64,000 bases of DNA from Coprothermobacter proteolyticus DSM 5265. GTDB lineage: Bacteria; Coprothermobacterota; Coprothermobacteria; Coprothermobacterales; Coprothermobacteraceae. The stretch covers positions 930,001-994,000 of the forward strand of contig NC_011295.1 in the NCBI RefSeq assembly GCF_000020945.1. The letters are read 5' to 3'. Numbering within the stretch: the stretch's first letter is position 1; every line of letters begins with the position of its first letter. The translations under genes and the position numbers were made by a program. Under the pieces are notes generated by a model that saw only the letters and a list, made by a program, of their open reading frames with translations, did not search any database and was not told the DNA's origin. Below are positions 1 to 64,000 of this stretch, one piece after another.

Positions 1-219
1 GCTAAACACGAAGATGTGCAGTTTGAACTTGACCACCTTGAAGAAGACAGCGAGGAGTACGCACTCCTGGAAGACACCCTGGACGACCTTTCCTTGGTTT
101 ATGCCGAGCTTACCGAGATCCTCGATGAAATGGATACCCTGCTTTTGGCAGTAGCTGATTTAACCCGCACAGTGGAACAGTTGCCGCCACATTATTCTGG
201 TGCTGACAGCGGCACATAA
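1..219 (+). CDS. C-terminal part of an unknown acidic protein (truncated by window edge)
   Basis: The frame is open from base 1 and ends with TAA at 217-219, so the start lies upstream of the window. The visible 72 residues are strongly acidic (many Glu and Asp) and leucine-rich, with a helical, coiled-coil-like character (for example DLSLVYAELTEILDEMDTLL), and end in a short Ser/Gly tail. I do not recognise a family. Codon use resembles the neighbouring real genes and there is no internal stop, which supports coding. Nothing more can be said without the N-terminal part. Confidence 0.6.
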   Translation, partial: AKHEDVQFELDHLEEDSEEYALLEDTLDDLSLVYAELTEILDEMDTLLLAVADLTRTVEQLPPHYSGADSGT

Positions 220-528
220 TAAAAGTAGTAACATTTCCCTTTTTGGCAAGTTAACTACTTAATAAAGCCCATTCAAAAGTACACCAGCAAACCAAATCCG
301 CAGCGTTTCGTTGCATTGGCAAACTAACACACACAAAAAAGTGCTGACCCGTGTAGTAGCTCTTTGTCTTTGTTTCAAAGGCAAATTGCCAGCCTGCTTA
401 TTACAAAAGCAAACAATGCCAGTACTTAGTAGCGTAGCCGCGTACATGTTGTGGTGCACGTTGAGCACACCATGTATAAAGGTGTGCGCCCTGCTTTCGA
501 AAAGTCCTCTTTTGTGTGCCGTCTACTA
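220..528. other. Intergenic region, no gene recognised
   Basis: This 309-base stretch lies between the end of the partial rightward gene and the end of the leftward pilC, so it is a convergent junction. Short open frames exist on both strands but none has a ribosome binding site or recognisable protein. I see no convincing hairpin plus T-tract terminator. Confidence 0.5.
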
Positions 529-1794
529 CTAACTTCCCAGCAGTGTGGGAACCATGTCGAACATGGGCAAATACAGCGACACTACAATGAAACCCACCAC
601 AACACCAACAAAAATCAGTGCGAAAGGTTCTACCGCAGCCGTTAGTGTACCCAAGTAGGCATTGAACTCGTCTTCCACCACACCGATGTAACGAGTCAAG
701 CTTTCTTCCAGCCTACCAGATTCCTCACCCAGCGCAATGCTTCTCCACAGCAAGGAATCAAAGCCGTTCACCTTGAAAGCTTCATGCAGTGGCATACCAG
801 CAATGACCATGTCGCGAGCACTTTTTATCTTGTCCTTGTAAATTTGATGGCTCATCACGCCCATGGTCAGATTCAGCACATCGACCACGGGCAAACCATT
901 TACATAGGCACTGCGCAGCGTCTTAGAAAGCCTGAGGTACTCAGGCGTTATGGCAACCTTGTTCACAACAGGTATGGTAAACTTTATGTGCTCATAAACA
1001 CGTTTAACGGGAGTCACATTGGTGACTAAGAACCGAATAAGAGCAAGACCACCAATGATGCCCACAATGAGCCAAATCCAGTAGTTCTTTATAAAATCGG
1101 CAATGCCCATGACAATGCGTGTGGGAGCAGGCAGTTGAGCACCCATCATGTCGTAAAGCCCGCCCAAGGTGGGCAGAACAAACAGCATGTAAACAATGAT
1201 GGCACCCACAGCCGCAACTGATATTATGATTGGATAAAGAACCGCATTCGTAATCTTTGAGCGCAGCCCCAACATAGTTTTGTAAAAGTCAGACAAGTCC
1301 TTCAGTGCCAGCGGCAGCGTACCGCTGGTTTCTCCGCTTCTTACCAGGTTTACAAAAAGCGGTGAAAAGGCGCCTGTAAGCTGCATGGCACCAGACACAG
1401 AAACTCCACGGTTTATGTAGAAGATCAAATGATCTATTACTTTCGACACTTTTTTGTTTGCCGAGCGCTCTTTAACAACGGTGAGTGCTTCCACCATGTT
1501 GAAACCGCTTTCAATGAAGTTAGCCAGATTGAAAGCAAAGAAGTACATATCGCGCTCAGACATTTTAGGGCATCTGCCAGGAGGCGATTCCGTTACCTCC
1601 AGCACCAAGCCTTTCTTACTTGCTTTCTCTTTGGCTTCTTCCAAAGTGGCTGCCATAACAGACCCTTGCACGCTGCGATCACCTTTTATGATGATGTACC
1701 TGTAACTTCTCTGCCGTTGTTGTTGCTTTGCTGCAGCTGCAGTAGTGGAAGAAGAAGCTTTCGCTCTCTTTTTGTTACTGGATTCCTCCGCCAA
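529..1794 (-). CDS. pilC: Type IV pilus inner-membrane platform protein PilC (GspF family)
   Basis: This 421-residue protein has the two tandem T2SF domains of PilC/GspF (roughly residues 75-200 and 280-405). The first begins with ARDMYFFAF-like sequence (RDMYFFAFNLANFIESG) and the second carries LRLSKTLRSAYVNGLPV. Three hydrophobic segments (about 185-210, 235-255 and the C-terminus) fit the polytopic family. PilC is the membrane platform on which the PilB motor acts to assemble pilin. The N-terminal 30 residues are low-complexity (Ser/Thr/Ala/Gln). It is last in the pilin-pilB-pilC operon and overlaps the end of pilB by 20 bases, implying translational coupling. No pilus retraction ATPase or prepilin peptidase is present in the window. 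Confidence 0.9.
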   Translation of the reverse strand: MAEESSNKKRAKASSSTTAAAAKQQQRQRSYRYIIIKGDRSVQGSVMAATLEEAKEKASKKGLVLEVTESPPGRCPKMSERDMYFFAFNLANFIESGFNMVEALTVVKERSANKKVSKVIDHLIFYINRGVSVSGAMQLTGAFSPLFVNLVRSGETSGTLPLALKDLSDFYKTMLGLRSKITNAVLYPIIISVAAVGAIIVYMLFVLPTLGGLYDMMGAQLPAPTRIVMGIADFIKNYWIWLIVGIIGGLALIRFLVTNVTPVKRVYEHIKFTIPVVNKVAITPEYLRLSKTLRSAYVNGLPVVDVLNLTMGVMSHQIYKDKIKSARDMVIAGMPLHEAFKVNGFDSLLWRSIALGEESGRLEESLTRYIGVVEDEFNAYLGTLTAAVEPFALIFVGVVVGFIVVSLYLPMFDMVPTLLGS

Positions 1795-3385
1795 CGACCC
1801 TCACCACCTCTTCCCAGGTTGTGATACCCTGGTCCACTCGAATCTTTGCGATTTCCTCCATGGTCATGAACCCCTTTCTTCTGGCTGCGTTGGTAAGGTC
1901 CACAATGTCAGCCCTTGAGGAAATCATCTTTCTTAATTCGTCGTCCATGGGCAGTATTTCAAAAATGCCCAGACGACCTCTGTAAGTTTCGCTCACAGCA
2001 TCCCACACTCGAACCAACCTTTGCGCCATGACACAGTTCAAAGCAGAAGCAACCAACATGGGGTCAGCACCCATGCTCATGAACCTTGCCACGGCTGCTA
2101 AAGCGTTGTTGGCATGCAGTGTGGACAGCACCAAGTGCCCGGAAAGAGCGGCGTCAATGGCAGTTTTCATGGTTTCTTCGTCTCTGATTTCACCCACTAA
2201 AATGACATCTGGGTCCTGCCTCAAGGCAGACCTTAGCGTACCCGAGAAGGTGATCTCCGCCTTCGGGTTTATTTGAATCTGGGTAATGCCTTCAAAATCG
2301 TATTCCACGGGGTCTTCAATGGTGATAATGTTCTTATCGCGGGTTTCGTAAATTTCTTTGAGCAGAGCATAAAGAGTGGTGGTCTTACCACTGCCTGTGG
2401 GACCCGTGGTGACCACAATGCCGTATGGCTTCCTGATCATTTCACGTATGGCTTGAACCTGCTCAGGCAACATACCCAGTGAATCCAAGCCCGTCCTCAG
2501 GCTGCGCCTGTAAAGAAGCCGCAAGAACATGTTTTCACCGTAAATACTGCCCACAGTGGCAACACGTATGCTGTATGACTGGTTTTCCACCACCAAGTCA
2601 AACTGACCGTCCTGTGGACGGCGCTTCTCCGCAATGTCCATGTCTGATAGCACTTTAACCCTGGTAATAGCTTCTTCGGCCAACGACTTAGGTATTTGCA
2701 CCATTTCCTGCACCATGCCGTCAATACGGTACTTAATTATGCAGCTTGTGGGTGCACTTAAAAAGTGAATGTCCGTGGCTCCGCGATGCGCCGCATCAAA
2801 GAACAAAATATTCAATGCGGTCTCAGCAGATGCCTCGGTTGCCAAAAGATCCAAGGAGGTCACCTTTACTTCTCTGATGACCACCTGTTCTTCCTTGGCT
2901 TTTGTCAAGGTCTCCAAGTTGAAAAAGTTTGCCACTACCACGTCCGAGAAATCCTGCTCAGTGGTCACTGCGTAATCCACTTCTGCCTTGAAGTAGTCGC
3001 GCAGCCGCTTTAAGGTGTTCTTGTCAATGGGCGGAACCAGTACCGCCTGAATACCCTTTTCGGTTTTGCCAATGGGGATCAGGCGGTACGTCCGCATAAG
3101 TCCCATGAGCTGGTCAGTGGGTTTATTGAAAAACGTAGACAGTTTAGCTGCACTGTTCAAACCGCCATTCTCAAGAGCTTGCAGAATTGCCGATGCGTCC
3201 ATGTAAGGCTTGCCTTCCTGCTCGGACAGTACCTCACCCAACTGCTCGCGTTTAAGTATGCCTTCACGGATCAGGTACTGCCCCAGCTTCATGTTCTGCC
3301 TTTTTGATTCCAGCACCAGCTGTTCCACACGCTCGGGGCTTAAAAACCCCTTCTGAACTAAAAGATCACCCAACTGATCAGCCAT
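1775..3385 (-). CDS. pilB: Type IV pilus assembly ATPase PilB (GspE family)
   Basis: The 536-residue protein is a secretion ATPase that powers pilin polymerisation. Residues 1-150 hold MshEN/T2SSE N-terminal helices. The motor domain has Walker A GPTGSGKTTT at about 328-337, an Asp box ending IEDPVEY near 357, Walker B DPDVILVGEIRDEE at about 391-404, and the His box LSTLHANN at about 420-427. The tetracysteine zinc module that normally follows 'AQRLVR' is absent: only about a dozen residues (VWDAVSETYRGR) separate it from LGIFEIL. The start is preceded by an AAGGGTGAAG-like site. It lies 40 bases downstream of the pilin gene in the same operon. Confidence 0.92.
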   Translation of the reverse strand: MADQLGDLLVQKGFLSPERVEQLVLESKRQNMKLGQYLIREGILKREQLGEVLSEQEGKPYMDASAILQALENGGLNSAAKLSTFFNKPTDQLMGLMRTYRLIPIGKTEKGIQAVLVPPIDKNTLKRLRDYFKAEVDYAVTTEQDFSDVVVANFFNLETLTKAKEEQVVIREVKVTSLDLLATEASAETALNILFFDAAHRGATDIHFLSAPTSCIIKYRIDGMVQEMVQIPKSLAEEAITRVKVLSDMDIAEKRRPQDGQFDLVVENQSYSIRVATVGSIYGENMFLRLLYRRSLRTGLDSLGMLPEQVQAIREMIRKPYGIVVTTGPTGSGKTTTLYALLKEIYETRDKNIITIEDPVEYDFEGITQIQINPKAEITFSGTLRSALRQDPDVILVGEIRDEETMKTAIDAALSGHLVLSTLHANNALAAVARFMSMGADPMLVASALNCVMAQRLVRVWDAVSETYRGRLGIFEILPMDDELRKMISSRADIVDLTNAARRKGFMTMEEIAKIRVDQGITTWEEVVRVVGGGIQ

Positions 3386-3425
3386 AACTTCACCCTTTCA
3401 ATGCTTACACTGTCAATGCCTTAGG

Positions 3426-3827
3426 TTATTGGATGCCGCAGTCGGGGTTCGTTGACGCTGTGTAGCTCGTACCATCATAGGTATACTGGAACTGACCAGG
3501 AGCGCCTGGAACAGCTTCCTGCGCCTGAAGTATCTCCCCATCCGTATATGGGTTCTTCGGCGGTTGGCTGAAATACGTAGCAGATTTGATTATATCTGTG
3601 TTGAGATCTTCGGCACTCGCTGGATACGCTGTCGTTGCATTGTCAATTCTCCATGTCTCAATGGCGCTCATCACGTTTCTCACGTTGGCGCAGAATGTTG
3701 TCTTCTTGGATTCTTCTACTGACCTTAAATACCTTGGCACAGCTAAACCGATTAAAATACCTAAAATGAGCAGGACAATTAAGAGCTCTACTAGGGTGAA
3801 ACCCCTCATTTTTCTCTCTTTCCTCAC
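3426..3827 (-). CDS. pilA: Type IV prepilin (PilA-like major pilin candidate)
   Basis: The 133-residue protein has a classic class III signal: a short basic leader MRKERKMRG, then FTLVELLIVLLILGILIGLAV, with Gly9 at -1, Phe10 as the new N-terminus and Glu14 at +5. The rest is a small soluble head with Cys near residue 40 and a penultimate-region Cys (NPDCGIQ) that could form the usual C-terminal disulphide loop. I chose the GTG start at 3827 because AAGGAGGTG sits 7-8 bases upstream; the later ATG at codon 7 has no such site. It is first in the operon with pilB and pilC, behind a strong promoter and a leader hairpin, as expected for an abundant structural protein. Confidence 0.9.
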   Translation of the reverse strand: MRKERKMRGFTLVELLIVLLILGILIGLAVPRYLRSVEESKKTTFCANVRNVMSAIETWRIDNATTAYPASAEDLNTDIIKSATYFSQPPKNPYTDGEILQAQEAVPGAPGQFQYTYDGTSYTASTNPDCGIQ

Positions 3828-3847
3828 TGTGAAGCACCTCCTTCTGT

Positions 3848-3879
3848 TTTATGCCACAGGGAGCATCCCGCGGCATAAA
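3848..3879 (-). promoter_or_regulatory. 5'-terminal stem-loop of the pilin mRNA
   Basis: The arms TTTATGCC (3848-3855) and GGCATAAA (3872-3879) are exact complements, and inside them GGGA (3859-3862) pairs with TCCC (3866-3869). The predicted transcription start from the promoter at 3883-3911 falls at about 3876, so the RNA would begin almost exactly with this hairpin. The hairpin ends about a dozen bases before the AAGGAGGTG site. 5'-terminal stems are known to protect bacterial mRNAs from decay; a role here is inference. Confidence 0.6.
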
Positions 3880-3882
3880 TAT

Positions 3883-3911
3883 ATGGTAAGCCCCACTTGT
3901 TACTTTGTCAA
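3883..3911 (-). promoter_or_regulatory. Promoter of the pilin-pilB-pilC operon
   Basis: On the minus strand TTGACA (3906-3911) is followed after 17 bases by TACCAT (3883-3888). The -35 matches the sigma-70 consensus perfectly; the -10 is a weaker TAnnnT match. Spacing to the pilin start gives a leader of about 50 bases holding the stem-loop and ribosome binding site. Confidence 0.6.
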
Positions 3912-4134
3912 TAGTTTTGAATAACTATTGTGATCTATTTCCACACTTGTAAAGTCAATAGAGCCTGCACGCACAAGACATGAAGGGCATTTTTATGCTT
4001 TCTTAAGGCATTATTAACATACTGCAATATTGTTTGCCATGGCATCACAAAGGCACTGCCATTTGTCTATTCAACTAACAATGCACAGTTTACCATTTTT
4101 CACCAAGGGCATTTATGGCCAACGACTGAGCACC
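3912..4134. other. Intergenic region between pil operon and tRNA-Leu
   Basis: This divergent region separates the leftward pil promoter from the rightward tRNA-Leu promoter. I find no open frame with a ribosome binding site and no obvious repeat or binding palindrome. Confidence 0.4.
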
Positions 4135-4164
4135 TTCACAACCCCCAGCGTCATCTGGTATAAT
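4135..4164 (+). promoter_or_regulatory. Promoter of tRNA-Leu
   Basis: TTCACA (4135-4140) is followed after 18 bases by TATAAT (4159-4164), which is extended upstream by TG (TGGTATAAT). The -10 ends ten bases before the tRNA 5' end, so the primary transcript would carry only a two- to three-base leader. Confidence 0.75.
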
Positions 4165-4173
4165 AAGAACCGT

Positions 4174-4262
4174 GCCGAGGTGGCGGAATAGGCAGACGCA
4201 GTGGACTCAAAATCCACCGGGCTTCACCACCCATGCGGGTTCGACTCCCGCCCTCGGCACCA
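4174..4262 (+). tRNA. tRNA-Leu (anticodon CAA)
   Basis: The acceptor stem GCCGAGG pairs with CCTCGGC, the anticodon stem GTGGA/TCCAC encloses the loop CTCAAAA (anticodon CAA), and the T arm contains GGTTCGACTCC. A long variable arm typical of leucine tRNAs separates them. The CCA end is encoded at 4260-4262. The length is 89 bases. Confidence 0.95.
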
Positions 4263-4327
4263 TTTTTTAAATTGCGTCAAAGAACCCACAAACCCTTAAA
4301 AATACCCGAGACAAAAAACCAATTTTC

Positions 4328-4357
4328 TTGACAAAAATGATTACTGCCGAGTAAAAT
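4328..4357 (+). promoter_or_regulatory. Promoter of the TM2-domain gene cluster
   Basis: TTGACA (4328-4333) is followed after 18 bases by TAAAAT (4352-4357). It gives a leader of about 125 bases before the GTG start of the first TM2 gene, a leader that contains the inverted repeat at 4372-4444. Confidence 0.6.
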
Positions 4358-4371
4358 AAAGCCAGCAAGCG

Positions 4372-4444
4372 GTTGGTTTGCCTTGTATACATATCACATA
4401 TATAAAAAACGCTGTGCAGGGGCAAAACGGGCAAGCAAACCAAC
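4372..4444 (+). repeat. Inverted repeat in the leader of the first TM2 gene
   Basis: GTTGGTTTGC (4372-4381) is exactly complementary to GCAAACCAAC (4435-4444), with 53 bases between. The arms lie near the predicted 5' end of the transcript and about 45 bases before the start codon. They could close a large leader RNA domain or be a pair of protein sites; function is unknown. Confidence 0.4.
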
Positions 4445-4489
4445 TTTGTTACTCGTTATGCATGTGTTTGGGAAAGGGGGAAATGTAAA

Positions 4490-4933
4490 GTGTCCGTGGA
4501 AAAAAAGCAGCAGTTAACAGAAAAACAATTAACCATTTTAGAAAGTGAGATGCAGAAACGCAGAAAAAACTTAGTGTTATCTTATGTGCTCCTCATCTTT
4601 CTTGGCGTTTTGGGTGTTCACAAGTTTTACCTTGGTAAAAACAGCCAAGGTGTGAAGTACCTCGTGTTATTCATTGCAGCATGGATCTTGGGAGCTGGAA
4701 GCATCATTTTTGGTGGCATAGGCACCTTAGTGGGCGGTGAAGGTGGCGGTTTGGCAGCTTTTGGCATAAGTGCCCTGTTTGGCGTTCTCTTTATGGTGGT
4801 GCTTTGGTGTTTCTTGCTTTATGACCTATTCACACTGCCCTCTCAAGTGGACAGAATTAACGAAGACATTGAAGACGAAATCATAGCCCAGCTAATGAAT
4901 GTAAGTTCATCCATGGAGTCGCGCCAACAATAA
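4490..4933 (+). CDS. TM2-domain membrane protein, paralogue 1
   Basis: The 147-residue protein carries a TM2 domain: a first membrane helix ending in FLGVLGVHKFYLGK (about residues 38-51) and a second helix (about 100-118) ending in YDLFTLP, with an inserted glycine-rich hydrophobic stretch between. It shares with the next two genes an N-terminal motif LTEKQ-(x)3-L-(x)2-EM and a C-terminal acidic helix (QVDRINEDIEDEIIAQL). TM2 proteins are small bacterial membrane proteins of uncertain role. I take the GTG start because GGGGGAAA precedes it. It heads a tandem set behind its own promoter. Confidence 0.8.
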   Translation: MSVEKKQQLTEKQLTILESEMQKRRKNLVLSYVLLIFLGVLGVHKFYLGKNSQGVKYLVLFIAAWILGAGSIIFGGIGTLVGGEGGGLAAFGISALFGVLFMVVLWCFLLYDLFTLPSQVDRINEDIEDEIIAQLMNVSSSMESRQQ

Positions 4934-5006
4934 GTAATGAATAATGAGTAGTAGTGAATAACAGTTAACACGGTTTGCTAGTAAAAAAAGAATGGGGGCA
5001 TGCACC

Positions 5007-5408
5007 GTGCACATGAACAAGAAGAACCAACTAACAGAAAAACAGTCTGCCATACTACAAAGCGAGATGAAGAAGCATCAAAAAAGTGTTGGCTTAGCAT
5101 ATGTCCTTTGCATTTTTTTGGGGATTTTTGGCATTCACAAGTTTTACCTAAGAAACGTTAGGCAAGGCATTGTTTACCTCATACTGGGTTTGGTCAGTAT
5201 TCCTTCGCTAATCGTGGGTGAGTTCACCGGGCTGATCTCCTTTGGCGCCTCTGGCAACCTGCTTTTCAGATTTGGTCTTGCATGCCTTGCCATTTTGGTC
5301 ATATTGCTCATTATTGACCTGTTCACCATACCCCGTCAAGTTCGGCAAGCAAACATGGCAGCAGAAGACAAAATTATTGACCAGCTGCTGAGCTCCTACG
5401 GAAAATAA
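5007..5408 (+). CDS. TM2-domain membrane protein, paralogue 2
   Basis: About 133 residues with the same architecture as its neighbours: LTEKQSAILQSEM near the N-terminus, a first helix ending FLGIFGIHKFYL, a hydrophobic hairpin, a last helix ending DLFTIP, and a C-terminal helix (QVRQANMAAEDKIIDQLL). The start is uncertain: ATG 4992, GTG 5007 or ATG 5013 are in frame. I prefer 5007 because GGGGG at 4994-4998 is correctly spaced from it and because the resulting N-terminus matches the paralogues. It follows paralogue 1 after about 70 bases and is probably cotranscribed. Confidence 0.75.
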   Translation: MHMNKKNQLTEKQSAILQSEMKKHQKSVGLAYVLCIFLGIFGIHKFYLRNVRQGIVYLILGLVSIPSLIVGEFTGLISFGASGNLLFRFGLACLAILVILLIIDLFTIPRQVRQANMAAEDKIIDQLLSSYGK

Positions 5409-5776
5409 GTCTGTTTAGCAAAAAAGCATGTGCATGTGTAAGCTGACGGTAGAAACGCAAGAAAAAACATTGGCATATTGGCACGTTGGCATAAGCGCTT
5501 TTCCTCTGGGGAATCTTTTCTTGAGCTAAGGTGAGCTGCCTTGCTTAGAACGTGGTCAGTAGTGAGCTACTTAATAAGGCTGTGCAGCAAAAAAGGACAA
5601 AGCTTAGCTGTTAGCAGCCTTACTATGTTTTTGTAGGGCGGTTGCATGCATGTGTCTTGGCTGTGCCCTTTACACATATACATGTACGTATGCAGCTTTT
5701 TTTTGGGACGTAGACGTGTATGTATGTGCGTGCGTGATTTAGCTAGCAGGGACAAAGAAAGGAAAAAGGAGGTGCT
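5409..5776. other. Long intergenic gap between TM2 paralogues 2 and 3
   Basis: I see no gene in these 368 bases. The region holds a triple TTGGCA repeat (5470-5493) and several alternating purine-pyrimidine runs (around 5644-5656, 5671-5693 and 5709-5735, for example ACATATACATGTACGTATGC). The third TM2 gene may have its own promoter here but I could not place one securely. Confidence 0.4.
5470..5493 (+). repeat. Three tandem TTGGCAYR octamers
   Basis: TTGGCATA (5470-5477), TTGGCACG (5478-5485) and TTGGCATA (5486-5493) lie in perfect 8-base phase. They sit between TM2 paralogues 2 and 3. An array of short direct repeats can be a protein binding site, but no regulator is suggested by the sequence. 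Confidence 0.45.
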
Positions 5777-6265
5777 TTGAGCATGGAATTAAGTCAGAAG
5801 GAGAGGCTCACAGAAAAGCAGATTGCCATTCTGCAAACGGAACTTATGAAATCACAGCGGCAGGTTGGTTTTGCCTATGTTCTAACCCTGATTGGTGGCT
5901 TTTTTGGTTTGCATAAGTTCTACTTGGAAAAAACAGGACAAGCAGTGCTGTACCTATTTTTAGGACTTGTTGTCATTCTATCCGGTGTGATAATGCTGTC
6001 AGTTGGTGGTTTGATCGGCTTTTTCATGGGAACCAGTCGAGCCGCAGAAGCAATGGGCTTTAGTTCCGTTTTGAGTTTTATTTGCCTCATTATTCTAATC
6101 TGCCTCATCATTTACGACCTGTTCACACTGCCAGAACAGGTTAAGCAGTTTAACGATGACCTGGAAGAGAAAATTGTTATGGCTTTGCTCAGCACAAAAC
6201 CCGACCAGAACACACCTGCTGCTGATGATGATGGTAATCAAGGCATGGGACAATCAAAGGAGTAA
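5777..6265 (+). CDS. TM2-domain membrane protein, paralogue 3
   Basis: The 162-residue protein repeats the pattern: RLTEKQIAILQTELMKSQ, a first helix ending GGFFGLHKFYLEK, a longer hydrophobic central part, a last helix ending IYDLFTLP, then an acidic helix (QVKQFNDDLEEKIVMALL) and a polar Asp/Gln-rich tail. I use the TTG start at 5777 because AGGAGG lies about six bases upstream; ATG 5783 is the alternative. It converges on the 5S rRNA gene, with about 40 bases between. The function is unknown. Confidence 0.78.
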   Translation: MSMELSQKERLTEKQIAILQTELMKSQRQVGFAYVLTLIGGFFGLHKFYLEKTGQAVLYLFLGLVVILSGVIMLSVGGLIGFFMGTSRAAEAMGFSSVLSFICLIILICLIIYDLFTLPEQVKQFNDDLEEKIVMALLSTKPDQNTPAADDDGNQGMGQSKE

Positions 6266-6303
6266 GTAAGGTAAAAACGCGCAGTTACCACAAAATAAAA
6301 AGG

Positions 6304-6427
6304 GGGACTTAGCACCAACCTACTCTCCCGGCAGCTCCCGCACACCAGTACCATCGGCTTCCCTGAGCTTAGCTTCCGGGTTCGGAATGGATCCGGGCGT
6401 TTCCCCAGGGCGTGGGCACTAAGTCCC
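6304..6427 (-). rRNA. rrf: 5S ribosomal RNA
   Basis: Read on the minus strand the sequence has the standard 5S core CCGAACCCGGAAGCTAAG and the terminal helix formed by GGGACTTAGTGCC and GGTGCTAAGTCCC. It is last in the rRNA operon. The 3' helix is followed by a T-rich run on the transcript (6290-6303), which may end transcription. The exact ends are approximate. Confidence 0.9.
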
Positions 6428-6565
6428 TTTTTACACACTAAACAACTGTTGGAGAAGGTTTTTAAAGGCTTTCTACTTAAGCACAATCATGTGTTGCCAT
6501 GTAAGCGCTTTTCTTCTACCCATCGCTTATTACTACAAACGCTTTTTTGGTATTCAAGGCCTTCT

Positions 6566-6572
6566 TAAGTGA

Positions 6573-6578
<6 letters not shown>
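6566..6578 (-). other. 3' arm of the 23S rRNA processing stem
   Basis: TAAGTGAAGCAAG at 6566-6578 is a perfect 13-base complement of CTTGCTTCACTTA at 9587-9599. The two arms flank the 23S gene and would form the helix that RNase III-type enzymes cut to release the pre-23S rRNA. Confidence 0.7.
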
Positions 6579-9594
<3,016 letters not shown>

Positions 9595-9727
9595 ACTTAC
9601 TATTTCCTTCTACCTCTTACGCGCTTGTCTTTTTTACAATGGGCTTCCAATTGCTCTCACACGGCTTACTCTTGTGCCTTTGTATTTGTATGCCTTCTCT
9701 ACCTTCTCCCCAGTTGTTTAGCGTGCA

Positions 9728-9802
9728 TGGTGGAGATGAGCGGATTCGAACCGCTGACCCCCTGCTTGCAAAGCAGGTGCTCTCCCGCTGAGCTACATCC
9801 CC
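9728..9802 (-). tRNA. tRNA-Ala (anticodon TGC)
   Basis: On the minus strand GGGGATG pairs with CATCTCC, the anticodon stem CCTGC/GCAGG holds the loop TTTGCAA (anticodon TGC), and the T arm has GGTTCGAATCC. CCA is encoded. It lies in the 16S-23S spacer of the rRNA operon, the usual place. Confidence 0.96.
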
Positions 9803-9912
9803 ACACATTCACAAACAAACACAGCGCAAGCACTTCACAAAAATGCATTTGGCTTGCCCATGTTCGCTTGTCCGCTTGCTTGCTTTTCACCTACTCGGCT
9901 GAGGAACAAAAA

Positions 9913-9989
9913 TGGTGGGCCCTCGAGGAGTCGAACCTCGGACCTTGCCCTTATCAGGGGCACGCTCTAACCTACTGAGCTAAGGGCCC
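9913..9989 (-). tRNA. tRNA-Ile (anticodon GAT)
   Basis: On the minus strand the acceptor GGGCCCT pairs with AGGGCCC, the anticodon loop is CTGATAA (anticodon GAT) in the stem TGCCC/GGGCA, and the T arm has GGTTCGACTCC. CCA is encoded. It precedes tRNA-Ala in the 16S-23S spacer. Confidence 0.96.
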
Positions 9990-10046
9990 ATCCATCAAAC
10001 CGGGATCAGGAAGAAAGAAGAAGAAAAAGGAGTTTCTTTGTTTCAA

Positions 10047-11592
<1,546 letters not shown>

Positions 11593-11806
11593 ATATATAT
11601 GTGTATCTACTTCATATACTTTTCCCTTTAGGTCTAATCCCTACTCTATTTGATTCACTGTATCCTTATGGATACGCTTTGTCGTTTCCGACCGCTTCTT
11701 CCTCTTCTTCCTGTCCCCGGTTTTTCACCTTTCGGTGTTCTGCTCCATAGCGCATCGCTCCCGCGCTGCGCCTCACCGTGCCTATCTCGTTAGGCAGGCA
11801 TTGTTA
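11593..11806 (-). other. rRNA operon leader with 16S processing arm
   Basis: The leader transcript contains, at about 11690-11719, a purine-rich run (GGACAGGAAGAAGAGGAAG on the minus strand) that is largely complementary to the pyrimidine-rich RNA just beyond the 16S 3' end (10000-10030). These would form the long 16S processing stem. A small hairpin, CACCGAAAGGTG, lies near 11730. I could not identify a clear antitermination boxA. Short open frames here are not genes. Confidence 0.55.
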
Positions 11807-11835
11807 AGTATACGGCATCAGAGAAAGTTTGTCAA
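11807..11835 (-). promoter_or_regulatory. rRNA operon promoter
   Basis: On the minus strand TTGACA (11830-11835) is followed after exactly 17 bases by TATACT (11807-11812). This near-consensus sigma-70 promoter lies about 215 bases upstream of the 16S gene and is the only strong one in the interval. Confidence 0.85.
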
Positions 11836-11920
11836 GAGACCACACCTGCATAAAGCCTATTTGAGTGCTTAGCGTCATTTAACCTTGTAGAAAACTAATA
11901 CGGCAAGTTATGGGTGTAAA

Positions 11921-13600
11921 ATGCAGATTATGATATATGTGAGCCAAAGAAAACCCAATAAAACCTTAAAAAACTTCTTCTACAACCTTTCTCCAAAAAA
12001 AGAAATTAAGCGCGTAAACACACCTCAAGAGGCGGTGGACTTACTAAGTAAGAAAGTGGATTCATATGTGTGCGTGGACTTGCTCACAACAAATCTGGAC
12101 GTGCAGACCCTAAACGCACTCATGGAAAACAGTGATAACCTGCTACTTTTGGGACTACACAGTATGCGCCAGAAAAAGAAGGTGGGCATATTTAGCAGAG
12201 GCAGAGCAAACATTGCACTTTTTGATACGGTGGGAACTGCTCTGCAAGAGGCGGGACTGGTTAAAAACGCAAAGCTGATTAACTTGTACAAACCACAAAC
12301 CACAGAAATAACAGAGGATGACATTACTTTTGACAGAAGCTTGCAGCAGGACGAACTGGAAGAAATCAACTTCATACCCCTTAGCTCAGAAGATGCTGCT
12401 GTGGCGATCATGGAACAACTGCCAAAACTGGACTTAGCCATACTTGGTTTGCCCTATCCCATGAACACAGAACATTTCCTGTGGCACTTGGTAGAAAGAA
12501 TCAAAAACGGAAACGGCGGAACCGACTTCATTTTGGTTCGACAGCGCATGCAGAAACCAAAACAGCGCCCACACAGAGTGGAAACAGAGGACCCCACAAC
12601 AGTTTTCGTACGCAATACATTTCCTAAAGCTTCTTTCAACAAGGAATGGATAAGACAGCGGAAAAATGAAAGGAAACAAAGAATTGCTGTGGTCATACCA
12701 GCATTTAATGAAGAAGAAACTATTGCTGAAGTGGTGCAGTGCTACCTGCCCCTTAAAAAAGAAGGCATATTGGATCGCATCGTTGTAATAGACAACGATT
12801 CCACTGATGCCACCTTCAACATAGCAAGGCAGGCAGGGGCTGAGGTCTTTAGAAGTGGTGAAATTCATCCGGAACTGGGCGCTTTTCGTGGAAAAGGGGA
12901 AGCTCTGTGGAAATCCCTGTTTGTACTAAGTAACATTGACATTGTGGCGTTTCTCGACGCTGACATAAAGAACCCCACCGAAGACATGGTGCTGGGCACC
13001 ATTGGACCTCTGGTTTTAAGAAGGGACATACAACTGGTTAAGGGCTACTTTAACCGAGGTGGACCTGAAGACAAAAACCTTAAAAGTGGTGGCGGCAGAG
13101 TAACAGAGATACTTGTTAGGCCACTGCTGAGTATGGAAATGCCTGAGCTACTGTTTTTGTTTCAGCCACTGTCAGGGTTTACAGCTGCTCGCACCTCCTT
13201 ACTAAGGTCCATACCCTTTTACACGGGCTACGGCATAGAAATTGGTTTTCTCATACACACTGCTAAAAAGTTTGGCGTAAGTGCTATTGCCCAGAGCGAC
13301 GTTGGATGGATTGTACACCGTAACCAAAGAATTGAAGCTTTAACGCGCATGAGCACGGAAGTATTGCAGGCTTTTCACGACGCTACGGAGACTGCTCAGG
13401 TGGAAACAGTGGAGCTGAAAACGTCACTGCTTTATGCCCTTCTTTCCAGCGAAAAGTACTCCTTGCTAAAGCGAAATATAACGCAGCTGCGTAGACCACC
13501 GGTAAATACTCTGCTGAAAAGCCTAAGCAGTGAACCTAATAAAGCTTATACGGATTCGCCTAACGCGTCTGCTCCTGATAACACAAGAAAAGATTCTTAA
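11921..13600 (+). CDS. GpgS-like glucosyl-3-phosphoglycerate synthase with extra N-terminal domain
   Basis: Residues from about 254 onward form a GT-A glycosyltransferase closest in pattern to glucosyl-3-phosphoglycerate synthase (GT81): RIAVVIPAFNEEETIAEVV, VIDNDSTDAT, the metal-binding FLDADIKNP (Asp346, Asp348), LVKGYFNR, LSGF and YGIEIGFLI. GpgS transfers glucose from an NDP-sugar to 3-phosphoglycerate in the synthesis of the thermolyte/osmolyte glucosylglycerate. The first 210 residues are not part of the usual enzyme; DLAILGLPYPMNTEHFLWHL and FILVRQ resemble the end of a universal-stress-protein fold. The matching phosphatase (GpgP) is not nearby. ATG 11930 is an alternative start. The 3' end overlaps folD by 41 bases in convergent orientation. 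Confidence 0.7.
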   Translation: MQIMIYVSQRKPNKTLKNFFYNLSPKKEIKRVNTPQEAVDLLSKKVDSYVCVDLLTTNLDVQTLNALMENSDNLLLLGLHSMRQKKKVGIFSRGRANIALFDTVGTALQEAGLVKNAKLINLYKPQTTEITEDDITFDRSLQQDELEEINFIPLSSEDAAVAIMEQLPKLDLAILGLPYPMNTEHFLWHLVERIKNGNGGTDFILVRQRMQKPKQRPHRVETEDPTTVFVRNTFPKASFNKEWIRQRKNERKQRIAVVIPAFNEEETIAEVVQCYLPLKKEGILDRIVVIDNDSTDATFNIARQAGAEVFRSGEIHPELGAFRGKGEALWKSLFVLSNIDIVAFLDADIKNPTEDMVLGTIGPLVLRRDIQLVKGYFNRGGPEDKNLKSGGGRVTEILVRPLLSMEMPELLFLFQPLSGFTAARTSLLRSIPFYTGYGIEIGFLIHTAKKFGVSAIAQSDVGWIVHRNQRIEALTRMSTEVLQAFHDATETAQVETVELKTSLLYALLSSEKYSLLKRNITQLRRPPVNTLLKSLSSEPNKAYTDSPNASAPDNTRKDS

Positions 13601-14381
13601 ACAGACAAGCAGTAGTTACAGAACCCACTCCACCGGGCACAGGTGTGATGGCACGCACTAGTGGTTCCACGTTTTCACGATCTACGTCGCCCACCACCTT
13701 GCCGTCTTCCAATACGTTGGTGCCCACATCAATGACCACAGCACCCTCTTTTACATGATCTTTGGTAAGAAAATTGGGTTTACCTACTGCCACTACTACT
13801 AAGTCTGCTTGCCTTGATAAAGAGGGTAAATCCTTTGTGCGGCTGTGTGCCACAGTCACAGTGGCGTTGCGCTGCATGAGCTGTAAAAACGCTGGCAGAC
13901 CTACCGCTTCGCTTCTACCTATGACCAGTGCGCTTGCTCCTTCCAAAGGCAACACGTTGTAGAAATCCAAAATACTTAGTACGGCTTGAGGAGTTGCCGG
14001 CACCAAATTACCTCTGCCTTGCGCCAGTTTCCCCAAATTCACTGGGTGCAGAGCATCTACATCCTTCTCGGGGGGTATGAGGTCAGAAGCTTGCCTAAAG
14101 TTCCACTCCTTTGGGAAAGGCTTTAGCAGTAGTATGCCATGAACCTGTGAATCCTTGCCCATGACAACAACACTTTGAGTAAGCTCCTGAAACTGTTCTA
14201 CTTCGTTTACGCGAAGTTGAACATTTAGGCGCTGGGCTGCCTTGGAAAGGCCACTTAAGTAACCACCTGCATCGGAGCCCTTGTACTTAATAATGCCCAG
14301 CGTCAAATTCAGTGACGTCATGGGCTGAAGCTCTTCATAGATGGCATCTGCCACCGGTTTTCCTTTCATTATTAAGGCCAT
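13560..14381 (-). CDS. folD: FolD-like methylene-THF dehydrogenase/cyclohydrolase lacking key catalytic residues
   Basis: The 273-residue protein aligns along its length with FolD, which interconverts methylene-, methenyl- and formyl-tetrahydrofolate. Preserved are the motif Tyr (Tyr41), PPEKDVDALHP with the folate-site Asp, the dinucleotide loop VIGRSEAVGLP, VVAVGKPNFL and the C-terminal TPVPGGVGSVT. However the Y-x3-K motif reads YLSGL, so the catalytic Lys is Leu45, and the GILVQLPLP motif reads GILLLKPFP, so the conserved Gln is Leu. A Lys two positions later (Lys47) might compensate. The upstream glycine cleavage operon makes methylene-THF, so a role in one-carbon flow is sensible, but cyclohydrolase activity is doubtful. 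The gene stands alone. Confidence 0.82.
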   Translation of the reverse strand: MALIMKGKPVADAIYEELQPMTSLNLTLGIIKYKGSDAGGYLSGLSKAAQRLNVQLRVNEVEQFQELTQSVVVMGKDSQVHGILLLKPFPKEWNFRQASDLIPPEKDVDALHPVNLGKLAQGRGNLVPATPQAVLSILDFYNVLPLEGASALVIGRSEAVGLPAFLQLMQRNATVTVAHSRTKDLPSLSRQADLVVVAVGKPNFLTKDHVKEGAVVIDVGTNVLEDGKVVGDVDRENVEPLVRAITPVPGGVGSVTTACLFKNLFLCYQEQTR

Positions 14382-14508
14382 AAGCTTTCATCACCTCGCA
14401 AACAAGTTATATGCATGCATACATGCCTGTGCACAGCTAACTATGGCACAGGCACATTATTGCTTTGTAAAGAAAAACGCAAACAAAACATTTGCTTGCA
14501 TGGATTCA

Positions 14509-14619
<111 letters not shown>

Positions 14620-16092
14620 TTACCAACGAACTTTTAACTCCTTATTGGCTTTTACCTCATCAAGGCGCCTAACAGGGGTGTCATGTGGAGCACTCAAAAC
14701 CACATCAGGATTAGTAGCCGCTTCCTCCACAATCTCCTTTATGGCTTGCACAAAGGCATCTAAGTTTTCTTTTGTTTCCGTCTCAGTGGGTTCAATCATG
14801 AGTGCTTCTTTCACAATGAGCGGGAAATACATGGTTGGTGCATGAAAACCTTTATCCAGCAAACGTTTTGCAATATCCTGAGCTTTCACACCGTAGCGCT
14901 TTTTTACCTCTTCTGCTGTGGCAACATACTCGTGCTTACACAAACCAGGATAAGCTGTGGGCAGCGTATCCTCCATGGCAACGCGCATGTAGTTGGCATT
15001 CAAGACCGCCATGGTACCCACTTCGCGCAGTCCCGCTCCACCCAGGGATTTTATGTAAGCCAAAGCCTTTAAGGCAACTAAAATGTTCCCAAAATTGGAA
15101 CGTACCTTGCCAATACTACGAGGCCTGTCATAATCCCAATGGTAGCTACCATCTCCATCTTCATCTTCTGCTTTCACCAAAACAGGCTTTGGCAAAAACG
15201 GTTCCAGAGCTTTTTTGACTGCCACCGGACCGGAACCGGGACCTCCTCCACCATGGGGTGTGCTGAAGGTTTTGTGCAGATTCAAGTGAACAAAGTCGAA
15301 TCCCATATCCCCTGGTCTTGCCCAACCCAGCATGCCGTTAAGATTTGCGCCATCGCAGTACATAAGCCCACCCACACCATGTATGAGCTGTGCAATGCCC
15401 AAGATGTTTTTCTCAAACTTGCCCAGGGTGTTGGGGTTAGTCAGCATGAAAACTGCTGTATGATCGTTAACCAATGCTTTTAGCTGTTCCAAGTCCACTA
15501 AGCCCTCTTCATCAGACTTAACAGTAACCACTTTGAAGCCTGCCATGGTAGCAGAAGCGGGGTTGGTTCCGTGAGCGGAGTCAGGAATGATTACAGTGTC
15601 CTTTTCCAGAAGACCATGGTCTTTGAAATAAGCTTTTGCCATGAGCAGTGAGGTGAGTTCTCCGTGTGCCCCCGCGGCAGGCTGCAGGGTTATGGCATCC
15701 ATGCCCGTTATTTCAAGAAGATCTTGCTGCAAGGTATAAAGCAGTTCCAATAGTGGCTGAACCCTGTTTTCAGGCAAAGCTGGGTGTATGTCTTGGAACC
15801 ACGCCGCCACTTCTTCGTTTATCTTGGGGTTGTACTTCATGGTACAGGAGCCCAGTGGATAAAAACCGTTGTCCACACCGTAATTCAAGTTTGACAAATT
15901 GACAAAATGCCTGACCACTTCTACTTCACTAAGTTCAGGCATGCTTAGTGGTTCTTCGCGAAGAAACTCCTTGGGAAGAATTTCAGATATGGGCCGATCT
16001 TCAAGACCACTCACTGGCACTTGGGGCCCACGCCTACCCATTTTGTGCAGTTCTTTAAGCAAGGGCAATGTGCCTTTTCTACTGTTCATCAT
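14620..16092 (-). CDS. gcvPB: Glycine dehydrogenase (decarboxylating) subunit 2
   Basis: The 490-residue protein is the C-terminal half of the split P-protein of the glycine cleavage system. With subunit 1 it decarboxylates glycine and loads the aminomethyl group onto lipoyl-GcvH. The pyridoxal-phosphate lysine lies in NLHKTFSTPHGGGGPG, and other family signatures are YPLGSCTMKYNPK near the N-terminus and DSAHGTNPASA. It overlaps gcvPA by four bases (ATGA type) and ends just before a strong terminator, so it is the last gene of the operon. Confidence 0.95.
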   Translation of the reverse strand: MMNSRKGTLPLLKELHKMGRRGPQVPVSGLEDRPISEILPKEFLREEPLSMPELSEVEVVRHFVNLSNLNYGVDNGFYPLGSCTMKYNPKINEEVAAWFQDIHPALPENRVQPLLELLYTLQQDLLEITGMDAITLQPAAGAHGELTSLLMAKAYFKDHGLLEKDTVIIPDSAHGTNPASATMAGFKVVTVKSDEEGLVDLEQLKALVNDHTAVFMLTNPNTLGKFEKNILGIAQLIHGVGGLMYCDGANLNGMLGWARPGDMGFDFVHLNLHKTFSTPHGGGGPGSGPVAVKKALEPFLPKPVLVKAEDEDGDGSYHWDYDRPRSIGKVRSNFGNILVALKALAYIKSLGGAGLREVGTMAVLNANYMRVAMEDTLPTAYPGLCKHEYVATAEEVKKRYGVKAQDIAKRLLDKGFHAPTMYFPLIVKEALMIEPTETETKENLDAFVQAIKEIVEEAATNPDVVLSAPHDTPVRRLDEVKANKELKVRW

Positions 16093-17396
16093 CGCAGACC
16101 CTCCATGAGCTCAATAAGCTTGTCCATGTGTTCCTTGGTGCGCTTTTCTGTGACTGCCACCAAAAGCGTGTGCTCATCAATGACGGGACCCACATAGTAC
16201 CCGGAGTCAGCCAAAGCCTCCTGAACAGCCTCAGCATCCCGTGCTTTTATGGGGAATTCCTTGAAAAAGTACTGACGCTGCCAAAGTGGATAGCCCACGG
16301 AAGCCAACTTCTGAGCTAAATAGGTGCTCCTGTTCAAAATGGTTTGACCCAGCTCAGGAAGTGATCCTCCCATGAGAGACAGGTAAACAGCAGATGCCAA
16401 TGCCATGAGCCAGTGGTTGCTGGTAATGTTCGACGTAGCTTTCTCACGGCGTATGTGCTGTTCACGGGTTTGCAATGTGAGCACATAGCCCACCCTTCCA
16501 TCCACGTCCACAGTTTGCCCAGCCATTCTACCGGGCATGTAGCGGATGTAGTCCATCTTGGTTGCAAAGAAGCCAAAATGTGGTCCACCGTAACTCATGT
16601 GGTTACCAAGACTTTGCCCTTCTCCCACTACTACATCGGCTCCGTATTCATGTGGGCTTTTTAGTACGCCCAAGGACAGCGGATCTACGGCAGCCACAAA
16701 TAAGCCACCTGCCTTGTGGATCAGCTCTGAAGCCTGATTCATGTTTTCTAAGAAACCGTAGTAGTTGGGGTTTTGCATAACCAGACAGGAAACATTTGAT
16801 AAATCCTCAAGCTCAGAAAGGTCGGTTACCCCTTCCTTTTGGGGTAAGGTAAGTATTTCAAAGTCCTGACCCAGCTGATACGTTCGAAGAACTTCTATGA
16901 TGTCAGGATGCACGCACTCAGAGACCAAAACGCGTCTCTTCCCATTGATGCGCATAGCCATTAGCACCGCTTCAGCCACTGCACTGGCACCATCATAAAG
17001 GCTGCCATTCGCTACTTCCATGCCCGTCAGCTCACAGATGAGTGATTGGTACTCAAACATGGCTTGAAGGGTGCCCTGACTGATCTCAGCCTGATAAGGT
17101 GTGTAAGCGGTGTAGAACTCGGGTAAAGCGATTATCTTGTCCACTGCTGAAGGTACGTAGTGGTCATAAACGCCACCGCCTAAGAAGTAAACAGCACTGT
17201 TTGCATCTGGAATACTGCTTGCAGCTTTTCTAAAATACGCCCTAAGCTGTTCTTCGTCCCAGCCACCTTCAACTTGAAGATGTCTTTTGAGCAGTGCCTC
17301 GGTGGGTATGTCGCTGAAAAGCTCATCCACATTTCGAAGCCCGACGGCTTCCAGCATGGCTTTGATTTCTTCTTTGGTATGCGGCACGTACCTCAT
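16089..17396 (-). CDS. gcvPA: Glycine dehydrogenase (decarboxylating) subunit 1
   Basis: The 435-residue protein is the N-terminal half of the split P-protein, of usual length. It begins MRYVPHTKEEIKAML and carries the family blocks FLGGGVYDHYVP, YTPYQAEISQGTLQ, ELTGMEVANGSLYDGASA and SYGGPHFGFFA. The fold is the type I PLP enzyme, but the PLP lysine is on the partner subunit. It overlaps both gcvT and gcvPB by four bases, a tightly coupled order gcvT-gcvPA-gcvPB. Confidence 0.95.
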   Translation of the reverse strand: MRYVPHTKEEIKAMLEAVGLRNVDELFSDIPTEALLKRHLQVEGGWDEEQLRAYFRKAASSIPDANSAVYFLGGGVYDHYVPSAVDKIIALPEFYTAYTPYQAEISQGTLQAMFEYQSLICELTGMEVANGSLYDGASAVAEAVLMAMRINGKRRVLVSECVHPDIIEVLRTYQLGQDFEILTLPQKEGVTDLSELEDLSNVSCLVMQNPNYYGFLENMNQASELIHKAGGLFVAAVDPLSLGVLKSPHEYGADVVVGEGQSLGNHMSYGGPHFGFFATKMDYIRYMPGRMAGQTVDVDGRVGYVLTLQTREQHIRREKATSNITSNHWLMALASAVYLSLMGGSLPELGQTILNRSTYLAQKLASVGYPLWQRQYFFKEFPIKARDAEAVQEALADSGYYVGPVIDEHTLLVAVTEKRTKEHMDKLIELMEGLR

Positions 17397-18478
17397 TGCG
17401 TTTTCCCTCGCTTGTAGAACATCTTTGACACAACCTTGGCTGGCACCATTTGTCCATGGATTTGAACTTCAACAGGTGTGCCTATTTTCGCTTTATCCAC
17501 ACGCAAAAATGCCATGGCAATGCTTTTCTTCAAGAAGGGAGCCATGGTTCCCGAAGTAACCACACCCACTTCTTCACCTTCAGAAAAGACCTTGTAACCC
17601 TCTCGGGCAATACCACCGGTAATCTCCAATCCCATGAGCTTCTTTTGAATGCCTGATTCTTTTTGCTTTACTAAGGCTTCTCGACCTATGAACTGCGGTT
17701 TATCCCAGTCAATGACAAAAGCGTAATTCGATTCCAGCGGCGACGTTTCTTCATTAAGTTCGTGACCATAAAGGGGCAAACCAGCTTCAATGCGAAGTGT
17801 GTCACGAGCACCTAAGCCAGCTGGTTTCAAACCCAGTGAAGAACCAGCATCCATGAACTTATTCCACCACGTGGGGGCTTCCTCCATGGGGCCGTAAACC
17901 TCAAAACCGTCCTCGCCAGTATAACCAGTCCTGCTTATGATAAGGCCATGTTCAGGCACTGAGACAAACCCAAAGGCAGCCAAATCAACAACCTGAGGGA
18001 AATAGGTTTTCAATATGTCCACGGCTTTTGGTCCCTGCACAGCAATATCAAACCACTTGTCGGACACATTCTCGAACACGTGAGAGCCTTCTTTGGGCAG
18101 GTAGTTAAGTATGTGCTGGAAGTCCTTCTCAATATTCGCCGCATTTACCACAAGCAGTACTTCATCTGGCGATAGGCGGTAAACGATTAAGTCATCGACG
18201 ACGCCACCACTTTCGTTCAACAGCATGGTGTAAGCAGCCTTCAACGGTTCCAGCTTTGTGAGGTCCACCGTAACCACCATGTTTATGGCATCGATGTCGC
18301 CCTTGTAATAAAACTCGCCCATGTGGGAAACATCGAACATGCCAGCACTGGTTCGCACAGCCATGTGTTCGTCGATTATGCCACTGTACTGCAAGGGCAT
18401 TTCAAAGCCGGCAAATTCAACAAGCTTTGCTCCCAGTGTCTTATGCACTTCATACAAAGAGGTTCTTTTGAGCCCCAA
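17393..18478 (-). CDS. gcvT: Aminomethyltransferase (glycine cleavage T-protein)
   Basis: The 361-residue T-protein releases ammonia from aminomethyl-GcvH and makes 5,10-methylene-THF. Signatures include the N-terminal FAGFEMPLQYSG, FDVSHMGEF, the folate-binding region ISRTGYTGEDGFEVY and GLGARDTLRIEAGLPLYGHEL, and the C-terminal barrel with VTSGTMAPFLKKSIAMAF. AGGAGGCGATGAATC precedes the start. No gcvH (lipoyl carrier) or lipoamide dehydrogenase gene is in this operon, so these must be elsewhere. Confidence 0.95.
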   Translation of the reverse strand: MGLKRTSLYEVHKTLGAKLVEFAGFEMPLQYSGIIDEHMAVRTSAGMFDVSHMGEFYYKGDIDAINMVVTVDLTKLEPLKAAYTMLLNESGGVVDDLIVYRLSPDEVLLVVNAANIEKDFQHILNYLPKEGSHVFENVSDKWFDIAVQGPKAVDILKTYFPQVVDLAAFGFVSVPEHGLIISRTGYTGEDGFEVYGPMEEAPTWWNKFMDAGSSLGLKPAGLGARDTLRIEAGLPLYGHELNEETSPLESNYAFVIDWDKPQFIGREALVKQKESGIQKKLMGLEITGGIAREGYKVFSEGEEVGVVTSGTMAPFLKKSIAMAFLRVDKAKIGTPVEVQIHGQMVPAKVVSKMFYKRGKTQ

Positions 18479-18521
18479 GATTCATCGCCTCCTAAAAACA
18501 CATACAGAAACTTTTAGGAAG

Positions 18522-19844
18522 CTATCCCAGCGCAGCTTTTATTGATTCATCCAAAATTTCAATAGCTATGTCCACATGCTCCTCTTTTAGCGTTAATGGT
18601 GGTGCAAAACGGATCGCACTCTTGCCAGCAGCCAAGCACACCAAGCCACGCTTGAACGCTTCCTGAATGACTTTGTTTCTTAATTCATAATTATAGTCCC
18701 TCTTAACAGGATCTTTTACAAAATCGATTGCCAGCATGAGCCCAATGCCGCGCACATCGCCAATTACTTCGTATTTCTTCTGAAGTTCACGTAGCTGGTT
18801 TATGAAATAATCGCCAATCTTGGCTGCGTTTTCAACTAAACCAGATTTTAGAAGCTTTATGGTTTCAATGGCAGCCACAGCGGCTACCGGGTTGCCTCCG
18901 TAGGTGTTGGAGTGAGCTGATTCTTCCCAATCCATGACACTTTCCTTTGCTAAGCATGCACCCATGGGCATGCCAGAAGCGATACCTTTTGCAATGGAAA
19001 CTATGTCGGGTTCCACACCAAAATGTTCAATGGCAAACATTTTTCCTGTACGGCCCATGCCACTCTGTACTTCGTCAACGATGAGGTAGATCCCATGCTT
19101 ATCTAGTTCCTGCTTTAATCGGGGGAAGAAATCCTTTGGCGGTACGATGTAACCGCCTTCACCCTGAATGGGTTCTACTAACACAGCTGCTACGTCCTCA
19201 GGTGGAGCAACGGTTTCAAACATGCGATTCAAATACCAGATCACAAAATCGGTTACTTTCTCAGGCACTACGCCCTCAGGTGGTCTGTAGGTGTCGGGGA
19301 AAGGAATATGAACCACCTGAGGCATCATGGGAGAAAAGTATCTGCGCTGAATCACTTTTGAAGAAGTAAAAGACAAAGATCCCATGGTTCTTCCGTGGAA
19401 ACCACCTAAGAACCCAATATAAAGTGGCCGCCGCGTTTTGTACCTTGCCAACTTTATGCAAGCTTCCACTGACTCAGTTCCGCTGTTGGTGAAAAACACA
19501 CGGCCTTGCTCTTTGAAGGGCCTTATGTCATTTAGGGACTCTGCCAAAGTAACTTGTGGTTCATAGTAAAAGTCAGTACCTGCAAAGTGAAGGAATTTTT
19601 CCACCTGATTCTTTATGGCTTCCACCACTTGAGGATTTGTGTGGCCAACGTTCGTTACTCCCACACCGCTGGTCATGTCCAGGAACTCATTACCGTCTAC
19701 ATCGTAAATCCATACATCCTGCGTTCGTTCCACTACCAGGGGAACATCTCGGCTTAGTGAAGTGGACATCACCTTCGCGTCGCGCTCGATAATTTCTTTC
19801 GCCTTTGGGCCAGGCAGCTCCGTCTTAATTTGTGGTCTATTCAT
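18522..19844 (-). CDS. Class III PLP-dependent aminotransferase (archaeal GABA/ornithine aminotransferase or racemase-like)
   Basis: The 440-residue protein has the class III layout: DGNEFLDMTSGVGVTNVGH, FFTNSGTESVEACIKLAR, FHGRTMGSLSFTSS, VEPIQGEGGYIVPP, LIVDEVQSGMGRTG and the PLP lysine in VSIAKGIASGMPMGA. Its form is closest to the archaeal 4-aminobutyrate-type family, some members of which act on ornithine and others of which are amino-acid racemases, so the substrate is uncertain. It is the first gene of the operon that continues into gcvT, 43 bases downstream, which suggests amino-acid fermentation with nitrogen transfer linked to glycine. An AGGAGG site precedes the ATG. Confidence 0.85.
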   Translation of the reverse strand: MNRPQIKTELPGPKAKEIIERDAKVMSTSLSRDVPLVVERTQDVWIYDVDGNEFLDMTSGVGVTNVGHTNPQVVEAIKNQVEKFLHFAGTDFYYEPQVTLAESLNDIRPFKEQGRVFFTNSGTESVEACIKLARYKTRRPLYIGFLGGFHGRTMGSLSFTSSKVIQRRYFSPMMPQVVHIPFPDTYRPPEGVVPEKVTDFVIWYLNRMFETVAPPEDVAAVLVEPIQGEGGYIVPPKDFFPRLKQELDKHGIYLIVDEVQSGMGRTGKMFAIEHFGVEPDIVSIAKGIASGMPMGACLAKESVMDWEESAHSNTYGGNPVAAVAAIETIKLLKSGLVENAAKIGDYFINQLRELQKKYEVIGDVRGIGLMLAIDFVKDPVKRDYNYELRNKVIQEAFKRGLVCLAAGKSAIRFAPPLTLKEEHVDIAIEILDESIKAALG

Positions 19845-19874
19845 GGGAACACCTCCTTAGTAGTTAATATTATT

Positions 19875-19904
19875 TTAACACTTTTGCACACTTTGTTCTA
19901 TAAT
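19875..19904 (+). promoter_or_regulatory. Promoter of trkH-trkA
   Basis: TTAACA (19875-19880) is followed after 18 bases by a perfect TATAAT (19899-19904). The GAGGGTG ribosome site and ATG follow about 20-34 bases later. The opposing aminotransferase gene starts at 19844, so both promoters share this 93-base divergent gap. Confidence 0.65.
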
Positions 19905-19937
19905 GTATAGCCGTGAGAATTGCGAGGGTGATAAAAC

Positions 19938-21287
19938 ATGGAAGCAGCAATTAAAGCAAGAAGACTCATTGTGAGAAGCTTCGCCGCGGTAATTTTGGTG
20001 GGAGCCGTGCTATTGGCTCTGCCCATAACCAGCAGAGGTGGAGGTTTTACCAATTTTGTTGATGCGTTGTTTACTAGTACTTCAGCAGTATGCGTTACAG
20101 GGTTAATAGTAAAGGACACATGGGATTATTGGAACTTTGCAGGTCAGTTTATCATCATGTTGCTGATTCAGTTCGGAGGTTTAAGCTATTTGACTATTAC
20201 CACGTTCACACTGCTTCTTCTCACAGGTGCTCGCATCGGTTTGAGAACCCGTATTACGTTGGCTTCACAGTGGAATGTGAATAGTCTTCAGGGAGTTGTC
20301 AAACTGCTAGGCTTTACAGTAAGATTTGCTCTCTTGGTTGAACTCATAGGAGCATTGCTTCTTAGCATAACGTTCATTCCCTATTACTTGAACTCACGAG
20401 GTTTGGCAGGTGGAATTTGGGCCTCAGTTTTCGATGCTGTTAGCGCTTTCAACAATGCCGGGTTTGATATACACGGCGGTTTTAAGTCGCTCAGTGAATT
20501 TGCTCAAGACCCCGTCGTCAACTTGACCATAATGGGCCTCATCATAGCAGGAGGATTGGGATTTGTAGTCTGGTCTGAAATATTCCAGAAAGTTAGGCAA
20601 AAAAAGTTTTATTTTTCATTGCATACACGCATAGTACTTGGCGTTACCTTAGCGCTAATAGTGTTAGGAGCTCTGCTAATCGGTATTTTTGAGTGGAACA
20701 ACCCCAAAACCTTGGGTCCACTGAGCATCCAAGGGAAAATACTGGCAGCATTCTTTCAAAGTGTGACACCAAGAACAGCTGGTTTTGCAACGATTAACCA
20801 TGGTTACGCCACCTTACCCACACTGCTTATCACCATGCTGCTCATGTTCATAGGCGGCTCTCCAGGTGGTACTGCAGGCGGTATTAAGACCACAACCTTT
20901 TTTAGTGTATTTCAGTACATAAAAGCCGTGTTGACAGGTTCAAGCAGGGTGCATGTGGCTCATCGCACCATCAAATGGTCTATTTTGGATACAGCTAACG
21001 CCATATTAATTTTGAACATGACCATTGCCGTAATCAGTATTGTACTTTTGTCCGTCTTCGAACCGGCCTTGCATCTGCATCAGATCGCCTTTGAAGTATT
21101 CTCTGCATTGGGAACAGTAGGGCTGACCACGGGCATTACCCCTAACCTTTCTGTGGCTTCGAAAATTGTACTTATCCTGACCATGTTTGTGGGCCGTGTG
21201 GGTGTGTTCACCATCCTTACAGGCTACATATTCAGACCAGAGCTACCAAGCTACACTTACCCAGAAGAGGATATAATTGTAGGGTAA
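19938..21287 (+). CDS. trkH: Trk/Ktr-type potassium uptake membrane subunit
   Basis: The 449-residue membrane protein has the four-fold M1-P-M2 arrangement of Trk/Ktr/HKT channels. The four selectivity-filter loops can be read as TSTSAVCVTGLIV, FNNAGFDIHG, TPRTAGFATI and LGTVGLTTGI, each with its key glycine. It imports K+ together with the regulatory TrkA-type subunit encoded 19 bases downstream. The length fits KtrB as well as TrkH, so the trk name is conventional. Confidence 0.92.
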   Translation: MEAAIKARRLIVRSFAAVILVGAVLLALPITSRGGGFTNFVDALFTSTSAVCVTGLIVKDTWDYWNFAGQFIIMLLIQFGGLSYLTITTFTLLLLTGARIGLRTRITLASQWNVNSLQGVVKLLGFTVRFALLVELIGALLLSITFIPYYLNSRGLAGGIWASVFDAVSAFNNAGFDIHGGFKSLSEFAQDPVVNLTIMGLIIAGGLGFVVWSEIFQKVRQKKFYFSLHTRIVLGVTLALIVLGALLIGIFEWNNPKTLGPLSIQGKILAAFFQSVTPRTAGFATINHGYATLPTLLITMLLMFIGGSPGGTAGGIKTTTFFSVFQYIKAVLTGSSRVHVAHRTIKWSILDTANAILILNMTIAVISIVLLSVFEPALHLHQIAFEVFSALGTVGLTTGITPNLSVASKIVLILTMFVGRVGVFTILTGYIFRPELPSYTYPEEDIIVG

Positions 21288-21306
21288 CAAACAAGGAGGT
21301 AATACT

Positions 21307-21963
21307 GTGGCAAAGAAAAGCGTAGCAGTCTTGGGATTAGGCAGATTCGGTAGTGCCTTCGCAAAAACTGCAGCAGAATTGGGACACGAGGTTATTGGCC
21401 TAGACAAAGACGAAACAGTAATCAAGGAACTCTCGCCCTATTTAGTAGTTGCAGCACAGGCAGATCTTTACAAACTCACTAAGGACGACCTTATGTCCCT
21501 TGGCATACGCAACGTGGATTTTGCAGTGGTAGCCATTTCCGAGCTAGACCTTTCTGCTCTGCTATCCATGGAACTGTTGGAAGAAGGCATTAAGGTTGTA
21601 GCACGGGCAAACACGGAGCTTCAAGCCAGACTGCTAAGAAAGCTGGGCGTGGAGAAAATCATTATGCCTGCAGCCGAAAGCGGTGTGCGAGCCGCTTATC
21701 AACTTCTGGAAGGACACATCTACGACGTAATGGGGATTTACACGGATTTGGTCATGGCAGAACTTAAACCGCCCAACAGTTGGATAGGTAAAAAACTAAG
21801 CGATTTAAACGTACCCAGTAAATACGGAGTTCTCGTGGTTGGTGTAAAAAGCTCTGAAGACTTTATCTTGGGCAACCGTGACTACGTAGTTAAAAGTTCT
21901 GATATACTGCTCATCACTGGCAAAACGCAGGACGTTTATAATTTCTTAAGGCAACAGCGCTAG
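21307..21963 (+). CDS. trkA: TrkA/KtrA-type potassium channel regulatory subunit (RCK_N-RCK_C)
   Basis: The 218-residue cytoplasmic protein has one RCK_N domain with the nucleotide loop GLGRFGSAFA and Asp at the end of strand 2 (GLDKDE), followed by an RCK_C domain (about 135-218). A single RCK_N-RCK_C unit is the KtrA arrangement. AAGGAGGTAATACT precedes a GTG start. RCK_C domains of this class are known c-di-AMP receptors in Firmicutes, and the window also encodes the diadenylate cyclase CdaA, so control of K+ uptake by c-di-AMP is a reasonable inference. The stop codon lies inside a perfect palindrome. Confidence 0.9.
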   Translation: MAKKSVAVLGLGRFGSAFAKTAAELGHEVIGLDKDETVIKELSPYLVVAAQADLYKLTKDDLMSLGIRNVDFAVVAISELDLSALLSMELLEEGIKVVARANTELQARLLRKLGVEKIIMPAAESGVRAAYQLLEGHIYDVMGIYTDLVMAELKPPNSWIGKKLSDLNVPSKYGVLVVGVKSSEDFILGNRDYVVKSSDILLITGKTQDVYNFLRQQR

Positions 21964-21982
21964 GCCCTAAGGCCTAGCGCTG
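21955..21982. terminator. Bidirectional palindrome at the trkA/pncB convergent junction
   Basis: CAGCGCTAGGCC (21955-21966) and GGCCTAGCGCTG (21971-21982) are perfect 12-base complements around the loop CTAA. The stop codons of both convergent genes lie within it: TAG of trkA in the left arm, and TAG of pncB (read on the minus strand) at the loop. There is no T-tract on either side, so classical intrinsic termination is not assured, but a hairpin would form at the 3' end of both mRNAs. Confidence 0.6.
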
Positions 21983-23154
21983 TAAATCACTTCCCATTTT
22001 GACGGTGACTTAATCTTTTTTACTTCCGAAGGCAACTGCTCAAGCTGAGACAGTACAAACGCTCTTACTTCCTGAGGAGATTTTTCTTCCTTTACCGGTA
22101 TACCATGATCCAATACTGGTTCAAGCATTTTCTTTCCTTCGCTTATCTGGGAATCCCACAGTGAAACCACATCATGACACGCACTGCGCCAAACATTTTT
22201 ATGACCAGGTGTGTTTGAAAACTTGGCTTTGGGTTCACCATCGACCTCCACAATTTTGAGGGCAAAATCGAACACCGGCGCGTTTACGATTTTCGTGCCC
22301 ACGCCAAACCCCTCAACCATGGGTGCGTAGGCAGGAATCTCGTACTCGTCAATGCCACCACTAATCCAGAAGTTTACATTGCGAAGACCCATACGATCCA
22401 GTTCCCATCTTATGCTGGAAAGAATGTAAGCTAAATCCTTTGTGTCAAGACGTATACCCTCCAGCTTGGGACCGAGTATTCTTGCAGCCTCCATGGTTTC
22501 GTTGAAGGGAGCCCCCGTGGTATCCACCAGCATGATTCGAGGAACTGATGGATCCAAGTACTTGTCGTAGTATTCAAAGGCCGTCCCAGGGTCTCCTCCC
22601 AGAGCCAAGACCAAAGCGTGAGGCATAGTGCCTGCAGCTGGAATACCCAACCTACGAGCACCGGCCGTATTACTCACACCATCCATACCACCTATGTAGG
22701 CGCTGTACTCAATGGCTGGTGCCACCACAGGATGCATACGGCGAGTGCCAAAGCTGAGCATTTTCTTATCCCAAGCCGCCACTCTGCACCGCGCCGCCTT
22801 AGTAGCAACACCTGACATGAAAGCCACAAAGCCAATAATCGCCGTTTCCAGCTTGCCGAAACTTAGGTAAGGACCTTTTATATTCATTACCGGTTCACCG
22901 GGGAAGAAAAGACTACCTTCTTCCATGGCCTCCACGGTTACGGGTAAGCCTTCTAGAAGCTTCAGTACCTCGTAAGTGCCTGCCAGCACGCCAAACCCGT
23001 AATCTGGCGAAGGAAATTGTTTTACATGAAGCTCCATGACAACTTCTGGGTTCTTACCTGCTTTGGAGAGAATCTCTTCTGTTCGTTCAAAATAAGCATC
23101 TGTGACGCTTCCGCTGAGAATCTCGCTGGCAGAAGCTACGAGGAATTTTTTCAT
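21967..23154 (-). CDS. pncB: Nicotinate phosphoribosyltransferase
   Basis: The 395-residue protein makes nicotinate mononucleotide from nicotinate and PRPP, the entry step of the NAD salvage route. Family features are the N-terminal LSGSVTDAYFERTEEIL, the substrate-site FGTRRMHPVVAPAIEYSAYIGGMDGVSNT and the C-terminal GLRNVNFWISGGIDE and EGFGVGTKIV blocks. The form is the shorter archaeal/Thermotoga-like type. GAGGTGAG precedes ATG, and it follows eno after 21 bases, so it is the last gene of the kor-eno-pncB operon. Confidence 0.92.
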   Translation of the reverse strand: MKKFLVASASEILSGSVTDAYFERTEEILSKAGKNPEVVMELHVKQFPSPDYGFGVLAGTYEVLKLLEGLPVTVEAMEEGSLFFPGEPVMNIKGPYLSFGKLETAIIGFVAFMSGVATKAARCRVAAWDKKMLSFGTRRMHPVVAPAIEYSAYIGGMDGVSNTAGARRLGIPAAGTMPHALVLALGGDPGTAFEYYDKYLDPSVPRIMLVDTTGAPFNETMEAARILGPKLEGIRLDTKDLAYILSSIRWELDRMGLRNVNFWISGGIDEYEIPAYAPMVEGFGVGTKIVNAPVFDFALKIVEVDGEPKAKFSNTPGHKNVWRSACHDVVSLWDSQISEGKKMLEPVLDHGIPVKEEKSPQEVRAFVLSQLEQLPSEVKKIKSPSKWEVIYSARP

Positions 23155-23175
23155 CGCAAATCACTCACCTCAAAC

Positions 23176-25040
<1,865 letters not shown>

Positions 25041-25044
25041 GGCA

Positions 25045-25893
25045 TTATTCCTCCCAAAGTTGTCGGTAGCTTTTGCTCAGCTCCGGCGTCTCTTTATCAT
25101 CTCTGAATACACCGACGGGTATTTTCCCTTCCTTTTCTTCGTAGGGGCTCTTTGCCATGAATGTGTTGGACTTGAACCATTCCAACATCTGCACAGCATC
25201 TGGCATACCATTAAAACGCCCAAAATACGTTGGGCATTGAGAAAGAACCTCTAACACGCTAAATCCATCGTGCTCCAAGGCCCTCCTGATAAGTTGGCCC
25301 AAATAGACAGGGTTCGCTGTATGCGCCCTGGCAACAAAGGTGGCTCCAGCTCCCAGTGCTAACTTGCTTACGTCCATGGCTGGTTCCACGTTTCCGTAAG
25401 GAGTAGTACTCGATTTAGCTCCTGAGGGTGTGGTAGGCGATACTTGACCACCTGTCATTCCGTAAATGCGATTGTTAACCACAATGGCAGTTATACCAAT
25501 ATTACGCTTTGCCGCATGAATGAAGTGGTTTCCACCAATGCCCACACCGTCTCCGTCGCCCAGCATGGCAACCACGTGCATGTCAGGCCGAGCCATCTTT
25601 ATACCTGTGGCGGTGGGTAATGCCCTGCCGTGTATGGTATGCAGTGTTTGTGCATTCACATAACCTGAAGCCCTGCCAGTGCAACCAATACCGGTTACAA
25701 AGACCACTTCGTCATTACGCCACCCCAGTTTTGTAAACTGCTCAATGACTTGCCTTAGAATGGTTCCGATGCCGCAACCGGGGCACCAAATGTGGGGCAA
25801 ATACTGTTTTCTTAGCCACTTCTCAGGAGCCTCAGACATGGGCACCAAGTTTATTCCGTTATCAGCATTATGGTTGCTGCCGAGATTATCCAT
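25045..25893 (-). CDS. korB: 2-oxoacid:ferredoxin oxidoreductase beta subunit
   Basis: The 282-residue beta subunit carries the thiamine diphosphate site: GDGDGVGIGGNHFIHAAKRN with the NN of VVNNRIYGMTGGQ, plus the [4Fe-4S] ligand motif WCPGCGIGT near residue 37 and TGIGCTGRA. The C-terminal block VLSQCPTYFGRFN is usual for KorB. It overlaps korA by eight bases. Confidence 0.93.
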   Translation of the reverse strand: MDNLGSNHNADNGINLVPMSEAPEKWLRKQYLPHIWCPGCGIGTILRQVIEQFTKLGWRNDEVVFVTGIGCTGRASGYVNAQTLHTIHGRALPTATGIKMARPDMHVVAMLGDGDGVGIGGNHFIHAAKRNIGITAIVVNNRIYGMTGGQVSPTTPSGAKSSTTPYGNVEPAMDVSKLALGAGATFVARAHTANPVYLGQLIRRALEHDGFSVLEVLSQCPTYFGRFNGMPDAVQMLEWFKSNTFMAKSPYEEKEGKIPVGVFRDDKETPELSKSYRQLWEE

Positions 25894-27010
25894 GGAGAAT
25901 CGCCTCCTCGATTAGCTCAGGCGGGATAAGATCGCCATTTACCACGTTCACACCCAAAACAGGGACATCAAAACCTTTCAATGTCCACTCCACTAAAAGC
26001 CTGAGCTGGCCGTAGTTTATCTCCGGTATGACGATTTTCTTCGGTTTGACATGGTTAACAATGTCCCTGAGCTCCTCCTTGAAGAAGGGCCACATGGTAA
26101 AGGGACGAATTAATCCAACTTTGTGTCCTTGGCTACGAAGCTCCGCTACGACACCTTTTGCCACTCTACCCATGGAAGCAAAACTGATTACCAGTGTTTC
26201 TGCGCCATCAAGCTCATATGTTTCGTATTCGATGAGCTCCTTGCGATGTCTTTCAACCTTGGTATTTAACCTGTCCAGCAACGCTTTTACTTTGTCTGGC
26301 TTAATAGTGGGAAAACCATCTTCACCATGAGCTGAGCCAGTAACGTGCCACAAATAACCCTGTCCCAAAGGTGGCAATGGCACAGCGTCTCCGTTCACGG
26401 TAGCGTAGGGCAAATACTTTTCAGGAGGTACCTCAGGTACTGTCCTCACGGGAATCTTTATGGGCTCTGGAAATTCCACGTTCTCTCTCATGTGACCTAC
26501 TACTTCGTCAGCCAAAACAATGGCTGGCATGCGAAGTTTCTCAGCCCAGTACAGCGCTTTTTGCGTGTAAATGTAAAACTCCCGAACATTACCTGGAGAA
26601 AACACTACCACGGGATGGTCCCCATGAGTTCCCCAAATAGCTTGCATTAGATCTCCTTCACCAATCTGGGTAGCCAAACCCGTGGAAGGACCAGCACGCA
26701 TGACATTAACAATGGTTATGGGAATCTCAGCCATGGCAGCGTACCCGATGGCTTCCTGCATGAGAGAAAACCCCGGCCCGCTGGTAGCAGTCATTGCAGG
26801 ATAGCCAGCATAGGAAGCGCCGATTACTGCCATAATACTGCCTATTTCATCTTCCATCTGCAAATAGATCCCCTGATGTTTGGGCAACAGCTCCGAAAGT
26901 GTTTCTGCTATTTCAGAAGATGGTGTAATGGGGTATCCTGCATAGAATTTAAGCCCTGCATCAATGGCACCCATGGCGCACGCCACGTCGCCCATGACTA
27001 TTCTGCTCAA
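25886..27010 (-). CDS. korA: 2-oxoacid:ferredoxin oxidoreductase alpha subunit
   Basis: The 374-residue alpha subunit contains the family blocks CAMGAIDAGLKFYAGYPITPSSE (N-terminal pyrimidine-binding domain), TATSGPGFSLMQEAIGYA, MRAGPSTGLATQIGEGDLMQ and a C-terminal transketolase-like domain with VPEINYGQL. It pairs with korB to form the active site. It overlaps korD by four bases and korB by eight, consistent with a stoichiometric complex. Confidence 0.93.
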   Translation of the reverse strand: MSRIVMGDVACAMGAIDAGLKFYAGYPITPSSEIAETLSELLPKHQGIYLQMEDEIGSIMAVIGASYAGYPAMTATSGPGFSLMQEAIGYAAMAEIPITIVNVMRAGPSTGLATQIGEGDLMQAIWGTHGDHPVVVFSPGNVREFYIYTQKALYWAEKLRMPAIVLADEVVGHMRENVEFPEPIKIPVRTVPEVPPEKYLPYATVNGDAVPLPPLGQGYLWHVTGSAHGEDGFPTIKPDKVKALLDRLNTKVERHRKELIEYETYELDGAETLVISFASMGRVAKGVVAELRSQGHKVGLIRPFTMWPFFKEELRDIVNHVKPKKIVIPEINYGQLRLLVEWTLKGFDVPVLGVNVVNGDLIPPELIEEAILHG

Positions 27011-27219
27011 GCTTGAACACCTTCTTTCTTGAAGACCGTTATTGCAAAATCAGGACAAATGTTAAAACACTGGGTGCACCCGATGCAATCCTCTTCTCTG
27101 ACGGGGACACTCTTCCCATCGGGAGCTCTTAGCTCGAATACCTTTTTTGGGCACACCATGACACACAGCCCACAGGATTTACACAACCTGGTATCCACAA
27201 ACACAGAAAAATTCGCCAA
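27007..27219 (-). CDS. korD: 2-oxoacid:ferredoxin oxidoreductase delta (ferredoxin-like) subunit
   Basis: About 70 residues with two 4Fe-4S motifs, CKSCGLCVMVCP and CIGCTQCFNICP, which carry electrons from the catalytic subunits to free ferredoxin. I choose the TTG start at 27219 because GAGGAGGTG lies five bases upstream; a longer reading from 27243 would use that ribosome site as coding sequence. It is the first gene of the operon behind a good promoter and a leader hairpin. Confidence 0.9.
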   Translation of the reverse strand: MANFSVFVDTRLCKSCGLCVMVCPKKVFELRAPDGKSVPVREEDCIGCTQCFNICPDFAITVFKKEGVQA

Positions 27220-27233
27220 AAAAGTCACCTCCT

Positions 27234-27259
27234 CATTCGCCACCGCACGGTAGCGAATG
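27234..27259 (-). promoter_or_regulatory. Leader hairpin before the korDABC-eno-pncB operon
   Basis: On the minus strand CATTCGCTACCG is followed by TG and CGGTGGCGAATG, a 12-base stem with a single G-T pair. It lies in the transcribed leader, directly upstream of the GAGGAGGTG site of korD. It could be an operator palindrome, an mRNA-protecting stem or an element masking the ribosome site. Confidence 0.6.
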
Positions 27260-27284
27260 CCATTATGGTAATCTTCTCACATTT

Positions 27285-27313
27285 AATATAACATTAACAA
27301 TGCCTTTACTCAA
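27285..27313 (-). promoter_or_regulatory. Promoter of the kor-eno-pncB operon
   Basis: On the minus strand TTGAGT (27308-27313) is followed after 17 bases by TATATT (27285-27290), which has the extended TG (TGTTATATT). The start would be near 27278, giving a leader of about 60 bases. It lies just downstream of the tatD stop codon. Confidence 0.7.
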
Positions 27314-27317
27314 CCGT

Positions 27318-28118
27318 TTAAGAAAAAGTCAAGGAAATACCAAAAACGTGAGCGAAGTTTCTGCATATAACTTGGCAAAGCTCATCCATGGGCATGTCAG
27401 TAACTTCAACCGCCTTTTTGTAGACTTCCTTCACGTAAGTGGGATCGTTGCGTTTACCCCTGATAACTTGCGGCGGCAGATAAGGACTGTCAGTTTCTAA
27501 AAGGAGGTGATCCAAAGGCACCATCTTTAGAGCCGAGCGAAGTGAGTCTGCTTTAGGGTAAGTTATATTGCCTGCGAAGGAAATAAAGAAGTCTTTTTTT
27601 AGAGCCTCTAAAGCTTCATTGGGTCCATGCGAGAAACAATGGAGCACTACGGGCACAGGTATGGAACCGTATTTGTTCAAAACCTCCATAACATAAGGAA
27701 ATGCTTCTCTTTCATGAATAACTATGGGCTTCCCAAAGTAAAGAGCTATTTCAACTTGCCGACGAAACCACACAAGTTGATCTTCAAGCGCAGTTTCAGA
27801 TCTAACCGTGTCGAGTCCAATCTCACCAACGGCGTTTGCTTCTTGGTACATATTCTCATATTGCTTAAGAACATCCAGGGAACCAGTAGCGTTATGGGGA
27901 TGAACCCCGACCGCTACCGGTTCCTGAGGATGCCTTAGCTGAAGGGCTTTCTGTGAAGATTCAATATCATAACCCACCCACGCGAAACTTAACAGTTCTC
28001 CTCTGACCTTTTCAAGCACATCCTCCCTATCGTCGTCGTAGGCTGGATCCTGCAAATGGGCATGTGAGTCAATGTAATAGCTGCATGAGTGTTGGTCTGA
28101 CATATTATTATCGCTCAT
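27318..28118 (-). CDS. tatD: TatD-family metal-dependent hydrolase
   Basis: The 266-residue TIM-barrel protein has all TatD metal and active-site motifs: DSHAHLQD, GEIGLDTVR, VIHEREAF, VLHCFSHGPNE and LLETDSPYLPP. TatD enzymes are DNases/exonucleases, and some act as D-aminoacyl-tRNA or other hydrolases, so the physiological substrate is open. The ATG directly follows the metG stop codon (TAGATG), showing translational coupling; metG-tatD pairing is common in bacteria. Confidence 0.92.
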   Translation of the reverse strand: MSDNNMSDQHSCSYYIDSHAHLQDPAYDDDREDVLEKVRGELLSFAWVGYDIESSQKALQLRHPQEPVAVGVHPHNATGSLDVLKQYENMYQEANAVGEIGLDTVRSETALEDQLVWFRRQVEIALYFGKPIVIHEREAFPYVMEVLNKYGSIPVPVVLHCFSHGPNEALEALKKDFFISFAGNITYPKADSLRSALKMVPLDHLLLETDSPYLPPQVIRGKRNDPTYVKEVYKKAVEVTDMPMDELCQVICRNFAHVFGISLTFS

Positions 28119-30035
28119 CTATTTTATTTTAGTCCCGGGTTCAGGCTGCCCATCCACGCTGAGCAGGTTGGGTAATCCATCTTCCCCTGTGGCTGCCAGA
28201 AGCATACCGTGGGACAAAACACCCATAAGCTTCCTTGGCTGAAGATTTGCCACAACCACAATCCGTTTTCCCACCAAGTCCTCAGGTTCGTACTTGAGAC
28301 CTATGCCAGCCACAATGGTGCGTTTTCCTAAAGAACCTAAATCCACCGAAAGTTTTATGAGTTTATCGCTCTTAGGTACCCGCTCTGCAGCTTCCACCAA
28401 GCCGATGCGCAGGTCCAGCTTACTAAATGTGTCATAGTCCACCACTGGTTTTCCTTCATCCACTTCAGGGGACGCACTTTCTTTGGTTTGTTCATTGTTT
28501 GCGCCGGCCTTACCGCCTTGCTTATCTTTATCCTCCTTGAATCTGGGAAACAGCGGTGGCTGCGTTAGGTCTGGCTTAAAACCGCTGACTTTACCAAAGG
28601 TTAGAGAAAGTTGCGTTTGCAAGGTAGCTGCCACTCGCTGGGCAGCGGAAGGCATAGCTGGACTGAGCATGGTGGTAGCAACACGATAAGCCTCTAGTTC
28701 ACTGTACAGAAACTCCGCTAAATCATCTCCGCTAAGGGTCCATGGTTTTTCTTTGTCCTGAAAATCGTTGAGGAACTTAATAAGATCCAGGGCACTGCTT
28801 AACGCACCTTGGACGTCTTCCTTTTCGTAAGCAGCATGGTACTTTTGAAGCTGCTCCTCTACCACGGCTGCTACTCGACTGTAACGCTGCCCCGTAACCT
28901 TTGGCGCCGTATCAATGCCTTTTTTCTTCATGAAGCCCAGTACGCGGTGAAGTAGATTACCGTAGTCGTTTGCCAAATCTGCATTGTAGGTCCCCCAAAG
29001 AGCTTCCAGAGAAAGGTCAGCGTCATCTCTTTGAGGTCCTGCAGCTAACATGAAGTAGCGGAGAGCATCTACTGCAATGTCCTCAGTCAAGCCCACAGAG
29101 TTTTCTATGTGGGAAACTAAGTCCTGTGGACTGAATATGTTACCAACGCTTTTTGACATCTTTTGCCCAGAAACCAACCACCAACCATGGGCAACTACGC
29201 GCTTTGGAACTGGCAGTTCCAGGCTCATGAGCATGGCAGGCCACAATGCTGCATGATGCCTGAGAATGTCTTTACCAATGAGATGTACACCGGGCCAAAA
29301 CTCCATCTTCTCGCCTGAGTCAGTGTATCCCAGAGCAGAAATGTAGTTGATAAGAGCATCGTACCAAACATACACCGTGTGCTTCGTGTCAAAAGGCACA
29401 GGAATACCCCAGGGCACACTGGTTCTGCTAACGGATATGTCCTTTAGTCCCCTTTCCACAAAGGATTTGATCTCATTCAATCTGGTGGCAGGAACCACAA
29501 AATCTGGGTTAGTTCTATAAAGCTCCAGCAACGGGTCTTGGTACTTGCTCCACTTAAAGAAGTACGACTCTTCAGATACGAATTCCACAGGTGTTTTGTG
29601 GATGGGACAATTTCCATTTTCTAATTCATTCTCGCCGTAATACGTCTCACATTTGGGACAGTACCAACCCTGGTAAGTGCCTAAGTAAATGTCTCCTTTT
29701 TCATACATGATTTCAATGACTCGTTGGACTACTTTTTCATGACGTGGCTCCGTGGTACGTATAAAATCGTCGTTGGAGATGCGCATGAATCTCCAAGCAT
29801 CTTTGAATTTCTGTGCCATTTGATCCACGAATTCTTGTGGGTTTATACCTTTTTCATTGGCAACCTTGAGAATGTTTTGACCGTGCTCATCGGTGCCCGT
29901 AAGAAAAAACGTACGATCACCTATGAGCCTGTGATACCGAGCCAAGGCATCGGCATAGACTGTGGTATAGGCACTCCCTGCATGAGGTTCAGCATTCACA
30001 TAGTAAATAGGTGTGGTAACGTAATAAAGTCCCAT
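28119..30035 (-). CDS. metG: Methionyl-tRNA synthetase with C-terminal tRNA-binding domain
   Basis: The 638-residue class I synthetase starts YYVTTPIYYVNAEPHAGSAYTT with the HIGH-like motif, has a zinc knuckle CPKC..CPIH near 126-146, the KMSKS motif exactly at GQKMSKSVGN, and a C-terminal OB-fold tRNA-binding domain (about 530-638, KLDLRIGLVEAAERVPKSDKL) that dimerises the enzyme. A linker of charged low-complexity residues joins the parts. AGGAGGCGAG precedes ATG. I see no T-box in the 229-base upstream gap. Confidence 0.96.
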   Translation of the reverse strand: MGLYYVTTPIYYVNAEPHAGSAYTTVYADALARYHRLIGDRTFFLTGTDEHGQNILKVANEKGINPQEFVDQMAQKFKDAWRFMRISNDDFIRTTEPRHEKVVQRVIEIMYEKGDIYLGTYQGWYCPKCETYYGENELENGNCPIHKTPVEFVSEESYFFKWSKYQDPLLELYRTNPDFVVPATRLNEIKSFVERGLKDISVSRTSVPWGIPVPFDTKHTVYVWYDALINYISALGYTDSGEKMEFWPGVHLIGKDILRHHAALWPAMLMSLELPVPKRVVAHGWWLVSGQKMSKSVGNIFSPQDLVSHIENSVGLTEDIAVDALRYFMLAAGPQRDDADLSLEALWGTYNADLANDYGNLLHRVLGFMKKKGIDTAPKVTGQRYSRVAAVVEEQLQKYHAAYEKEDVQGALSSALDLIKFLNDFQDKEKPWTLSGDDLAEFLYSELEAYRVATTMLSPAMPSAAQRVAATLQTQLSLTFGKVSGFKPDLTQPPLFPRFKEDKDKQGGKAGANNEQTKESASPEVDEGKPVVDYDTFSKLDLRIGLVEAAERVPKSDKLIKLSVDLGSLGKRTIVAGIGLKYEPEDLVGKRIVVVANLQPRKLMGVLSHGMLLAATGEDGLPNLLSVDGQPEPGTKIK

Positions 30036-30264
30036 TTTGCTCGCCTCCTATTGTATATTGTTGACCATTTGCACAAAAAAATTGATCTTCGCACACATAT
30101 CATACACATATATGTATATGTGGAAAGGCCCACACACGCGCGTACAAAAAAACACATTATGTTGTCTGTTATGTGCGTTCTTGTTTTCGCATTTTTAATT
30201 CTTCTATTATTCTCCTGCATAATACGTATGAACCATCCTCGCACAAGAAAGAACAATCACACTC

Positions 30265-32085
30265 CTACTCAACTGTTACAGACTTTGCTAAGTTTCTTGG
30301 TTTATCCACATCAGTGCCCCTTAGGACGGCATTGTAGTAAGCAAACAACTGAAGCACAGGAATGCCAACAAGTGGTGCAAGCAAGGGCAATGTATCAGGA
30401 ACGAAAAACGACCATCGACCAATGTCTTCGAGCCTCTTCCTGTCCCGCTCGAAACCGAGCACGAAAACATCCCCTTGCCGAGCTTTTACTTCGGACACAT
30501 TACTAAGCGTCTTTTCAAGTACATCTTCCTGCATCAAAATTGCCAATGTTGGGGTGTCAGCTGTAACCAATGCCAACGGCCCATGTTTTAACTCACCTGC
30601 AGGAAATGCTTCGCTGTGTATGTAAGAGATTTCTTTCAGCTTCAATGACCCCTCCAGGGCAAGCATGTAGTCCAGCTGTCTTCCAATGAAGAAGATGTCG
30701 TTAGCTTTATAGGTGTCCTGTGCAATTCTTCTTACGCTTTCAGCGTTGCTGAGTACTTGCTTAACCTTTTCTGGTATACTCCAAAGGTCTTCTAAAATAT
30801 TTTGTTCTTCCTCCTGTGTCAGTAGCCCTTTGAGCTTCGCCATGTACAGGGCAAACAAATAAAGAACTACCAGCTGCGTGCTGTAAGCCTTTGTGGAAGC
30901 CACAGCAATTTCTGGCCCAGCTTGTGTTAAGAGCGATGCATCTGCTTCCCTGTAAACGGAGCTACCAACCACATTTACCACGGCTATGACAGGAATGCCA
31001 TCTGCTTTCATCATTCTCAAAGCCTGAAGAGTATCAGCTGTCTCACCTGACTGACTGATAACTAACCCCACGGAGTTTTCACGCCAATGGTGTTTTGCGT
31101 ACCTGAATTCGCTTGCCACTTCAATCTCCACATCCAAACCAGCCACGTGCCTAAGCAAATAGGCACCTACCATGCCTGCGTGATAGGCAGTCCCACAAGC
31201 TGTGATGTAGATGCGCTCCGCGTTCTTGAGTTCTTCTTGAAGCGCTTCTAGTTCATCGAGCCTGACTCTGCCGCGATCCACACGCCCCAACAGGGTGCTC
31301 CTTATGGCTTCATCTTGTTCCATGATTTCTTTTATCATGAAGTGGTCATAGCCACCTTTTTCTGCCTGCTTCTCGTCCCAGTCCACCTTGGTTATCTTGA
31401 TTGGAATGGCATTGCCTTCAAAGTCGTAAAGCTCCACATGCTCCGCACGAATGTCTGCAATTTGTCCATTTTCCATTATTACAAACTCACGTGTGTGTGA
31501 TAGCAAAGCCGGTATGTCAGAAGCTAAAAAGTTCTCCCCACGACCCAAACCCAGCACCAGTGGAGAATCCTGCCTAACAGCTAAAATCCTGTCTTCTTTT
31601 TGACTGATGATGGCCAGAGCAAAAGCACCTTTTAGTAGCGGTAAAATCTTTAGCAACGTAGTAAACAGATCACCCTGGTAGAACTCCTCCAGCAGGTGTG
31701 CCACTACTTCCGTGTCAGTTTCAGAAGTAAACTTGTGTCCCCTTTCAGCTAAGTATGCTTTGAGTTCTCTGTAGTTCTCGATAATGCCATTGTGCACCAC
31801 GGCAATGGTCCCAGTACAATCAGTATGTGGGTGAGCATTCTCGTCTTTTGGTGCACCATGGGTTGCCCATCGAGTGTGCGCTATGCCCATGTTAGAACTG
31901 GGAACAGAAGGAAAATCCTTCTCTAACTCCGATATGCGTCCTTTTTTCTTTGCAATGAAAATGCCTTCATCAGTTTTTAGCGCCACACCACTGCTGTCAT
32001 AACCTCGGTATTCCAGCTTCTTCAGTGATTCGATGACTACGTCATAGGCGTTCTTTTGCCCCACGTAACCCACTATGCCGCACAT
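30265..32085 (-). CDS. glmS: Glutamine-fructose-6-phosphate aminotransferase (isomerizing)
   Basis: The 606-residue protein makes glucosamine-6-phosphate, the first step to UDP-GlcNAc. The N-terminal Cys2 nucleophile is in MCGIVGYVGQK, followed by the class II glutaminase motifs RWATHGAP and VHNGIIENY, and two SIS domains with CGTAYHAG, SQSGETADT and the C-terminal KPRNLAKSVTVE. It is last in the operon with glmM seven bases upstream. There is no room for a glmS ribozyme. Confidence 0.97.
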   Translation of the reverse strand: MCGIVGYVGQKNAYDVVIESLKKLEYRGYDSSGVALKTDEGIFIAKKKGRISELEKDFPSVPSSNMGIAHTRWATHGAPKDENAHPHTDCTGTIAVVHNGIIENYRELKAYLAERGHKFTSETDTEVVAHLLEEFYQGDLFTTLLKILPLLKGAFALAIISQKEDRILAVRQDSPLVLGLGRGENFLASDIPALLSHTREFVIMENGQIADIRAEHVELYDFEGNAIPIKITKVDWDEKQAEKGGYDHFMIKEIMEQDEAIRSTLLGRVDRGRVRLDELEALQEELKNAERIYITACGTAYHAGMVGAYLLRHVAGLDVEIEVASEFRYAKHHWRENSVGLVISQSGETADTLQALRMMKADGIPVIAVVNVVGSSVYREADASLLTQAGPEIAVASTKAYSTQLVVLYLFALYMAKLKGLLTQEEEQNILEDLWSIPEKVKQVLSNAESVRRIAQDTYKANDIFFIGRQLDYMLALEGSLKLKEISYIHSEAFPAGELKHGPLALVTADTPTLAILMQEDVLEKTLSNVSEVKARQGDVFVLGFERDRKRLEDIGRWSFFVPDTLPLLAPLVGIPVLQLFAYYNAVLRGTDVDKPRNLAKSVTVE

Positions 32086-32092
32086 GCCCTAA

Positions 32093-33439
32093 TCACCCTT
32101 TGAAAATACGTTCCACAAGTGGCACAATGGCTTCCAGAGCTTGTGATACTTGCTCCTCTTCACCTTCAATGGTGATTCTTAGAAGTGGCTCAGTGCCTGA
32201 AGGCCGAAGCACAATCCTCATGCCTTGTCCACTGTAGTCTTCAACCAACTGCCGTAGTTCAGGCAGCTGTGCAATGTCGAAGCTGGAACCATTGAGCCGC
32301 TTTCCCAAGGGCACGTTAACAGTTTTTTGTGTCTTCTTGTTCACGTCTTTTAGCAGTTCCTCAGGTGACTGGCCCGTTTGATTCAAAATACTCAAAACCG
32401 TTGCCATTATGCCAATTCCGTCTCCAGTTAGATTAACAGGGGTGTAAATGACATGACCAGAAGGTTCACCACCCAACATAGCACCATTCTCACGCATGGA
32501 GTCGGAAACGTATTTGTCTCCCACATTGGTTCTGACAAGCTCTCCGCCCATCTTCTTGAGGAATTCCTCAAAACCGCTGTTTGTCATGAGCGTACCAACA
32601 ACCAGCTTTGGATCCCAAAGCCGTCTTTGGGAGAGGTATTTAACAATGATCGCCATAAGATCATCACCATCAAGGACTCGGCCACTACTGGTTACAGCCA
32701 TGACCCTATCACCGTCGCCGTCAAAAGCAAAACCGAGAGGCACACCCATGGTTTTTACAACTTCCTTAAGGGGCTCCAAATTTGTAGCACCACAACCATG
32801 GTTAATCCAGTAGCCATCAGGCGTTGCAAAGAGCGTATGAACCCGTGCTCCAGCTTTTTGTAAAACATAGGGGGCAGCTGCGTACGTAGCACCATGAGCC
32901 ACGTCCACTACCAAAGGTACTTGATCCAACATCAGATGCGTTTTTTCCAGAATTTCGTCACCATAAAGCTGGGTGCTATTAGAGACATAATGAAGTTGGC
33001 CAATGTGGTCCCAGGATACGGGCTTGTGGTCGCTTTCCATGAGCTGTTCCAGTAATTCCTCTTCCGCCTCCTGCATTTTCAACCCCACACTGTTTAGTAC
33101 CTTAAGCCCATTGTCTTCCATGGGATTATGAGACGCTGAGACCATGACGGAGGCGTCAGCTCCGAATCGGCGCGTTAACATGGACAAACCAGGTGTGGGC
33201 AGTACACCAAAATAAAGCACATCTGCCCCATATGACATTAACCCGGAGCTTAAAGCAGTAAAAAGCATGTTGCTAGATGTTCGCGTATCTTGTGCCACTC
33301 CAACCAGTGGCCTGCTTCTCTTTATCGATCCTTCCCTTAGTAAAATCGCAATGGCTTTCCCCAACTTGTAAGCCAGCTCGGGGGTCATCTCCTTATTGGA
33401 GCGACCGCGAATCCCGTCCGTTCCAAACAAATTAGGCAT
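32093..33439 (-). CDS. glmM: Phosphoglucosamine mutase
   Basis: The 448-residue enzyme converts glucosamine-6-P to glucosamine-1-P. It shows LFGTDGIRGRSN, the phosphoserine loop VMVSASHNPMEDNG (Ser about 103), the metal loop AFDGDGDRV, the sugar-binding GGEPSGHVI and the C-terminal RPSGTEPLLRI. I set the start at ATG 33439, where AAAGGAGGC precedes and where ATG overlaps the TAA of the upstream gene by one base; a longer reading would run back into that gene. Confidence 0.95.
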   Translation of the reverse strand: MPNLFGTDGIRGRSNKEMTPELAYKLGKAIAILLREGSIKRSRPLVGVAQDTRTSSNMLFTALSSGLMSYGADVLYFGVLPTPGLSMLTRRFGADASVMVSASHNPMEDNGLKVLNSVGLKMQEAEEELLEQLMESDHKPVSWDHIGQLHYVSNSTQLYGDEILEKTHLMLDQVPLVVDVAHGATYAAAPYVLQKAGARVHTLFATPDGYWINHGCGATNLEPLKEVVKTMGVPLGFAFDGDGDRVMAVTSSGRVLDGDDLMAIIVKYLSQRRLWDPKLVVGTLMTNSGFEEFLKKMGGELVRTNVGDKYVSDSMRENGAMLGGEPSGHVIYTPVNLTGDGIGIMATVLSILNQTGQSPEELLKDVNKKTQKTVNVPLGKRLNGSSFDIAQLPELRQLVEDYSGQGMRIVLRPSGTEPLLRITIEGEEEQVSQALEAIVPLVERIFKG

Positions 33440-34458
33440 TAGTAGTTGCCTCCTTTTCCTAAGAATACGCATGTCGAAGGGTAGTCCACACCAGTGGCAG
33501 TTACAACAATGTCAGAAGCCGTCAACTGCACAGACTCCGGACATAGGAATCTGTAGACACTGCCTTCCAATATGAATTCGCTTGCCACCATGCGCTCAGC
33601 AGAGTAAGACACGGTTACCCACTGGTCCTCAGTTTCCAGCAATTCAACACCTTCAGGTAACTGAAGAGAAGCCTTAGCTGAGCTACTCCCAGCCCCTACC
33701 GTCACGCGTGAAGTCTTAATAAAAGCTACAGACTCAAGAGCACTGGCCGTACCCTGCACAGTGACTACCCGAGGTCTCACAGAATAACTCTTAAGAAAGA
33801 CGTTTGGCGGCACGTCAAACTGCGGAAGTACAGCAACCTGCATGGTTACAATGTCCTTTGCTTGCTGAATCGTAACAGTGAGTAAGTCAGGACTAATCTT
33901 AACGTTCTCCACTAAATTACCTGATTTGTCCACTGCAATAGCCTTTAACTGCATCACTTCTGCACCTGAAACAGGGCTCTCTGTCTTTATGTCAGCGACC
34001 TTTGCCACAGCGGTTTCAGGTCCTGTGACAATGACTTGTCCTGGCTCCACTTTCATATTGAGTAAGTTCACTGGCATGAGCTTGCTAACAATGGGCTCCA
34101 CGTGAACCTTTACTTTGCTCGGATTTATGGAAATCAGCCTACCAGATGTGGGAGCAAAGGTCTGCAGAGTTAACTCTTGATCGCCCCACTTTGCTTGATC
34201 CAGACGCACAAATACCACTGGTGGTTCTTTATCACCTATGAGTGGCACTTCGTAAGTAACTTCCACAACCGCTGGCGTGACCTCGTAGTACCAGTTTGCC
34301 TGACCATTGACCTGCAGAACTTCTACTTGTTCGCTTACACGTACAGGCAGGCTCCCTGCAGCCACTGAAGACCACAGGCCCAAAGCGATAAGAAAAGACA
34401 GTAGCAGCAGTTTAGTCTTATCAGAAAACTCGAATTTTTTCTTGCTATTATTTTTCAT
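33439..34458 (-). CDS. cdaR: YbbR-domain protein, CdaR-like regulator of the diadenylate cyclase
   Basis: About 339 residues: a basic N-terminus, one membrane helix (KLLLLSFLIALGLWSSVA), then extracellular YbbR repeats recognised by their hydrophobic/valine-rich strands (for example VNLLNMKVEPGQVIVTGPETAVAKV and VTVQGTASALESV). CdaR binds and tunes CdaA in Firmicutes. The start is ATG 34458 or GTG 34467; I take the ATG. It overlaps cdaA by about ten bases and glmM by one, in the conserved order cdaA-cdaR-glmM. Confidence 0.88.
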   Translation of the reverse strand: MKNNSKKKFEFSDKTKLLLLSFLIALGLWSSVAAGSLPVRVSEQVEVLQVNGQANWYYEVTPAVVEVTYEVPLIGDKEPPVVFVRLDQAKWGDQELTLQTFAPTSGRLISINPSKVKVHVEPIVSKLMPVNLLNMKVEPGQVIVTGPETAVAKVADIKTESPVSGAEVMQLKAIAVDKSGNLVENVKISPDLLTVTIQQAKDIVTMQVAVLPQFDVPPNVFLKSYSVRPRVVTVQGTASALESVAFIKTSRVTVGAGSSSAKASLQLPEGVELLETEDQWVTVSYSAERMVASEFILEGSVYRFLCPESVQLTASDIVVTATGVDYPSTCVFLGKGGNY

Positions 34459-35248
34459 GGTTCCCACCAGGAGATATAAAAGATTCTAATATAAAAGGCA
34501 GGTCTTTTAGCTCCACATACCTGGTTAGGTGACCTTTATAGGCAAAGCTGATGATACCAGTTTCTTCAGAAACCACTAATGCCACTGCATCGGTTTCTTC
34601 ACTGATGCCAATCGCCGCTCTGTGCCGTGTTCCAATGCGGTCATCTCGCCTATCAGCCAACGGAAGTATGACCCGTGCGGCCACAATGCGGTCTTCCTTA
34701 ATGATTACGGCGCCATCATGGAGAGGACTCCTAGTATTAAATATGGACAAGAGTAAGTCTGCAGAAACCTGAGCGTTTAACATAGTTCCTGATTGTTGTA
34801 TGAGATCCTTTAGACCCACTTTACCTTCAAACACAATTAGAGCACCGGTACGGTTAGCCGACAAAAGTTCCACAGCTCTGACTACTTCATTAATGACACG
34901 CTTGATATCGTACTCAGGAACCGCTTTAAAAAGGTTCTTAAAAGGATCCAAACTGAACTCCTCCAAGGCTCGCCGAAGTTCTGGCTGAAAAATGACAGGT
35001 ATGGCAAAGATCATCATGGTGGCGACGTTGTTGAAAAGCCATGTTGTAAGCTGCAATGAAGAAAACAATTTACCCAGCCAACTGAGTACAGCTAAACTAG
35101 CTAATATGATTAGCAACCCTCGTGCCAAATGATAGCCCCGTGTCCCGTAAATACTGGACAACAGCCAATACAACAATGCCGTCACCAACGCCACATCGAT
35201 GACGGCACCAAGAATTGTTCCCACACTTGGCAAGAAATTACTTATCAT
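34448..35248 (-). CDS. cdaA: Diadenylate cyclase CdaA
   Basis: The 266-residue protein has three N-terminal membrane helices (about residues 10-90) and a DisA_N cyclase domain with both catalytic motifs, DGA at 178-180 (SPLHDGAVII) and RHR at 208-210 (GTRHRAAIG). It joins two ATP molecules into c-di-AMP, which controls K+ transport and cell-wall homeostasis. The gene overlaps arcC by four bases and cdaR by about ten. Candidate target systems in the window are TrkH/TrkA. Confidence 0.95.
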   Translation of the reverse strand: MISNFLPSVGTILGAVIDVALVTALLYWLLSSIYGTRGYHLARGLLIILASLAVLSWLGKLFSSLQLTTWLFNNVATMMIFAIPVIFQPELRRALEEFSLDPFKNLFKAVPEYDIKRVINEVVRAVELLSANRTGALIVFEGKVGLKDLIQQSGTMLNAQVSADLLLSIFNTRSPLHDGAVIIKEDRIVAARVILPLADRRDDRIGTRHRAAIGISEETDAVALVVSEETGIISFAYKGHLTRYVELKDLPFILESFISPGGNHEK

Positions 35249-36186
35249 CGATAAACTATTGTACCAGCTACACCCCTTACTACTGCCTCCGCTTCTTCCA
35301 AAGACCCAATTGCAACCTGGCCATCAACGTTTTCCAAGTACTTGATGGCAGCCAAAATCTTGGGACCCATAGACCCAGCAGGGAAGTGCCCCTGGTCATA
35401 GAGCTCTTTTAAGTAATCCAGCTTCGCCCTTTCTAAAGGCTGCTGGTGATCACTTTTGTAGTTGATGTAGACCTTGTCTACCTGAGTCAATATGACAAAA
35501 AGCTCTGCTTTTAGCTCTACTGCCAATAAGGAAGACGCTAAATCCTTATCAATGACAGCTTCCACTCCGCGCAAAGCTCCGTCATGCTCCACAACAGGAA
35601 TACCACCGCCACCCACGGTGATAGGCACAATGCTTTCCTCCATTAATGCCCTAATGGAGGAAAGCTCAACAATTCTACGCGGCATGGGAGATGGCACGAC
35701 ACGCCTGTACCCTCTGCCTTTGTCCTCTTTGAAAACCCAGCCTTTTTCAGCTTGAATTTGCATCGCAGTCTCGTAGTCGTATGTGGGCCCTACAAACTTG
35801 CTTGGGTTATTGAAGGCTGGATCATCCTCATCCACTACTACTTGCGTTACCAAAGAAACAAAGCTTCGTTTTTCTTTTGCCAGCGCTACGACGTTATGAA
35901 AAGCATTTTGAAGCACGTACCCAATATAACCCTCTGTAGTTGCATCCAACACATCTAAGGGGAAAGGAGTGACCACGTCCTTTGCCCTGTCATGGCGCAG
36001 AAGTTCTGTACCCACTTGTGGCCCGTTACCATGGGTTATGGCTAAACTGATACTCTTATCAGTGACTAGTCGCAAAAGCTGAGCAGCAGTACGCTCAGCG
36101 GCATACTGCTGCCCCTCTATGCCATCGGGCCCGTCTGGAAGCTGGAGAGCGTTTCCGCCCAAGGCAAGAACTACTTTCATGAGCAC
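35245..36186 (-). CDS. arcC: Carbamate kinase
   Basis: The 313-residue protein of the amino-acid kinase family shows VVLALGGNALQLPD, ITHGNGPQVG, VTQVVVDEDDPAFNNPSKFVGP, RRVVPSPMPRRIVE, TVGGGGIPVVE, VIDKDLASSLLA and a C-terminal GSMGPKILAAIKYLE. Carbamate kinase makes ATP from carbamoyl phosphate and ADP in arginine (citrulline) fermentation. It lies between ornithine carbamoyltransferase (one-base overlap) and cdaA (four-base overlap). An arginine deiminase gene is not nearby. Confidence 0.95.
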   Translation of the reverse strand: MLMKVVLALGGNALQLPDGPDGIEGQQYAAERTAAQLLRLVTDKSISLAITHGNGPQVGTELLRHDRAKDVVTPFPLDVLDATTEGYIGYVLQNAFHNVVALAKEKRSFVSLVTQVVVDEDDPAFNNPSKFVGPTYDYETAMQIQAEKGWVFKEDKGRGYRRVVPSPMPRRIVELSSIRALMEESIVPITVGGGGIPVVEHDGALRGVEAVIDKDLASSLLAVELKAELFVILTQVDKVYINYKSDHQQPLERAKLDYLKELYDQGHFPAGSMGPKILAAIKYLENVDGQVAIGSLEEAEAVVRGVAGTIVYR

Positions 36187-37124
36187 TAATCTCCCATTAA
36201 CAAGGCCAAAATGGCTTTATGTGCATGCAATCTGTTTTCTGCTTCATCGAAAATGGCAGACTGAGGGCTGTCGGCTACTTCATCCACTACTTCTTCACCG
36301 CGATGGGCAGGCAAGCAATGAAGGAAGATGGCATTTTTGTCAGCATGACTCATCAGTTCTGGGTTAACTTGATACGGTTTAAAAATCTTAAGTCGCTCCT
36401 CGTGCTCTGCTTCTTGGCCCATGGAAGCCCAAACATCAGTGTAAACAGCGTTGGCTCCGGTAACCGCCTCTACAGGATCTCTTAGCACTTGTACAGAGCT
36501 ACCATGCCTCGCAGCTAATTCCTTTGCTTTTTCCACATAGAAGGACTTTGGTTCATAACCCTGTGGTGTGGCAACCGCAATATCCATACCCACTAAACCT
36601 GCAGCCAGCAGTAACGAATGGGCGACATTATTGCCATCACCCACGTATGCCAACTTAAGCCCCTTCAAAGTGCCGAATTTTTCCCAGATGGTTAAGAAGT
36701 CTGCCAAAACTTGGCTGGGGTGCTCCTCATCCGACAAACCATTGATGACTGGTACACTTCCGTACTTTGCCAAATCCACTACATCTTGATGATCAAATAC
36801 TCTTGCCATGATGCCGTCTACAAACCTGCTCAAAACTCGAGCCGTGTCAGCAATGGTTTCACCACGTCTGAGCTGCATATCGTTGGAAGACAGATAAAGC
36901 GCGTAGCCACCAAGCTGGTACATACCCACTTCAAAAGCCACACGCGTTCTTGTGGAAGGTTTCTGGAATATCATGGCAAGTGTTTTCCCCTTCAAGTACT
37001 CGTGCCTCTTCCCTGCTAAGGTCTCCAACTTCAGCAATTTAGCGAATTCCAAAAGCTCCCAAAACTCTTCCTCAGTGAGATCAGCAATGGAGAGTAAATC
37101 CCTTCCCTTAAGTTTTACAGACAC
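36186..37124 (-). CDS. argF: Ornithine carbamoyltransferase
   Basis: The 312-residue enzyme has the carbamoyl-phosphate loop FQKPSTRTRVAFEVG (Ser57-Arg61), the ornithine-side block YVGDGNNVAHSLL, DVWASMGQE and the closing HCLPAHRGEEV. In this operon, next to carbamate kinase, it most likely works in the catabolic direction, splitting citrulline to ornithine and carbamoyl phosphate, though biosynthetic use is possible. It follows the GTPase-like gene by one base. Confidence 0.94.
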   Translation of the reverse strand: MSVKLKGRDLLSIADLTEEEFWELLEFAKLLKLETLAGKRHEYLKGKTLAMIFQKPSTRTRVAFEVGMYQLGGYALYLSSNDMQLRRGETIADTARVLSRFVDGIMARVFDHQDVVDLAKYGSVPVINGLSDEEHPSQVLADFLTIWEKFGTLKGLKLAYVGDGNNVAHSLLLAAGLVGMDIAVATPQGYEPKSFYVEKAKELAARHGSSVQVLRDPVEAVTGANAVYTDVWASMGQEAEHEERLKIFKPYQVNPELMSHADKNAIFLHCLPAHRGEEVVDEVADSPQSAIFDEAENRLHAHKAILALLMGD

Positions 37125-37125
37125 G

Positions 37126-38442
37126 TTACCACCTCATTTTCTCCATGATAACGTCTTTGAGTGTGGGCTTCCCAATTTCTTCAAGCTCGTACATGACACG
37201 TACGATGGGTTTGTTTACCTTAACCAATCTGCTTATGTTTATGGGAGTGCCAGAAACGATGACATCAGCAGGAACTCTGTTCAAAGTCTCCTCAAGATCT
37301 TTGATTTGTCGTTCACTGTAACCCATGGCAGGTAGAACCTCTTCCACTTGTCCGTACTTTGCATAGGTTTCAGCAATGGTCCCCACAGCATATGGTTTTG
37401 GTGAAACAATCTCAGCTGCACCATACTTTATAGCAGCAATGTATCCGGCTCCATAGGACATGCCACCGTGGGTCAGCGTGGGTCCATCTTCTACTACTAC
37501 GACACGCTTATTTGCAATTTGGGAGATGTCCTCAACAAAAAGTGGGGAAGCTGCATCGATAAAGATGGCTTGTGGATTGACGTGCCTTACATTTTCCCTG
37601 ACTTCTTCAATATCTTCAAAGTTTGCCGTGTCTTCCTTGTTTATGACCACCACATCAGCCATGCGCACATTCACTTCACCTGGGTGATAAGCGATTTCGT
37701 GTCCAGGTCTGTGAGGATCAACAACGGTAATCATGAGATCCGGCTTATAGAATGGAAAGTCGTTGTTGCCTCCATCCCATATAACAACGTCCGCCTCTTG
37801 CTCAGCTTGTCTGAGTATGGCTTCATAGTCCACTCCCGCATAAACTATTGCGCCGCGGTCAATATGTGGCTCATACTCTTCGCGCTCTTCAATGGTGCAC
37901 TTATGATAATCAAGATCATCATAGGTGGCAAAACGCTGCACCTTCTGAGCCACCAAGTCACCGTAGGGCATGGGATGCCTTACCACAACGACCTTTTTAC
38001 CCAGATCACGAAGTATTTCAACAACGCGGCGGGTAGTCTGGCTCTTTCCAGACCCGGTTCTGCCAGCGCATACGGCAATTACGGGCTTGCTGGATTCAAC
38101 CATGGTCTGCTTAGGCCCGAGAAGCATGAAAGAAGCTCCTGCAACCATGGCTTGCGAAGCCTTGTGCATAACGTATTCGTGTGCAACGTCAGAGTAGCTA
38201 AACACTACCAAGTCCACATTGAATTTCTTAATAAGCTCATCCAACTGAGACTCTGGATAAATGTCGATACCATTTGGATAAAGAGAGCCTGCCAATTCTG
38301 CAGGGTACTTCCTGCCTTCAATGTTGGGAATCTGAGTAGCTGTGAAAGCGACTACTTCGTATTCTTCGTTGTCCCTGAAAAACACGTTAAAGTTGTGAAA
38401 ATCGCGTCCAGCAGCCCCCATGATAATGACTTTCTTCTTCAT
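37126..38442 (-). CDS. Cyclic 2,3-diphosphoglycerate synthetase-like P-loop protein
   Basis: The 438-residue protein resembles the family annotated as cyclic 2,3-diphosphoglycerate synthetase or GTPase. It has an N-terminal Rossmann-like region (KVIIMGAAGRDFHNFNVFFRD), a P-loop CAGRTGSGKSQTTRRV (Gly127-Ser134), VIWDGGNNDFPFY, VVDPHRPGHE, VVINKEDTA and THGGMSYGAG. A true cDPG synthetase makes an archaeal thermoprotectant; bacterial homologues next to carbamate kinase and OTC are of unproven function, and a link to amino-acid or carbamoyl-phosphate metabolism is inference from context. It is the first gene of the long operon and has an AGGAGGTG ribosome site. Confidence 0.8.
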   Translation of the reverse strand: MKKKVIIMGAAGRDFHNFNVFFRDNEEYEVVAFTATQIPNIEGRKYPAELAGSLYPNGIDIYPESQLDELIKKFNVDLVVFSYSDVAHEYVMHKASQAMVAGASFMLLGPKQTMVESSKPVIAVCAGRTGSGKSQTTRRVVEILRDLGKKVVVVRHPMPYGDLVAQKVQRFATYDDLDYHKCTIEEREEYEPHIDRGAIVYAGVDYEAILRQAEQEADVVIWDGGNNDFPFYKPDLMITVVDPHRPGHEIAYHPGEVNVRMADVVVINKEDTANFEDIEEVRENVRHVNPQAIFIDAASPLFVEDISQIANKRVVVVEDGPTLTHGGMSYGAGYIAAIKYGAAEIVSPKPYAVGTIAETYAKYGQVEEVLPAMGYSERQIKDLEETLNRVPADVIVSGTPINISRLVKVNKPIVRVMYELEEIGKPTLKDVIMEKMRW

Positions 38443-38494
38443 GTGAACACCTCCTATGTAGTTACTACGGACTCAATGATGAAGTTTATTCCGA

Positions 38495-38503
38495 TGTTAA
38501 AAT
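38495..38503 (+). promoter_or_regulatory. Extended -10 promoter, apparently leaderless, for the WecG/TagA gene
   Basis: TGTTAAAAT at 38495-38503 fits an extended -10. It ends nine bases before the ATG at 38512, which has no Shine-Dalgarno sequence, so transcription would start at or just before the A of ATG. No good -35 is visible. The same ATGTTAAAAT string occurs upstream of the peptide gene at 40328. Confidence 0.45.
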
Positions 38504-38511
38504 TATATACA

Positions 38512-39201
38512 ATGAAGAGCTTTTTTTTCTGCGGTATTCGCGTGGACAAAGTGGACTTTTCGGAGATATACGACAGTATACAAGATGATGCTTCAGTATA
38601 CGTAGTTAAACAAGTAATCACATTAAATCCTGAAATCGCCTATGACAGCTGGCATAATGAAGAACTACATAAAGCACTTTTTGATGCCTCTTTCGTTATT
38701 CCCGATGGAACGGGGATTGTGATGGCAGCAAAAAGAAAAGGCTATTATCTACAAAGGCAACCCGGTATTGAGCTTGCGGAATACCTCCTCTCTAAAGGCG
38801 AAAACCTGTCTTTCTTTTTCTATGGAGCTCAGCCAGGTGTGGCTCACAAAGCTGTGGAAAACCTAAAAAAACGCTACAAGTTCAAGTTGGCTGGCATTGA
38901 ACACGGCTATTCAAGTGAAGCCGAAGCCCTAAAAAAGATACAAGAAAGCGGTGCAGATGTACTGCTGGTGGCCACGGGCGCCCCGAAGCAAGATCTGTTT
39001 ATATATAGGAATAAAGAAAAACTTGGAGTAAAATTGGCATTGGGAATTGGCGGTAGTTTTGACGTATGGGCAGGAATAAAAAAGAGAGCACCCAAATGGA
39101 TGAGAAAACTCCATCTGGAATGGCTATGGAGAGCAGGATTAAACCCGAACCGCTGGAAACGGCTGGCAAAGGCATTTCGGTTTACTCTGATATGCAGATA
39201 G
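38512..39201 (+). CDS. WecG/TagA/CpsF-family glycosyltransferase
   Basis: The 229-residue protein has the family hallmarks: CGIRVDKVDFSEI near the N-terminus, ITLNPEIAYDS, VIPDGTGIVMAAKRKG with the catalytic Asp65, FYGAQPGVA, and LLVATGAPKQDLFIY. These enzymes add N-acetylmannosamine(uronate)-type sugars to an undecaprenyl-linked GlcNAc in teichoic acid, enterobacterial common antigen or capsule synthesis. I start at ATG 38512 because the family starts within about ten residues of the GxxVD motif; the frame is open far upstream but that part overlaps the opposite-strand gene. It overlaps the next gene by ten bases. Confidence 0.88.
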   Translation: MKSFFFCGIRVDKVDFSEIYDSIQDDASVYVVKQVITLNPEIAYDSWHNEELHKALFDASFVIPDGTGIVMAAKRKGYYLQRQPGIELAEYLLSKGENLSFFFYGAQPGVAHKAVENLKKRYKFKLAGIEHGYSSEAEALKKIQESGADVLLVATGAPKQDLFIYRNKEKLGVKLALGIGGSFDVWAGIKKRAPKWMRKLHLEWLWRAGLNPNRWKRLAKAFRFTLICR

Positions 39202-40268
39202 GGTTCCTGTGCACTACGCCATTCCACTACTATTTATTTGAGCCTGTTAAGAAACTCTTGAGCAATAGTAACTACGTTTTGGTAGAATCCAATCCTCGTC
39301 AATACAGATCTGCACGAGAATTCTTTAGAGACAGGCATGTGTTTGACGCAGTGGAAAACCCGCAAGTGATAAAAGATTTTGACGTATTGGTTTGCCCTTT
39401 TCTGATGCCTCTGGTTTACAAAGAAAATCAAGAAAAAATATTTGTGCGCATGGTTTATGGTTTGAGTAAAGCCACTTGGAACTACGGTTGGTGGAATATG
39501 TTGTTTGACGAATTTCTAGTTTATGGTAACTACGATGCAAAGATTCTGTCTTTTTATGGACCAACGGTGAAAATTGGCAATCCGAAATTTGACGATTGGT
39601 TCAATGGCAACGTTGAACCATACCCAGTAGAGCCAAACAAGAAAACCATATTGTACTTACCCACTTATGATGATTTGTCCACATTGTCTTGGGTGCTACC
39701 TGTTTTAAGCAAGATGGCAGAAAACTTCAATGTGATACTCAAGACCCACCATGGGACAAACGCCTCAGAACTAAAGAAAGTCTTTTCAAGAGTGGAAATA
39801 CTGGGAGGCGACGTGGACATCTTGCCCCTACTAGCTTCGGCCGATGTGGTAGTCTCCGATTACTCTGGCGCCATTTTCGATGCTATCTTGGCCGAAAAGC
39901 CCTTGGTTTTAGCTGATATACCGGGAGCTGAAACGTTCCCAAGTACCACGCCTAGCAGCTTGGAGCACGTAGTGCGTAACTACGCACTGCACACCAGCGA
40001 CCAAGCTTTACTACGTGATTACATAGTGCAGGCGCTGGAGGAAGATCCTTACTTGGAAAAGCGTAAGGAAGTAGCTCAAGAATGGTTTGCTGTACGTGAC
40101 GGAACGAGCGGGCAAAGAGCCGCTCAAGCCATAGTCAATGCACAGAAAGATCAGCGTGAAGAAAAACGTTTTGTACAAAAGGCTTTGCTGACATCAACTG
40201 AGTTCAACAAGGACCTTTATAAGAAAAAAGCTGAGCGCTTCCTGGGAAAATATTTTTCTTGGCTATAA
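39192..40268 (+). CDS. CDP-glycerol glycerophosphotransferase-like envelope polymer enzyme
   Basis: The 358-residue protein has the C-terminal signature of the TagB/TagF family: TILYLPTYDD near 152, ILKTHHG near 182, LPLLASADVVVSDYSGAIFDAILAEKPLV (Asp223 to Val239) and ADIPGAE. TagB/TagF enzymes add glycerol phosphate to a lipid-linked primer after TagA, and this gene overlaps the TagA-like gene by ten bases, so the pair probably builds a surface polymer. The donor is not provable from sequence. I start at ATG 39192 (MQIGFLCTTPFHYYLF); the upstream in-frame extension only overlaps the previous gene. Confidence 0.82.
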   Translation: MQIGFLCTTPFHYYLFEPVKKLLSNSNYVLVESNPRQYRSAREFFRDRHVFDAVENPQVIKDFDVLVCPFLMPLVYKENQEKIFVRMVYGLSKATWNYGWWNMLFDEFLVYGNYDAKILSFYGPTVKIGNPKFDDWFNGNVEPYPVEPNKKTILYLPTYDDLSTLSWVLPVLSKMAENFNVILKTHHGTNASELKKVFSRVEILGGDVDILPLLASADVVVSDYSGAIFDAILAEKPLVLADIPGAETFPSTTPSSLEHVVRNYALHTSDQALLRDYIVQALEEDPYLEKRKEVAQEWFAVRDGTSGQRAAQAIVNAQKDQREEKRFVQKALLTSTEFNKDLYKKKAERFLGKYFSWL

Positions 40269-40277
40269 TGTTAAAAT
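40269..40277 (+). promoter_or_regulatory. Candidate extended -10 for the peptide-maturase pair
   Basis: TGTTAAAAT (40269-40277) immediately follows the stop of the preceding gene, and a perfect TATAAT (40264-40269) overlaps it. Either could serve as a -10; no clear -35 exists. The RNA would have a leader of about 45 bases with an imperfect TTTCTTAA/TTAAGGAAA hairpin at 40296-40312, then GAGGAGGTG. Confidence 0.4.
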
Positions 40278-40327
40278 GAAAGCGTGTTTTCTTAAGTTAA
40301 GGAAACTGAGGAGGTGCAAAACAAACT

Positions 40328-40447
40328 ATGGTAAGAGTGATTATAAAGAACGAACTGCAGAAAGAAGAAGATTTTAAAGGCGCTTGCCAAACAGCCTGCA
40401 AAACGTCAGCAACTGTGAGCAACGTCACCTTCGAACCTGAGCAGTGA
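40328..40447 (+). CDS. Minimal SCIFF/ranthipeptide-like precursor peptide (two cysteines)
   Basis: A 39-residue peptide gene too short for routine gene calling. GAGGAGGTG lies 9 bases before the ATG. The core GACQTACKTSATVSN (residues 18-32) matches the C-terminal part of SCIFF (six Cys in forty-five residues) precursors, whose consensus there is close to CQSACKTSCTVGN. Only Cys20 and Cys24 remain; the other family cysteines are replaced, for example Ala28 in the place of one Cys. Thr29 lies five residues after Cys24, the same spacing as the Cys-Thr thioether made by the studied maturase CteB. The stop codon overlaps the GTG start of the radical SAM gene by four bases (GTGA). Recognition of the family is by eye; the modification is inferred. 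Confidence 0.8.
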   Translation: MVRVIIKNELQKEEDFKGACQTACKTSATVSNVTFEPEQ

Positions 40448-41715
40448 GTCTTTACCCATTTTCTCTTTTAGGCCGTTTCTTCGTCGTCCACGAAGAAACG
40501 GGCTCTTTTTTTGAAGTTGACCAGGAAGTTTTTGAAAACGTTCAGCAAGGCGAATGCCCTGATGAGCTCACAGCTGTGTTACCTGAGCAGCCCACCTTGG
40601 AATGGCTCAGAAACCAACTTGAACAGAGACCAAGGCAGCTTAGTGCGTTGTGTCTGAACGTAACTCATACTTGCAACATGGCTTGCAAATACTGTTTTGC
40701 TCAGCAGGGAAACTACGGTGGTCAGCAGGCTGTCATGGACTTTGCCGTTGCAAAGGATGCTGTGGACTTACTCATGAAAAGCTCTTCTTCCTGGGCAGAT
40801 ATTGATTTTTTTGGTGGTGAGCCGCTTATTGCTTGGGACACCGTTGAGCAAACCCTAGCTTATGCCACAGAAAGAGCCATGGCAAAGAACAAGAAAGTAA
40901 GGTTTTCTCTGACCACTAATGGACTGCTACTAACCCCGGATAAGCTGGATGTACTTGATCGGTACAATGTAAATCTGACATTGTCACTGGATGGTCCAAG
41001 GGTGGTTCATGACAAGTTTCGCGTTGACAGAGCAGGAGATGGCACCTTCGACAAGGTCATTGAAGCTTTCAAAGAGGTAGAGCGGAGACGCCAAGGGAAA
41101 AACTACTACGTACGAGGCACTTTCACCCATGACACACTGAATTTCTCAGAGTCTGTCACGTTTTTGGTGGATCAGGGTTTCAAGACCATTTCTATGGAGC
41201 CAGTAACAGGCGAAGGGCTACCATGGAGCATAAAATGGTCTGATTTGCCCATAATTGAGCAGCAGTACGAAAAGTTAGCAAATTTCTATTTGATGCGCGC
41301 TAAGGAAGGAAATGATAAGAGATTTTACTTTTACCACTTTGAGCTCAACCCAATGAATCCACCCTCAGTGTTAAGGCGTTTTACTGGTTGTGGAGCTGGT
41401 GTGGAATACCTCGCGGTAAACCCAAAGGGAGATATCTTCCCCTGTCACCAATTTGACAACGTCCTGTCATACAAAATGGGTAACGTTGGACAAGCTGCGG
41501 TAAAGCCACATCCTGATTTTGTGAAAGCCCACGCACTCAACAAAAAACATTGTCAAGGATGCTGGGCAAGAGCTTTGTGCGGTGGCGGTTGCCATGCAGA
41601 TAGCTTTTTCACCACGGGGAACATATGGGGCCAGAACCCCCTAAGCTGTGAAATTGTAAGAATGAGGCTTCGGTACGCCTTGGCAGTTAATGCTGTCTTG
41701 CAGGACTTTACCTAG
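40444..41715 (+). CDS. SPASM-domain radical SAM peptide maturase (SCIFF/CteB-like thioether-forming)
   Basis: The 423-residue protein has an N-terminal part (1-70, FFEVDQEVFENV) like the peptide-recognition region of such enzymes, the radical SAM cluster motif CNMACKYC (Cys77, Cys81, Cys84), GGEPL near 124, SLTTNG and SLDGP. The SPASM region has Cys316 and Cys334 (CGAGVEYLAVNPKGDIFPC pattern) and CQGCWARALCGGGC (Cys370, 373, 379, 383), then Cys402, enough for two auxiliary 4Fe-4S clusters. Such enzymes cross-link Cys sulphur to a backbone carbon of an acceptor residue. It is translationally coupled to the peptide gene just upstream. No peptidase or exporter is adjacent. Confidence 0.92.
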   Translation: MSLYPFSLLGRFFVVHEETGSFFEVDQEVFENVQQGECPDELTAVLPEQPTLEWLRNQLEQRPRQLSALCLNVTHTCNMACKYCFAQQGNYGGQQAVMDFAVAKDAVDLLMKSSSSWADIDFFGGEPLIAWDTVEQTLAYATERAMAKNKKVRFSLTTNGLLLTPDKLDVLDRYNVNLTLSLDGPRVVHDKFRVDRAGDGTFDKVIEAFKEVERRRQGKNYYVRGTFTHDTLNFSESVTFLVDQGFKTISMEPVTGEGLPWSIKWSDLPIIEQQYEKLANFYLMRAKEGNDKRFYFYHFELNPMNPPSVLRRFTGCGAGVEYLAVNPKGDIFPCHQFDNVLSYKMGNVGQAAVKPHPDFVKAHALNKKHCQGCWARALCGGGCHADSFFTTGNIWGQNPLSCEIVRMRLRYALAVNAVLQDFT

Positions 41716-41725
41716 AATGAGCGAT

Positions 41726-41740
41726 TGTCACTAAGTGACA
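41726..41740. terminator. Palindrome at the maturase/hflX convergent junction
   Basis: TGTCACT (41726-41732), A, AGTGACA (41734-41740) is a perfect palindrome that contains the hflX stop codon (41731-41733, minus strand) at its centre. It lies 11 bases after the maturase stop. There is no T-tract on either side. Its placement mirrors the palindrome at 21955-21982. Confidence 0.45.
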
Positions 41741-42804
41741 GCGTCGTTATCCACAGTTAGTAAAGCTGAAACCACAGCATTCTTTAGCTCATCCAGATTA
41801 GTTCCCTTTAGGGCAGAAACGGAAATACCGTCTTGTAATACGGGGCCCTTGTACAGGTCTAGCTTGTTATACACCTTAATCACGGGTCTGTCGCCCGCAC
41901 CTAGTTCTTCGAGAATGCGCATGACTGTTCTTTCCTGCTCATCCATGATGGGGCTGCTAAGGTCAATAACATGGAGTATGAGGTCGCTGTAACGAATCAC
42001 TTCTAAGGTGGACTTAAAAGCGTCTAATACTTTTTCAGGCATGAAATTGACAAAACCAACAGTGTCTACCAAGATTACTGGTTTGCCTTCCAGGTTAAGA
42101 AACCGTCGGTGTCGAGTGTCCAGCGTGGCAAAAACTTTATCATCAGCGTAACTAGGCTTTGACGTTTTCGAAAAGGCGTTAAGCAAGGTGGACTTACCAG
42201 CATTGGTGTAACCCACAATCGATACTTGCATGGTATTACGAACTCTTTGTTTGCTCGTAGTGACTCTACGAGCCTCAGCTTCCTTGAGCTCTTTTTCCAG
42301 TTTCCTTATGCGTCCTCTGATTACACGTTTTAGGATCTCCAGCTTGGTTTCACCAGGTCCTCTGGTACCAATTCCTCCACCCAAACGAGACATGACTCCA
42401 CCTAATCCGTAAATCCTTGGATACAAGTAATTCAACCCAGCCAATTCCACCTGAAGTTTACTTTCTTTTGTCACAGCACGCCTTCGGAAGATTTCCAAAA
42501 TGACCTGTGTTCTGTCCCACACCTGAGCAGGTTCAAGCATTGCCTCCAATGCCCTTACTTGCCTTGGGGAGAGTTCTTCATTAAATATGACCGCATCCAC
42601 ACCCAAATCCTTAACCATGGCAGAGAGCTCCTTTACCTTGCCCTCCCCCATAAAGTACTTAACATCAGGCTCCCTCTTTTGAATGACTACTGACTCAACC
42701 TCAAATCCGATAACTTTTGCAAGTTCTTTGATCTCCTGAATGTCGTAATCCAGAAGGGCGCTGTCTATGTGGTTATGTAGCAAATAAGCAATAACCGCTT
42801 TCAT
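41731..42804 (-). CDS. hflX: HflX-type ribosome-associated GTPase
   Basis: The 357-residue protein has the HflX N-terminal domain (VDAVIFNEELSPRQVRALE, VWDRTQVILEIF), the glycine-rich GGVMSRLGGGIGTRGPGETKLE region, a coiled linker and a G domain with GYTNAGKST (G1), DTVGF (G3) and KVYNKLD (G4). HflX splits or rescues stalled 70S ribosomes under stress. It is slightly short at the C-terminus compared with E. coli. It overlaps mutL by four bases, placing it last in mutS-mutL-hflX. Confidence 0.93.
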   Translation of the reverse strand: MKAVIAYLLHNHIDSALLDYDIQEIKELAKVIGFEVESVVIQKREPDVKYFMGEGKVKELSAMVKDLGVDAVIFNEELSPRQVRALEAMLEPAQVWDRTQVILEIFRRRAVTKESKLQVELAGLNYLYPRIYGLGGVMSRLGGGIGTRGPGETKLEILKRVIRGRIRKLEKELKEAEARRVTTSKQRVRNTMQVSIVGYTNAGKSTLLNAFSKTSKPSYADDKVFATLDTRHRRFLNLEGKPVILVDTVGFVNFMPEKVLDAFKSTLEVIRYSDLILHVIDLSSPIMDEQERTVMRILEELGAGDRPVIKVYNKLDLYKGPVLQDGISVSALKGTNLDELKNAVVSALLTVDNDAVT

Positions 42805-44429
42805 CTGTTAAACAACCTCTCTATGAGTGCTTCATCCAGTTTGACCACCGCAGGTCTGCCATGTGGATCATAGCTCACGTCCAGTACTTTCAAACCCTCA
42901 ACAACCAGTGCTTCTATTTCCATGGGTGAAAGCTTCTGCCCGGCTTTCACAGCTGATTTGCATGCTAGATCAGCTCTTGTCTTCTCAATGTTGCCCTTTA
43001 TGCTTTCCAAATCGTCAATTATTACGTCTAAAGAACGGCTCAAAAGGAGTAGAGAAGGCACAGCTTTAATAAGATAACCTCCCCTAACCTGCTGAAGTTC
43101 AAAGCCCATCTCTGTTAAAGCTTGCGCTGTTTCCTCATCCACGCTACAAAACAAAGGTTCCAGCAAAAACTGCACTCCATAAAGGCTGGATAACCTCCAG
43201 TAATTTATCTTTTCGTTTACTGCATGCTGATCCCAAAGTTCGTAAACACCATCTCTTTTAATAAGAATGTATGTATCATACAGATAATCCTTGATTTCAA
43301 AACCTTTTGAAACTGCAGAGCCCACGTCCTTCTGGTTTTGCAACACTTCTTTTTGGAACAGCATGTAGTTCTCACGCATTGTTTCACTAACTACGGTAGG
43401 CGCGTCATTTGGCGTGGTAGTCCACGCTTCTGATTGATAATGCGGCATTCCACCATTAGTCTTAAAATCAATGCCAAGCCCTCCAGCTTCACCCCTAACT
43501 TGAGTGATAAGCTCTTGAAGTGCCTGCCTAAGCCATACTTGAGATTTAAACCTAATATCCAGTTTTTGAGGATGCACGTTCACATCCACCTGATCTGGTT
43601 CAACGTTAAGACGAAGAACCATTACGGGCAGATTAGCTCCTCCCCACATGTCTTTGAGTATGCGAAGCACTTGGAAGTAGGCAGAACCTTTAATGAGTCG
43701 GCCATTCACAGACAAAATCAGTTCTCCAACTATGTTGGGGTTTAAATAAATGTCCAATTCGCCCTGCGAAGCTGTGAAAGCACGAAATTGGGCTTTTTGA
43801 CCAAATAAGCTGTAGAACCGCTCCTCCGCAGATAACTGCGGTGGGACATGCCAAATGACGCCTTTTTCGCTGGTGAAAGTCCACTGAACATTTGGGTAAA
43901 TGAGTACCATGGACTGCAGGAACTTCTGGATATGGGAAAATTCTGTGGAAGCAGACCGAAGAAATTTCTTACGGGCTGGCAGATTAAAGAACAGATCACG
44001 AACGATGACACGAGTACCTTTAGGAGATGCCACAGGCTTGCATAGTAAGAGTTCGCCGCCTCTTATGCGTAGCTGACCTGAAGTTTCCCCGTCACAGCTG
44101 AAAATGGTCAAATCAGCCACATCAGCAATACTTGCCAAAGCTTCACCCCGGAACCCAAGTGTAGCAATGCTATCTAAATCCTCAACTGAGCCAATCTTAC
44201 TTGTGGTAAAACGCTTTACAGCCAATGGCAACTCTTCAAAAGGCATGCCACAGCCGTTATCGCTGACCATGATTTCATCCAAGCCGCCGTTAATCACTGA
44301 GACCCTTATGTCAGTGGCACCTGCATCCAGCGCGTTTTCTACCAATTCCTTGACCACAGATACTGGACGTTCTATGACTTCTCCAGCTGCAATCTTTGAT
44401 CTGACTTCCAATGGCAGTTCTCTAATCAT
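42801..44429 (-). CDS. mutL: DNA mismatch repair protein MutL
   Basis: The 542-residue protein has the GHKL ATPase motifs at the N-terminus: ELVENALDAGATDI, DNGCGM, TSKI, LGFRGEALASIADV and GTRVIVRDLFFNLPAR. The C-terminal domain keeps DQHAVNEKINY, ADLACKSAVKAG, DPHGRP and the terminal FNR. In endonuclease MutLs the corresponding motifs are DQHAxxExxxxE and CPHGRP, so here one Glu is Trp and the Cys is Asp. Nicking activity may therefore be altered. It overlaps mutS by one base. Confidence 0.95.
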   Translation of the reverse strand: MIRELPLEVRSKIAAGEVIERPVSVVKELVENALDAGATDIRVSVINGGLDEIMVSDNGCGMPFEELPLAVKRFTTSKIGSVEDLDSIATLGFRGEALASIADVADLTIFSCDGETSGQLRIRGGELLLCKPVASPKGTRVIVRDLFFNLPARKKFLRSASTEFSHIQKFLQSMVLIYPNVQWTFTSEKGVIWHVPPQLSAEERFYSLFGQKAQFRAFTASQGELDIYLNPNIVGELILSVNGRLIKGSAYFQVLRILKDMWGGANLPVMVLRLNVEPDQVDVNVHPQKLDIRFKSQVWLRQALQELITQVRGEAGGLGIDFKTNGGMPHYQSEAWTTTPNDAPTVVSETMRENYMLFQKEVLQNQKDVGSAVSKGFEIKDYLYDTYILIKRDGVYELWDQHAVNEKINYWRLSSLYGVQFLLEPLFCSVDEETAQALTEMGFELQQVRGGYLIKAVPSLLLLSRSLDVIIDDLESIKGNIEKTRADLACKSAVKAGQKLSPMEIEALVVEGLKVLDVSYDPHGRPAVVKLDEALIERLFNR

Positions 44430-46765
44430 TAAAACAACCTCATCTGTTTCGCCTCAGGTTTTTGAAATAGATCCTGACTACTTAGTTTTTGAAACACCTT
44501 ACTTGCCTCGCTTAGGACATTAGGAGGTACGCCAGCTAAAGCTGCCACCTCCAGACCGTAGGCTTTATCTGAGACGCCTTGTTCGATTCTGTAAAGGAAT
44601 GTGAGTCCCTCTTCAGTCTCAGCCACTTGTGCTGCCAAAAAGAGCACTGGCAGGTCAGCAGAGAGCTCAGCTATTTCAGGGTAATGTGTGGAGATAAGCG
44701 CGAAAGGCTTATGCTTCCTCATGGAAAGCTCCTTTATGACAGCCCACGCGATGGCTAATCCGTCAGCCACAGCAGTGCCTCTACCTACTTCATCCATGAC
44801 CACCAAGGAATACTCGTCGCTCTCACGCAAAATGCGTGCTATTTGCGTCATTTCCACCATGAAAGTACTACGGCCGTAGATAATTTCGTCAGCAGCACCC
44901 ATGCGAGCAAATATTTTCTTGGTTAAGGGAACAACAGCTTCCTGAGCTGGCACAAAACTTCCCATGTGCGCCAACAAAACGATTATGGCAGTTTGCCTCA
45001 GGAACGTGGACTTCCCAGCCATATTAGGGCCGGTTACCAAAGCCGTACGCACACTTCCATCAAGCTCCACACTGTTCGGCACAAAAGGAACATCGCTGTA
45101 CCATTCCACCACGGGATGTTTGCCATTCTTTATCCTTAGTATCCTCTCTGGGACAATTTGCGGCTTTGTCCAACCCATTTTTCTCGCTGCCAGACTCAGC
45201 GACGCAGCAACGTCCACGTAAGCTATCCACTCCGCCGCACGGCGCAAATACGAAAGGCTATCAGCCAGTTTTTTTACTAATTCAGCAAACAGTTCTTTTT
45301 CTTTTTCCTCAATACGGCTGTAAGCGTCTTGTACTCGAGATTCAAATTCTAAAAGCTCCTTGGTTACAAAGCGTTCTGCATTTACCAAGGTTTGCCTCTT
45401 CATGTAATAGGGAGGTACATCCTTAGATCTGGATTTTGGCACCTCAATGTAGTAGCCAAAAGTGTCATTGTATCCAACCTTGAGATTCTTTATACCCGTT
45501 CTTTCTTTTTCAGTGCTTTCAAACTCTGCTAACCACTTTTGACTTTCCCTAGCAAATGATAGCAATTCCCCAAAATCTGCGTCCCAATCAGGCTTTATTA
45601 CATCGCCAGAACCTATTTCTGCATCTACGCCGGTCAAGCTCTCATTCAAAAGCTCTAGAACATTGCTAACATCGGACACCGATTTGCTCACTAAATCCCG
45701 TACCTGAGAAGATAAAAGCTGCTCATACCGCTGCAAGCCCTCTTTGATGTCCAGAAGATGTTTCACCTTAACGTTGCTGCCTTCCTGAATAACACTGCAG
45801 ATCCTCTCAAGGTCGGCAATCCCTCTAAGCTTCACGCGAACGTCCTCTAAAACCGAAGGATGCATCACAAAAAACTCTACCAAATCAAGGTGACTATTGA
45901 TTTTTTCAATGTTTGACCAAGGTGCTATGAGGCGCCTGTAGAGTTCACGGTGCCCCATGGCGGTTAACGTACTATCGAGCAGTTCAAGAAGCGACCCTTT
46001 TTTCGAGTTAGTCACAGGATTGTAAACCAGCTCCAAAGCTCTAACCGCTTCAGGTGGAATTTGAATATGATCCTGCTCTTCACTTCTTAAATGCAGTTCG
46101 GGACTGGCTTTTAGCTCCATTAGGTAGCGCTTGCCTATTTCCTCTAAGCTTGGAGCATCATCCACTACCGTGACCACCAAGTTATATAGCTTCTCTAGAA
46201 GTTTCTTGATTAATGGGTGGTCAGCTGATGTGTTGGGTACTAGTAGTTCCCTGGGCATGAACGTATAAAAGTAGTCCTCCACTGTATTGGTGCCTTCAGT
46301 AACGGGGATCTTCTCCAACATGAAATCGCCAGTACTGACGTCCAAGAACAAAAGTTCAAACATTTGATGTTTTACCCGTAGTATGGCTAACCAAACATGT
46401 TCTTGTGTCCCTTCCACAAAGGTGCTAGGCGTGTAAATGCGTATGATGTCTCGTTTCACCAAACCCTTGGCTTTTCGGGGATCTTCCATTTGCTCACAAA
46501 CGGCCACTTTAAACCCTTCACTCACCAACCTGCTCACATAGGATTCAAAAGCATGGTGAGGCACACCGCACATGGGCACTTTGTTGCCCTTGCCAAACTC
46601 TCTGGATGTTAAGACAATCTGCAATACTTCTGATGCTTTCACAGCATCGTCGTAGAAAAACTCGTAGAAATCACCCAGGCGGAAGGCTAAAAGTATGTCA
46701 TTACCCACTTCCCGCTTCAGTTCCCAGTACTGAGCGGCCATGGGTGTAAGTTCTCTATCCTTCAT
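44429..46765 (-). CDS. mutS: DNA mismatch repair protein MutS
   Basis: The 778-residue protein has the mismatch-sensing GDFYEFFYDDA (Phe-x-Glu) near residue 32, the connector, lever and clamp domains, and the ABC ATPase with GPNMAGKSTFLRQTA (Walker A), VVMDEVGRGTAVADG (Walker B region) and STHYPEIAEL. The C-terminal tetramerisation tail is short. There is no Shine-Dalgarno sequence before ATG; TATAAA at 46775-46780 (minus strand) ends about ten bases upstream, so the mRNA leader would be only two or three bases. It heads the mutS-mutL-hflX operon. Confidence 0.95.
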   Translation of the reverse strand: MKDRELTPMAAQYWELKREVGNDILLAFRLGDFYEFFYDDAVKASEVLQIVLTSREFGKGNKVPMCGVPHHAFESYVSRLVSEGFKVAVCEQMEDPRKAKGLVKRDIIRIYTPSTFVEGTQEHVWLAILRVKHQMFELLFLDVSTGDFMLEKIPVTEGTNTVEDYFYTFMPRELLVPNTSADHPLIKKLLEKLYNLVVTVVDDAPSLEEIGKRYLMELKASPELHLRSEEQDHIQIPPEAVRALELVYNPVTNSKKGSLLELLDSTLTAMGHRELYRRLIAPWSNIEKINSHLDLVEFFVMHPSVLEDVRVKLRGIADLERICSVIQEGSNVKVKHLLDIKEGLQRYEQLLSSQVRDLVSKSVSDVSNVLELLNESLTGVDAEIGSGDVIKPDWDADFGELLSFARESQKWLAEFESTEKERTGIKNLKVGYNDTFGYYIEVPKSRSKDVPPYYMKRQTLVNAERFVTKELLEFESRVQDAYSRIEEKEKELFAELVKKLADSLSYLRRAAEWIAYVDVAASLSLAARKMGWTKPQIVPERILRIKNGKHPVVEWYSDVPFVPNSVELDGSVRTALVTGPNMAGKSTFLRQTAIIVLLAHMGSFVPAQEAVVPLTKKIFARMGAADEIIYGRSTFMVEMTQIARILRESDEYSLVVMDEVGRGTAVADGLAIAWAVIKELSMRKHKPFALISTHYPEIAELSADLPVLFLAAQVAETEEGLTFLYRIEQGVSDKAYGLEVAALAGVPPNVLSEASKVFQKLSSQDLFQKPEAKQMRLF

Positions 46766-46923
46766 AATCGTCTGTTTATATTCTAAACGTTTTTCCTCCC
46801 TTTACTGGCACTTTCCAATACCACGTATGATGCTCTTGTTTTCCCTTTCTCCTTTCAAGTAGTTGCCACTTTTCACTTACACTTTTTATTACCTACACCT
46901 ATTAGATTATTAGAATAAATTCG

Positions 46924-48063
46924 CTAATAGGCTATCTCCAAGATTTTCTCTACATCTTCTTGGGCAAGCTCTTTCACGGTACCCAATTTACCCAGCTGCG
47001 TAGCGTTTTGAGCAATTGCCGGAATTTCAGATTTTTCAAGATTCAATTCCCTAAGACTGATTGGTAGCCCCCACCTCTTGTAGGTTGATTTTAGTCTTTC
47101 TACAGCCGTCAATACATCGTCAGTGTCCCAAACGTTTCTTGCCCAGCGTCTAAAAGTGGGCTCATTTTCTTTCCAAACATGGGTTATCCACGCAGGAAAA
47201 ACCACAGCTAAACCGGCACCATGCGCCACCTCAGGATGCAAGGCACTTATGGCATGTTCAATATCGTGGCTAGCCCAGTCGCCTTTAAGCTGAGCAGCAC
47301 TCACACCATTTAAAGCCAGCGTGGCTGCCCAAGCTAAGTTTGCTCTTGCCTCCAAATCATCCTCATTGAGCATGAGTTTGTCAGTGGCATCGATGATGGC
47401 TTTGGTCAGTGCCTCATCCACGTAGAGTGTGGTTTCATTGCCGCCACCACTGAAATAGCTTTCCATGATGTGAGACAAAGCATCGCAAGCACCGTTAGCT
47501 GTTTGGTTCCAAGGAAGGGTTCGCTGCACAGAAGGGTCAATAATGCTCACTTTGGGATAAACCAGTGGACTGTGATTACCTAATTTTTGCTTGGTCTCCT
47601 CGTTCGTTATGACAAAGTTACCGTTGCATTCAGACCCCGTAGCAGAAATAGTTAACACAACAAAAAGGGGAAGTGCTTGCTTGATTTTCTCTTTTCCCAA
47701 GAAGGATGCCCATACATCATCCAAGTAAATGCCAGAAGCGATAGCTTTTGCAGTGTCAATAACACTACCACCACCTACAGCCAGGACTCCATCGACTCCA
47801 CTTTCTTTAGCCAAAGATATACCTTCCATGACCTTACTGAGCACTGGATTTGGGACTACACCCCAAAGCTCAACCCAATCAATACCTTGTTCCTGAAGAG
47901 ATGCTATGACGGTGTCGTAAACCCCATTTTTCTTTATGGAACCACCACCAGCAACGAGTAGCACTTTCTTTACATTGGACTTTTTAATCTCAGATCCGAC
48001 TTCTTTTATCCTACCCACACCAAAGAGAACTCTTGTTGGGGTATAAAACGTAAAATTGATCAT
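46924..48063 (-). CDS. Iron-containing alcohol dehydrogenase (butanol dehydrogenase-like)
   Basis: The 379-residue group III alcohol dehydrogenase has the nucleotide-binding GGGSVIDTAKAIASG, TISATGSECNGNFVI, CDALSHIMESYFSG and the metal-binding HDIEHAISALHPEVAHGAGLAV with its histidines. The pattern is that of the NAD(P)H-dependent butanol dehydrogenase (BDH/YqhD) branch, which reduces aldehydes to alcohols in fermentation. I start at ATG 48063 because GGAGGTG lies ten bases upstream; earlier in-frame codons fall in that site. It is a single-gene unit. Confidence 0.92.
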   Translation of the reverse strand: MINFTFYTPTRVLFGVGRIKEVGSEIKKSNVKKVLLVAGGGSIKKNGVYDTVIASLQEQGIDWVELWGVVPNPVLSKVMEGISLAKESGVDGVLAVGGGSVIDTAKAIASGIYLDDVWASFLGKEKIKQALPLFVVLTISATGSECNGNFVITNEETKQKLGNHSPLVYPKVSIIDPSVQRTLPWNQTANGACDALSHIMESYFSGGGNETTLYVDEALTKAIIDATDKLMLNEDDLEARANLAWAATLALNGVSAAQLKGDWASHDIEHAISALHPEVAHGAGLAVVFPAWITHVWKENEPTFRRWARNVWDTDDVLTAVERLKSTYKRWGLPISLRELNLEKSEIPAIAQNATQLGKLGTVKELAQEDVEKILEIAY

Positions 48064-48160
48064 GTAAGTGTTCACCTCCAACAGTGATATACCTTACAAA
48101 GCTTAAGTATATTCAATTAAAACAGTTGATTGCGTGTGTGTTTCTTTTCAGAAAGCCACA

Positions 48161-48169
48161 TGGTAAACT
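48161..48169 (+). promoter_or_regulatory. Extended -10, apparently leaderless, for the lipoprotein amidase gene
   Basis: TGGTAAACT (48161-48169) is an extended -10 whose last base is seven bases before the A of the ATG at 48176. No Shine-Dalgarno sequence precedes that ATG, so transcription and translation would start at nearly the same base. Confidence 0.45.
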
Positions 48170-48175
48170 GAGCTT

Positions 48176-49372
48176 ATGAAGACTAAGGTTGTCGCTCTTT
48201 TGTGTTTAGTTGTGTTCTTTTTGGCAGGATGCAGCCCCGCTGCAAATGGTAATGTCACCAGTTCTAGTAGTGCAAGAGCTGAGGGTGGAAAATACGAAGG
48301 GCAACCACCATTACCCGAAACGCCCCAGCAAACGTTAGAGCGGTACATCATCAACACCTATAAACGCAACTATGAAACTTTTTACCAAGTGGACAGCGTT
48401 TCTTTGACCTTCGTGAGCGAAAACACAAACAAAAATACCTATACAGCTACTGTTTTAATGAAAGCAGTGAAAACGCTAAAGTACAAGACAGTGGATGAGC
48501 TTCCCTTCATAAAAGGTGCTCTAGGTGCTTTAGGTCTGCAAAGCTACCCATACTTAGAGGAGCAGAACCAAAAAGTGGAACTTATAAAGCAAAAGAACAA
48601 GAATCTTTCAGCCTCGACACTGACAAATGTGGTTACTTACCTGGATAGAACATATGATGAACTCGCTCGGTACATAGGCAAGAAATACGACAGTTATATG
48701 TTTCTGTACGTGACCGCATCTCTGACCGCATCAAATACCTTGAGCGAAAACAACCTTAAGGTACTGGTGGAACAACCACAATACCAGCGAATAGAACTTA
48801 AAGACTTCAAACCACTATCTGCTCAAACCATGTACGACCTTGGAAAACAGAGCATGCAAAGAGTCCTAAACGGAACGACCATACCTCTAAAGAACATGTA
48901 CTACGACCCTTGGAAAGTGGTTGAGTACGCTGATAAATACACCAGCAACGCTACCACAGTGTGCCCAGGAACCGTCATCGCTAACGATAAGACAAAGTGG
49001 AATAACGAGCAGTGGCCTTACTACGATTTCTTGTGCAGCACCGATTGCGCAGATTTCGCTTCTCAAGCTTTGAACTATGCAGGATTGCCGGTAGAGCCTG
49101 GTAAATGGCAGCGGCTAAAAGACGCTGCAAACGGCTGGGCGTGGACAAGTTCTTCAGGGCTTAGACGTTACTTACTTCAACAAAAGAAGGTAGTTCGCTC
49201 AGTAAAAAGCTGGGAAATAAGAGCGGGTGGCCTTATGATGGCTGACCAAGGACACACCATGATAGTAGTCAGGAATGATACCATTGAGATACTCACTAAC
49301 GCTCACACCAATGATCGCTATCATGAACCTGTTTTGCCGCAAGATAACTGGTATTACTTAAACAGTTGGTAG
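48176..49372 (+). CDS. Lipoprotein with C-terminal amidase-like domain (Amidase_6 type)
   Basis: The 398-residue protein has a lipoprotein signal MKTKVVALLCLVVFFLAGC with Cys19 as the lipid-modified residue, a Ser-rich linker, and an unassigned N-terminal domain (about 50-235). The C-terminal 155 residues look like the putative amidase domain PF12671: YDPWKVVEYADKY, STDCADFASQALNYAG (nucleophile Cys291), GHTMIVV (His360) and NAHTNDRYHEPV. The family is related to NlpC-type cysteine peptidases and may act on peptidoglycan or peptides at the membrane surface. The gene stands alone and converges on the next. Confidence 0.82.
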   Translation: MKTKVVALLCLVVFFLAGCSPAANGNVTSSSSARAEGGKYEGQPPLPETPQQTLERYIINTYKRNYETFYQVDSVSLTFVSENTNKNTYTATVLMKAVKTLKYKTVDELPFIKGALGALGLQSYPYLEEQNQKVELIKQKNKNLSASTLTNVVTYLDRTYDELARYIGKKYDSYMFLYVTASLTASNTLSENNLKVLVEQPQYQRIELKDFKPLSAQTMYDLGKQSMQRVLNGTTIPLKNMYYDPWKVVEYADKYTSNATTVCPGTVIANDKTKWNNEQWPYYDFLCSTDCADFASQALNYAGLPVEPGKWQRLKDAANGWAWTSSSGLRRYLLQQKKVVRSVKSWEIRAGGLMMADQGHTMIVVRNDTIEILTNAHTNDRYHEPVLPQDNWYYLNSW

Positions 49373-49394
49373 TGCAGTACAACACAGTAGCTAT

Positions 49395-50252
49395 TCAAAC
49401 AGAGATACCAAACACACGTCGTGCCAGTTCTCCTATGCCAAAGGAAATTAGAGAAACTCCAAATACGACTAAAAGCATCTGCAGAAAAGTGCCCTCAAAA
49501 GATTTTTCATGTATTACGGAAGCGAAACCAGCATAGTAAACTACTACAAGTAGTCCGATGCCCACTGTAAACACAAAAGCGGTAACAGCGTCACCTATAA
49601 AGAAGTATGGTAGCACAAGAGCCAACACCACCACGAAGTAGGCAATTAAAGTGTAAATGGCAGCCTTCATTGGGTTAGGCTTTCCATCAGCAACTTGAGA
49701 CAAATACTCCGATGCTGCCATGGAAAGTGAAGCAGCAACCCCAGTAATTAATCCCGCAATGCCAACAGTTTGAGATACCCGCAAAGCGAAACTCAGCCCT
49801 GCCAGTGTACCTGTAATTTCCACCAGTGCATCGTTCAAACCCAAAACAATGGAACCTAAGTAGGACAGTTTCTCTTCCTCGATAAGCTTATACAGGGTTT
49901 CTTCATGCTTCTCTTCGTCTTTATAAATGGCTTCTGCTTGAGTATATTGGGAAGCAATACCTTTGTAGGCGAGCTCTGCGCTTTCCTCTCCCTTTTCCAT
50001 GAGTTTTATGGTAAAGGTGACACCAAATATGAGTGCCAGCAAGGAGTAGTAAAACACTTTTAGCCAGTTTATGTTCACATCTTGACCGCTGATTTCACGC
50101 CACATTTGGTAGTGCTTAAGTTCGTCATTTCTGATTCTGTTTAAAATCTCTTTGTTCTTCCCCTTCGCCAATTTACTTAAAAAACCGTAAACCTGCGCCT
50201 CAGTAATCTCATTGCGTTGAAAATTCAAAACCACATCTAAGCCCTCTTTCAT
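49395..50252 (-). CDS. Ferritin-like/VIT1-CCC1 fusion membrane protein (membrane-bound ferritin type)
   Basis: The 285-residue protein starts with a rubrerythrin/ferritin-like four-helix segment with metal ligands (Glu15/18, Glu44 and His47 in DELKHYQM, and EEKHEE at 113-117), interrupted by a membrane helix (about 63-83), and continues as a VIT1/CCC1 iron-manganese transporter domain with DALVEITGTLAGLSFAL and SMAASEYLSQ followed by three C-terminal helices. Such MbfA-like proteins export iron and protect against peroxide. It is divergent from a peroxiredoxin and ferritin, suggesting an iron/oxidative stress group. AGGAGGTG lies upstream. Confidence 0.85.
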   Translation of the reverse strand: MKEGLDVVLNFQRNEITEAQVYGFLSKLAKGKNKEILNRIRNDELKHYQMWREISGQDVNINWLKVFYYSLLALIFGVTFTIKLMEKGEESAELAYKGIASQYTQAEAIYKDEEKHEETLYKLIEEEKLSYLGSIVLGLNDALVEITGTLAGLSFALRVSQTVGIAGLITGVAASLSMAASEYLSQVADGKPNPMKAAIYTLIAYFVVVLALVLPYFFIGDAVTAFVFTVGIGLLVVVYYAGFASVIHEKSFEGTFLQMLLVVFGVSLISFGIGELARRVFGISV

Positions 50253-50353
50253 AGCCTATAAAGCACCTCCTGTCTTTGGATATATTCTCGCATGCATAGT
50301 AAAGAATAAGTGTGCAGGATTTTGGGTATTCCCTTTTTAGAGGTGATAAAAAT

Positions 50354-50809
50354 ATGTTAACAGTGGGAAGTTCAGCACCAGACTTTGAATTAACCGATCA
50401 TAATCTAAAAAGAGTTAGACTGTCCTCGCTCAAAGGAAAAGTTGTTCTGGCTTTTTACCCTGGAGCATTTACTGGCGTATGCACTAAGGAAATGTGCACC
50501 TTCCGAGACATGATGGCTAGATTCAACGAACTTGAGGCAACAGTCTTAGGAATAAGCGTAGATACACCTTTTGCTAACAAAGCCTTTGCAGAGCACAACG
50601 GCATTGAGTTCTCCTTACTATCGGATTTTGGCGGAGAAGTAGCAAAACAATACGGTGGAGTTCACACTGATTTTGCCGGTGTTCCTAACTATACTGCGGC
50701 GAAAAGAGCAGTGTTTATTGTGGAAGACGGAAAAGTGACTTACGCATGGGTGAGCGAAGACCCAGGTAAGGAACCACCTTACGAAGAAATTGTGAAAGCC
50801 TTAGAATAG
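50354..50809 (+). CDS. Peroxiredoxin (AhpC/TSA, Bcp/AhpE-like)
   Basis: The 151-residue thiol peroxidase carries FYPGAFTGVCTKEMCTFRD with the peroxidatic Cys43 and a possible resolving Cys48. It has the thioredoxin fold blocks VGSSAPDFELTD and VLGISVDTPFANKAFA. It reduces H2O2 and organic peroxides. I take ATG 50354, preceded by AGAGGTGA, instead of the longer reading from 50312. It is followed after 18 bases by ferritin in the same direction. Confidence 0.9.
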   Translation: MLTVGSSAPDFELTDHNLKRVRLSSLKGKVVLAFYPGAFTGVCTKEMCTFRDMMARFNELEATVLGISVDTPFANKAFAEHNGIEFSLLSDFGGEVAKQYGGVHTDFAGVPNYTAAKRAVFIVEDGKVTYAWVSEDPGKEPPYEEIVKALE

Positions 50810-50827
50810 GCAGGGAGGTAGATTAGC

Positions 50828-51316
50828 TTGCTTACAGAAACAGTAGAAAAAGCTTTAAACGAACAGATTAATAAGGAACTCTTCTCAGCTTACTTGTATT
50901 TATCCATGGCTGCTGACTTTGAGTCTAAGAATTTGGCTGGGTTTGCTAAATGGATGAAAGCACAATCCGCGGAAGAGCTCAACCATGCCATGAAACTTTT
51001 TAACTACGTGCTGGAACGTGGGGGGCACGTGGAGCTTATGGCCATCGAGAAGCCTCAGCAAACATGGGAGTCGCCTTTGAAGGTTTTCCAAGACGCCTAT
51101 GACCATGAAAGGTTTATCACCCAGTCCATCTACAGCCTTCTTGAAATAGCACAGTCGGCGAAAGACTATGGCACCATGGAGTTTTTGCAGTGGTATGTGA
51201 AAGAACAAGTGGAAGAGGAAGCTCAGGCTGAGCATGTAATGAAAAAGCTTGAAATGATAAACGATGCACCAGCAGGTTTGCTCATGCTGGACCATGAACT
51301 TGGCCAAAGAGAATAA
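50828..51316 (+). CDS. ftn: Ferritin (non-haem, FtnA-like)
   Basis: The 162-residue four-helix-bundle ferritin shows the ferroxidase residues in INKELFSAYLYLSMA (Glu17), AEELNHAMKL (Glu49/His53) and a later Glu (SLLEIAQSAKDY) with QVEEEAQ. It stores iron and consumes peroxide/oxygen. The start is TTG at 50828, since GGGAGGTAG lies upstream at proper distance and no ATG is nearby. It is cotranscribed with the peroxiredoxin and followed by a strong terminator. Confidence 0.92.
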   Translation: MLTETVEKALNEQINKELFSAYLYLSMAADFESKNLAGFAKWMKAQSAEELNHAMKLFNYVLERGGHVELMAIEKPQQTWESPLKVFQDAYDHERFITQSIYSLLEIAQSAKDYGTMEFLQWYVKEQVEEEAQAEHVMKKLEMINDAPAGLLMLDHELGQRE

Positions 51317-51344
51317 ACCACTCGCACCCAATAAACGTTATGAC

Positions 51345-51380
51345 AAAGAGCCCCCAAATCAACGGGGGCTCTTTGTTTTT
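51345..51380 (+). terminator. Terminator after ferritin
   Basis: AAAGAGCCCCC (51345-51355) pairs perfectly with GGGGGCTCTTT (51364-51374) around an 8-base loop, followed by GTTTTT. This is a strong intrinsic terminator for the rightward peroxiredoxin-ferritin unit, and its A-rich start could also work leftward after tRNA-Asn. Confidence 0.88.
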
Positions 51381-51398
51381 CACATGACAAAATAAAAA

Positions 51399-51474
51399 TG
51401 GCTCCGGAGGCAGGACTCGAACCTGCAACCAACGGATTAACAGTCCGCTGCTCTGCCGATTGAGCTACTCCGGA
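51399..51474 (-). tRNA. tRNA-Asn (anticodon GTT)
   Basis: On the minus strand TCCGGAG pairs with CTCCGGA, the anticodon loop is CTGTTAA (anticodon GTT) in the stem GCGGA/TCCGT, and the T arm has GGTTCGAGTCC. CCA is encoded at the end. It has its own promoter. Confidence 0.96.
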
Positions 51475-51487
51475 ACCGACTGTTATT

Positions 51488-51515
51488 ATTATAGCATTGA
51501 CACGGAGCTTGTCAA
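51488..51515 (-). promoter_or_regulatory. Promoter of tRNA-Asn
   Basis: On the minus strand TTGACA (51510-51515) is followed after 16 bases by TATAAT (51488-51493), both perfect consensus, ending 13 bases before the tRNA. The -35 is one arm of a palindrome, ATTGACA-CGGAGCT-TGTCAAT (51497-51517 region). Confidence 0.85.
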
Positions 51516-51577
51516 TAGAGGCTGACAAACCAACGCTTGAAGTACAAAGAACCTATTGACTTAAGCATGCAGCTTCT

Positions 51578-52171
51578 TCACAAAATGAGGTTCGCAATGC
51601 TAATAAAAGCTCTGTAAACCAAGTTAAAGTAGCCGTTGAAGAAGTTCAGCGCGAGCAATAAGAATACGATGAAAAACCCGTACCGATCAAATGCCATTGC
51701 TCTTGCTCTGGTTTCAAAAGAGAAGAAGCTGAGAAGAATCTTGCTGCCATCCAATGGTGGCAAAGGAATTAAGTTAAAAGCCATAAGCCAAAAGTTGACC
51801 AACGATAACTGCAGTAGCACCGACCACGGAATAAACTTGTACAGTACCAACAAAAGCAAGCTTAGGACAAAATTCGTAAAAACACCAGCAACACTTACTA
51901 AGAAAAGACCCTTCGAGTCAAGCTTATACAAATTTATGGGCACAGGTTTTGCCCAACCAAACAACACTGGAGACCCCATGATGTACAGAAGGAGCGGCAA
52001 AACAACAGTTCCCATCAGGTCGATATGAGCTAGCGGATCAAGCGTTAATCTTCCGCTCAGGTACGCAGTGTCATCACCAGAGATACGTGCTGCGTAGCCA
52101 TGAGCAACTTCATGCAAGATTACACAGTACATGAACAGAACAAAAAACAAGATTTGATTTAACAGGTTCAT
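51578..52171 (-). CDS. Site-2 protease family membrane metalloprotease (M50, short form)
   Basis: The 197-residue protein is a compact intramembrane zinc protease: HEVAHGYAARISGD (HExxH) in the first helix and NLIPLPPLDGSKIL (N-x-PxPxLDG motif) in a later one, with four to five further hydrophobic segments. It lacks PDZ or CBS domains. Substrates of this short family are unknown. It overlaps the ABC transporter gene by four bases and is last in that unit. Confidence 0.9.
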   Translation of the reverse strand: MNLLNQILFFVLFMYCVILHEVAHGYAARISGDDTAYLSGRLTLDPLAHIDLMGTVVLPLLLYIMGSPVLFGWAKPVPINLYKLDSKGLFLVSVAGVFTNFVLSLLLLVLYKFIPWSVLLQLSLVNFWLMAFNLIPLPPLDGSKILLSFFSFETRARAMAFDRYGFFIVFLLLALNFFNGYFNLVYRAFISIANLIL

Positions 52172-53943
52172 TCCATCACTCCCGCAGTACCAGCCATGAG
52201 CTGGGTGGTGTAAAGTTCATAGTAAAATCCTTTCTTCGCTATTAATTCTTGATGAGTTCCCGATTCTATCACCCTTCCATGGTTAATTACGATTATTTTA
52301 TCAGCTTCTTGAATGGTGCTCAGCCTGTGAGCAATGACCACAGTTGTGCGCCCGGCCATTAGCCGCGGCAATGCGTTCTGAATTAAACGTTCTGTATCGG
52401 TATCGATGTTTGCAGTCGCTTCATCTAGCAAAAGAAGCTTTGGTTTGTGGTACAGAGCCCTGGCAAAAGCTATAAGCTGCCTTTGGCCCTGAGAAAGGTT
52501 GGCGCCTTCAGGAGCCAACATGTAGTCCAAACCGCCCGGTAAGTTCATAACGAAGTCAGCATTCACTATTCTTAGTATTTCTTCCAGTTCCTCATCGGTG
52601 GCGTTGTCCCATAGCGTTATATTGTTCCTTACGGTATCGTGGAAAAGCTGTACTTCCTGAAGTACCAAAGCCAAATTATGACGGTACTCCTCGATATTCC
52701 ATTCCCTTAGTTCTACATCGTCCACGAAAACATTTCCGTCATAGTTATCATAGAAACCAATAAGTAAATTCAAAATGGTTGATTTGCCAGCACCTGTTGG
52801 CCCAACAATGGCTAACGTTTGCCCCTGCCCAAGATCAAAGGAAACATCTTTAAGAACCGGTTCTTCACCATAGGCAAAACTCACTGAATCGAAAGCAACG
52901 TCCCCATGGAGTGGTCCAGCATAGTCTTTTCCTTTGTACTCCACTTCCTTGACTTCCATGACGTCCATGATCTTTTCTAGAGACGCGAAGGCTGTTTGGA
53001 AAAGCGTAAACTTATCGGAAAAATCTGCAATGGGGTCGAACATCATAGGCAGGAGCTGGAAGAAAGAAACCAGTGTGCCCACGGTAACCAGTCCCCTTGA
53101 GATGAGGTAACCGCCATACAATAGAACCAGTGCACGACTGAGCTCTCTGAGAAAACTCACTGAGGGGTAAAAGAAAACTCTTAATCGAGCTGCTTGCAAC
53201 TGGTATTTGTAGTGTTCCTGGTTTATGACATCATATTCCTCTTCACACAGCGGCTCTCTGGTAAAAGCCTTTACTACCACAAAGCCCGAAAGCATTTCCT
53301 GAGTATATACATTCATACGCGAGACCACACGTCGAATAACACGCCACACACGCCTAAGAGCAAAACCCAGTACTTGCAGCATGATGCCCACAGGTACCAC
53401 AGCTAATAACACCACCAAAGTAAGGCGCCAGTTCATAAGCAGCATCATGATAAAAATGCTGACCAACAGGAAAACGTCTGCAATTAAAGACACGAAACCG
53501 GCACTTATCATTTCGTTGAGGTTTGCTACGTCATTAGTTACACGCGTTACCAACTTTCCAACAGGATTTCTGCTGAAGAAATCTACTTTCAAAGACATGA
53601 GGTATTTCATTAAATCCACACGAAGCTGCCAAGTAATCTTCTGACCAAAAACACTGCTAAGATACATCTGAGTCCAGCTGAAAGCAAAGTAAGCGCCCAA
53701 TAGTACGAGGTAAATAATTAGTAAAGTGCCTAAGCCGTTGAAGTTCATAACTTTTATGTGATCGTCAATGATGATTTTAAAGATATAAGGCTGGAGTACA
53801 GAACTTATTGCCGAACCGAGGGTAGCTAGCAGTGTAACAATTATAACTGCCAAATGTGGTCTTATGTAAGGCCACAGAAACGCTAACAGTTCCTTGTCGT
53901 TGTGGTGCCGCGTCTGTTCTTCTTGTTCTAAAACATCATCCAT
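52168..53943 (-). CDS. Heterodimeric ABC exporter subunit, consensus-site half
   Basis: The 591-residue half-transporter has six membrane helices (about 30-310) and an ATPase domain with GPTGAGKSTILNLL (Walker A), the signature LSQGQRQLIAFARAL, LLLDEATANID with the catalytic Glu, and the switch His in VIAHRLSTI. Its partner, encoded just upstream with an eight-base overlap, has Asp at the catalytic position, so the pair is a TM287/288-type exporter with one degenerate site. Likely cargo is lipids or drugs; this cannot be determined here. Confidence 0.92.
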   Translation of the reverse strand: MDDVLEQEEQTRHHNDKELLAFLWPYIRPHLAVIIVTLLATLGSAISSVLQPYIFKIIIDDHIKVMNFNGLGTLLIIYLVLLGAYFAFSWTQMYLSSVFGQKITWQLRVDLMKYLMSLKVDFFSRNPVGKLVTRVTNDVANLNEMISAGFVSLIADVFLLVSIFIMMLLMNWRLTLVVLLAVVPVGIMLQVLGFALRRVWRVIRRVVSRMNVYTQEMLSGFVVVKAFTREPLCEEEYDVINQEHYKYQLQAARLRVFFYPSVSFLRELSRALVLLYGGYLISRGLVTVGTLVSFFQLLPMMFDPIADFSDKFTLFQTAFASLEKIMDVMEVKEVEYKGKDYAGPLHGDVAFDSVSFAYGEEPVLKDVSFDLGQGQTLAIVGPTGAGKSTILNLLIGFYDNYDGNVFVDDVELREWNIEEYRHNLALVLQEVQLFHDTVRNNITLWDNATDEELEEILRIVNADFVMNLPGGLDYMLAPEGANLSQGQRQLIAFARALYHKPKLLLLDEATANIDTDTERLIQNALPRLMAGRTTVVIAHRLSTIQEADKIIVINHGRVIESGTHQELIAKKGFYYELYTTQLMAGTAGVME

Positions 53944-55657
53944 GGACTAACCCCTCCAGCACTTGAATTCTATAAAGGTGAGCCAGATACCCCTGTTGTT
54001 TTATGAGCTCAGCAGGAGGACCAAATTCTTTGGTGCTACCGCTTATTAGCACGTAAACTCTGTCCGTGGGTAGCAGAGCGCTAATTCTGTGGCTAACTAA
54101 GATTACACTCTTATTGTTTAAACGAGCATAGTCCACCAGATTCTTGACCAACTGTTCCTCAGTAACCGTATCTAGAGCAGAAAAAGCATCGTCCAGCATG
54201 AGAACAGGCCTGTCAGCTAACAAGGCACGTGCTATTGCCATGCGCTGTTTTTGACCACCGGACAAAGTGAGTCCTCTTTCACCAATGAGGGTGTCCAGAC
54301 CTTGCGGTAGCAGCCTAATATCCTCTGCCAAGCAAGCTACTTCAAGGGCCTCCCAGATTTGCTCATCTGTGGCTAACGGATTCCCAAACTTTAGGTTGTC
54401 ACGAACCGTCATGGAGAACAGGTAAATACTCTGAGGTACGTAGGTTACCAAAGATCTGAGTTCCTTGAGTGGTATGTGCCTGACGTCTACGCCATTTACA
54501 AAAACCGTATTTTCCGGTGGTTCCAGCACTCTTATAAGAAGTTTTGTAAGGGTGGATTTTCCACTACCAATAGGACCAGCAATACCAATTAACTCACCAG
54601 CATTTACCTCTAAATGCACGTTCTCAAGAACTTTGCGATCACCATAAGAAAAATGCAAGTTTTTGACTTCCAGCTTTTCAAACTTATCAACATGGTGACA
54701 GGGTTCAAAACAAGGAACCTCTTTGGGCGCCAATATGATGTCCTCTATCCTCTTCATAGAGGCGTTGGCGCGTTGCAGGTTCGACAAACCAAATCCAATC
54801 GCCATCATGGGCCACAAGAGCAATCCAATGTAGTTAACATAAGAAACCAATGTTCCTAACTCCAGGCGTCCCGTCTGAAGCTCCCTAATGCCTACCCAGA
54901 TTACCAAAAGCGTGGAAATACCTGCAAAAAGGCCTGTTATGGGCCCAAACAGAGCATCTAGACGCACTTCTCTTAAGTAATACTTGTAGTAATCAGCATT
55001 CACTGATTCAAAAATACCTATGGCTTTGTGGCCTTTTCCAAAAGCACGCAGCACTCTAATATTAGTAAGAAACTCTTGGACACGCTCGGTAAGAGAGCCA
55101 AAAGTATCTTGAATTTTCTTGAAGAAAACAAAAATATACCGGCTAAAGAAAATAGTGAAAATGGTCACACCAATTAGAGGAACAACTGCATACCAAAACA
55201 GCATCCTATCTAGTAAGAGCATCATCACAATGGTGCTAACACCTAATACTAAAACGTCTATTAAGCTTATAAGGCCCATTTGCATAAATTGTCTAATCGC
55301 ATGCAAGTCGTTGGTGAGTCTGCTCATAAGGTCTCCAATATCGTAATCATAAAGGAACTCATTAGGTACCTTCAAAAGTTCGCTGAAAGTCTTCTTTCTT
55401 AGGTCATAGTCAAATACTAGTGCCATGCGCTGAAGTATGTAGCGATACGCATAACGCATAAGCGTCATGCACACTACAAGCGCCAGGTATATGTAAGCAT
55501 AACGAGCCACATTAGATTCAAGGGCCGTAACAGCATTAACGAAGTCACCCAAGATCAAAGGAAGATAGACCTGCACTGCATCAACGCCGATAAGCAAACC
55601 TAAAGCAATTACATAAAACCAGACATGCTCTTTGACAAATCGCAAAATTCTTCTCAT
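53936..55657 (-). CDS. Heterodimeric ABC exporter subunit, degenerate-site half
   Basis: The 573-residue half-transporter has six membrane helices and an ATPase domain with GPIGSGKSTLTKLL, LSGGQKQRMAIARALL and VLMLDDAFSALD, where the usual catalytic Glu after Walker B is Asp. It keeps VSHRISAL. With the following gene it forms a heterodimer in which one ATP site is weak, as in the Thermotoga TM287/288 pair. It starts about 90 bases downstream of the grpE stop and has no obvious promoter of its own, so it may be read from the upstream operon. Confidence 0.92.
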   Translation of the reverse strand: MRRILRFVKEHVWFYVIALGLLIGVDAVQVYLPLILGDFVNAVTALESNVARYAYIYLALVVCMTLMRYAYRYILQRMALVFDYDLRKKTFSELLKVPNEFLYDYDIGDLMSRLTNDLHAIRQFMQMGLISLIDVLVLGVSTIVMMLLLDRMLFWYAVVPLIGVTIFTIFFSRYIFVFFKKIQDTFGSLTERVQEFLTNIRVLRAFGKGHKAIGIFESVNADYYKYYLREVRLDALFGPITGLFAGISTLLVIWVGIRELQTGRLELGTLVSYVNYIGLLLWPMMAIGFGLSNLQRANASMKRIEDIILAPKEVPCFEPCHHVDKFEKLEVKNLHFSYGDRKVLENVHLEVNAGELIGIAGPIGSGKSTLTKLLIRVLEPPENTVFVNGVDVRHIPLKELRSLVTYVPQSIYLFSMTVRDNLKFGNPLATDEQIWEALEVACLAEDIRLLPQGLDTLIGERGLTLSGGQKQRMAIARALLADRPVLMLDDAFSALDTVTEEQLVKNLVDYARLNNKSVILVSHRISALLPTDRVYVLISGSTKEFGPPAELIKQQGYLAHLYRIQVLEGLVHG

Positions 55658-55745
55658 ATACTAATATTACATTAACATGGCTTGCGAATATATAGGTACT
55701 TGTCCTAGATTTATGGACAAAACATCAGTGAAAAAGATATGGAGA

Positions 55746-56432
55746 TCAGCAGGAAGATTCCTTTCCTATGACCACCAATGCTGGCCTCAGCAGTGTATCG
55801 CCAATTTTGTAACCCTTTCGCACCACTTTTATGATTTTATTTTCTGGCCCTTCTGCATACCCAAGGAATTCATGCCAATTAGGATCAAAAACTTCGCCTT
55901 CCTTACCCACTTCAACGACGCCGTACTTTTCTAAAACTGAAACAAGCTGGCTTCTAATCAACCTTAACCCGTTGTTTTCGCCATCATGCTCCAAGGCGTG
56001 ATCTAAGGTATCAAGTATGGGAAATAGATCTCGAGCCATGGATTCTGCTAAGAGTCTCTCCTTTTTCTCTTGGTCGCGCTTAAGGGCTTCTTTTGCCAAT
56101 GCAAATTCATGTTTCATTTTCAGGAGAAATTCCTCAAGCTCCCTATGCTGCTGCTCCAAAACTGCAATCTTCTCTTGAAGTGTCAACCTTTCAGTTTCAA
56201 GTTGCTCCAGTTTTTTAGAAAGCTCATTGTTATTCGTGTTGGTTTGGTCCTTGCTTGCCTCTTTAGCCTCACTGTTTTGTTTTTGCGCGGGATTAGATCC
56301 ATTATCATGTTGAACGTTCTGAAAACCTTCAGCAGGTTCTTCAGTGTTTTCGAATGCCTGATTCTTACTACTCTTCTCTGAGTCAAAAGAAGAAGCTTTT
56401 ACTTCCTCGTTTGTTTTCTGCTTATCGTCCAA
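55746..56432 (-). CDS. grpE: Nucleotide exchange factor GrpE
   Basis: The 228-residue protein has a long polar, disordered N-terminus (1-75, rich in Glu, Asn, Lys, Gln), a coiled coil (about 75-135) and the GrpE core with ARDLFPILDTLDHALEH, FDPNWHEFLGYAEG and VVRKGYKIGDTLLRPALVVIG. GrpE releases ADP from DnaK. dnaK and dnaJ are not adjacent, which is unusual. The start overlaps the end of mtnA by 11 bases. Confidence 0.93.
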   Translation of the reverse strand: MDDKQKTNEEVKASSFDSEKSSKNQAFENTEEPAEGFQNVQHDNGSNPAQKQNSEAKEASKDQTNTNNNELSKKLEQLETERLTLQEKIAVLEQQHRELEEFLLKMKHEFALAKEALKRDQEKKERLLAESMARDLFPILDTLDHALEHDGENNGLRLIRSQLVSVLEKYGVVEVGKEGEVFDPNWHEFLGYAEGPENKIIKVVRKGYKIGDTLLRPALVVIGKESSC

Positions 56433-57447
56433 TGTAGTTCACCTCCGCGAAGGGTGCCTTCAAAATACCTTGTTCTGTGATGTACCCATCAATCAAAGAC
56501 GCTGGCGTAACGTCAAAAGCGTAGTTCAATGCCCGACTGCCTTTAGGAGCAATCCTTACACCGTGAATCTGTAAAACCTCTTCAGGGTCTCTTTCTTCCA
56601 CTACGATGCCATTACCATTAGCTATGGTCATGTCAAAACTGCTGGTAGGAGCAGCAACGTAAAAATCTATGCCATAATGCTTGGCAGCAATAGCGAGCAT
56701 AAGCGTTCCTACTTTATTGGCGGTATCCCCATTTCTAACCACACGATCTGCACCAACCACCACAGCGTCCACCTTACCCAAAGACATTAAATAGGTTGCT
56801 GCATTGTCAGTGATTATGTAGTGGGGAACGTTCTCTTTAAGAAGTTCCCACGCAGATAATCTTGCCCCCTGAAGAACAGGTCTGGTTTCGCACAGGTAAG
56901 CTACATCCAGATCACCTTTAGAATGTTTCACTTTTATGATGCCCAAGGCAGTGCCTATGCCCCCAGTTGCCAGTGTTCCAGTATTACATATGGTCAGTAT
57001 GCGGCGCTTACCCTTAAGCAGGTCTGCCCCATGCATAGCTAGGCTTAAATCATCGTTTCTTAACCTGCTTTCCAAAGAGAGTACCTTCTCGTAAACTATG
57101 GCAGCCACTTCATAAGGCTCGGCTGTCATGGGGATATCCTCCAAAATGGATTCCACTTCTTTTTTTAGGTTCACGGCAGTAGGCCTTGCGTTAACCAGTA
57201 AGTCTACCCTTCTCTGCAGTTCTTCCCAGAAGAGTGCAGACTTTTCACTTTCAAGAACTGCAAAGAGTAGACCATATGCGCCTGCTAAACCCAATAGTGG
57301 AGCTCCTCTGACCCTCAAAGCCTTTATAGCTTCGATAAGTTCGTCCAATGTTTTTACTTGAACATAACGCTCCTCATCGGGTAATAATGTTTGATCCAGC
57401 AAGAAAAGTGTTCCAGTTTCCCTATCGTATTGCAAAGGTTGAATCAC
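56422..57447 (-). CDS. mtnA: Methylthioribose-1-phosphate isomerase
   Basis: The 341-residue protein of the eIF2B-like family has RVRGAPLLGLAGAYGL, ICNTGTLATGGIGTALGII with the catalytic Cys (about 159), ETRPVLQGARLSAWEL and VVVGADRVVRNGDTANKVGT with the catalytic Asp. It converts methylthioribose-1-phosphate to methylthioribulose-1-phosphate in methionine salvage; members of the family can also act on ribose-1,5-bisphosphate-type substrates. It overlaps queT by four bases. Confidence 0.9.
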   Translation of the reverse strand: MIQPLQYDRETGTLFLLDQTLLPDEERYVQVKTLDELIEAIKALRVRGAPLLGLAGAYGLLFAVLESEKSALFWEELQRRVDLLVNARPTAVNLKKEVESILEDIPMTAEPYEVAAIVYEKVLSLESRLRNDDLSLAMHGADLLKGKRRILTICNTGTLATGGIGTALGIIKVKHSKGDLDVAYLCETRPVLQGARLSAWELLKENVPHYIITDNAATYLMSLGKVDAVVVGADRVVRNGDTANKVGTLMLAIAAKHYGIDFYVAAPTSSFDMTIANGNGIVVEERDPEEVLQIHGVRIAPKGSRALNYAFDVTPASLIDGYITEQGILKAPFAEVNYIGR

Positions 57448-57989
57448 TTTAGTACCCTCCCTTTTATGGTCCTAATAAGTGGTATACCCAAAAAAGCTAC
57501 AACGCAAAACTCCTCTATGAAAATGGTTGCAGCGTAGGACCAGTAAATACTACTTACAAACACTCCGCCGATGCTTGAAGAACTTAACCCCATAGCTCCA
57601 ATTAGAATGATAAACGGAACGGCAAGTGCATTTACCACCGACACTGCCAAAGCAGCTATCCACTCAGAATAGCCTTTCTTACCTATCCATCTAACCGCAC
57701 TTAAGGCAACAAAGCTGGCCAACGTGCCAAATACCCAGTCAATGATGCCGTAGGGACTACCAAGATTGCTGAGTAATGTGCCCACCGTCAATCCAAAAAC
57801 GGTTTCACCCCAAATGAGAGGTAGTAACGTTAAACTTTCTGAGACTCTGAATTGCAATGGGCCAAAAGCTAAATTGAAAACACTGGAAAGATAAGTAAGA
57901 ACGACATAAAGTGCAGCCACAAGCCCTGTTCTAGCTACTTTAATTAGCCAACTTTCTTGACGCACCAGCGGCTTTTCGGACTCGCTCAT
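57444..57989 (-). CDS. queT: QueT-family transporter (queuosine precursor uptake)
   Basis: About 181 residues with five to six hydrophobic helices and the QueT pattern: FGPLQFRVSESLTLLPLIWGE, GLTVGTLLSNLGSPYGIIDWVFGTLASF and WIAALAVSVVNAL. QueT proteins are energy-coupling-factor-type substrate-binding subunits thought to import preQ1 or related queuosine precursors. I start at ATG 57989, about twelve bases after GAGGAGGG; a longer reading would run deep into sua5. The gene overlaps sua5 by 50 bases. Confidence 0.8.
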   Translation of the reverse strand: MSESEKPLVRQESWLIKVARTGLVAALYVVLTYLSSVFNLAFGPLQFRVSESLTLLPLIWGETVFGLTVGTLLSNLGSPYGIIDWVFGTLASFVALSAVRWIGKKGYSEWIAALAVSVVNALAVPFIILIGAMGLSSSSIGGVFVSSIYWSYAATIFIEEFCVVAFLGIPLIRTIKGRVLK

Positions 57990-58932
57990 TGTAGGCAATA
58001 CCAATACCCTCCTCGTCCATGAGCTGTACATAAGCAGTTCGGCCAAATTGTTCGGCTTGCCGTAAGGCCATGTAAATACGGGCAGCAGCGGAATGCTGAT
58101 CAGAGCCCAGACTGATGAATATGATGTTGGGTTTTCCAGACAAAATGGAAGCCAGACCATCTAAAGCGATCACTGTTATGTCTTGGTTTGGCGGGAGTTC
58201 GTCAACGTCACGGAAAAGAAAAACTGGTACGTTTGGGGCATAGTGCCTGTATTTCATGCCAGGAGAGGGCACTGCGCCATTTTCCTCAATTTTTCCTACG
58301 TATTCAACTGAAACATGGCCATGTGCTTCAAGCATTTCGCGAGTTACCGCACCGGGGCGGTATATTTTCCAAGGTTCCTCCCTTACATCAACCACCGTAG
58401 ATTCAAGACCAACTAAGGTTGGACCAGCATCCAAGATGAGCACATCGTCACCAAAATCTTGGTAAACATGCTCAGCGGTTGTAGGTGAAGGCCTACCACT
58501 CTTGTTTGCGCTGGGCGCCGCAATTGGACCGGCACATCTTATGAGTGATAAAGCCACAGGATGAGCAGGCATTCTAATTGCCACGCTTTCCAATCCTCCT
58601 CGCGTAACCAAAGGCACGCTCTCTTTTGCTTGCAGAATGACACTAAGAGGGCCGGGCCAAAAAACTTCCATAACTTTTCTTGCCTTTTCAGGAACCTCCG
58701 TCACTAAGTCGTAAACTTGGCTTAAGTCAGAAACGTGCACAATTAGGGGATTATCCGTAGGGCGTCCTTTCAAGTGAAAAATCTTTCTTACTGCCTCCTC
58801 ATTGGTGGCAATAGCACCTAAGCCATAAACGGTCTCGGTGGGAAATGCCACCACAAAGCCATCAAGCAGAACTTGACATGCCTTTCTAATTAAGCTTTGC
58901 TCTGGTTTCAAAGGATCGACTTTCAAGACCAC
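57940..58932 (-). CDS. sua5: L-threonylcarbamoyladenylate synthase (Sua5/YwlC type)
   Basis: The 330-residue protein has the YrdC domain (VAFPTETVYGLGAIATN, IFHLKGRPTDNPLIVHV, FWPGPLSVIL, VAIRMPAHPVAL, IAAPSANKSGRPSPTTAEHVY, STVVDV) and the C-terminal Sua5 domain (SPGMKYRHYAPNVPVFLF). It makes threonylcarbamoyl-AMP for t6A37 of tRNAs reading ANN codons. It follows tRNA-Arg by about 20 bases and is the first protein gene of the operon with queT and mtnA. Confidence 0.93.
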   Translation of the reverse strand: MVLKVDPLKPEQSLIRKACQVLLDGFVVAFPTETVYGLGAIATNEEAVRKIFHLKGRPTDNPLIVHVSDLSQVYDLVTEVPEKARKVMEVFWPGPLSVILQAKESVPLVTRGGLESVAIRMPAHPVALSLIRCAGPIAAPSANKSGRPSPTTAEHVYQDFGDDVLILDAGPTLVGLESTVVDVREEPWKIYRPGAVTREMLEAHGHVSVEYVGKIEENGAVPSPGMKYRHYAPNVPVFLFRDVDELPPNQDITVIALDGLASILSGKPNIIFISLGSDQHSAAARIYMALRQAEQFGRTAYVQLMDEEGIGIAYNERVRKAAGASRKLAN

Positions 58933-58954
58933 GCAAATACACCACTCTCTTTAA

Positions 58955-59030
58955 TGGCGCGCCCGAGAGGACTCGAACCTCCAACCTTCGGCTCCGGAGG
59001 CCGACGCTCTATCCGTTGAGCTACGGGCGC
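58955..59030 (-). tRNA. tRNA-Arg (anticodon CCG)
   Basis: On the minus strand GCGCCCG pairs with CGGGCGC, the anticodon loop is CTCCGGA (anticodon CCG) in the stem TCGGC/GCCGA, and the T arm has GGTTCGAGTCC. CCA is encoded. It lies just upstream of sua5 and may share its transcript. Confidence 0.96.
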
Positions 59031-59141
59031 GTTTAATTCGCAGTGCTACACAATACGTTGTTCGTACAAAAAACCTCTTACGCGCCAAACTAGAAAAGTC
59101 AAAAGACTTAAATGCGTAAGCTTCTCTGCCCGTTCATCCTT

Positions 59142-59170
59142 ATTATATTAAAAACTCAATACTGTTACAA
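59142..59170 (-). promoter_or_regulatory. Promoter upstream of tRNA-Arg and sua5
   Basis: On the minus strand TTGTAA (59165-59170) is followed after 17 bases by TATAAT (59142-59147). It lies about 110 bases upstream of tRNA-Arg, leaving a leader to be trimmed. It could drive tRNA-Arg and the sua5-queT-mtnA-grpE genes together. Confidence 0.65.
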
Positions 59171-59275
59171 AGTTACCTGCTTAATCTAGCTGTCGCCAGC
59201 GCCAATAAACAATAGTGAACCACACGGGGCTTTGCGGCCATTTGCGGCAGCAGAGCCTTACTTCCAAGACAGGTG

Positions 59276-60751
59276 CTACTGATCAAGCTCCGTGATTTCT
59301 ACCACGGCTTCCGTGGACTTCGGCCTTAACGTGGGGAACCAAATCACGTCTTTTATGTTCTCTGCCTCTGTTAGTAGCATGACTAACCTATCTATGCCCA
59401 CGCCAAGTCCTCCTGTGGGCGGCAGACCATATTCCAGTGCTACTACGAAATCCTCATCCATGAGTATGACTTCTTCTTCACCTTGTTCCTTTAGTTTCAT
59501 CTGCTCCTCAAAACGTGCCTTTTGGTCAAATGGGTCTTGAAGCTCTGAAAAAGCGTTCGCCATTTCCATGCCAGCCACAAAAAGCTCAAAACGATACACA
59601 AATCGCGGATCGTCTGGCTTTCTCTTAGCAAGCGGGCTTATCTCCACAGGATAATCGAGAACAAATGTGGGATCAACCAAATGAGGCTGAACAAGTTCAT
59701 CAAACAGCTTTTGTATGATATTCTCCCAGGTTGGCGTTTTCGTCATTTCTATGCCATTTGCCTTCATAACGGCCGTGGCCTTTTCCAGTGTATCCAGATC
59801 GCTCCAGTCCAAATTAGCAATGTGTTTAAAAGCTTCTTTAAACGTAAGACGCTTAAAAGGACGGCTTAAGTTGACCGTCATTCCCTTAAAACTCACGCAC
59901 TCGGCCGCACCGCTAACCTGAGCTGCAGCGCTGAATATGTCCTCAGTTATTCGCATCATGTCTTCGTAGTCACCCGGGGTTTGATAAAGCTCCAGCATGG
60001 TGAATTCAGGATTGTGATTCTGGTCAATGCCCTCATTTCGGAAGTTTTTGCCCAGCTCGAAGACCTTATGAACACCACCCACTACAAGACGTTTCAGATA
60101 AAGTTCCGGAGCAATGCGCAAGTAAAGATCTATGTCCAAAGCATTGTGGTGCGTGACGAATGGCTTAGCACTGGCACCGCTGGGTATGGGTTGAAGAATG
60201 GGCGTCTCCACTTCTACAAAACCTTTGGACCACAGCAGCTCACGAATGGCTTTTATGATATCAGCTCTTTTACGAAAACGTTCACGAGAATCATCGTCGA
60301 TGATAAGGTCCAAATACCTCTGACGATAACGCACTTCTGGGTCCTTTACACCATGCCATTTTTCTGGTAAAGGCCTAAGGCATTTGCTCTGCAGCCTGAA
60401 GTCTTCTACATCCAACGTGAGCTCTCCACGGCCCGTATGATAAACACTACCCCTAACGTAGATGACGTCTCCCACATCAATAAACTTCTTGAAAAAGTCG
60501 TATTTGTCACCCAACACGTCTTTTCGGAAGCTAATCTGCAACCTTCCAGTGAAGTCCTTGAGGTCAGCGAAGGTGAGTTTGCCATGCTGACGTATGCTGG
60601 TAACACGAGCCATAACGCTGAAATTATCACCATCTGACGCCTGTCGCACCTTGGAAATAGGCACAACATCTCTGATCACGACGCCAAAGGGATCAATACC
60701 TAACTGTTTTAGTTGCTCAAGCTTACTAAGTCTGACCTCACGTTCTTCCAT
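59276..60751 (-). CDS. lysS: Lysyl-tRNA synthetase (class II)
   Basis: The 491-residue class II enzyme has the N-terminal OB-fold anticodon-binding domain (about 45-140, VMARVTSIRQHGKLTFADL), motif 1 around VETPILQPIPSGASAKPF, motif 2 FRNEGIDQNHNPEFTMLELY and motif 3 GLGVGIDRLVMLLT. It is last in the operon behind greA (two-base gap). A hairpin GGCTCTGCTGCC/GGCCGCAAAGCC follows at about 59225-59258 but has no T-tract. Confidence 0.96.
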   Translation of the reverse strand: MEEREVRLSKLEQLKQLGIDPFGVVIRDVVPISKVRQASDGDNFSVMARVTSIRQHGKLTFADLKDFTGRLQISFRKDVLGDKYDFFKKFIDVGDVIYVRGSVYHTGRGELTLDVEDFRLQSKCLRPLPEKWHGVKDPEVRYRQRYLDLIIDDDSRERFRKRADIIKAIRELLWSKGFVEVETPILQPIPSGASAKPFVTHHNALDIDLYLRIAPELYLKRLVVGGVHKVFELGKNFRNEGIDQNHNPEFTMLELYQTPGDYEDMMRITEDIFSAAAQVSGAAECVSFKGMTVNLSRPFKRLTFKEAFKHIANLDWSDLDTLEKATAVMKANGIEMTKTPTWENIIQKLFDELVQPHLVDPTFVLDYPVEISPLAKRKPDDPRFVYRFELFVAGMEMANAFSELQDPFDQKARFEEQMKLKEQGEEEVILMDEDFVVALEYGLPPTGGLGVGIDRLVMLLTEAENIKDVIWFPTLRPKSTEAVVEITELDQ

Positions 60752-60753
60752 GG

Positions 60754-61245
60754 CTACGGCACCACTATGTCCAGGATTTCATAAACTGCCTTGCTTCCAT
60801 TACGAAGCTTAATTTCAACACGGTCGCCTCTTTTGCGGCCAAGAAGTCTGCTACCCAGAGGGGACTTTGAGGAAATCTTCCCCGAGAAGGGATCGACTTC
60901 TTCAGAATTACCCACAATGATGAACGATTCTTCTCGACCAGCACTTTCATCAAGCACCAACACTTTAGTGCCAACAGAAACTTGATCCAACGCCAAATCC
61001 TCCGCCTTCACTACTCTGGCATTGTAAACGAGCGTCTCAAGGCGAGCTATGCGCTCTTCCAACAAAGCCTGCTCTTCCTTAGCCGCCTCGAACTCGGAAT
61101 TCTCTGAGAGATCGCCCAAAGCTCTCGCTTCCTGAATCTTTTCAGCAACTTCTTTTCTCTTTACTTCCTTGAGGTATTTTAATTCCTCTAAAATCTTCTT
61201 GTATCCTTCCTCGGTCAAAATTGCTTCTTCTTCTACTCTTCTCAT
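60754..61245 (-). CDS. greA: Transcript cleavage factor GreA
   Basis: The 163-residue protein has the N-terminal coiled coil with the acidic tip ALGDLSENSEFEAAKEEQ and the C-terminal FKBP-like domain (VGTKVLVLDES, SPLGSRLLGRKRGD). GreA inserts into the RNA polymerase secondary channel and stimulates cleavage of backtracked RNA. It lies one base after the oxidoreductase gene and two bases before lysS. Confidence 0.95.
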   Translation of the reverse strand: MRRVEEEAILTEEGYKKILEELKYLKEVKRKEVAEKIQEARALGDLSENSEFEAAKEEQALLEERIARLETLVYNARVVKAEDLALDQVSVGTKVLVLDESAGREESFIIVGNSEEVDPFSGKISSKSPLGSRLLGRKRGDRVEIKLRNGSKAVYEILDIVVP

Positions 61246-61246
61246 G

Positions 61247-62305
61247 TCAAGAAACCCTCCTAATAGCCCTTATTCTATCTAATTGTGCTTCTGTCACTGG
61301 ACGGTCAAATGACCGCATCCAAATAACCTCAAATCCGTGCTTTTTTGCCCACTGACCAGTCAACATTACTTGCTCTTCCTTCAAGTCTCTACCCAGACTG
61401 AAGTCCGTTGTCCAGTCCTCCAAAGCAAGCATCATGGTTTCGCTCATGCAAGCATAAGCTGTTTTGGGCTCAAACCCGAAATTAAAGTTAAATTCTACAT
61501 CACCGGGCACGCGAACTACGCCGCCGTCCAAGACCAGCACGTCAGATCGCTTCTTCGCAACAGACTCCGCAACATTCCGAGGCCTAGACACGTCCACAAC
61601 AATGGCACCTGGCTGCAAATCCTCAGCATCGATTATGGCTTCTGGAGCCGAAGAGACAGTTATCAAGAGATCAGCCTTCCTAACTCCTTCACTGACGTTG
61701 CTGGTGTAGTCCACATCGTAGTTTTTCAAAACCTCAGCCAATGACTGCAAACGGTCCATATTTCGTGCAACCAGGATGACTCTGCCTACCTGGGGAGCCA
61801 ATACTTTAGTAAGTACGCTCCCAATGGAGCCTGTGGCTCCCACCACTGTCAACGTACAACTCTTGGGATCAATGCCTACTTCTTTAGCTGCCAGAAGTAA
61901 TGCTTCCCCAGCAGTGTAAGCTGTATAACTGTTACCGGTAGTCACACCTATATCCAGTGCTTTTGCAATGGAAATGCCGGCATCTTTTACTACTGAGGTA
62001 TAGGCACCTAAGCCCATGATCTGAGCACCTTCCTTTTCAAGTAGCTTGCCGGCTTTTATTATCTGCTTTACTGCATACTCTTGGTCCTGCATCATCATTT
62101 TTGGTGTCATGGGAACTACTGCAAACCAACCATCTACTTCTTTACCAGTAAGAGACCTTACTCCAGTAACATGAGAAGCTATGTACGGACTGGCATACTT
62201 GCCTGCCCATTCCACGACGCTGTCTGGTAGGTATCTAGTAAATCCTATATGACTCTTTATGTCCTCGATGGACAATGGATGCAACACAAAACCAAATTTA
62301 GCCAT
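61247..62305 (-). CDS. Acyl-ACP reductase-like (cyanobacterial AAR family) oxidoreductase
   Basis: The 352-residue protein resembles cyanobacterial long-chain acyl-ACP reductase (AAR): FGFVLHPLSIEDIK at the start, GLGAYTSVV, TTGNSYTAYTAGEALLLAA, the nucleotide loop VVGATGSIGSVLTKVLA (about 155-170), DVSRPRNV, VLDGGVVRVPG, and AYACMSETMMLALEDWTTDFSLGRDL. Cys286 lies where AAR has its acyl-accepting Cys. AAR makes fatty aldehydes; no aldehyde-deformylating oxygenase is here and none would be expected in an anaerobe. Homologues are also annotated as predicted amino-acid or shikimate-type dehydrogenases, so the substrate is open. GGAGGTGG precedes ATG; greA follows after one base. Confidence 0.75.
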   Translation of the reverse strand: MAKFGFVLHPLSIEDIKSHIGFTRYLPDSVVEWAGKYASPYIASHVTGVRSLTGKEVDGWFAVVPMTPKMMMQDQEYAVKQIIKAGKLLEKEGAQIMGLGAYTSVVKDAGISIAKALDIGVTTGNSYTAYTAGEALLLAAKEVGIDPKSCTLTVVGATGSIGSVLTKVLAPQVGRVILVARNMDRLQSLAEVLKNYDVDYTSNVSEGVRKADLLITVSSAPEAIIDAEDLQPGAIVVDVSRPRNVAESVAKKRSDVLVLDGGVVRVPGDVEFNFNFGFEPKTAYACMSETMMLALEDWTTDFSLGRDLKEEQVMLTGQWAKKHGFEVIWMRSFDRPVTEAQLDRIRAIRRVS

Positions 62306-62417
62306 GCAACTATTCCACCTCCGGCGCTATGGCCACAGCAAAAATAACTTTGCCGCGATTCATTCTTCATCTTTTCCATTGTTAATTCTTTTACCATATC
62401 TGCGATATTTTAATACT

Positions 62418-63323
62418 TTAATCTTCGTTAAGAACTCGAATAGTGGGACCTAAGTTAAGTTGGGCTATCAGTTTTTCGTATTCTGGATAATGAGGAGGGG
62501 TACCAGGTTTGCCCAGCAGAGCAGTGAAAACGCCCTCCAGAACATTGGTTCCAAAACTTCTTCCCTCGATAACAGGCGTGGTAGTTATAAGAAGCGAAAC
62601 ACCACGCTTTTTAAGTTCCTCCACGTTCTCAGAAGTGGTTGTATTTGTCAAAATGATCTTGCCCCGCAAGTCCTCCGGCATGTACTTGTCAATGTAAAGA
62701 TAGTCGCCTGCTATGACATCAGCTTGTTTAAAGTATTGTACAAACTTCGGAGTGCGCTCCAGTTGTTTTGATCCGGTAGGGTATAACACAGTAAAAGGTA
62801 GATTTGCAGCTATGGGGAGTATGACAGATCCAAGAGCACGCAGGCTGCCAATGGAATGAAGTGGTATGGCTATGTTTAAGGCGAACATGAGGTCACCGAT
62901 TATTAGCTTTCCGCCATTCTTACTAATGGCTTCCACCATACCCCAGCGGTCCACACCACTGGTTATGAAAAAGGTCATTCCAGGACGGAAAATTCCTCTG
63001 AAAAAAAGATCATCCACTACTTTCCTTTCCAAGGTATGTTTTAGCCCTGAGCCGTCTACCACGGGAGTTATCTTAGCTGCTTGTTTTAACTTCTTTGCAT
63101 CCCTGATAACGTAGCGCTTCTCACCCAACCACAGGTAAAGATCTATACCCCCCAAACCAATGGCGTCGACCTTCCCGTCGAGCTCTCCAATCTTCTGAAC
63201 AGCTTTTTGCATGTCACCATCGGTTCCCACACGCTCCAATATAAACTCTTCTCCCAAGAACACGGCTTGCGCTGTGCTATCTCTTTTGGAAGAACCCAAA
63301 CTAACCGAAACCACATGCTTCAC
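62418..63323 (-). CDS. Conserved protein of the family annotated 'quinate 5-dehydrogenase' (function uncertain)
   Basis: About 301 residues from a GTG start at 63323, seven bases after AAAGGAGG; a longer open frame upstream of this lacks a ribosome site. Visible blocks are VSVSLGSSKRD at the N-terminus, IGLGGIDLYLW, GLKHTLERK, SGVDRWGMVEAI, GDLMFALNIAIPL, ANLPFTVLYPTG and a C-terminal ILTNTTTSENVEELKKRGVSLLITTTP followed by GRSFGTNVLEG. I recognise the family only by its common annotation, for which I know no experimental proof. It lies 112 bases upstream of the AAR-like gene in the same direction, which suggests a shared pathway. Confidence 0.65.
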   Translation of the reverse strand: MKHVVSVSLGSSKRDSTAQAVFLGEEFILERVGTDGDMQKAVQKIGELDGKVDAIGLGGIDLYLWLGEKRYVIRDAKKLKQAAKITPVVDGSGLKHTLERKVVDDLFFRGIFRPGMTFFITSGVDRWGMVEAISKNGGKLIIGDLMFALNIAIPLHSIGSLRALGSVILPIAANLPFTVLYPTGSKQLERTPKFVQYFKQADVIAGDYLYIDKYMPEDLRGKIILTNTTTSENVEELKKRGVSLLITTTPVIEGRSFGTNVLEGVFTALLGKPGTPPHYPEYEKLIAQLNLGPTIRVLNED

Positions 63324-63383
63324 AGCAGTAGCCTCCTTTTGTTTAAAAGAAATAGGCTTAAGTATTATAAACCCTAAAGAGCC

Positions 63384-63392
63384 TGCTACAAT
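63384..63392 (+). promoter_or_regulatory. Extended -10, apparently leaderless, for the amidohydrolase gene
   Basis: The sequence CTGCTACAAT contains TGCTACAAT (63384-63392), an extended -10 ending exactly seven bases before the A of ATG at 63399. No Shine-Dalgarno sequence is present. The geometry is the same as at 48161-48176. Confidence 0.45.
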
Positions 63393-63398
63393 TGTTTT

Positions 63399-64000
63399 AT
63401 GGAAAACAATCAAATGAAGTTTGCAGACCTTCACCTTCATGCGTGGACTTACAGCGCACTTAACCTGTTTCCAGACCTTTCCAAGTGTACTAGCTTCGAA
63501 GAAATAGAAGAAACGCTGAGAGCACATCCTTTGAACAATTGGTACGTTGGAGTCAGGTTTAATCAAGAGTTCCTAAAAGAGAAACAAATCCCGTCAAAAG
63601 CCATGCTCGATTCATGGTTCCCAGACCATCCTGCCCTTTTGGTGAGGACATGCCTTCACTTAGCAGTACTGAACACAAAAGCCATGGAACAGCTTGGGTT
63701 TAATGCACCTTCAGGCGTGCTCTTAGAGGAAGAAGTCTTTAATCTTATGGAGAAGTTTATTGAAGTAAATGCTATTCCAAAGCAGGAAGTGCTGGAAAAA
63801 GGTGTTCGTAGGCTCAGTGAATTTGGCATAACAAAGTTCGTTGACATGCATGTAACCAAAGAAAACGTGAGTCTTTTAGCTGGATTCCCCTTCTACACCT
63901 CAGATCCCGAGCTGTTAAGTGATGCTTTGGGACTAAAGGTATTTTTAGACGGTTCACTAGGAGCACGTACAGCTGCTTTAACAAAGGAATACAGTGATGA
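63399..64000 (+). CDS. Amidohydrolase family 3 protein, YtcJ-like (5' part, truncated by window edge)
   Basis: An open frame of 200 residues runs from ATG 63399 to the window end without a stop. It starts MENNQMKFADLHLHAWTYSALNL with the HxH metal motif of amidohydrolases, and near residue 182 has LKVFLDGSLGARTAAL, the characteristic block of the amidohydrolase_3 (YtcJ/imidazolonepropionase-like) family. LVRTCLHLAVLNTKAME fits the same family, which usually reads 'R.DGH.al.NS.AL'; here the usual His and Ser pattern is altered. The substrate is unknown. It is divergent from the quinate-dehydrogenase-like gene. Confidence 0.82.
   Translation, partial: MENNQMKFADLHLHAWTYSALNLFPDLSKCTSFEEIEETLRAHPLNNWYVGVRFNQEFLKEKQIPSKAMLDSWFPDHPALLVRTCLHLAVLNTKAMEQLGFNAPSGVLLEEEVFNLMEKFIEVNAIPKQEVLEKGVRRLSEFGITKFVDMHVTKENVSLLAGFPFYTSDPELLSDALGLKVFLDGSLGARTAALTKEYSD

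Follow-up and report, generated by a model that had tools for sequence, protein, structure and literature searches.

The window analysed here is a stretch of 64,000 nucleotides from a Coprothermobacter genome, at contig positions 930001-994000. It carries a folD gene whose product lacks the catalytic lysine and glutamine of the bifunctional enzyme. The question raised by this locus is whether such a FolD still hydrolyses methenyl-THF or acts as a dehydrogenase only, with the cyclohydrolase step left to another protein. The genome searched was a single contig of 1,424,912 bases (1.42 Mb), 99.5% complete.

The folD product was compared with solved FolD structures, including E. coli FolD (PDB 1b0a). 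It matched PDB FolDs with E-values down to 6e-51, and its AlphaFold model (pLDDT 90) showed a TM of about 0.9 to solved FolDs. Both Pfam domains were detected, the NAD(P)-binding domain at 194 bits and the catalytic domain at only 46 bits, indicating that the protein has diverged mainly in its catalytic half. From Tyr50 to residue 56, E. coli YVASKRK aligned gap-free with YLSGLSK, and GILVQLPLP was changed to GILLLKPFP (residues 82-90). The equivalent residues are Y50=Y41, K54=L45, K56=K47, Q98=L86, L99=K87, and D121=D109. This ungapped alignment confirmed what the earlier note had read from the letters, that the protein is FolD over its full length with both catalytic residues replaced by Leu: the lysine of YxxxK is Leu45 and the glutamine of GILVQ is Leu86. 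The hallmarks of a dehydrogenase-only FolD are present, namely the folate-binding Tyr41, Asp109, and the nucleotide loop GRSEAVG. The note's observation that the NADP loop and the folate Asp were kept was likewise borne out, with GRSEAVG starting at residue 155 and Asp109 at the Asp121 position. The top NCBIfam models matching this FolD carry the bifunctional label.

Table 1. Features of the folD locus, in window coordinates.
Feature	Position	Strand	Remark
folD	13560..14381	-	273 aa, ATG start; catalytic Lys and Gln missing
Nucleotide loop GRSEAVG, residues 155-161	13899..13919	-	kept
Asp109 codon	14055..14057	-	folate-binding Asp121 position, kept
Leu86 and Lys87 codons	14121..14126	-	Gln98 and Leu99 positions
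Lys47 codon	14241..14243	-	E. coli Lys56 position, not the catalytic Lys
Leu45 codon	14247..14249	-	E. coli Lys54 position, ungapped alignment
Tyr41 codon	14259-14261	-	start of the YxxxK motif
Intrinsic-terminator-like hairpin between gcvPB and folD	14585..14612	-	stem 14612-14595 and T-rich tail
gcvPB (glycine decarboxylase subunit 2)	14620..16092	-	
gcvPA	16089..17396	-	by sequence
gcvT	17393..18478	-	by sequence

The same substitutions were found in relatives within the phylum. Two Coprothermobacter FolDs, at 87% identity (from a Coprothermobacter MAG) and 67% identity, have Leu/Leu/Lys at positions 54/98/99, and the FolD of the sister genus (49% identity) has Ile/Val/Lys, together with Phe for Tyr50 and Glu for Lys47. 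This recurrence argues against a sequencing slip or chance. In a second family of the order (G005 and G006), the three positions are Gln/His/Arg. These two FolDs are more divergent still, and Glu replaces the folate-binding Asp121 in them. The most distant family of the phylum has the ordinary Lys/Gln/Leu. All nine phylum genomes contained a PF04961 protein (the FchA/cyclodeaminase family), with an E-value of about 1e-24 in the most distant family versus 1e-45 or better elsewhere, setting aside a fragment in G003. In G007, a distant member of the phylum, FolD keeps Lys54 and a divergent PF04961 protein is also encoded, a combination that weighs against reading PF04961 as the partner of a dehydrogenase-only FolD.

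The whole Coprothermobacter genome contains one PF00763 protein and no second FolD; the search for another folD that had been proposed earlier thus returned no standard enzyme besides the one in the window. It contains one PF04961 protein, encoded at about 437.8-438.4 kb of the contig and unlinked to folD, and one formate-THF ligase at 914.6 kb. These two findings make the PF04961 protein a candidate for the missing cyclohydrolase step. Upstream of folD lies gcvPB, and this order was found in all members of the window FolD family that were seen. The glycine cleavage operon is next door, as the earlier note had stated. With a terminator-like hairpin between gcvPB and folD, however, the gene adjoins the operon but probably does not share its transcript.

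On its other side, folD converges with a glycosyltransferase gene (11921-13600, + strand), and the 3' ends of the two genes overlap by 41 bases (13560-13600). The - strand also carries a complete rRNA operon at 6307-11592 (16S, two tRNAs, 23S, and 5S). Many small ORFs lie antisense to this operon on the + strand, at 8.9-11.3 kb, and are probably not genes.

To place the missing residues in a wider setting, 146 Clostridia genomes were surveyed, of which 139 contained FolD and 52 contained PF04961 over the cut-off, and all 139 FolD sequences were read. Lys54 was missing from FolD in 51 of the 139 genomes, and PF04961 was present in every one of them (51/51). The other 88 genomes have a Lys54 FolD, and none contained PF04961 (0/88). 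Gln98 was also lost in 45 of the 51 Lys54-less FolDs, most of which have Arg at 99. The association of Lys54 loss with PF04961 gave a Fisher p of 3e-39, a value that overstates how many independent events there were, since the FolD tree shows a single deep split. Two apparent exceptions, G044 and G091, with low-scoring FolDs and no PF04961, were dismissed since both keep Lys and Gln. In G119 the PF04961 match was below the cut-off, and in G138 PF04961 was present and no FolD was found. A second clostridial FolD type, with Gln at 54 and Gln98 kept, occurs in five genomes, all with PF04961, and is sister to the Lys54 clade.

The FolD tree was built without the trait columns. Lys54 FolDs formed one clade (96/94), and the window FolD fell outside it, grouped with the Lys54-less FolDs (99/93). 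The state changes once on this tree, and the 51 Lys54-less FolDs thus count as a single deep divergence rather than as 51 separate events. Six separately reached genomes with canonical FolD (Bacillus, Butyrivibrio), one of them shared with the Clostridia sample, contained no PF04961. In another phylum, Fusobacterium vincentii encodes one PF04961 protein and a FolD in which residue 54 is Gln and residue 98 is Asn. The link between these residues and PF04961, exceptionless in the Clostridia sample, seems to be unreported in searchable papers; no open paper tying FolD residues to FchA was found in a search that did not reach the key clostridial paper.

The closest PDB entry to the single PF04961 protein is FchA (7vg4, 4e-22); cyclodeaminase (1o5h) matches less well, at 6e-16. 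Its best NCBIfam model is also FchA, at 131 bits, under the 275-bit equivalog cut-off. On the PF04961 tree it stands on its own branch without resolved placement and not within the folD-adjacent FchA clade. Furthermore, contig positions 914616-920070, about 10 kb outside the window, hold urocanase, glutamate formiminotransferase, an imidazolonepropionase-like amidohydrolase, and the formate-THF ligase, and no cyclodeaminase gene was found within this histidine-degradation row. The row and the tree placement weaken the assignment of the PF04961 gene as plainly FchA. Formimino-THF from histidine normally requires a PF04961 cyclodeaminase, as is established for FTCD. Since the row needs this activity and there is a single PF04961 copy, one enzyme probably serves both methenyl-THF hydrolysis and formimino-THF cyclodeamination.

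Formiminotransferase was found in 20 Clostridia genomes, all with PF04961 (20/20) and 17 with exactly one copy. Sixteen of these 17 have FolD, which is Lys54-less in all 16. Formiminotransferase, one PF04961 copy, and a Lys54-less FolD also occur together in Fusobacterium. The single copy in Fusobacterium vincentii lies within the hut operon, as does a PF04961 gene of Peptoclostridium acidaminophilum; Acetoanaerobium noterae has two copies, one hut-linked and one other. It is tentatively proposed, at somewhat less than an even chance, that a single PF04961 enzyme carries out both reactions and thereby permits FolD to drop its cyclohydrolase half, a basic residue at position 99 often marking FolDs of the dehydrogenase-only kind. 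That one PF04961 protein probably serves in both roles also seems to be unreported in searchable papers.

Judged from sequence, the window FolD is very probably a dehydrogenase only, and the separate PF04961 protein would carry out the cyclohydrolase step. This was one of the two options in the earlier note, and it is supported by the lack of a second FolD, the single FchA-family protein, and the exceptionless link in 139 Clostridia genomes. FolD would use NAD(P)+ to oxidize 5,10-methylene-THF, supplied by glycine cleavage and by serine, to 5,10-methenyl-THF. Its nucleotide domain and its folate-binding Tyr and Asp are retained, and the Lys/Gln pair required for hydrolysis is missing. The PF04961 protein would then convert methenyl-THF to 10-formyl-THF, from which formate-THF ligase may yield formate and ATP, or run in reverse. 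Mutants of E. coli FolD back this reading: K54N retained about 19% dehydrogenase and no detectable cyclohydrolase activity, and Q98H about 8% and about 1%, respectively (PMC5688156).

The other option, that a shifted Lys47 does the work, was not supported. Lys47 occupies the position of E. coli Lys56 without a gap, lies with Tyr41 and Leu45 on one unbroken predicted helix (residues 39-51 of the AlphaFold model), and is Glu in the sister-genus genome G004. Lys56 is found beside Lys54 in 64 of the 88 ordinary Clostridia FolDs, and an E. coli K54_K56delinsK mutant, which is without K54 and R55 and still has a Lys there in its sequence, had no detectable cyclohydrolase activity (PMC5688156). A further form of this explanation turns to Lys87, beside the lost Gln, as the source of the catalytic amine. 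Lys87 is present in all members of the window FolD family, and most Lys54-less FolDs have Arg or Lys at 99 versus Leu in ordinary FolDs, which suggests selection for a basic residue at this position. Moreover, the K53A and Q97A mutants of the silkworm enzyme kept cyclohydrolase activity, and the residues alone are therefore no proof of a lost activity (PMC6443876). However, Arg would not easily stand in for an unprotonated Lys, and Lys54-less FolDs in Clostridia are invariably accompanied by PF04961. A FolD kept bifunctional by Lys47 or Lys87 is thus highly improbable.

It also appears unlikely, if slightly less so, that no enzyme is needed because spontaneous methenyl-THF hydrolysis is sufficient at the growth temperature, with PF04961 acting solely as the cyclodeaminase of histidine degradation. 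The histidine-degradation row just outside the window fits this explanation, and spontaneous turnover was named as the likely reason for the survival of K54N E. coli, although that strain grew very slowly (PMC5688156). However, formiminotransferase is absent from 32 of the 52 Clostridia genomes with PF04961 over the cut-off, where FolD is still Lys54-less and many have PF04961 beside folD. The same FolD/PF04961 pattern is seen in Fusobacterium vincentii and Acetoanaerobium noterae, both mesophiles.

FolDs are generally labelled bifunctional. The bacteria in which this label is wrong can apparently be predicted from the two residues together with a PF04961 gene in the genome, and a wrong label affects metabolic models of amino-acid fermenters. 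Because carolacton is anchored by Lys54 (PMC5688156), Lys54-less FolDs are also predicted to be resistant to it.

FolDs confined to the dehydrogenase step, with the cyclohydrolase on another protein, are already known from clostridia and yeast. The window FolD resembles the Lys54-less clostridial FolDs (YERGA.., GILVFRPLP) in its hydrophobic residue at 54, missing Gln98, basic residue at 99, and PF04961 in the genome, and it is about 39% identical to that of Acetoanaerobium noterae. It has Lys at 99 and Leu at 98, whereas those FolDs mostly have Arg at 99 and Phe or Met at 98. The Clostridium perfringens FolD, annotated as bifunctional, was reportedly found by Aluri et al. in 2016 (reference 20 of PMC7219735) to be a dehydrogenase only, with FchA as the cyclohydrolase. 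Coprothermobacter shares its gene set of FolD, an FchA-family protein, and Fhs, but has folD by gcvPB and its PF04961 gene unlinked. In yeast MTD1, both catalytic residues are replaced. This protein (PDB 1edz) is a distant relative of the window FolD (E = 5e-7), eukaryotic and very divergent, and its replacements are different ones. MTD1 is an NAD-dependent methylene-THF dehydrogenase, monofunctional according to the title of Barlowe and Appling 1990 (cited in PMC11064299).

Follow-up and report, generated by a model that had tools for sequence, protein, structure and literature searches.

SCIFFs rank among the most broadly distributed RiPPs. How their rings are connected is a matter of dispute, and little is known about what they do. 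In the best comparison for the locus described here, the precursor CteA and its maturase CteB, the CteA leader binds the CteB RRE as a strand (PMC8326336), and a ring is closed through C-gamma between Cys32 and either Thr37 or Thr34 (PMC8326336, PMC8172795). The Cys32–Thr37 bond is a contested in vitro assignment, whereas co-expression in E. coli gave Cys32–Thr34 (PMC8326336, PMC8172795). In published structures, CteA Cys21, the C1 position of the family, fills the open site of the Aux I cluster (PMC6231123). Disruption of precursor and maturase in C. beijerinckii lowers sporulation gene expression and raises agr (PMC8102284). Our search of the open literature turned up no description of a Coprothermobacter SCIFF. 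Judged by sequence, the pair analyzed here is a phylum-wide minimal variant of the known SCIFF system.

The window, a 64-kb stretch of the Coprothermobacter proteolyticus DSM 5265 genome, carries the pair as two overlapping genes on the forward strand. An easily missed ORF at 40328–40447 opens with ATG and encodes a SCIFF-like precursor peptide of 39 residues with two cysteines, MVRVIIKNELQKEEDFKGACQTACKTSATVSNVTFEPEQ. Its TGA stop (40445–40447) shares a GTGA overlap with the GTG start of the maturase, a 423-residue radical SAM/SPASM protein of the CteB/ScfB type (40444–41715), just as the original prediction described. The peptide comprises a putative leader (residues 1–18, 40328–40381), assigned by analogy with CteA/CteB and from the aligned leaders of relatives, and a core running from Cys20 to Asn32, CQTACKTSATVSN (40385–40423). 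A ribosome-binding site, GAGGAGGTG (40308–40316), stands 11 nt before the ATG, and a GGAGG-type site is retained upstream of the peptide gene in the relatives L003, L073, L074, and L075. Farther upstream, TGTTAAAAT (40269–40277, forward strand) was picked out by eye as a possible extended -10 promoter element; the same string occupies the equivalent place in L003 and L073, L074 has GTGGTAAAAT instead, and a promoter scan did not call the element at 40269–40277. In families f1 and f2 of the Coprothermobacterota, the pair sits between TagA-like glycosyltransferase genes and mutL/mutS; the pair of family f3 has another genomic setting.

Searched with the SCIFF models, the peptide is matched over residues 18–33 only, significantly but below the curated cut-offs, both by TIGR03973 (22.5 bits against a cut-off of 50; E 8e-5) and by PF13165 (20.7 bits against a cut-off of 27; E 4e-4), so that the anticipated model match stood in significance and fell short in score. 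The f3 peptides reach 32.3 bits in this test. With two cysteines in 39 residues, the window peptide lies outside the usual description of a SCIFF precursor, six (at least five) cysteines in ~45 residues. It nonetheless displays the core motif C-x2-A-x-K-T with Asn at +12, including all positions found invariant in the survey of 106 cores described below, and it is encoded with a SCIFF maturase in an overlapping gene whose adjacency is conserved in relatives. Peptide orthologues adjoin the maturase in eight of nine Coprothermobacterota genomes, the ninth contig ending at the maturase, and the core motif occurs once in each of eight of the nine. The 13-residue core is identical in six species of families f1 and f2, whose 13 codons differ pairwise by 5–11 synonymous and 0 non-synonymous changes; the f3 core is CQSACKTSCTIAN. 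Among the eight readable peptides of the phylum, those of f1 and f2 have two cysteines and those of f3 have three. Cys20, Cys24, and Thr29, correctly named in the original prediction, are conserved in all two-cysteine relatives. No two-cysteine core was found in 399 sampled Clostridia-type genomes, and a TIGR03973 search found no six-cysteine paralogue elsewhere in the window's genome.

Because the orthologues lie beside the maturase and the core diverges at synonymous positions only, this is not a chance ORF; on this comparative evidence, purifying selection maintains the peptide ORF as a genuine gene. The same divergence pattern led us to reject a chance or decayed gene, and it largely refutes the related idea that peptide and maturase are both decaying as a non-functional relic. 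Four of the six cysteines and one maturase cysteine have indeed been lost, but selection on the core is strict, the maturase is intact in nine of nine genomes, the ribosome-binding site is conserved, and the genes overlap or are closely spaced, leaving a relic with a very small probability.

The maturase was found in all nine Coprothermobacterota genomes examined. Its closest solved relative by sequence is CteB (5WGG, E 7e-96), and an AlphaFold2 model (pLDDT 91.1) likewise finds 5WGG as its best Foldseek match (E 1.3e-37, TM 0.87, 35% identity). Against TIGR03974 it scores 400.7 bits over profile positions 87–450 of 451, short of the cut-off of 425; all nine maturases of the phylum fall at 385–401 bits. 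NF047865 ranks third among families, at 266 bits. We aligned 106 maturase rows, duplicates included and two non-SCIFF outgroups among them. All ten Fe-S cysteines of the window enzyme are retained and are present in 106/106 rows: the radical SAM CxxxCxxC of the CNMACKYC motif (Cys77, 81, and 84; 40672–40695) and seven SPASM cysteines (Cys316, 334, 370, 373, 379, 383, and 402; 41389–41649). Residues 1–61 (40444–40626) form a compact N-terminal RRE, modeled with high confidence as beta-beta-beta-alpha-alpha-alpha (E3-8, E11-16, E22-25, H27-34, H40-43, H52-61) and more compact than its aligned clostridial counterparts, which are longer. In the tree, the f1/f2 maturases make one clade (100/100) inside a 98/98 set that includes above-cut-off SCIFF maturases, and by this nesting the enzyme belongs to the family by descent. 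The f3 enzymes are placed apart, but with p=0.26 in the AU test for a single Coprothermobacterota clade, the reduction may have arisen once or twice. The low score reflects model coverage, because related sub-cut-off maturases go with ordinary four- to six-cysteine SCIFFs.

These data bear on whether the short-RRE maturase makes some other modification, the SCIFF core being retained by descent alone. Such altered chemistry would be in keeping with two profile matches below cut-off, a shortened RRE and core–leader spacing, and a serine (Ser308) in the linker cysteine position; it is nevertheless improbable, since the cluster cysteines are all invariant, the fold is almost that of CteB, the reactive-site core residues are unaltered, and the other sub-cut-off maturases pair with ordinary SCIFFs. 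Both proteins are SCIFF proteins by descent, as far as sequence can tell, though curated rules would name neither. Since both score below those cut-offs, the pair is a divergent SCIFF variant, nested among carriers of five to six cysteines. The earlier reading of a SCIFF-type precursor and maturase is thereby borne out by the CteB match, profile matches, fold, and relatives, and that of a reduced form by the nesting.

Natural variation in the core served as a mutation scan. We collected 106 distinct cores, from peptides beside maturases, in four phyla: Clostridia-type genomes, two further phyla, and the Coprothermobacterota. Five positions are invariant in 106/106, namely C3 (window Cys20), Ala (Ala23), Lys (Lys25), the Thr34 equivalent (Thr26), and Asn (Asn32); the peptide-search seeds contained C3 and K-[TS], and among HMM hits a single truncated fragment failed the core pattern. 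C4 (window Cys24) is present in 100/106 cores, the Thr37 equivalent (window Thr29) in 98/106, and C5 in 80/106. C1, C2, and C6 each occur in 99/106, the seven exceptions being all Coprothermobacterota. The clostridial cores collected all contain five or six cysteines, and those of the two other phyla have four to six. In four clostridial loci (L089, L090, L091, and L100), the core reads SASKTSCS, with C4 and Thr37 both replaced by serine and the maturases intact. In five loci of family f114 (L249, L251, and L253–L255), it reads CKSAAKTANT, with alanine where the published donor Cys32 stands and the maturase cluster cysteines complete; this family has lost C4 and C5 instead of C1, C2, and C6. 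A second clostridial group has changed Thr37 to Gly and retained C4. C3 and Thr34 are better conserved than the contested in vitro pair, Cys32–Thr37.

Of 300 Clostridia-type genomes sampled, 237 have a maturase above the SCIFF cut-off, and nine clostridial maturase loci without an adjacent peptide lie in genomes that all encode a SCIFF peptide over cut-off. SCIFF systems of the two further phyla were seen at L206, L241, and L242 and at L205 and L217–L260; most of their peptides end in an aromatic tail (such as KRWIW, RFIW, or KWTW) absent from clostridial SCIFFs. In two Bacillota MAGs (L012 and L016), the SCIFF peptide frames open without ATG.

In window numbering, Cys32–Thr34 corresponds to Cys24–Thr26 and Cys32–Thr37 to Cys24–Thr29. 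The Cys24–Thr29 link originally proposed is not supported in that form: co-expression gave the equivalent of Cys24–Thr26 (PMC8326336, PMC8172795), the survey invariants are Thr26 and Cys20, and Cys24 and Thr29 have each been replaced in other lineages. A second ring, also entertained, fares no better, the residue at +5 from Cys20 being Lys25 rather than Thr and that at +2, Thr22, being serine in most SCIFFs. Because two other lineages lack the Cys24 equivalent and still have a maturase, the cross-link may not be the target of selection, or another cysteine may serve. The conserved chemistry could use Cys20, as sulphur donor or permanent Aux I ligand, with Cys24 auxiliary. The presence of C3 in all 106 cores speaks for this, as do the four clostridial loci with Ser and the five f114 loci with Ala at C4, whose maturases have every cluster cysteine. 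Biochemistry on CteA and Tte1186a, however, gives Cys32 (C4) as the donor (PMC8326336), C3 to Thr34 is a +6 spacing against the reported +2 or +5, and the search seeds contained C3, even if one truncated hit alone failed the pattern. We therefore regard a central role for Cys20 as rather unlikely, and keep Cys24 as the preferred donor.

The losses extend to the enzyme. At residue 308 (41365–41367), the alignment shows Ser where maturases of five- to six-cysteine SCIFFs have a linker cysteine. This cysteine, in a GPC motif before the SPASM domain (chain index 339 in the 5WGG sequence of CteB), is found in 83/83 rows outside the phylum and the outgroups, whose substrates bear C1, C2, and C6; in the nine Coprothermobacterota genomes, the position is Ser in all f1/f2 rows and Asp in all f3 rows. 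In the related enzymes SuiB and SkfB, the corresponding linker bears a residue that ligates Aux I or could do so (PMC6231123). In the sequences aligned, the linker cysteine is absent exactly where C1, C2, and C6 are absent. Given the AU result above, this correlation draws on one or two changes in evolution and does not prove contact. It is possible, if doubtful, that SCIFFs consist of two modules, an indispensable C3-x2-A-C4-K-T34-S and a second formed by C1, C2, C6, and the linker cysteine near Aux I, which the Coprothermobacterota discarded on both sides. If so, substrate C1 and the linker cysteine would be functional partners (in Aux I ligand exchange or a thiol relay, for example), and the Cys21–Aux I contact of the CteB crystal would be unnecessary for the core reaction.

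A further feature lies within the maturase coding sequence. A perfect 12-bp hairpin (40473–40501, forward strand) begins 29 nt into the ORF and is followed by a T7 tract (40506–40512), as in an intrinsic terminator. A simple scan of the window returned no other stem of at least 11 bp that is free of G-U pairs and has a T-rich tail. The hairpin is kept in the three other f1 sequences that cover the region, with compensatory changes (two-sided G-C to A-T in L073; CGT/ACG to CGG/ACC in L074); the T tract is retained in L003 and broken up in L073 and L074. Synonymous codons are retained at 9/11, 7/10, and 7/11 positions in the stem versus 29/59, 15/50, and 19/45 downstream. Family f2 has a distinct 14-bp hairpin, without a T run, in the equivalent part of the gene. 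The f1 and f2 hairpins (six species) were reached by 0–1 of 400 synonymous-codon shuffles, and the f3 sequences do not attain this level. The f114 maturase genes also have a hairpin (0, 0, and 4 of 300 shuffles), and in several Clostridia the spacer that follows the precursor gene contains hairpins. Since 4 of 47 other window ORFs reach z below -3.2 in the codon-shuffle control, the weight of the hairpin rests on its conservation and not on one test. ORF 34448–35323 and three other window ORFs showed 5' hairpins above expectation in this control; near the 5' end of the former lies a 17-pair hairpin (six G-U) with a T-rich tail (35174–35210, reverse strand). The maturase hairpin likely serves to yield more peptide than enzyme, by a putative attenuation.

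Taken together, the pair is probably a minimal SCIFF-type ranthipeptide system that makes one thioether, has shed a dispensable module, attenuates its enzyme, and produces a signalling peptide. The leader, MVRVIIKNEL, a predicted RRE-binding strand, would dock on the short RRE. Thr26 (or Thr29) would give up a hydrogen to the radical SAM center and then bond to the Cys24 sulphur, which the open Aux I cluster would activate, to close one C-gamma thioether ring, with a loss of 2 Da; by analogy, the product is most likely a single-thioether ranthipeptide. Cys20, the one cysteine whose equivalent no surveyed SCIFF has lost, would more plausibly position a cluster or act as a functional free thiol than donate to a second ring. 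C1, C2, and C6, with C5 in two families, and the linker cysteine would have been shed by the lineage and, being lost together, may be taken as a dispensable module. Unequal output of peptide and enzyme would follow from the start–stop overlap and from termination of part of the transcripts at the hairpin. The C. beijerinckii mutant phenotype sets a signalling or regulatory role as the prior, and the product probably acts in this way. To our knowledge, SCIFF loci generally lack an exporter. The absence of an adjacent exporter, taken earlier as a sign of intracellular action, is weak ground: an internal role would fit the strict core conservation and the lack of transport or protease genes that recur beside the pair, but is not demonstrated by them. 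ABC-2-type transporter genes lie near the pair in two relatives (L262:8263–9995 and L264:4284–6910), without conserved linkage elsewhere.

The variant is useful because it reduces the disputed SCIFF ring to a two-cysteine problem: with at most two possible donors in a natural peptide, a single mass-spectrometry experiment is enough to decide between the candidate cysteines and threonines. For mutation, the survey singles out Cys20, Thr26, and maturase residue 308. As every checkable genome of the phylum has a reduced form, evolution itself points to the parts of peptide and enzyme that are dispensable.

Compared with CteA/CteB (thermocellin, the SCIFF of Clostridium thermocellum; 5WGG/5WHY), the window likewise encodes a precursor and an RRE–radical SAM–SPASM maturase, the radical SAM and SPASM cysteines are all common, and the folds agree closely. 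The donor Cys32 and acceptor candidates Thr34 and Thr37 have their counterparts in Cys24, Thr26, and Thr29, C4 thus standing at 32 in CteA and at 24 in the window. CteA has six cysteines and the window peptide two, C1 (on Aux I in the crystal) being among those missing, and the window enzyme differs from CteB in its short RRE and in Ser308. Tte1186a/Tte1186 of Caldanaerobacter subterraneus is a thermophile SCIFF with equal donor–acceptor spacing (PMC8326336, PMC8172795); since Tte1186a has six cysteines, thermophily alone was rejected as the explanation for the reduction to two. In the two other phyla, the SCIFFs with four to six cysteines (L205, L206, and L217–L260) have a CRECQTPCKSACKTSxTVGNQ-type core and maturases that group with that of the window; unlike the window, they keep C1, C2, C6, and the linker cysteine, and f114 among them has lost C4 and C5. 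PapA/PapB (freyrasin) belongs to the ranthipeptide class, as proposed for the window product, and its family, NF047865, is the third-ranked one for the window maturase; PapA bears six Cys-X3-Asp beta-thioethers (PMC8172795), a motif absent from the window peptide.
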